In this document: positions 1-21,323 of the stretch, one piece after another
Numbering within the stretch: position 1 is the first letter of the stretch
How the letters are laid out: every line of letters starts with the position of its first letter
Assembly (NCBI GenBank): GCA_023441105.1
Contig: JAEZQX010000339.1
Location: 1 to 21,323, forward strand
DNA length: 21,323 nucleotides
Source of the DNA: Pseudomonadota bacterium
GTDB taxonomy: Bacteria; Pseudomonadota; Gammaproteobacteria; Burkholderiales; Burkholderiaceae
Reading direction: 5' to 3'
Notes under the pieces: model-generated
The model's input: the letters and a program-made list of their open reading frames with translations, nothing else
The model's database searches: none
Told to the model about the DNA's origin: nothing
Program-made: the position numbers and the translations under genes

Positions 1-461
1 GGCGCAACCGGCAGCCGGCCGCGGCCTGGGCCAGCCGCGGCATCGTGCGAACCGACGGCGGCCCGCTGGTTGCCGGCCCGGTGCGCGCGGACACCGGGAC
101 GGCGCTGCTGCTGCCAGCCGGCAGCGAGGGACCGGCCTTCCTGGTCACGGCGAACTTCAATGCCATCTTCTCCTACAACGCGGCCGAGAGCTATGCGCTC
201 GCGATCGCCCACTTGTCGGACCGGCTGCGCGGCGGCGGCCCGTTCACGACGCCCTGGCCGACCGACGACCCGGGCCTGTCGCGGGCCGAGCGGCGCGAGT
301 TGCAGCGGCTGCTGATCGCGCGCGGCCACGACATCGGCGAGGCCGATGGCATGATCGGTGCGCGCAGCCGCGAGGCGCTCAAGACGGCGCTGGCGGCGAT
401 GGGGATCGAGTCCGACGGCCGCGCCGGCAGGAAAGCGCTGCAGGCCCTGCAGCGACAGTGA
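1..461 (+). CDS. Lytic murein transglycosylase, MltB family (C-terminal part)
   Basis: The gene enters from the left edge (reading frame begins at base 3) and ends with TGA at 459-461. About 152 residues are visible. The first half has the end of the SLT_2 catalytic domain: an LLPAGSEGPAFLVTANF stretch, then IFSYNAAESYALAIAHLSDRL, which is the usual MltB signature for packing the substrate groove. After a WPTDDPGLS linker comes a peptidoglycan-binding domain of about 55 residues (ELQRLL, GxDIGEADGMIGARSREALK, DGRAGRKALQALQ). MltB enzymes cleave the glycan between MurNAc and GlcNAc to give 1,6-anhydro-MurNAc, in the periplasm and often membrane-anchored. The catalytic glutamate and any signal or lipobox lie outside the window. 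The family call is secure; the exact paralogue is not. Confidence 0.88.
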   Translation, partial: RNRQPAAAWASRGIVRTDGGPLVAGPVRADTGTALLLPAGSEGPAFLVTANFNAIFSYNAAESYALAIAHLSDRLRGGGPFTTPWPTDDPGLSRAERRELQRLLIARGHDIGEADGMIGARSREALKTALAAMGIESDGRAGRKALQALQRQ

Positions 462-817
462 TCGGCGGCGGCAGCCGAACCGCCGCGAGTTGACGCCGCA
501 GCCCTCGCGGCCGATCGCATTGATCGATTAACCACAACAGGGCGATGCCGCTCGTCGGGTGGCGCAACCACCCGTGCCTCGTGGAATTGTTGTCGCAAAC
601 GCAGCCCGCTTAGCTTTGCGTCAAACGACGACAGACACGCAGGACCTTGCTCGCTTCCTTCTTCCCACGTTGCCGCACCCGCCGCCCTCGCACCCCGGGC
701 GACGGGCCGCGTGCAGCCGAGCGCCTGCCGCCCTCTTTGCGGAACTCATGACTCCGCAATTCTCGCCCGCGCGATGCGGAAATCTCTCACCTTAGAAAAC
801 TAGAAGACGACAGACTC
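462..817. other. Intergenic region, 356 bases
   Basis: No convincing gene is seen here. Short ORFs on both strands have low-complexity, Arg/Pro-rich translations typical of GC-rich shadow frames. A possible hairpin (CGGCGG at 463-468 with CCGCCG at 480-485) follows the transglycosylase stop but has no T-run, so I do not call it a terminator. The stretch around 515-540 is the most AT-rich part and could hold a promoter for the lipoprotein gene, but no clear -35/-10 pair stands out. Confidence 0.5.
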
Positions 818-2581
818 ATGAAGCCCAATGTATCGAAGACCCTGGCCGCCAGTGCAGTTGCCTTGCTGATCGCCGGCTGCGGCGGCGGCAGCAGCAGCAG
901 CAGCGAATCCACGCCCCCGACACAGAACGAAGAGCCGAAGTCGCCGACCCTGCAGGTTTCGGGCACCGCGGCGACCGGCCTTGCGCTGGCGGGCAGTGCC
1001 GTGGAGGTGAAGTGCGCCGCCGGCAAGGGCTCGGCCACGACCGACGGCAACGGCACCTTCACGCTGACGATCGCCGACGGCGCCCTGCCCTGCATCATCA
1101 AGGTCACCGGCGAAGCCGACGGCAACACCGTCACGCTGCATTCGGTCACCGAGGCGGCCGACGGACAAGGCACGGCCGTGGCCAACGTCACGCCCCTGAC
1201 CGAAATGATCGTGGCGCAGCTGACCGGCGCGTTGCCGGGCGACCTGTTCGACGCCTTCGACGCCAGCAGCGGCCGGGTGACGCAGGCCGAACTGGTCAAT
1301 GCGACCGCGGCGGTGGTCAACGCCCTCAAGGATGCCACCGGCATCGACCTCGGCAGCATCGATCCGTTCAAGTCGCCGCTGGTGCCCGCCACTGCCGGCG
1401 CCCCGGAACAGGGCAACGACTACGACCAGATGCTCGAGAAGCTCAAGGAGAAGGTGCCGACCGCGTCGCTGCCGCTGATCGTCAACCAGATCGCCGCCGC
1501 CAGTGCCGCCGGCTCGAGCGACACCCCGAGTCCGGTCACCCTCGGCGACATCATGACCAGCGTCGAAGGCGGCAGCCTCGACGGCTGCCCGGTCGCCCTC
1601 AGCGGCAAGTACCGCACCATCGACTACTGGGGCCGTACCAACGTGCGCCAGTTCGACTTCAAGAACAAGAAGGTGAATCGCGGCGACAACGGCGAGCCGC
1701 TGTTCGACATCACCGTCGATCCGGCGAAGCCCTGCGAGTTCGTTGCCGCCGGTACCGTCGACGGCGTCGAGGCAAAGTTCCACTTCGTGATCGGATCCTC
1801 GGGCGCCGGCGGCTATCGCAGCCAGAACATCACCAGCGGTGGATCGACCATCGGCTATTTCTTCCCGGTGCAGGCCCACAAGCTGGCCGCCGTGACCGGC
1901 GCCTGGAACTACCTGCAATCCGGCTACATCCCCGGCGATCCGGTAGGCCACTTCCCCGGCCAGCTCGCGATCGGCGAGGACAGCAAGGTGGGCGCCTGCG
2001 ACTACCGGCCGGAAGCGAACTTCGCCTGCGAGAACGACGGCGAGGCCAGCCTGAGCATCGTCGAGGCCAGCGACGGCGGGTTCGAGCTGCAGGACCAGGG
2101 CTTTGCTGCGCGCCTTTTCGGCTACCGTGCGCCCAGCGGCGCGCTGACCGTATTCGGCACCACGAACCCGACCGGAGCCGTCGGCAATGAGGTGGAGCAA
2201 ACCAGCATCATCGCCGCCCGGCCGCGGGCCTTGAGCCTTCCGGAGGCGGGAACGACGTCGAAATACTGGAACCTGCAGATGAACCGCAGCAGCATGGGTG
2301 TGAATTCGACCCTCGACGTGGATGCCAATGCCAGCACGGTCCGGGACGTCGATGCGGCGACCGGCAGCTACACCCGCGAGCGCGCCAGCGACGGGATGAT
2401 CGACTCGGTCCGGGCCAACCACCCGGTGGATGGCTTCCGCTTCCGCGCGGCCGGTACCTCGGGCGAGTTGCAGTTCGGGGACTTGTACCAGTTCCCGGTG
2501 ACCTCCTTGGGCATCACCGCGGCGATCAACGCGAATCCGGCGATGATGCACTTCTACTCGATCAGCGTCACGCGCCCCTAG
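818..2581 (+). CDS. Putative outer-membrane lipoprotein with carboxypeptidase-regulatory-like N-terminus
   Basis: This 587-residue protein begins with a lipoprotein signal: a basic N-terminus, a hydrophobic core (LAASAVALLIAG) and a lipobox ending at Cys21, followed by a Gly/Ser tether (GGGSSSSSES). Residue 22 is Gly, not Asp, which favours outer-membrane sorting. Residues about 45-110 (VSGTAATGLALAGSAVEVKC, TTDGNGTFTLTI) resemble a carboxypeptidase-regulatory-like beta-sandwich, and an NVTPLTEMIVAQLTG segment follows. This layout recurs in large betaproteobacterial surface lipoproteins of unknown role. The C-terminal 300 residues are rich in Gly, Thr and aromatics, suggesting beta structure, with scattered cysteines. 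No catalytic motif is seen. The ATG at 818 is chosen because it directly precedes the signal; the ribosome site is weak. A hairpin terminator follows at 2627, so it is probably monocistronic. Confidence 0.8.
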   Translation: MKPNVSKTLAASAVALLIAGCGGGSSSSSESTPPTQNEEPKSPTLQVSGTAATGLALAGSAVEVKCAAGKGSATTDGNGTFTLTIADGALPCIIKVTGEADGNTVTLHSVTEAADGQGTAVANVTPLTEMIVAQLTGALPGDLFDAFDASSGRVTQAELVNATAAVVNALKDATGIDLGSIDPFKSPLVPATAGAPEQGNDYDQMLEKLKEKVPTASLPLIVNQIAAASAAGSSDTPSPVTLGDIMTSVEGGSLDGCPVALSGKYRTIDYWGRTNVRQFDFKNKKVNRGDNGEPLFDITVDPAKPCEFVAAGTVDGVEAKFHFVIGSSGAGGYRSQNITSGGSTIGYFFPVQAHKLAAVTGAWNYLQSGYIPGDPVGHFPGQLAIGEDSKVGACDYRPEANFACENDGEASLSIVEASDGGFELQDQGFAARLFGYRAPSGALTVFGTTNPTGAVGNEVEQTSIIAARPRALSLPEAGTTSKYWNLQMNRSSMGVNSTLDVDANASTVRDVDAATGSYTRERASDGMIDSVRANHPVDGFRFRAAGTSGELQFGDLYQFPVTSLGITAAINANPAMMHFYSISVTRP

Positions 2582-2626
2582 TCGCGCTTCGCACGATGGC
2601 AGTGCGCCACGGCGCACGGCCATGGC

Positions 2627-2662
2627 AACGGCCTGGAGGCTCGACAGCTCCAGGCCGTTCTT
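2627..2662 (+). terminator. Rho-independent terminator of the lipoprotein gene
   Basis: AACGGCCTGGAG at 2627-2638 is the exact reverse complement of CTCCAGGCCGTT at 2648-2659, giving a 12-bp perfect stem with a 9-nt loop. It is followed by CTT, so the T-run is short. It lies 46 bases after the lipoprotein stop and before the glutathione transferase gene. Confidence 0.75.
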
Positions 2663-2792
2663 GCATCCGCCCTCATGTCCGGTCCGGTGCGCCGGCCTTG
2701 CCGCTTCGTCGACATGGCGTGCCGGCGCAAGGAGTCGGCGCGCCGGCTATGATCGACAGGATCCGTCACCACTTCGACCCCAGGGACCCGAC

Positions 2793-3497
2793 TTGCACGA
2801 CCTCACCGCCTTCCCGATCACCACCAAGTGGCCTGCGCGCCATCCCGACCGACTGCAACTCTATTCGCTGCCCACGCCCAACGGCGTCAAGGTCTCGATC
2901 ATGCTCGAGGAGATCGGCCTGCCCTACGAGCCGCATCGAATCGACTTCGAGAAGAAGGAACAGCTGTCGCCCGAGTTTCTTTCGATCAGCCCGAACAACA
3001 AGATCCCGGCGATCCTCGATCCGCAAGGCCCCGGCGGCAAGCCGCTGGCACTGTTCGAATCCGGCGCCATACTGGTCTACCTCGCCGAGAAGGCCGGCAA
3101 GCTCATGCCCCGGGATCCAGCGCGACGGCACGAGACCCTCCAGTGGCTGATGTTCCAGATGGGCGGCATCGGCCCGATGTTCGGGCAGCTCGGCTTCTTC
3201 AACAAGTTCGCCGGCAGGGACTACGAGGACAAGCGGCCGCGCGACCGCTACGTGGCGGAGGCCCGCCGGCTGCTGACCGTGCTCGACCGCCGGCTCGACG
3301 GCCGCCGCTGGATCCTCGGCGACGACTACAGCATCGCCGACATCGCCACCTTTCCGTGGGTGCGCAACCTGATCGGCTTCTATGAAGCCGGCGAACTCGT
3401 GGGCATCGGTGACTTTTCCCATGTGACCAGCGCGCTGGAACGGTTTCTTGCGCGGCCGGCGGTGGAGAAGGGGCTGGCGGTACCGGCAAAGGCCTGA
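2793..3497 (+). CDS. Glutathione S-transferase family protein, nu-class (YfcG/YghU-like)
   Basis: The 234-residue product has an N-terminal thioredoxin-like domain with TPNG at 28-31, NNKIPA at 68-73 and FESGAI at 88-93. The helical C-terminal domain contains LQWLMFQMGGIGPMFGQ and the YSIADIATFPWV segment typical of the family. This pattern closely follows E. coli YfcG and YghU, nu-class enzymes whose known activity is glutathione-dependent disulfide reduction and peroxide reduction, in the cytoplasm. The start is inferred to be TTG at 2793: AGGGA at 2782-2786 lies 6 bases upstream, and the reading MHDLTAFPITTKWP matches the usual family N-terminus. No in-frame ATG or GTG is suitably placed. 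The substrate cannot be told from sequence. Confidence 0.88.
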   Translation: MHDLTAFPITTKWPARHPDRLQLYSLPTPNGVKVSIMLEEIGLPYEPHRIDFEKKEQLSPEFLSISPNNKIPAILDPQGPGGKPLALFESGAILVYLAEKAGKLMPRDPARRHETLQWLMFQMGGIGPMFGQLGFFNKFAGRDYEDKRPRDRYVAEARRLLTVLDRRLDGRRWILGDDYSIADIATFPWVRNLIGFYEAGELVGIGDFSHVTSALERFLARPAVEKGLAVPAKA

Positions 3498-3554
3498 TCC
3501 AATCGAGACGATTCACGCAGCCATTACGCAGCCATTCCACAGGCAGAACACCAC

Positions 3555-4247
3555 ATGGACACCCAGCTCTGGCTCATCTACTTCGCCAGTGCCATCGGCC
3601 TGTCGCTGACACCGGGGCCGAACGGGCTGCTGGTGCTCACGCATGGCATGCGCTTCGGCTGGCGCCGGACGCTGCCGACGGCCGTGGGCGGTGTCGCAGG
3701 CTTCATGGTGCTGATCGCCGCGTCCCTCGGAGGACTCGGGATGCTGCTGACCACCTCCGAGCGGGCCTTCGAGATCGCCAAGTGGATCGGCGCCGCCTAC
3801 CTCGTCTACCTCGGCATCCGCACCTGGCGGGCACCACCGCCGGTGCTGGCGCCAGCGCCGGCGGCAATGGAACGAGCCGGCGCAGCGCTCGACGGCTCCG
3901 TCCTGGAAACGCCGATCGACCGGGCTCGTGGCCCCGGCGAAGCGGACGGCGTCGGCTGGCGCCAGCGCCTGAGCGAGGGCTTCATCGTCGCCATCTCGAA
4001 CCCCAAGGCACTGATCTTCTTTGCCGCGTTCCTGCCGCAGTTCATGCAGCCGGACGTGCCGCTATGGCTGCAGTTCCTGATCCTCGGGGGCACCTTCGGG
4101 CTGATCGAGCTGGTCTACGAGCTGCTGGTGGCACGCGCCGCGCAGCAGGTCGCACCATGGCTGGGACGCCATGGACGGTGGTTCAACCGGGTGGCGGGCG
4201 CCACCTTCGTCGGCATCGGCGGGGTCCTTGCCCTGGCGCGGCGCTGA
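3555..4247 (+). CDS. LysE/RhtB-family amino-acid exporter
   Basis: This 230-residue membrane protein shows the family landmarks: a first hydrophobic helix ending in the PGPN motif at residues 20-23, GxxxGWRRTLPTAVGGVAGF after it, the AAYLVYLGIRTW segment in the third helix and a conserved NPKALIFFAAFLPQF in the second half. Five to six membrane segments are expected. LysE/RhtB proteins export amino acids or derivatives (lysine, homoserine, threonine, leucine) across the inner membrane; the substrate here is unknown. A Pro/Ala-rich loop of about 45 residues (roughly 92-137) separates the two halves and is longer than in typical members of about 205 residues. It lies 57 bases after the glutathione transferase gene and ends 8 bases before the convergent RraA-family gene. 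Confidence 0.9.
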   Translation: MDTQLWLIYFASAIGLSLTPGPNGLLVLTHGMRFGWRRTLPTAVGGVAGFMVLIAASLGGLGMLLTTSERAFEIAKWIGAAYLVYLGIRTWRAPPPVLAPAPAAMERAGAALDGSVLETPIDRARGPGEADGVGWRQRLSEGFIVAISNPKALIFFAAFLPQFMQPDVPLWLQFLILGGTFGLIELVYELLVARAAQQVAPWLGRHGRWFNRVAGATFVGIGGVLALARR

Positions 4248-4255
4248 CCTTCAGC

Positions 4256-4921
4256 TCAATCCAGGCCCAGCGCGCGCAGCCGCGCGTCCACCCAGGAACG
4301 ATCGTAGGTTCCGCCGGCGATCGCCGCGAGATCCTTCAGCTCCGCCTGGTGCTTCCTGCCGGTCGCATCGAGGATGTCCTGGGCCGCGTCGAAGGGAATC
4401 GACAGGAAGCCGTCCTCGTCAGCCACGATCAGGTCGCCCGGTTCGATGACCATGCCGTCGATGGCGATCGGGACGTTGATCTCGCCCGGCCCGTCCTTAT
4501 AGGGGCCGCGATGCGTCACCCCGGCGGCGTAGACCGGAAAGCTTCCGCTGCGCAAGGTACCGGCGTCACGAATGGCGCCGTTGATCACGATGCCGGCGAT
4601 ACCCCGGCTGGCTGCGAACGCCACCATGATCTCGCCGATGATGGCATTGGTCAGGTCGCCGCCGGCGTCCACCACCACGATATCACCCGGCTCGGCGATG
4701 TTCAGCGCCTTGTGCACCATCAGGTTGTCGCCCGGCCGGGTCTTGACCGTGAATGCAGGCCCCGCCATCGGCGCTCCGTCGTGCATGGGTCGAAGGCGCG
4801 CGCCGCCGGCGAACATGCGGTTCATGGAGTCGCTGACATTCGCCACCGGTAGCTCGCGATACGCCGCGGCCAACCGGGCGTCGACCTTGCGTGTCCGCTC
4901 GAGAATACGAAAACCGATCAT
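4256..4921 (-). CDS. RraA-family protein (possible HMG/CHA aldolase or oxaloacetate decarboxylase)
   Basis: This 221-residue protein has the RraA/DlpA-like fold signature. GDIVVVDAGGD at 79-89 is followed by GEI at 96-98 and, twenty residues after Glu97, the Arg118-Asp119 pair in INGAIRD, which in the class II pyruvate aldolase relatives binds substrate and metal. A GEINVPI segment and an EPGDLIVADEDG strand follow. Relatives include RraA (an inhibitor of RNase E) and 4-hydroxy-4-methyl-2-oxoglutarate aldolase, which makes pyruvate. The retained Arg-Asp pair and catabolic surroundings favour an enzyme over an RNase regulator, but this is inference. The start at 4921 is chosen because GGGAGAGGAAG lies just upstream; the open frame continues upstream but with a non-conserved, Arg-rich translation. 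Confidence 0.85.
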   Translation of the reverse strand: MIGFRILERTRKVDARLAAAYRELPVANVSDSMNRMFAGGARLRPMHDGAPMAGPAFTVKTRPGDNLMVHKALNIAEPGDIVVVDAGGDLTNAIIGEIMVAFAASRGIAGIVINGAIRDAGTLRSGSFPVYAAGVTHRGPYKDGPGEINVPIAIDGMVIEPGDLIVADEDGFLSIPFDAAQDILDATGRKHQAELKDLAAIAGGTYDRSWVDARLRALGLD

Positions 4922-5169
4922 CTTCCTCTCCCTCGATGTGCCGGAGCGGTCCGCCTGGGTCCGTTCCGGTTGCCTGTCTTCCGAGCCGGTATTCTCGCCG
5001 CAATTCCATGCACCTCGCGAATCCTCACGAGGCGCGGCAGCAGGCCCGCTGATCCGCGTGCGATCGTTGCGACGTCGCCGGCCGCACCGCTGCGCGGGCA
5101 CTCCGTCGGCGACGCCGCCGGGACGGATGGGTTCGCAGTAGACTGTCCGTCCACTTTCGTCCTCCCACC

Positions 5170-5802
5170 ATGAACGCTAAGACTTCCGCCGGCCTCCTGT
5201 CCGCCAGGCTTCTCCTGGCCACCGCCTTCGCCGCGACCGTATTCGCCGTGCCCGGCGCCAACCTGCGGGCGCAGGAGCTCGTCTACCAGGACGCGCGCCC
5301 ATTTCGCTTCTTCCTCGGCGGTGGCTTGACGACCGGCGGCGACCGCCTGGTCACGGCGCGCTACATCGACGGCAGCGACGAATCGCTGCGCGGCGGCGGC
5401 ACCGTCCAGATCCACGGCGGGATGCAGTTCCAGGTGGCGCCGGCGCTCACGATGGCCCTGTCGATCGGCTATCACGTCGATGCGATCGACACCTTCTGGG
5501 GCTCGACCTGGTTCGGCCGCTGGCCGCTCGAGGGGCTCGCCCACTTCCAGCTCGACCGCAACTGGCGGATCGGCGGGGGCATCCGGTATGCCATCGATCC
5601 CACCCTCTCGAGCGACGGCTTTGCGTCCAGCGTCGACGAGCACTTCAGTTCGTCGGTGAGCCCGGTGGTCGAGATCGAATACCTGTTCACCCCGCACATG
5701 GGCCTGAAGCTGCGTGCGGTCAACGAGCGCTACAAGTCGAAGATCGGGCTGCCGACGGTCGACGGCGATCACCTCGGCTTGATATTCAACTACTACTTCT
5801 GA
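5170..5802 (+). CDS. Small outer-membrane beta-barrel protein
   Basis: This 210-residue protein has an N-terminal signal peptide (basic start, hydrophobic stretch to about residue 30, probable cleavage near AQ-E at 35-36). The mature part alternates polar and aromatic residues in short strands (FRFFLGGGLTTGG, VQIHGGMQFQV, WRIGGGIRYAI, VSPVVEIEYLF, LGLIFNYYF) and ends in phenylalanine, the classic signal for outer-membrane insertion by the BAM complex. Size and strand count suit an 8-strand OmpW/OmpA-like barrel, but I recognise no specific family. It starts 248 bases from the divergent RraA gene and converges on the porin gene. The ribosome site is weak (no clear GGAG before the ATG). Confidence 0.75.
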   Translation: MNAKTSAGLLSARLLLATAFAATVFAVPGANLRAQELVYQDARPFRFFLGGGLTTGGDRLVTARYIDGSDESLRGGGTVQIHGGMQFQVAPALTMALSIGYHVDAIDTFWGSTWFGRWPLEGLAHFQLDRNWRIGGGIRYAIDPTLSSDGFASSVDEHFSSSVSPVVEIEYLFTPHMGLKLRAVNERYKSKIGLPTVDGDHLGLIFNYYF

Positions 5803-5854
5803 GCCGCGGCTGCTCAGGCGCCACCGGCAGGCTTTGGCGCTAAGGGCGTTGGCG

Positions 5855-6886
5855 CTAGAAGATCTGCCGCACGCCGGCCCCCAGCTGCGTGCGGTTGGCA
5901 AGCTGCGACGGATCGTCCCCGCGCACATCGATATCGCGGAACCGGCTGCCGTAGGCGTACAGGCTGGTGCGCTTGGACAGCGGATAGAGGTAGGCAAGCG
6001 CGACGCCGTCGCGGGTCGCGTCGACGCCGAACTCGTTGAAGTTCCGGCCTTTGACGCGCTGGTAGGCGGCCAGCACCTCCCCGGAACCGACGGTCACGGT
6101 GGCTCCGACCAGCCAGGCCTTCTCGGTCAGGGCGCTGGCGATGAAGTCACGGTTCTTGAGGCGGCCGTAGCCGGCATGCAGCTTGAGCCTGCTGAACTCG
6201 TACGTCGCCCCGAGTGACAGGTTGCGGATGTCATCGCGTCCAGGGGCCGCATCGTCGTCGGCATCCCGGCCGAGTTCGTATGCCGCCACGGCAACCAGGG
6301 GACCGGCGGAATAGCGCAGCCCCACCGTCAGCACCTCGTTGTTCTCGCCGGGGTTCTCCGGACCATCGGCATTGAAGCTGTAGCCGATGCCGGCCTCGAA
6401 ACCGCCGATCTCCGGCAACTGGTAGAACACTGCATTGTCGACCCGCTCGCCAATCGCCTCGTAGCCGAAGATGTTGGTGACCGAAGCCTGCTTGAACTCG
6501 GTCTTGAACGGCGTCGTTTCACTGAACCAGTCGTGCGAGAAGGTGGCTTGGCGGCCCAGCCGCAACTCGCCGAAGCCGCCTTCGAGGCCGACCCACGCCG
6601 CGCGGTCGAAGAAGCGCTCCTCGTCGCTCCAGGTCCCCTTGTCGAGGTCGATGCCGCTCTCCAACTCGAACTTGCCGGTCAGGCCACGCCCCAGGTCCTC
6701 GCTGCCGCGCAGGCCGAAGCGCGAATCCTCCGAAGACCCGCTGTCGACCGTCACGTCGGAGCTGCTTCCGTCCTGGCGCGAGTAGCCGACGCCGGCGTCG
6801 ACGATGCCGTAAAGGGTGATGCCGTCGGCGGCCACCGCAGGGGAGCAGGCGACAGCGATGACCAGAACCCCGCAAAATCTCTTCAT
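5855..6886 (-). CDS. Gram-negative porin, Burkholderiales type
   Basis: This 343-residue protein starts with a signal peptide (MKRFCGVLVIAVACSPAVAA, probable cleavage after AVAA) followed by GITLYGIVDAGVGYS. SRFGLRGSEDLGRGLTGKFELE, AAWVGLEGGFGELRLGRQ and the strand-rich remainder follow the standard general-porin pattern, and the last residue is Phe. It would form a trimeric 16-strand channel for small hydrophilic solutes in the outer membrane. The ATG at 6886 is chosen because it begins the signal peptide; an upstream in-frame ATG would add a non-hydrophobic leader. It is divergent from the ArgE-like gene across a 144-base region holding a TATGAT box and repeated half-sites, suggesting regulated expression, perhaps joint with the downstream hydrolase operon. 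Confidence 0.9.
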   Translation of the reverse strand: MKRFCGVLVIAVACSPAVAADGITLYGIVDAGVGYSRQDGSSSDVTVDSGSSEDSRFGLRGSEDLGRGLTGKFELESGIDLDKGTWSDEERFFDRAAWVGLEGGFGELRLGRQATFSHDWFSETTPFKTEFKQASVTNIFGYEAIGERVDNAVFYQLPEIGGFEAGIGYSFNADGPENPGENNEVLTVGLRYSAGPLVAVAAYELGRDADDDAAPGRDDIRNLSLGATYEFSRLKLHAGYGRLKNRDFIASALTEKAWLVGATVTVGSGEVLAAYQRVKGRNFNEFGVDATRDGVALAYLYPLSKRTSLYAYGSRFRDIDVRGDDPSQLANRTQLGAGVRQIF

Positions 6887-6914
6887 GTCGGCCCCGGCCG
6901 CGAGTCTTTCGAAT

Positions 6915-6976
6915 GGATGCCGAAGATCATAACCCGGCATCGGAACTGGCGTTCGGGGCATCCCTGCAGGATGCCG
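6915..6976. promoter_or_regulatory. Candidate operator: four related half-sites between porin and argE-like genes
   Basis: GGATGCCG occurs at 6915-6922 and 6969-6976. Its complement CGGCATCC occurs as CGGCATCG at 6935-6942 and as GGGCATCC at 6956-6963. The first pair forms an inverted repeat around a 12-base gap that contains ATCATA at 6926-6931, which on the minus strand reads TATGAT, a good -10 for the porin gene (about 33 bases from the predicted start point to its ATG). No good -35 matches it. The second pair is an inverted repeat with 5-base spacing. The layout suggests repressor or activator binding; the regulator is unknown. Confidence 0.45.
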
Positions 6977-7030
6977 TTATCCTGGCGTCCGGACGAGCCA
7001 ATCTCGAATCACTTGGAGGCACGCTGGTAC

Positions 7031-8209
7031 ATGAGCATTCGTCCCTCGCAGTCCACGCTGGACATCATCCGGAAGCTGATCGAGTTCGACACCGTCAGTC
7101 GGAATTCGAATCTTGCCCTGATCGAATGGGTCCGCACCTACCTGTCGGCGCACGGCGTCGACAGCACGCTCATCCTCGATGAAGAGGGGAAGAAGGCGAA
7201 CCTGTTCGCCACCATAGGTCCCGCCGCGGTGCCGGGGGTCGTGCTTTCGGGTCACACCGATGTCGTGCCGGTCGACGGGCAGGCGTGGACGGTCGAGCCC
7301 TTTGTGATGACCGAACGCGATGGAAGGCTCTTCGGCCGCGGCATCTGCGACATGAAGTCCTTCATCGGCGCCGTTCTGGCAGCCGTCCCGGATTTCGTCC
7401 GGGCCCAGCTCGAGACTCCGGTGCACATCGCGCTCACCTACGACGAAGAAGTCGGCTGCCGGGGAATACCGAGCCTGCTCCAGTTCATGCGGGACAACGC
7501 CGTCGCTCCGCGACTTTGCATCATCGGCGAGCCCACCGAGATGAAGATCGTCGTTGCGCACAAGGGCAACACGCGATATCGCTGCGTGGTCCACGGGCTC
7601 GAATGCCATTCGGCCCTGGCGGACCAGGGAGTGAATGCAGTGGAAGCGGCGGCGGAGCTGGTGGCGAGGCTGAAGTCGGTGGCGCGGCAAAAGTCCACCA
7701 AGGGCCCCTTCGACAGGGCCTTCTCGCCTCCCTACACGACCGTCCATACCGGCCTCATCCATGGCGGGACTGCCATGAACATCGTCCCCAATCACTGCTA
7801 TTTCGACTTCGAGATCCGTTACATCCCGGAAGACGATCCCGCCCCGGTGCTGGAGGAGCTGAAGCGGTTCGCCCGCAACGTCCTGGAACCCGAGATGCAT
7901 TCGGTCAGCCCGGCTACGGGAATCGAGTTCCTGCACAAGTCGGACCTGCCGGGGCTTTCCACATCCGAAGACGCCGACGGCGTATCGTTCGCCAAGGCGC
8001 TTCGCAGCAATCCGGTGCTCGACAAGATCAGCTTCGGAACCGAGGGCGGCCACTACCAGGCCTCCGGCATCCCGAGCATCGTGTGCGGTCCCGGCTCGAT
8101 CGAACAGGCGCACAAGCCTGACGAATGGATCGAGCTGGCGGAGATTGCCGCCTGCGAGGAGTTTCTCGCACGCTTGGGCGAATCGCTGGCTGTCGGCAAA
8201 CGCGACTGA
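7031..8209 (+). CDS. argE: M20-family acetylornithine deacetylase-like amidohydrolase (ArgE)
   Basis: The 392-residue protein has the full M20A dizinc set: His75 in SGHTDVVP, Asp77, bridging Asp107 in GRGICDMKSF, the general base Glu139 with Glu140 in YDEEVGC, Glu167 in IGEPTEM, and the C-terminal His near 361 in EQAHKPDEW. GRGICDMKSFIG and GGTAMNIVPNHCYFDFEIR match ArgE closely. ArgE removes acetate from N-acetylornithine in arginine synthesis; related enzymes act on other N-acyl amino acids. The ATG at 7031 is preceded by GGAGG at 7015-7019, 11 bases away. It stands first in a probable operon with a HutD protein and an alpha/beta hydrolase and no other arginine genes, so a catabolic N-acyl substrate is possible. 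The ArgE-like family is sure; in vivo substrate is not. Confidence 0.85.
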   Translation: MSIRPSQSTLDIIRKLIEFDTVSRNSNLALIEWVRTYLSAHGVDSTLILDEEGKKANLFATIGPAAVPGVVLSGHTDVVPVDGQAWTVEPFVMTERDGRLFGRGICDMKSFIGAVLAAVPDFVRAQLETPVHIALTYDEEVGCRGIPSLLQFMRDNAVAPRLCIIGEPTEMKIVVAHKGNTRYRCVVHGLECHSALADQGVNAVEAAAELVARLKSVARQKSTKGPFDRAFSPPYTTVHTGLIHGGTAMNIVPNHCYFDFEIRYIPEDDPAPVLEELKRFARNVLEPEMHSVSPATGIEFLHKSDLPGLSTSEDADGVSFAKALRSNPVLDKISFGTEGGHYQASGIPSIVCGPGSIEQAHKPDEWIELAEIAACEEFLARLGESLAVGKRD

Positions 8210-8222
8210 AGCAGGGCGTGGC

Positions 8223-8816
8223 ATGCAACCCGTCCATATTCCGAGCTCGGCAGGCCGGATCATTCCCTGGGGCAACGGGCTCGGCACCAGCAGGGAGATC
8301 ATCCTCGAGCGGTCGCCCTTGTCACCGGCGCCGGATGGCCTGCTGTGGCGCCTCGCCACCACGAGGATCGACAGCGACTGTCCTTTCTCCCTCTACCCGG
8401 ACCAGGACCGGACCATCGTCCTCCTGGATGGGCAGGGCTTCGAATTGATTCACGACGCGAGGCCGCCGCAGAAGGTCACGCAGCGCTTCGATGCCCTGAG
8501 CTTCGGCGGCGATTGGGGCACCCGTTGCCGACTGCTGAATGGAGCTGTGCGGGTGCTCAATGTCATGAGCGCGCGCGGTCATGTCGCGAGCTCGCTGCGG
8601 ACTGTTGCGCTGGCTCAGGCATCGGCGCAGCGCATCGGCCCGCATGACCGGGCCATGCACGTGCTTCAGGGAAGCACCCTGGTCCGGTTTCCGGACCAGC
8701 GGCAATTTCTCCTGCAAGACGAGGATACGCTTCGACTGGAGTTCGACACGCCGGTCGATCTGACGATCGAACCGCTCCAAATGTCTGCGACCTTCCTGAT
8801 TCTGGAGATACGCTGA
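8223..8816 (+). CDS. HutD/Ves-family protein
   Basis: This 197-residue protein matches the HutD pattern: PWGNGLGTSREI at 15-26, LLWRLATTRIDSDCPFSLYPDQDRTIVLLDG, then a FGGDWGTRCRLLNGAVRVLNVMSARG segment in place of the usual DFNxM. HutD proteins have a double cupin fold and, in Pseudomonas, limit expression or flux of histidine utilisation, apparently by binding a pathway metabolite; E. coli Ves is a relative. No hut genes are present here. The ATG at 8223 lies 13 bases after the ArgE-like stop, with AGGG a few bases upstream. Its TGA shares one base with the ATG of the next gene, so all three are probably co-transcribed and translationally coupled. Confidence 0.85.
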   Translation: MQPVHIPSSAGRIIPWGNGLGTSREIILERSPLSPAPDGLLWRLATTRIDSDCPFSLYPDQDRTIVLLDGQGFELIHDARPPQKVTQRFDALSFGGDWGTRCRLLNGAVRVLNVMSARGHVASSLRTVALAQASAQRIGPHDRAMHVLQGSTLVRFPDQRQFLLQDEDTLRLEFDTPVDLTIEPLQMSATFLILEIR

Positions 8817-9709
8817 TGCTCACGGATTGGAGTACCCGCGATATCGCGGTCCCGGGCGCCGTCATCCACGCCCGGATCAACGGCAACGGCCCGCCCCTGC
8901 TCCTGCTGCACGGCCACCCACAGACGCACCTGATGTGGCACCGGGTGGCCGGCGAGCTGGCGCGCGACTTCACCGTCATCGCCGCGGACCTGCGCGGCTA
9001 CGGCGACTCCTCGCGGCCCGAACCGGGGAAGGACAGCGCCGCCTATTCGAAGCGCGTCATGGCGGGCGACATGGTGGACCTGATGAGCCAGCTCGGGCAC
9101 GAGCGCTTCGCCATCGCCGCGCACGATCGCGGCGCGCGGGTGGCGCATCGCCTGGCGCTGGACCATCCGCGGCGCGTGCAGCGCCTGATGCTGCTGGACA
9201 TCGCGCCGACGCTCGCGATGTACGAGGGCACCACCGAGGCCTTCGCCCGCGCCTACTGGCACTGGTTCTTCCTCATCCAGCCGGCGCCGCTGCCGGAACG
9301 GCTGATCGATGCCGATCCGGCGGCCTACCTGCGCGACGTGATGGGCCGGCGTCATGCCGGGCTCGCGGCGTTCGCACCGCAGGCACTGGCGGAGTACCAG
9401 CGCTGCATCGCGCTGCCCGGCACGGCGGCGGCCATCTGCGGCGACTATCGGGCCTCCGCTGGCATCGACCTCGATCACGATCGCGCTGACCGCGCCGCCG
9501 GCCGCAAGCTGGCGATGCCGCTGCGGGTGCTGTGGGGCGCCCGGGGTGTCGTCGGCAGTTGCTTCGACGTGATGGCACTGTGGCGCGAAGCGGCGCTGGA
9601 CGTGACCGGCGCGCCCGTCGACTGCGGTCACTACATCGCGGAGGAGAACCCGCTGCAGCTGCTGGCCGAGATGCGCGGGTTCCTCGGCGGGGCCGCGGCG
9701 GGCGGCTAG
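8816..9709 (+). CDS. Alpha/beta hydrolase, fluoroacetate/haloacetate dehalogenase-like
   Basis: The 297-residue protein follows the haloacetate dehalogenase pattern: HGHPQTHLMW at 32-41 (oxyanion region), DLRGYGDSSRP at 58-68, HDRGAR at 103-108 with nucleophile Asp104, LDIAPT with acid Asp128, and CGHYIAEE with base His272. Arg105 and Arg108 match the two carboxylate-binding arginines of characterised fluoroacetate dehalogenases, and His149-Trp150 (YWHWFF) plus Tyr211 (GDYRA) match the His/Trp/Tyr fluoride pocket. The register of these positions is constant in each half relative to the Rhodopseudomonas enzyme (Asp110, Arg111, Arg114, Asp134, His155, Trp156, Tyr219, His280, recalled). It would hydrolyse a haloacetate to glycolate in the cytoplasm; epoxide or ester substrates are alternatives. 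It overlaps the HutD gene by one base. Confidence 0.85.
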   Translation: MLTDWSTRDIAVPGAVIHARINGNGPPLLLLHGHPQTHLMWHRVAGELARDFTVIAADLRGYGDSSRPEPGKDSAAYSKRVMAGDMVDLMSQLGHERFAIAAHDRGARVAHRLALDHPRRVQRLMLLDIAPTLAMYEGTTEAFARAYWHWFFLIQPAPLPERLIDADPAAYLRDVMGRRHAGLAAFAPQALAEYQRCIALPGTAAAICGDYRASAGIDLDHDRADRAAGRKLAMPLRVLWGARGVVGSCFDVMALWREAALDVTGAPVDCGHYIAEENPLQLLAEMRGFLGGAAAGG

Positions 9710-9791
9710 CAGCACGTCATTTGGCCAAGGCAGCAATCGCCGGTAAGCTGGACGTCCCGAACCGATCCGTGCCCGTGGCGCGGCGAGCATC

Positions 9792-10622
9792 ATGGCAAGC
9801 ACACCCGCTCATCCGGTGCCCCAGGCGCCTGCGACGCAAACCGGCCAGGCCGAGGAACCGGGCCCGCCGCTGCTGACCGTGGCCGACGCGGTTGCCACGA
9901 TCACGCTCAACCGGCCGCAGCATCGCAACCGGCTGCACAACGAGGACTTGCGGCTGCTGCTGGAGCATTTCGCCCGCATCGATGGCGACCGGTCGATCCG
10001 CGCGATGGTGCTGACCGGCCGCGTGCTGCCGCCGAAACCGGTCTTCTGCGCGGGCTACCACATCGGCGAGTTCGGCGGCGCGCGCGAGCCCGAGGTCTCG
10101 TTCGAAGCGGTGGCCCAGGCGCTCGAGCAGCTGCGCCCGATCACCATCTGCGCGTTGCCGGGCAGCGTCTACGGCGGTGCCACCGACCTCGCCCTCGCCT
10201 GCGACTTCCGCCTTGGCGTGCAGGGTATGGAAATGCACATGCCAGCCGGCGCGCTGGGCCTGCACTACTACCCGAGCGGCATGCGCCGCTATGTCTCGCG
10301 AATGGGACTGGCCGCCGCCAAGAAGGCGTTCCTGACCGCGCTGCCGCTGTCCGCCGAGGATCTCCTCGCCGTCGGCTACCTGGACGAGCTCTGGCCGCCC
10401 GACGAGCTGGCGAGCGAAACCGTTGCGCTTTGCGCCAGGATTTGCGCGCTGGCGCCGCTGGCGATCGAGGAGATGAAGCGCTCGCTCAACGAGATCGCCC
10501 GCGGCGACTACGACGAAGCCCGGTTGCGGCAACGCGAGCGAAACTCGAAGACGACGGCGGATTTCGCCGAAGGCCGGGCCGCCTTCCTCGAGCGGCGGCC
10601 TGCCCGGTTCCAGGGACGTTGA
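9792..10622 (+). CDS. Enoyl-CoA hydratase/isomerase (crotonase) family protein, atypical active site
   Basis: This 276-residue protein has a crotonase core after a Pro/Ala-rich N-terminal extension of about 25 residues. ATITLNRPQHRNRL, FCAGYHIGEFG at 85-95 and GSVYGGATDLALACDFRLG mark the two oxyanion-hole segments that hold the CoA thioester. In classical enoyl-CoA hydratase two glutamates add water. Here the first position is Asp132 (GGATDLA) and the second, normally the Glu of a QPE motif, is Ala152 in MPAGALGL. The protein is therefore unlikely to be a standard hydratase and may be an isomerase, decarboxylase, hydrolase or ligand-binding member. It starts 82 bases after the dehalogenase-like gene and ends 13 bases before the convergent molybdenum hydroxylase gene. 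The ATG at 9792 has only a weak ribosome site. Confidence 0.85.
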   Translation: MASTPAHPVPQAPATQTGQAEEPGPPLLTVADAVATITLNRPQHRNRLHNEDLRLLLEHFARIDGDRSIRAMVLTGRVLPPKPVFCAGYHIGEFGGAREPEVSFEAVAQALEQLRPITICALPGSVYGGATDLALACDFRLGVQGMEMHMPAGALGLHYYPSGMRRYVSRMGLAAAKKAFLTALPLSAEDLLAVGYLDELWPPDELASETVALCARICALAPLAIEEMKRSLNEIARGDYDEARLRQRERNSKTTADFAEGRAAFLERRPARFQGR

Positions 10623-10635
10623 AGAGGACGGCGCG

Positions 10636-12954
10636 TCAGATCGACTTCATCGCCTCGCGCACCTTATGGGGCGTGAAAGGTACCGAACGCAGGCGGATGC
10701 CGGTCGCGTCGAACACCGCGTTGGCGATGGCCGACGGTACGACTGCGGCGGTCGGCTCGCCGGCGCCCCACGGCTTCTCGCCGGGCCGGTCGATGAGGTC
10801 GATCGCGATGGCGGGCACTTCCGGGAAGCGGATGGTGCGGTAGCTTTCCCAGTCCCTGCTGGTGACGGTGGAGCGGTCGAACAGGATCTCCTCGAACAGC
10901 GTGCGGCCCACCGTCTGCACCACGTTGCCTTCGATCTGGTTCCTCAAGCCGTCGGGGTTGATGATCTGTCCGCAATCGTGGGCCACGTAGCAGCGCTCGA
11001 CCTTGACCTCGCCGCTGCGGCGATCGACTGCCACATCCGCCACCATGGCCACGTAGGTCCTGACCAGCTCGTACTTGGTGTAGGAGACGCCGCGTCCACG
11101 CACCACGTCGCCCGCTTCCCGGGAGCCGGCGCGCGGCGCCCAGTTGGCCAGCTTCGCGAGCCGCTCGAGCACTTCCCGGCCGCGGGCATCGGTGAGGTTG
11201 CGCAGCCGGAACTCGATCGGATCGACCCCGGCCGCATCGGCCAGCTCATCCAGGAAGCTCTCGTTGGCGAAGGTGTTCTGCATGCGCCCGGGGGTGCGGA
11301 TCCACGACGGCCGGAACGGCGTCTCCGCCAGCCACTTCGCCGAGCAGCGAATGTTCGGAACGGCATACGGGATGGCCAGCGACGCATGGATGTTGCCCGG
11401 ATGGGCCTCGTCCTTCGGCAAGGCTGCGAGGTCCGCCGCCACCAGCGTCACCGCGATCTCCTTCGGCCGGTCAGGGATGAAGACCTCCGACTGCCAGGCG
11501 GTGATCACGCCCCGGTCATCGAGCGCCCCCTTGTGGTCGAGCAGGGTGGGCGGTCCCTTCGGATCCCAGCCATGCTCGTCCTCGCGCATCCACTGCACGC
11601 GCACCGGCAGGCCTACTTCCCTGGCGATCAGCGCGGCGTCCGCGGCCGCGTCCTCGTGGCCGTTGCGCCCGTAGCAGCCCGAGCCCTCGAGGTAGATGCA
11701 GTGGACATCGTCGATCTTCAGCGACAGCATGTTGGCCAGTTGCTTGCGCAGCAGGTGGGTGGCCTGCGAAGCCGACCAGCAGGTGAGCTTGCCGTCTTCG
11801 TAGGCGGCGACGGCGCAGGACGGACCCAGCGAGCCATGGGTCTGCACCGGGAAATCGTAGCTCGCCGCGAAGGCCTTCGCGCCGCCGGCAGCCAGCGCCG
11901 GCGCCGGGTCGCCGACGCCCTGGAACTGCTCGGTCTTGTTGACCTTCACCGACCGCACCCACTCCCACAGTTTCGCCTGCTCCGGCAACCCGCTCCAGTC
12001 GCTCCACTTGGTCGCCAGCGCGCGCGCCGCGCGTATCGCGCCCCATTCGGTGCGCGAAAGGACCGCGAGGAAATCGCCCTTGCGCACGACGCCCACGTAG
12101 TCCGGCATCTTGTGGCAGTCCCAGTCGTTGTAGGAGAGGAGCTTGGCCTTCATCGCCGGCGGCCGCATCACCCGCGCATGCAGCATGCCGTCGAGCTTGA
12201 AGTCCTGCATGTAGGTGAAGCGGCCGGTCACCTTGTCGGGAATGTCCAGGCGCGCAACCGACTTGCCGACGATGGTGTACTCCGCCGGCGGCTTGAGCGG
12301 CGCCTTGGCGTCGAGCGCCAGCTCCAGGCGCTTGCCGCCGAGGATCTCGGCGTAGCTCACGCGCGCAGCCGGCGCGCTGCCACCTGGGCCTGCCGATGGC
12401 GCGATCACCCCGTCGACGGCCTTCAGCAACGCCCGGTCGAGCCCCAGCCGGCCGGCCGCCTGGTCGAGCAGGGCCTCGCGGGCGGTGGCCGCCGCCTGCC
12501 GGATCTGCATCCCGCCCACCTGTATGGAAAGGCTGCCGAAGGTCACGCCCTGGTCGGGTGTCAGCGCGGTATCGCCCTGGATCACGGTGACCGCATCGAG
12601 AGGCACGCACAACTCCTCGGCGGCGATCTGGGCCATCGCGGTACGAATGCCGGTGCCGAGGTCGACCTTGCCGGAATAGACGGTGACCCTGCCCGCCTCG
12701 TCGATGGCGATGAAGCCGTCGACGCGATCTAGCGCCACCGTCTTGGGCGCCTGCGCCGGCATGGCGGCTGATTTGGCAGCGGCCGCAGCGCCTGCAGGGG
12801 CGCCGGCCGGCGCGGGTCCGGCACCGGCGGCCGGGTCGAGCGCGAAGGTCACCACCAGGGCCGCGCCGGTTCTCAGGAAGTCGCGCCGGGTCGACTGATG
12901 CGGCGCCGTCGACGCGGAGGAGGCATGGCGGTGCGGACGGGATGTCGTCGTCAT
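10636..12954 (-). CDS. Molybdopterin-binding large subunit, isoquinoline 1-oxidoreductase-type (IorB-like), Tat-exported
   Basis: This 772-residue protein begins with a twin-arginine signal: TRRDFLRTG at 22-30 and a hydrophobic stretch, then an Ala/Pro-rich linker to about residue 65. The body has features of the xanthine oxidase family large subunit: VDLGTGIRTAMAQIAAEEL, the QVGGMQIRQAA segment, SGCYGRNGHEDAAADAALIA, and GAGEPT near the C-terminus with catalytic Glu733. The enzymes hydroxylate N-heterocycles or oxidise aldehydes using molybdenum with water as oxygen source. The layout of two genes, a small 2Fe-2S protein followed by a Tat-exported large subunit with no FAD subunit, is that of IorAB, in which electrons go to a membrane acceptor such as cytochrome c. 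The ATG at 12954 has GAGGAG 6 bases upstream. The substrate is unknown. Confidence 0.9.
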   Translation of the reverse strand: MTTTSRPHRHASSASTAPHQSTRRDFLRTGAALVVTFALDPAAGAGPAPAGAPAGAAAAAKSAAMPAQAPKTVALDRVDGFIAIDEAGRVTVYSGKVDLGTGIRTAMAQIAAEELCVPLDAVTVIQGDTALTPDQGVTFGSLSIQVGGMQIRQAAATAREALLDQAAGRLGLDRALLKAVDGVIAPSAGPGGSAPAARVSYAEILGGKRLELALDAKAPLKPPAEYTIVGKSVARLDIPDKVTGRFTYMQDFKLDGMLHARVMRPPAMKAKLLSYNDWDCHKMPDYVGVVRKGDFLAVLSRTEWGAIRAARALATKWSDWSGLPEQAKLWEWVRSVKVNKTEQFQGVGDPAPALAAGGAKAFAASYDFPVQTHGSLGPSCAVAAYEDGKLTCWSASQATHLLRKQLANMLSLKIDDVHCIYLEGSGCYGRNGHEDAAADAALIAREVGLPVRVQWMREDEHGWDPKGPPTLLDHKGALDDRGVITAWQSEVFIPDRPKEIAVTLVAADLAALPKDEAHPGNIHASLAIPYAVPNIRCSAKWLAETPFRPSWIRTPGRMQNTFANESFLDELADAAGVDPIEFRLRNLTDARGREVLERLAKLANWAPRAGSREAGDVVRGRGVSYTKYELVRTYVAMVADVAVDRRSGEVKVERCYVAHDCGQIINPDGLRNQIEGNVVQTVGRTLFEEILFDRSTVTSRDWESYRTIRFPEVPAIAIDLIDRPGEKPWGAGEPTAAVVPSAIANAVFDATGIRLRSVPFTPHKVREAMKSI

Positions 12955-12964
12955 GGCAGCCTCC

Positions 12965-13429
12965 TCAGGCCTGGCCGGCACGCTTGACCGCGGCGATGAT
13001 CCGCGTGTGCGTGCCGCAGCGGCAGATGTTGTTCGCGAGCGCTTCCCGGATCTGGTCCTCGGCCGGGCGGGGGTTGGACTTCAGGAAGGCGGCGGCCTGC
13101 ATGATCATGCCGTTGATGCAGTAGCCGCATTGCACCGCCTGCTCGTCGATGAACGCCTGCTGCAGAGGATGCAGGCTGCCGTCGCTGCCGAGGCCTTCGA
13201 GCGTTGTGATGGCCTTGCCCTTGACCGAGCCGATCGGCGTGATGCAGGAGCGTACCGCCTTGCCGTCGACATGCACGGTGCAGGCACCGCATTGGCCGAG
13301 GCCGCAGCCGAAACGGGGGCCGTGGAGGTCGAGGTCGTTGCGAAGCGCGTAAAGCAGCGGCATCGCGTCGTCGTCCACCGCGAGGTCCACTGCGCGACCG
13401 TTGACCGTGAAAGCGATTGGCGTCGCCAT
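12965..13429 (-). CDS. 2Fe-2S small subunit of molybdenum hydroxylase (IorA-like)
   Basis: The 154-residue protein carries the two cluster-binding halves of the xanthine oxidase small subunit. The plant-ferredoxin-like half has the spaced cysteines of FGCGLGQCGACTVHVDGKAVRSC. The helical half has CGYC and, further on, CRCGTHTRI. It passes electrons from the molybdenum site of the large subunit, whose gene starts 10 bases downstream; the pair is co-transcribed. Two adjacent ATGs (13432 and 13429) follow a GGGAG. The second is chosen because it is 7 bases from the site; the first would add one Met. It has no export signal of its own, so it is expected to be carried across the membrane folded with the Tat-tagged large subunit. 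Confidence 0.93.
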   Translation of the reverse strand: MATPIAFTVNGRAVDLAVDDDAMPLLYALRNDLDLHGPRFGCGLGQCGACTVHVDGKAVRSCITPIGSVKGKAITTLEGLGSDGSLHPLQQAFIDEQAVQCGYCINGMIMQAAAFLKSNPRPAEDQIREALANNICRCGTHTRIIAAVKRAGQA

Positions 13430-13448
13430 CATCTGTCTCCCGTTGTGG

Positions 13449-14663
13449 TTATGCGGCCATCGTACTCTCCGGGCGGCAGTCGCGGAAGAAGGCGCGGATC
13501 TCGGCGACCAGCGCCTCCGGCTGCTCCAGGGCGGCGAAGTGCCCGCCCCGCGGCATCGTCGACCAGCGCCGGATGTCGGGATAAACCTTCTGCGCGAGCG
13601 ACCGGGGTGGGCGCAGGATTTCGTGCGGAAACTCGGCATAGCCGGTGGGCACCTGCACCTGCTCGCCTGCCGGGATCGGCCACGGCCCGTGGGCCCGGGC
13701 GTAGTAGGGCCAGAACGACGAACCGATCGCGCCGGTGAACCAGTACAACGAGATGTTGGCGAGCAGCTCGTCGAGCGAAAAGACCGCTTCGACGTCGCCG
13801 TTGCAGTCCGACCAGGTGCGAAACTTCTCGACGATCCAGGCGGCAAGCCCGGCCGGCGAATCGGTCAGGCCGTAGGCAAGGGTCTGCGGCCTGGTGCCCT
13901 GGATTGCGATGTAGCCGCTCTCCTCCTTGAGCCAATGCTGCAGCTCGCGCCGGTAGCGCGCCTGCTCCGGATCGCGATCGTCGGCATCGGCCGTCTCGCG
14001 CCGCAACGGCATCATGTTCAGGTGGATCCCGACGACGCGCTCCGGATAGGCGTAGCCGAGGCGCGAGCTGACGAACGAGCCCCAGTCGCCGCCCTGCGCG
14101 CCGAAGCGGCCGTAGCCGAGCACGTCGGACATGAGCGAGGCGAAGCAATCGGCGATCTGCTCGACCGAGAAGCGCGGCTGCCCGGGCACGAAGGACAGCC
14201 CGTAGCCTGGCAACGACGGCGCAACCACGGTGAAGGCGTCGGCCGGGTCGCCGCCGAAGCGCGCCGGATCGGTGAGGCGGGGGATGATCTCGAGGAACTC
14301 GAACACCGATCCGGGCCAGCCGTGCGACAGCAGCAGAGGCAGCGGCGCCCGGCCATCCGGCGGAACCACGCCCTGCACATGGATGAAATGCAGGTCGATG
14401 CCCGCCAATGACACCCGATACTGCGGAAACGCGTTCAGTCGCGCTTCCTGGGCGCGCCAGTCGAAGCCCGATCCCCAGTGCGCCACCAGCCGCCGCATGA
14501 AGTCGATGTCGGAGCCCGTGTGCCACGGCTCGCCCGGCGGCTGGTCGGGCCAGCGGGTGCGCAGCAGCCGCTTCCGGAGGTCGGTCAGGTCATCGTCCGG
14601 GATCCGGAGGGCAAATGACTGGGGGACGGGCGCGCCCTTTGCAGGTGCAAATTTGTCTTTCAC
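13449..14663 (-). CDS. Epoxide hydrolase (alpha/beta hydrolase with EHN N-terminal domain)
   Basis: This 404-residue protein opens with an epoxide hydrolase N-terminal domain (IPDDDLTDLRKRLLRTRWPDQP, about residues 21-42; DIDFMRRLVAHWGSGFDWRAQE). The hydrolase core has the oxyanion motif HGWPGS at 114-119, LPGYGLSF at 151-158, the nucleophile elbow GGDWGS with Asp193, and the catalytic His near 375 in PRGGHFAALEQP. This is the architecture of microsomal-type epoxide hydrolases, which open epoxides to diols through an Asp ester. The start is uncertain: GTG at 14663 is chosen because GGAG lies 8 bases upstream and the product length fits; the longer in-frame ATG would add a non-conserved Arg/Pro-rich leader. 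Its stop lies 19 bases before the 2Fe-2S gene, making an apparent operon. Confidence 0.87.
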   Translation of the reverse strand: MKDKFAPAKGAPVPQSFALRIPDDDLTDLRKRLLRTRWPDQPPGEPWHTGSDIDFMRRLVAHWGSGFDWRAQEARLNAFPQYRVSLAGIDLHFIHVQGVVPPDGRAPLPLLLSHGWPGSVFEFLEIIPRLTDPARFGGDPADAFTVVAPSLPGYGLSFVPGQPRFSVEQIADCFASLMSDVLGYGRFGAQGGDWGSFVSSRLGYAYPERVVGIHLNMMPLRRETADADDRDPEQARYRRELQHWLKEESGYIAIQGTRPQTLAYGLTDSPAGLAAWIVEKFRTWSDCNGDVEAVFSLDELLANISLYWFTGAIGSSFWPYYARAHGPWPIPAGEQVQVPTGYAEFPHEILRPPRSLAQKVYPDIRRWSTMPRGGHFAALEQPEALVAEIRAFFRDCRPESTMAA

Positions 14664-14783
14664 GGTTAGCACTCCGGGAGCAGGATCGAGCCGGTGGGGC
14701 CGGTGCGATTCAAAGAGGTGCAGCCGCCTGGGCGGCCGGTCGATTCTGGTGCGCGGTTTAGAGTCGATACTCAACGCTCATTG

Positions 14784-14812
14784 TTGCGTCGCACCAAGCT
14801 TCTGGATACTAT
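14784..14812 (+). promoter_or_regulatory. Sigma70-like promoter of the small RNA
   Basis: TTGCGT at 14784-14789 and TACTAT at 14807-14812 are separated by exactly 17 bases. The -10 has the key T1, A2 and T6 bases and the -35 has TTG. Predicted transcription start is about 14818-14820, just before the CT-rich segment of the small RNA. No start codon follows, which supports a non-coding product. Confidence 0.6.
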
Positions 14813-14818
14813 GCATCT

Positions 14819-14881
14819 GTCTCCTCCACCTCCTCCTTTGGTGGATTAGCCCCGCGCCTAACCGCGCGGGGCTTTTTTCTT
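14819..14881 (+). ncRNA. Candidate small RNA (~60 nt) with anti-Shine-Dalgarno hairpin loop
   Basis: The segment sits alone on the plus strand between the 5' end of the epoxide hydrolase gene and the 3' end of the slipin gene, both on the minus strand. It has its own promoter (14784-14812) and intrinsic terminator (14848-14881). The 5' tail is CUCCUCC-rich. A hairpin pairs TCCACC (14825-14830) with GGTGGA (14840-14845); its loop holds CCTCCTTT at 14832-14839, identical to the 3' tail of 16S rRNA that pairs with Shine-Dalgarno sites. CCTCC occurs three times (14823, 14829, 14832). Such loops are known in regulatory RNAs that bind purine-rich ribosome sites. It resembles the betaproteobacterial toxic small RNA family I recall from Rfam, which I cannot verify here. 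An unlinked 3' fragment of a longer transcript is the alternative. Confidence 0.68.
14848..14881 (+). terminator. Strong Rho-independent terminator
   Basis: AGCCCCGCGC at 14848-14857 pairs perfectly with GCGCGGGGCT at 14864-14873 around the 6-base loop CTAACC, followed by a run of six T (14873-14878) and CTT. It is the strongest terminator in the window and points along the plus strand, where no protein gene precedes it. It also separates the small RNA from the convergent slipin gene. Confidence 0.92.
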
Positions 14882-14941
14882 GTGGGACGGATTTTTCCTG
14901 CCCCCGGGTTTTTCGGATTGGCCGGCCGTCTCCCGACCGGA

Positions 14942-15712
14942 TCAGGCGGGCGGCCGGGCGGTTTCCATCATCTTGGACAGGACCCCGGCCACATCGGTAG
15001 GAAAGGGGAAGACGATGGTCGAGCTGTTCTGGCTGCCGATCACCGCCAGCGTGCTGAGGTAGCGCAACTGCATGGCTTCCGGCCGCTGCGCCAGGATGCT
15101 GGCTGCCTCCACCAGCTTCTGCGCCGCCTGCGCCTCGCCTTCGGCGCCGATCACCTTGGCGCGCCGCTCGCGTTCCGCTTCCGCCTGGCGGGCGATCACC
15201 CGGATCATGCTCTCGTCGATATCGATGTGCTTGATCTCGACGTTGGCCACCTTGATGCCCCAGGCGTCCGTCTGCCGGTCGAGGATCTCCTGGATGTCGT
15301 TGTTGAGCTTGTCGCGCTCCGACAGCATCTCGTCCAGATCATGCTTGCCGAGCACCGATCGCAGCGTCGTCTGCGCCAGCTGGCTGGTGGCCTGGGCGAA
15401 GTTCTCCACCTGGATGACCGAGCGCTCGGGCGTCACGACCCGGAAGTAGATCACCGCATTGACCTTGACCGACACGTTGTCGCGCGAGATGACGTCCTGC
15501 GAGGGCACGTCCAGCACCAGGGTGCGCTGGTCCACACGGACCATCTGCTGGACGTAGGGGATCATCAGGATCAGCCCGGGTCCCTTGACGCCGGTGAACC
15601 TGCCGAGGGTGAACATCACGGCCCGCTCGTACTCGCGCAGGATGCGCACCGACATCGCCAGCAGGATGGCGAGCAGCACGATGATGGGAGCGAAGAAGAA
15701 GAGCGTGGTCAT
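14942..15712 (-). CDS. Slipin (stomatin-like SPFH/band 7 membrane protein)
   Basis: The 256-residue protein has one N-terminal membrane helix (about residues 4-22) and then a band 7 domain: [52 protein letters not shown], and [22 protein letters not shown] helical stretch ([26 protein letters not shown]) is likely a coiled coil for oligomer formation. The C-terminal [19 protein letters not shown] is conserved in slipins and is a known NfeD-protease cleavage region in archaeal relatives. Slipins form membrane rings that organise membrane domains and are partners of NfeD. Its ATG overlaps the NfeD stop (ATGA, 15709-15712), so translation is coupled. The ATG at 15712 follows a GGAGG-like purine stretch inside the upstream gene. 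Confidence 0.93.
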
Positions 15713-17214
15713 GCGGTGATACCTCCAGGTTGGTTGCCCTCCGGCGCGACGGTGAGCGTGAGGCCATCGATGGCCACGATCCTCACCCGCTGGCCCGCCC
15801 GCAACGGCTGCGCCGACGTCGCGTTCCAGCGCTCGCCATGCAGGAAGACATGCCCGCGCAGATCCGACCAGTCGCTGACCTCGGCGCGCGCGCCCAGCAT
15901 GGCCTCCTGCCCGGCGGTCACCCGATGCTTGAACGAGCCCATGGCAAGTCGCGCGACCAGCAAGCCGAGGCCCAGGCCGGCAAGGGCGAGTCCGCCCACC
16001 AGCGGCCAGTAGATCTCGAAACCCGGCACTCCGTCCGTATCCATCAATAACGCCACTCCGATCACGAAAGCCACCAGTCCGCCGATACCGAGAACTCCGA
16101 ACGACGGCATGAAGGCCTCGGCCACCAGCAAGGCCATGCCCAGCAGCGCCAATGCGGCGCCGGCATAGTTCAGCGGCAGGGCCGCCAGCGCATAGAGGCC
16201 CAGCAGCAGGCAGATGGCGCCGATCGTGCCGGGGTACATCGAGCCCGGGCTCATGAACTCGAACAGCAGGCCATAGATGCCGATCATCATCAGGATCAGC
16301 GCAACGTTGGGATTGGTGATCACGCCCAGCAGCCGGGTGCGCCAGTCGGGTTCGACCGCCAGCTGCTGCAGGTTGCCGGTGTCCAGCCGCGCGCTGGCGC
16401 CGGCGATGGCGACCTCGCGGCCGTCGACCTGGCGGAACAGGTCCTCGACGCTGGTGGCGACGATGTCGATCACCCGCTGCTCGAGCGCGGCCTTCGCCGA
16501 CAGGCTGGCCGCGTCGCGCACCGCGGATTCGGCCCAGTCGGCGTTGCGGCCGCGGAGCTCCGCCAGCGAGCGGATGTAGGCGACGGCATCGTTGATGGCC
16601 TTGGCCTCCGAGGCGCTTGCCGGCTCGCGCCGGGTTGGGCCTTCCGCGGCAGGCCCGCCCTTCGCGTCCTTGTCCGGCTCCTGGTCCGGCTTCTCCGGCT
16701 TCTGGCCCGGTTTCCGCTCCTGCTTCGGGTCCGGCTTGTCGTCGCCGCGCCCCGGCGTCGGCAGGCCGCCGATCGCCACCGGCGTCGCCGCACCGAGGTT
16801 GGTGCCCGGCGCCATCGCCGCCACATGGCTGGCGTAGAGGATGTAGGTTCCGGCACTGGCCGCGCGCGCGCCGCTGGGGCTGACATAGGTGAGCACCGGC
16901 ACCGGCGAGGCCATGATGGCGCGGATGATGTCGCGCATGGAGGTGTCGAGGCCGCCCGGAGTATCCATCCGGATCAGCACCACCCGTGCCTCGCGCTCGG
17001 CGGCAGTGGCGAGGCCGCGGATGACATAGTCGGCGCTGGCCGGCCCGATGACGCCATCGATGTCGAGTACCAGCGCGGTGCGCGGCTGCGGCCCCTGGGC
17101 CCGAGGTGCCGGCAGGACCAGCGCCAGCAGCGCGCCAAGGGCGATCAGGATGGCCCAGGCCTGCAGGCGCCGCTCGCTGCCTTGACTCAGGTGGTTCATC
17201 GACCCTTGGTTCAT
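15709..17214 (-). CDS. NfeD-family membrane serine protease (ClpP-class, long form)
   Basis: The 501-residue protein has a signal or membrane helix at about 18-36. A ClpP-like protease domain follows with [15 protein letters not shown] and [13 protein letters not shown], where Ser120 is the predicted nucleophile and Lys205 in [15 protein letters not shown] the predicted base (compare Ser97/Lys138 of Pyrococcus PH1510, from memory). Between them lies a Lys/Pro/Glu/Asp-rich linker of about 45 residues (156-199). Several membrane helices occupy about 295-425, and an OB-fold NfeD domain ends the protein (430-497). The substrate in relatives is the C-terminus of the slipin encoded next. Two starts are possible: 17214, with no visible ribosome site, or the ATG at 17199, preceded by AAGGG. 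The longer form is listed. Confidence 0.9.
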
Positions 17215-17296
17215 TCGTCAATTGCAGACGGCGGGCGTCCCCCCCGGCCGTCGCACCCTTCCGATGGTACGGCAGACCCCGCGGACCCGCACATGA

Positions 17297-17339
17297 CCCT
17301 GCGGCGCAACCCGCCGCGCCCTGCGGCGCAACCCGCCGC
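17297..17339 (+). repeat. Two tandem identical small hairpins
   Basis: A 21-base unit at 17297-17317 is repeated without change at 17319-17339 (period 22). Each copy contains GCGGCG, loop CAACC, then CGCCGC, so each folds as a 6-bp stem with a 5-base loop. The pair lies in the 194-base divergent region between the NfeD gene (minus) and the DUF3293 gene (plus), about 70 bases before the latter's ATG. It could be a protein-binding site, an RNA structure in the leader, or simple slippage. Confidence 0.75.
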
Positions 17340-17408
17340 ATGCGATGATTGCCGCAGCAGCGGGCAGCGCGCAGCAGCGCACGCGGGCGCACCAGCAGGA
17401 GGCCGTGA

Positions 17409-17873
17409 ATGTCGCAGGAAGAAATCCCGGTGCCGGATGCGAAGACCATCGCCGCATACGAGTCGACCCACTATTTCGCCCACGAAGCGAAGCCGGTGCT
17501 GGTGCGCGTCGGCGATCCGGCCAGCAGCCACCAGGCATGGCTCGAGCGGATGGATGCCCGCAGCGCCACCATCCTCACCGCCTGGAATCCGCTCGGCGGG
17601 GAGCAGAGCCCGGCGGAAAACGACCGGGCGCAGGCGGCACTGCGAGCTGCCATCGAGGAGCAGGCACTGCGCTCGCTGCCGGCTTCCGGCGAGGATCCGG
17701 CCGGCACATGGCAGCCGGAGCCCGGCTTCTGCGTCTTCGACGTGCCCGACGAGGTGCTGGATGGGTGGCTGGTGCGATTCCGCCAGAACGCGGCGGTACA
17801 GTTCACCCGCGAAGGCCGCTGCCGCCTGGTGTGGCATCCGGCCATCCGCGGCCGCGTCGGCGACGCCGGCTGA
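17409..17873 (+). CDS. DUF3293 domain-containing protein
   Basis: The 154-residue cytoplasmic protein has no signal or membrane segment. It shows the DUF3293 pattern: [20 protein letters not shown] near residues 53-72, [30 protein letters not shown], and a C-terminal [13 protein letters not shown] with a final aliphatic/basic strand. The function of the family is unknown. AGGAGG at 17396-17401 lies 7 bases before the ATG, an excellent ribosome site. The leader holds two tandem hairpins. A GCCGGCT-GGTG-AGCCGGC hairpin without a T-run lies 8 bases after the stop (17881-17898), possibly a weak transcript end. Gene order and the 133-base gap leave it as a single transcription unit or loosely linked to the PRC-barrel gene. 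Confidence 0.85.
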
Positions 17874-18006
17874 ATCGCGCGCCGGCTGGTGAGCCGGCCG
17901 ATGAGCCTGCTCCGGCGCGCAGCACCGAGCGGTGTTCGGAAGCCTCCGCGGGCATGATGGATGCTGCTGCTTTCGGTTCGACCGACAGTGACCGAGGAGA
18001 CCCGCC

Positions 18007-18798
18007 ATGCTGAGAAGCATCAGGAAGATCCACGATTCGCGGATCAACGCGAGCGATGACCAGATCGGGCACGTCAAGGAGGCTTACTTCGACGATGCTG
18101 CCTGGACGATCCGCTACCTGGTGGTCGACACCGGCAACTGGCTCACCGGGCGCAAGGTGTTGATCTCGCCGTATTCGATCCGCACGCCGCTGACCGAAGG
18201 CGGCCTGATCGATGTCTCGCTGACCCGCGAGCAGGTCAAGAACAGTCCCGACATCGACACCCACAAGCCGGTGTCGCGTCGCCACGAGCGCGACTATCTC
18301 ACCTACTACGGCTATCCCAGCTACTGGGAAATGGGGGGCGTCTGGGGCGCCATGGAATATCCCCTGTTCCCGAGCGCGGAAGACCTGAAGGATGATGTGA
18401 GCCAGGCGGACCACGAACGGAAGTCGGCGGGGCCGAGCGCGGAAGACGCGGCCGACGACGAGGACTCGCACCTGCGCAGCACCGCGGATGTCTCCGGCTA
18501 CGACATCCAGGCCAGCGACGGCAGCATCGGCCACGTCGACGACTTCATCTTCGACGACGAGAACTGGACCATCCGCTACCTCGTGGTGGACACCGTCAAC
18601 TGGTGGCCAGGCGGCAAGCGGGTGCTGATCGCCACCCGCTGGATCGACGGCATCGACTGGGCGCAGCGCAAGGTGTTCACCTCCCTGAGCCGCGACAAGG
18701 TGAAGAACAGCCCGGTCTACGATCCTGCCGCCCTGCTCGACCGCCAGTACGAGGAGTTGCTGCACGAGGCGCACCAGCGCGGGGGCTATTGGGAATGA
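18007..18798 (+). CDS. Duplicated PRC-barrel domain protein
   Basis: The 263-residue soluble protein holds two PRC-barrel domains, about 1-90 and 160-248. Each repeats the same signature: GxIGHV or DQIGHV, a FDDxxWTIRYLVVDTxNW strand pair, KVLI/RVLI, then a Lx(R/S)(E/D)xVKNSP ending. The two copies are near-identical in these parts, so they arose by internal duplication. An acidic, Ser/Ala-rich linker of about 50 residues (120-160) joins them. PRC-barrels bind RNA (RimM) or lie in photosynthetic reaction-centre H subunits; free-standing bacterial forms have unclear roles. GAGGAG lies 8 bases upstream of the ATG. Its TGA overlaps the ATG of the thiamine-diphosphate enzyme (ATGA at 18795-18798), so the two products are likely made together. 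Confidence 0.9.
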   Translation: MLRSIRKIHDSRINASDDQIGHVKEAYFDDAAWTIRYLVVDTGNWLTGRKVLISPYSIRTPLTEGGLIDVSLTREQVKNSPDIDTHKPVSRRHERDYLTYYGYPSYWEMGGVWGAMEYPLFPSAEDLKDDVSQADHERKSAGPSAEDAADDEDSHLRSTADVSGYDIQASDGSIGHVDDFIFDDENWTIRYLVVDTVNWWPGGKRVLIATRWIDGIDWAQRKVFTSLSRDKVKNSPVYDPAALLDRQYEELLHEAHQRGGYWE

Positions 18799-20591
18799 CG
18801 GAGACGACCAGCGACCACCTCCTCGAGCGGCTGCGGCAATGGGGCGTCCGACGCGTCTTTGGCTATCCGGGCGACGGCATCAACGGGCTGATGGGCGCCT
18901 TCGACCGTGCCGGCGACCAGATGCAATTCATCCAGGCGCGCCATGAGGAGTTGGCCGCCTTCATGGCGTGCGGCCATGCCAAGTTCACCGGCGAAGTGGG
19001 CGTCTGCATGGCCACCTCCGGGCCTGGCGCCATCCATCTGTTGAACGGGCTCTACGATGCCAAGGCCGATCACCAGCCGGTGGTGGCCATTGTCGGCCAG
19101 CAGGCGCGTACCGCCCTCGGCGGCGACTACCAGCAGGAGGTCGATCTGCACAGCCTGTTCAAGGACGTGGCGGCGGAATACGTGCACACCATCACCGTGC
19201 CGGCCCAGGTCCGTCACGTGGTCGACCGGGCGGTGCGCATCGCGCTCGACCAGCGCACGGTGACCTGCATCATCGTGCCGAACGACGTGCAGGTGCTCGA
19301 CGCGATGAAGAGCCCGCCACGCGAGCACGGCACCGTCCACACCGGCGTGGGCACCACGGTGCGGTCGACGTTGCCGGACGATGCCGACCTCGCCGCCGCC
19401 GCCGAGATCCTCAATGCCGGCAAGCGGGTGGCCATCCTGGCGGGGGCCGGGGCGCTCCATGCCGGCGAGGAGCTGATTGAGGTCGCCGACCTGCTCGGTG
19501 CCGGCGTCGCGAAGGCGCTGCTCGGCAAGGCGGTGCTGCCCGACGACCTGCCGTTCGTCACCGGCTCGATCGGCCTGCTGGGCACGCAACCGAGCTGGCA
19601 GATGATGAGCCGCTGCGACACGCTGCTGATGGTCGGCTCGAGCTTCCCGTATTCGGAATACCTGCCGAAGGAAGGCAAGGCGCGCGGCGTGCAGATCGAT
19701 CTCGACGGGCGGCGCCTGGGCCTGCGCTATCCGATGGAGATGAACCTGGTCGGCGACAGCAAGGCGACGCTGCGCGCCCTGATCCCGCATCTGAAGCGCA
19801 AGACCCGGCGCGCCTGGCGCAGCGACATCGAGGAGAGCGTCGCGAAATGGTGGGGAATCCTCGAAGCGCGGGCGATGAGCGAAGCCAATCCGATCAACCC
19901 GCAACGCGTGTTCTGGGAGCTGTCGCCGCGGCTGCCGGACAACTGCATCCTGACCTGCGACTCGGGATCGACGGCCGCATGGTACGCGCGCGACCTCAGC
20001 TTCCGGCGCGGCATGATGGGTTCGCTTTCCGGCGGCCTCGCCACCATGGGTCCGGCGGTGCCGTACGCCATCGCCGCCAAGTACGCCCATCCGGAGCGCC
20101 ATGTCATCGCCATCCTCGGCGATGGCGCGATGCAGATGATCGGCATCAATGCGCTGGTCACCATTGCCGGCATCTGGCGTCGCTGGGGCAATCCGCGGCT
20201 GACCATCATGGTGCTCAACAACAAGGACCTGAACATGGTCACCTGGGAGCAACGAGCGCTGGCGGGCGACCCGAAGTTCGAGGATTCGCAGGACCTGCCG
20301 CTGTTTCCTTATGCCGACTATGCGCGGCTGCTGGGCCTGGGCGGCATCCGCGTGACCGACCCCGCCCAGGTCGGGGCGGCATGGGACGAGGCGCTGGCAG
20401 CGGATCGGCCGACCCTGCTCGAGATGGTGACCGACCCCGACGTGCCGGCGCTGCCGCCCAACTTCAGCAGCAAGCAGGCGCGCAACTACCTCGTCTCGCT
20501 GGCGCGCCGCGATCCGGACGCCAAGGGCACGCTGATCGCCACCGCGAAGCAGTGGTGGGACGGGATGTTCCCGTCGCGTGGGGACCGCTAG
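18795..20591 (+). CDS. Thiamine-diphosphate-dependent enzyme, PoxB/acetolactate-synthase-like
   Basis: The 598-residue protein has the three-domain layout of pyruvate oxidase and acetolactate synthase: a PYR domain with catalytic Glu51 in ARHEELAAFMA, a central domain with AGKRVAILAGAGALHAGEEL and GLLGTQPSW, and a PP domain with the cofactor motif GDG at 442-444 and NN at 475-476. There are 30 residues between these, about 6 more than PoxB, through an IWRRWGNPRL insert that I recall as typical of a subgroup annotated as thiamine-pyrophosphate-requiring protein. The NNKDLNMVTWEQRALAGDPKFEDSQ segment supports that subgroup. It may oxidise or decarboxylate pyruvate or another 2-oxo acid, with FAD and quinone if PoxB-like. 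It overlaps the PRC-barrel gene by four bases. Confidence 0.9.
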   Translation: MTETTSDHLLERLRQWGVRRVFGYPGDGINGLMGAFDRAGDQMQFIQARHEELAAFMACGHAKFTGEVGVCMATSGPGAIHLLNGLYDAKADHQPVVAIVGQQARTALGGDYQQEVDLHSLFKDVAAEYVHTITVPAQVRHVVDRAVRIALDQRTVTCIIVPNDVQVLDAMKSPPREHGTVHTGVGTTVRSTLPDDADLAAAAEILNAGKRVAILAGAGALHAGEELIEVADLLGAGVAKALLGKAVLPDDLPFVTGSIGLLGTQPSWQMMSRCDTLLMVGSSFPYSEYLPKEGKARGVQIDLDGRRLGLRYPMEMNLVGDSKATLRALIPHLKRKTRRAWRSDIEESVAKWWGILEARAMSEANPINPQRVFWELSPRLPDNCILTCDSGSTAAWYARDLSFRRGMMGSLSGGLATMGPAVPYAIAAKYAHPERHVIAILGDGAMQMIGINALVTIAGIWRRWGNPRLTIMVLNNKDLNMVTWEQRALAGDPKFEDSQDLPLFPYADYARLLGLGGIRVTDPAQVGAAWDEALAADRPTLLEMVTDPDVPALPPNFSSKQARNYLVSLARRDPDAKGTLIATAKQWWDGMFPSRGDR

Positions 20592-20620
20592 CCGCCGCAG
20601 CGCCATCCTAGAATGGGAGG

Positions 20621-21323
20621 ATGACCCTCCATCAATCGATGCGCCGCCAGTTCGGCCTGCCCCTGATCGGGATCGATGCTCACACCGCGGACAAGGGGAA
20701 GGACGTGTTCCGGGCGGGGCGCGTGCAATGGGTGCGCGGCGGGGACGAGACGAATCCGGCCAGGAACGGCAACGACAGCTGGGCGGCGTCGGCGCCGCGT
20801 GGCTGGCGCTTGCAGGCAGAGGTGAGCGGCAGCGGCGGCGAGGCTTATCGGACCACCGTGGACCTCGCCCGCCATGCCGACAGCCTGCAGGCGAGCGCCG
20901 ATTGCACCTGCTCTGCACCCAAGCCCTGCAAGCATGCGGCGGCAACCCTGCTGGCCTGGCTGGAGCGGGAGGCGCGCGACGGCAGCCCCGGAGCCGCCAC
21001 CGCTGTCCCGCCCGGCGACGGCGCGGGGCAGCGCTCGCGGGCGCTCTTCCAGCGCCAGCATGCCCTGCACTGGGCGCGGGAACTGGCGGCCGTGCGGCTG
21101 GCCGGCGCGGACGATGCGGCGGGGCTCCATCTTTGCTACGTCCTGCTGGTCAAGGATCGCGCCGCGCAACTGGCGGTCTACCGGATCCGGCGGCTGAAGG
21201 GGGGCGGACTGGCGCCGCCGGAACGCTATCCCGGCTTCGTCGACCAGGCGTTCAATCCGCCGGCCTTCTGGGACGACCTCGACGCCTCGGTGGCGGCGGC
21301 GATGCTGCAGGAAACCCGCGGCT
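20621..21323 (+). CDS. SWIM zinc-finger protein, N-terminal part (likely SNF2-type helicase)
   Basis: The gene runs off the right edge; 234 residues are visible. Cys95, Cys97, Cys103 and His105 form a SWIM zinc finger (CxC-x5-CxH in CTCSAPKPCKH), followed by an AAATLLAWLERE helix. Upstream residues include VFRAGRVQWVRGGDE and a Gly/Trp-rich stretch (SWAASAPRGWRLQAEV), a common leader to SWIM in bacterial proteins. In bacteria the SWIM domain is often the N-terminal end of SNF2-type DNA helicases of about 1,000 residues; the helicase motifs would lie beyond the window. An in-frame TAG at 20609 fixes the start at 20621 or at the ATG at 20639. GGGAGG directly abuts the first ATG, an unusually short spacing. 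No promoter is clear. Confidence 0.75.
   Translation, partial: MTLHQSMRRQFGLPLIGIDAHTADKGKDVFRAGRVQWVRGGDETNPARNGNDSWAASAPRGWRLQAEVSGSGGEAYRTTVDLARHADSLQASADCTCSAPKPCKHAAATLLAWLEREARDGSPGAATAVPPGDGAGQRSRALFQRQHALHWARELAAVRLAGADDAAGLHLCYVLLVKDRAAQLAVYRIRRLKGGGLAPPERYPGFVDQAFNPPAFWDDLDASVAAAMLQETRG

Follow-up and report, generated by a model that had tools for sequence, protein, structure and literature searches.

The window, by which we mean the whole analysed stretch of 21,323 nucleotides, encodes on its plus strand a small RNA of the family RF02278 (14818..14879), and over the −35 element of its promoter lies a predicted operator of PhaR, a PHB-granule-binding repressor. We consider it probable that the gene encodes a PhaR-repressed, PHB-responsive anti-Shine-Dalgarno sRNA, where PhaR binding at this site and the purpose of the RNA are inferred from sequence. 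The operator suggests that the sRNA might adjust protein synthesis under surplus carbon. Neither the longer conserved element that encloses the −35 nor the probable link to PHB control was part of a preliminary description of this DNA.

The promoter consists of a −35 element TTGCGT (14784..14789, plus strand) and a −10 element TACTAT (14807..14812, plus strand), both read directly and separated by 17 bp; a simple promoter scan missed it because TTGCGT is a weak −35. From a predicted 5' end at 14818-14819, the 62-nt RNA 14818-14879 folds as two hairpins with −32 kcal/mol and a z-score of −6.39, and none of 200 shuffles folded equally well. It starts with the single-stranded tail GUCUCCUCC (14819..14827, plus strand), likely the main pairing site. 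Hairpin 1 (14825..14845, plus strand), identified from the fold and from pair changes among relatives, has a 6-bp stem (14825-14830 paired with 14840-14845 in the fold of 14818-14879) and a 9-nt loop, UCCUCCUUU, at 14831-14839, and the second hairpin is an intrinsic terminator (14848..14878, plus strand) with a 10-bp stem (14848-14873) followed by a T run. Thus the hexamers, their spacing, the 6-bp hairpin and the terminator are all present as the preliminary description had read them. It had further proposed a stand-alone, conserved sRNA of the general design of a toxic betaproteobacterial one and an Rfam scan as a check; cmscan returned a full-length match of 14818-14879 to RF02278 (Betaproteobacteria toxic sRNA, model 1-64) with 73.7 bits at a gathering score of 50 and an E-value of 1.7e-13, the sole Rfam match above gathering score in the window. 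With a CU-rich unpaired 5' tail and loop and a terminator as second hairpin, the RNA shows the features of this curated family, of which it is an ordinary member. A search for named plasmid relatives gave no match.

A gap of 167 bp holds the gene; the annotated frames on either side, both outside the sRNA unit, are an alpha/beta-hydrolase-like frame of uncertain start (13449..14774, minus strand), which has weak NCBIfam matches only, under the cut-offs, and a Band_7 (SPFH) gene (14942..15709, minus strand, Pfam PF01145). Such a position would also suit a terminator or 3' end that merely belongs to an adjacent gene, with no independent RNA, but we give this explanation next to no credence: both neighbours lie on the minus strand while promoter, RNA and T run lie on the plus strand, the RF02278 match is full-length, and the neighbours differ at other loci of the family. 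Among 145 loci fetched around RF02278 matches (L081-L225, about a dozen of them weak, chance matches), both window neighbours recur only at L081, a locus that coincides with L001, in agreement with the earlier view that the RNA is unrelated in function to its neighbours. L001 belongs to a Lautropia MAG; its Band_7 protein is 91% identical to that of the window and the same RNA, scoring 67.1 bits, adjoins the gene. The host is therefore Lautropia-like and, by this likeness, betaproteobacterial as is required of RF02278. The family is found above cut-off in nine of nine same-genus genomes, with one copy each, in 68 of 74 genomes of the family of the window, in at least 114 of 300 order-drawn genomes and in at least 3 of 274 class-drawn genomes, the counts from the larger searches being lower bounds because only part of the candidates was scored. 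Another 30 of the 274 class-level genomes have sub-threshold matches only (E up to 1e-5); one of them, G499, belongs to a GTDB order of five genomes, three of which match. Such sub-threshold, RF02278-like RNAs were noticed at L159-L165, L286 and L287, apparently outside Burkholderiales.

The invariant part of the RNA is the 5' tail GUCUCCUC, found in 65 of 65 members of an alignment (A1) hand-picked from the matches, in which columns 2-9 (GTCTCCTC) are unchanged throughout. The loop varies more: over 108 distinct type I sequences it contains CUCC in 96, CCUCC in 77 and the octamer CCUCCUUU in 50. Since some loci of this second set were chosen by a pattern containing the tail, its tail count was left unused. 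Pairs 8-11 were required by the placement of the 3' arm in the same set, in which pair 10 is C-G in 103 sequences, U-A in 4 and U-G in 1, and pair 12 is C-G in 68, U-G in 27, U-A in 10, A-U in 2 and unpaired in 1. The preliminary description had placed its emphasis on the octamer as a copy of the 16S rRNA 3' tail. The identity itself is real: the 16S genes of G006, which shares its GTDB genus with the nearest relative, and of G061 both end in GGCTGGATCACCTCCTTT, these two being the genomes, out of six searched, in which a 16S-end pattern with at most one mismatch was matched, and the other four gave no match. In the window the octamer CCTCCTTT occurs once at 0.23 expected, which by itself is unsurprising. 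As the conserved element, however, the octamer was rejected, being kept in fewer than half of the loops, and the part that comparison with relatives singles out is the tail.

These counts bear on the idea of a growth-limiting RNA of general action, a toxin or ribosome-site mimic copying the 16S tail. It accords with the loop octamer and with the family name, which goes back to toxicity in E. coli (PMC4603805), but it is hard to reconcile with a loop that carries the octamer in only 50 of 108 cases, with type II copies (18 of 113 loci, tail TCTCCTCCTCC) that are without the loop core, and with S17 of Bordetella pertussis, which is reported to have little effect on E. coli growth (PMC11722255). 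We regard it as very unlikely. From the earlier proposal, an action on ribosome sites is probable, whereas the mimic draws on resemblance to 16S alone; the claimed limitation of growth agrees with the slower growth reported upon over-expression of ncS27 in Burkholderia cenocepacia (PMC5688073) but not with the S17 result. Several type II copies (L193, L203-L222) lie 35-50 nt downstream of a small frame starting MSTLV; no Pfam match was obtained for the two of these small proteins that were tried.

The predicted PhaR operator TGCGTCGCACCA (14785..14796, plus strand) overlaps the −35 and matches exactly the sequence TGCRNYGCASMA, the PhaR consensus obtained for Bradyrhizobium by footprinting and gel shifts (PMC6201568), which is also contained in YTKNTGCRNYGCANMAR of Ralstonia eutropha (PMC12849132). 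It is the sole exact match in the window, and 0.34 would be expected per 21 kb. A single match over this length is unremarkable, so the weight of the argument rests on its position and on the relatives. The upstream sequences of relatives have TTGC[AG]N[CT]GCA[CG][AC]A in common, likewise over the −35. We counted the site in 113 loci (95 type I, 18 type II) that were selected by a sequence filter and by an upstream stretch of 120 nt or more: its strict form occurs within 250 nt upstream of 68 type I and 1 type II RNAs, its relaxed form upstream of 75 and 1. Altogether the 113 loci hold 74 strict sites, where 0.36 would be expected from the density in the rest of their DNA (8 strict sites over 316,661 bp, counting both strands), and letter shuffles gave a mean of 0.075 loci with a strict site. 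In 71 of the 113 loci the site is placed 16-18 bp from a −10 that keeps four or more of the six letters. Measured to the RNA, its position ranges from −22 to −240; the site is kept in front of short primary transcripts and long precursors alike.

If PhaR acts at these promoters, the site should depend on phaR. In the order sample, which comprises one sRNA locus per genome except for two in G192 and covers 57 of 106 phaR-bearing and 28 of 43 phaR-less sRNA genomes of the 300-genome sample, the strict site occurs at 39 of 58 loci in phaR-bearing genomes and at none of 28 in phaR-less ones (relaxed, 42 and 1). With up to one mismatch within 150 nt, the counts are 53 of 58 and 2 of 28, compared with 1.6 and 0.7 in shuffles. 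The Fisher value of 2e-10 for this sample is not to be taken literally, because most of the 28 phaR-less loci look like one clade and independent events are few. Nine further genomes of the sample, which belong to the window's family, were excluded from the count; phaR is present in eight of them, six of which show the strict site (G001, G014, G032, G035, G060, G061; not G006 and G012), and G008, without phaR, has none. G001, the nearest genome, encodes phaR with 150.7 bits. At 23 of the 28 phaR-less loci (L288-L313, L156), in comparison to 2 of 58 phaR-bearing ones, we noticed a TATTAGA-type palindrome instead, a candidate for another regulator's site or a −10 context.

An alternative with some, though minor, likelihood is that the same RF02278 sRNA acts on ribosome sites while TTGC..GCA is a preferred setting for the −35 or is bound by another regulator, so that PHB is not involved. 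The element does contain the −35, and over 300 genomes the presence of the sRNA is independent of phaR (106 of 149 versus 97 of 151, p 0.22); the PhaR claim consequently rests on the site and not on presence. Moreover, several same-genus loci with phaR retain TTGCA and lose the rest of the element. Best matches at ten same-genus loci have no mismatch in three (the window, L081 and L093), one in two, two in three and three in two, and only two of the five genomes with two or three mismatches are without phaR; to judge from these sequences, the element is undergoing loss in some lineages near the window. On the other hand, the element extends past the −35 (GCA[CG][AC]A) and equals a footprint-derived PhaR consensus, it precedes all 49 phasin genes examined, and its strict form is missing at all 28 phaR-less loci of the order sample. 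Counting against the link again, phaR was not found in 7 of 74 genomes of the window's family; two of the seven, G007 and G008, lack the site too, but the other five retain it (L173, L129, L189 and L130 exactly, L199 in relaxed form, read by eye). For these five, phaR may have been on contigs that are missing. We favour PhaR as the repressor of the sRNA promoter, and the window site as its predicted operator.

The phasin genes connect this element with the known PhaR regulon. All 49 phasin genes examined among 96 family matches (30 of 30 best-scoring and 19 of 19 chosen further, 7 of the latter same-genus; frames anchored on the profile match) have a relaxed site no more than 350 nt upstream, and none of the 30 phaR genes examined, out of 67, has one. 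The 3' ends of phasin genes were also informative. CTCCTCC or CCTCCTC occurs within 150 nt past the stop of 19 of the 30 and 10 of the 19 genes, that is, 29 of 49 (L256-L285, L348-L366), in comparison to 17 of 305 control frames, a set which itself includes sRNA loci, and to 3 places on both strands of 177 kb of other DNA of the first 30 phasin loci. Folding gives double hairpins with a UGUCUCCUCC tail for the 3'UTRs of L364 (z −6.39) and L363 (z −5.20), and the elements stay below the RF02278 gathering score, with 35 bits as the best value in the 20 of 30 loci scanned. A phasin-3'UTR branch of the RF02278 family is likely, though not proved. As further observations, CU-rich anti-Shine-Dalgarno hairpins in phasin 3'UTRs precede the terminator, the 3'UTRs of L359, L363 and L364 resemble complete RF02278-like RNAs, and the phasin loci L256-L285 contain CCTCC 83 times at 196 expected and GGAGG 70 times at 184, under half of the single-base expectation.

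Which mRNAs the RNA would pair with was considered for the PHB genes themselves. Phasin mRNAs were rejected as targets: their ribosome sites pair with a mean of −7.2 kcal/mol (n = 49), compared with −9.5 kcal/mol at phaR (n = 29), and because of this weaker pairing an MmgR-like repression of phasins is unsupported. The ribosome site GGAGAC, complementary to the sRNA tail, occurs at 13 of 29 phaR genes (loci L226-L255) and at 0 of 42 control genes; at any GGAG-n-ATG place it is found in 62 of 564, and phaR of G001 has none. The phaR mRNA may be a target, and we treat it as a lead only.

Several described systems resemble the locus. The RNAs ncS03, ncS05, ncS27 and ncS62 of B. cenocepacia are short transcripts with a double hairpin and a CU-rich tail and loop (PMC4603805, PMC5688073), and the window RNA is alike in sequence and fold; B. 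cenocepacia has four copies, in contrast to one above cut-off per same-genus genome. In glucose medium ncS03, ncS05 and ncS27 were up 8.0-fold, 6.9-fold and 4.3-fold; ncS03 and ncS05 were highest there, and ncS27 was higher in biofilm (9.7-fold) (PMC5688073). We assume that PHB accumulates in this medium. According to the same report, 55-80% of the predicted sRNA pairings fall at gene starts, an upstream motif common to three copies is mentioned with Fig. S3, and the regulator is stated as unknown (PMC5688073); PMC4603805 names no regulator either. S17 of B. pertussis has the same tail and a promoter, TTGCAT-17-TACTAT, nearly identical to TTGCGT-17-TACTAT of the window; its short form S17S arises through RNase E cleavage of a 190-nt precursor (PMC11722255), whereas in the window the 60-nt RNA follows its promoter immediately. 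S17 directly represses BP2158, 70 up-regulated genes with complementary ribosome sites are reported for this B. pertussis member, and a repressor of the S17 promoter is postulated there without a name (PMC11722255). PhaR keeps phasin genes repressed and is released from the DNA once granules form (PMC12849132, PMC12542648). At phasin promoters of R. eutropha the PhaR core TGCRNYGCANMA lies beside or over the promoter, as it does at the window sRNA; the R. eutropha targets are protein-coding with several sites each, in contrast to one site at an sRNA gene here (PMC12849132). In Sinorhizobium meliloti, PhaR represses the sRNA MmgR, as supported by a gel shift of its promoter (PMC12542648). MmgR, like the window sRNA, is short (77 nt), has a PhaR site and is tied to PHB, and may serve as an analogue only; it is alphaproteobacterial and reported to lower phasin expression, of which there is no sign here (PMC12542648, PMC9049629, PMC8401924).

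On these grounds we propose the following scheme, for which the titration of PhaR by granules, the repression at ribosome sites and the induction in glucose medium are taken from the papers on relatives. With PhaR sitting over the −35, the sRNA promoter would be silent. Under carbon surplus, granules would form and draw PhaR off, and the sRNA would be made together with the phasins. As a trans-acting RNA of about 60 nt, it would pair through its 5' tail and loop (CUCCUCC, CCUCC) with Shine-Dalgarno regions and thereby lower the translation of a set of mRNAs; genes for transport and catabolism may be damped in this way, their ribosome sites being covered.

Our literature search, in which subscription papers were thinly covered, found no publication joining RF02278 and PhaR, and in the main texts naming RF02278 that it reached, PHB and phasin are absent except for PHB in one reference title (PMC7011215). 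The PhaR operator predicted at an RF02278 promoter is new, while the RNA itself belongs to a known family. We speculate, with slightly less than even expectation, that the "toxic" double-hairpin sRNAs of Burkholderiales constitute the RNA branch of the PhaR/PHB regulon, with stand-alone copies under PhaR operators, related CU-rich hairpins in phasin 3'UTRs and a tail, UGUCUCC, that may target the phaR ribosome site. If true, such targeting would create a double-negative carbon-storage switch. A conserved PhaR operator would give RF02278 a signal in the form of PHB granules and carbon surplus, and partners in the phasins, in bacteria among which Cupriavidus is the model producer of bioplastic. 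Betaproteobacteria would then have an anti-Shine-Dalgarno sRNA under PhaR, in parallel to MmgR in rhizobia.
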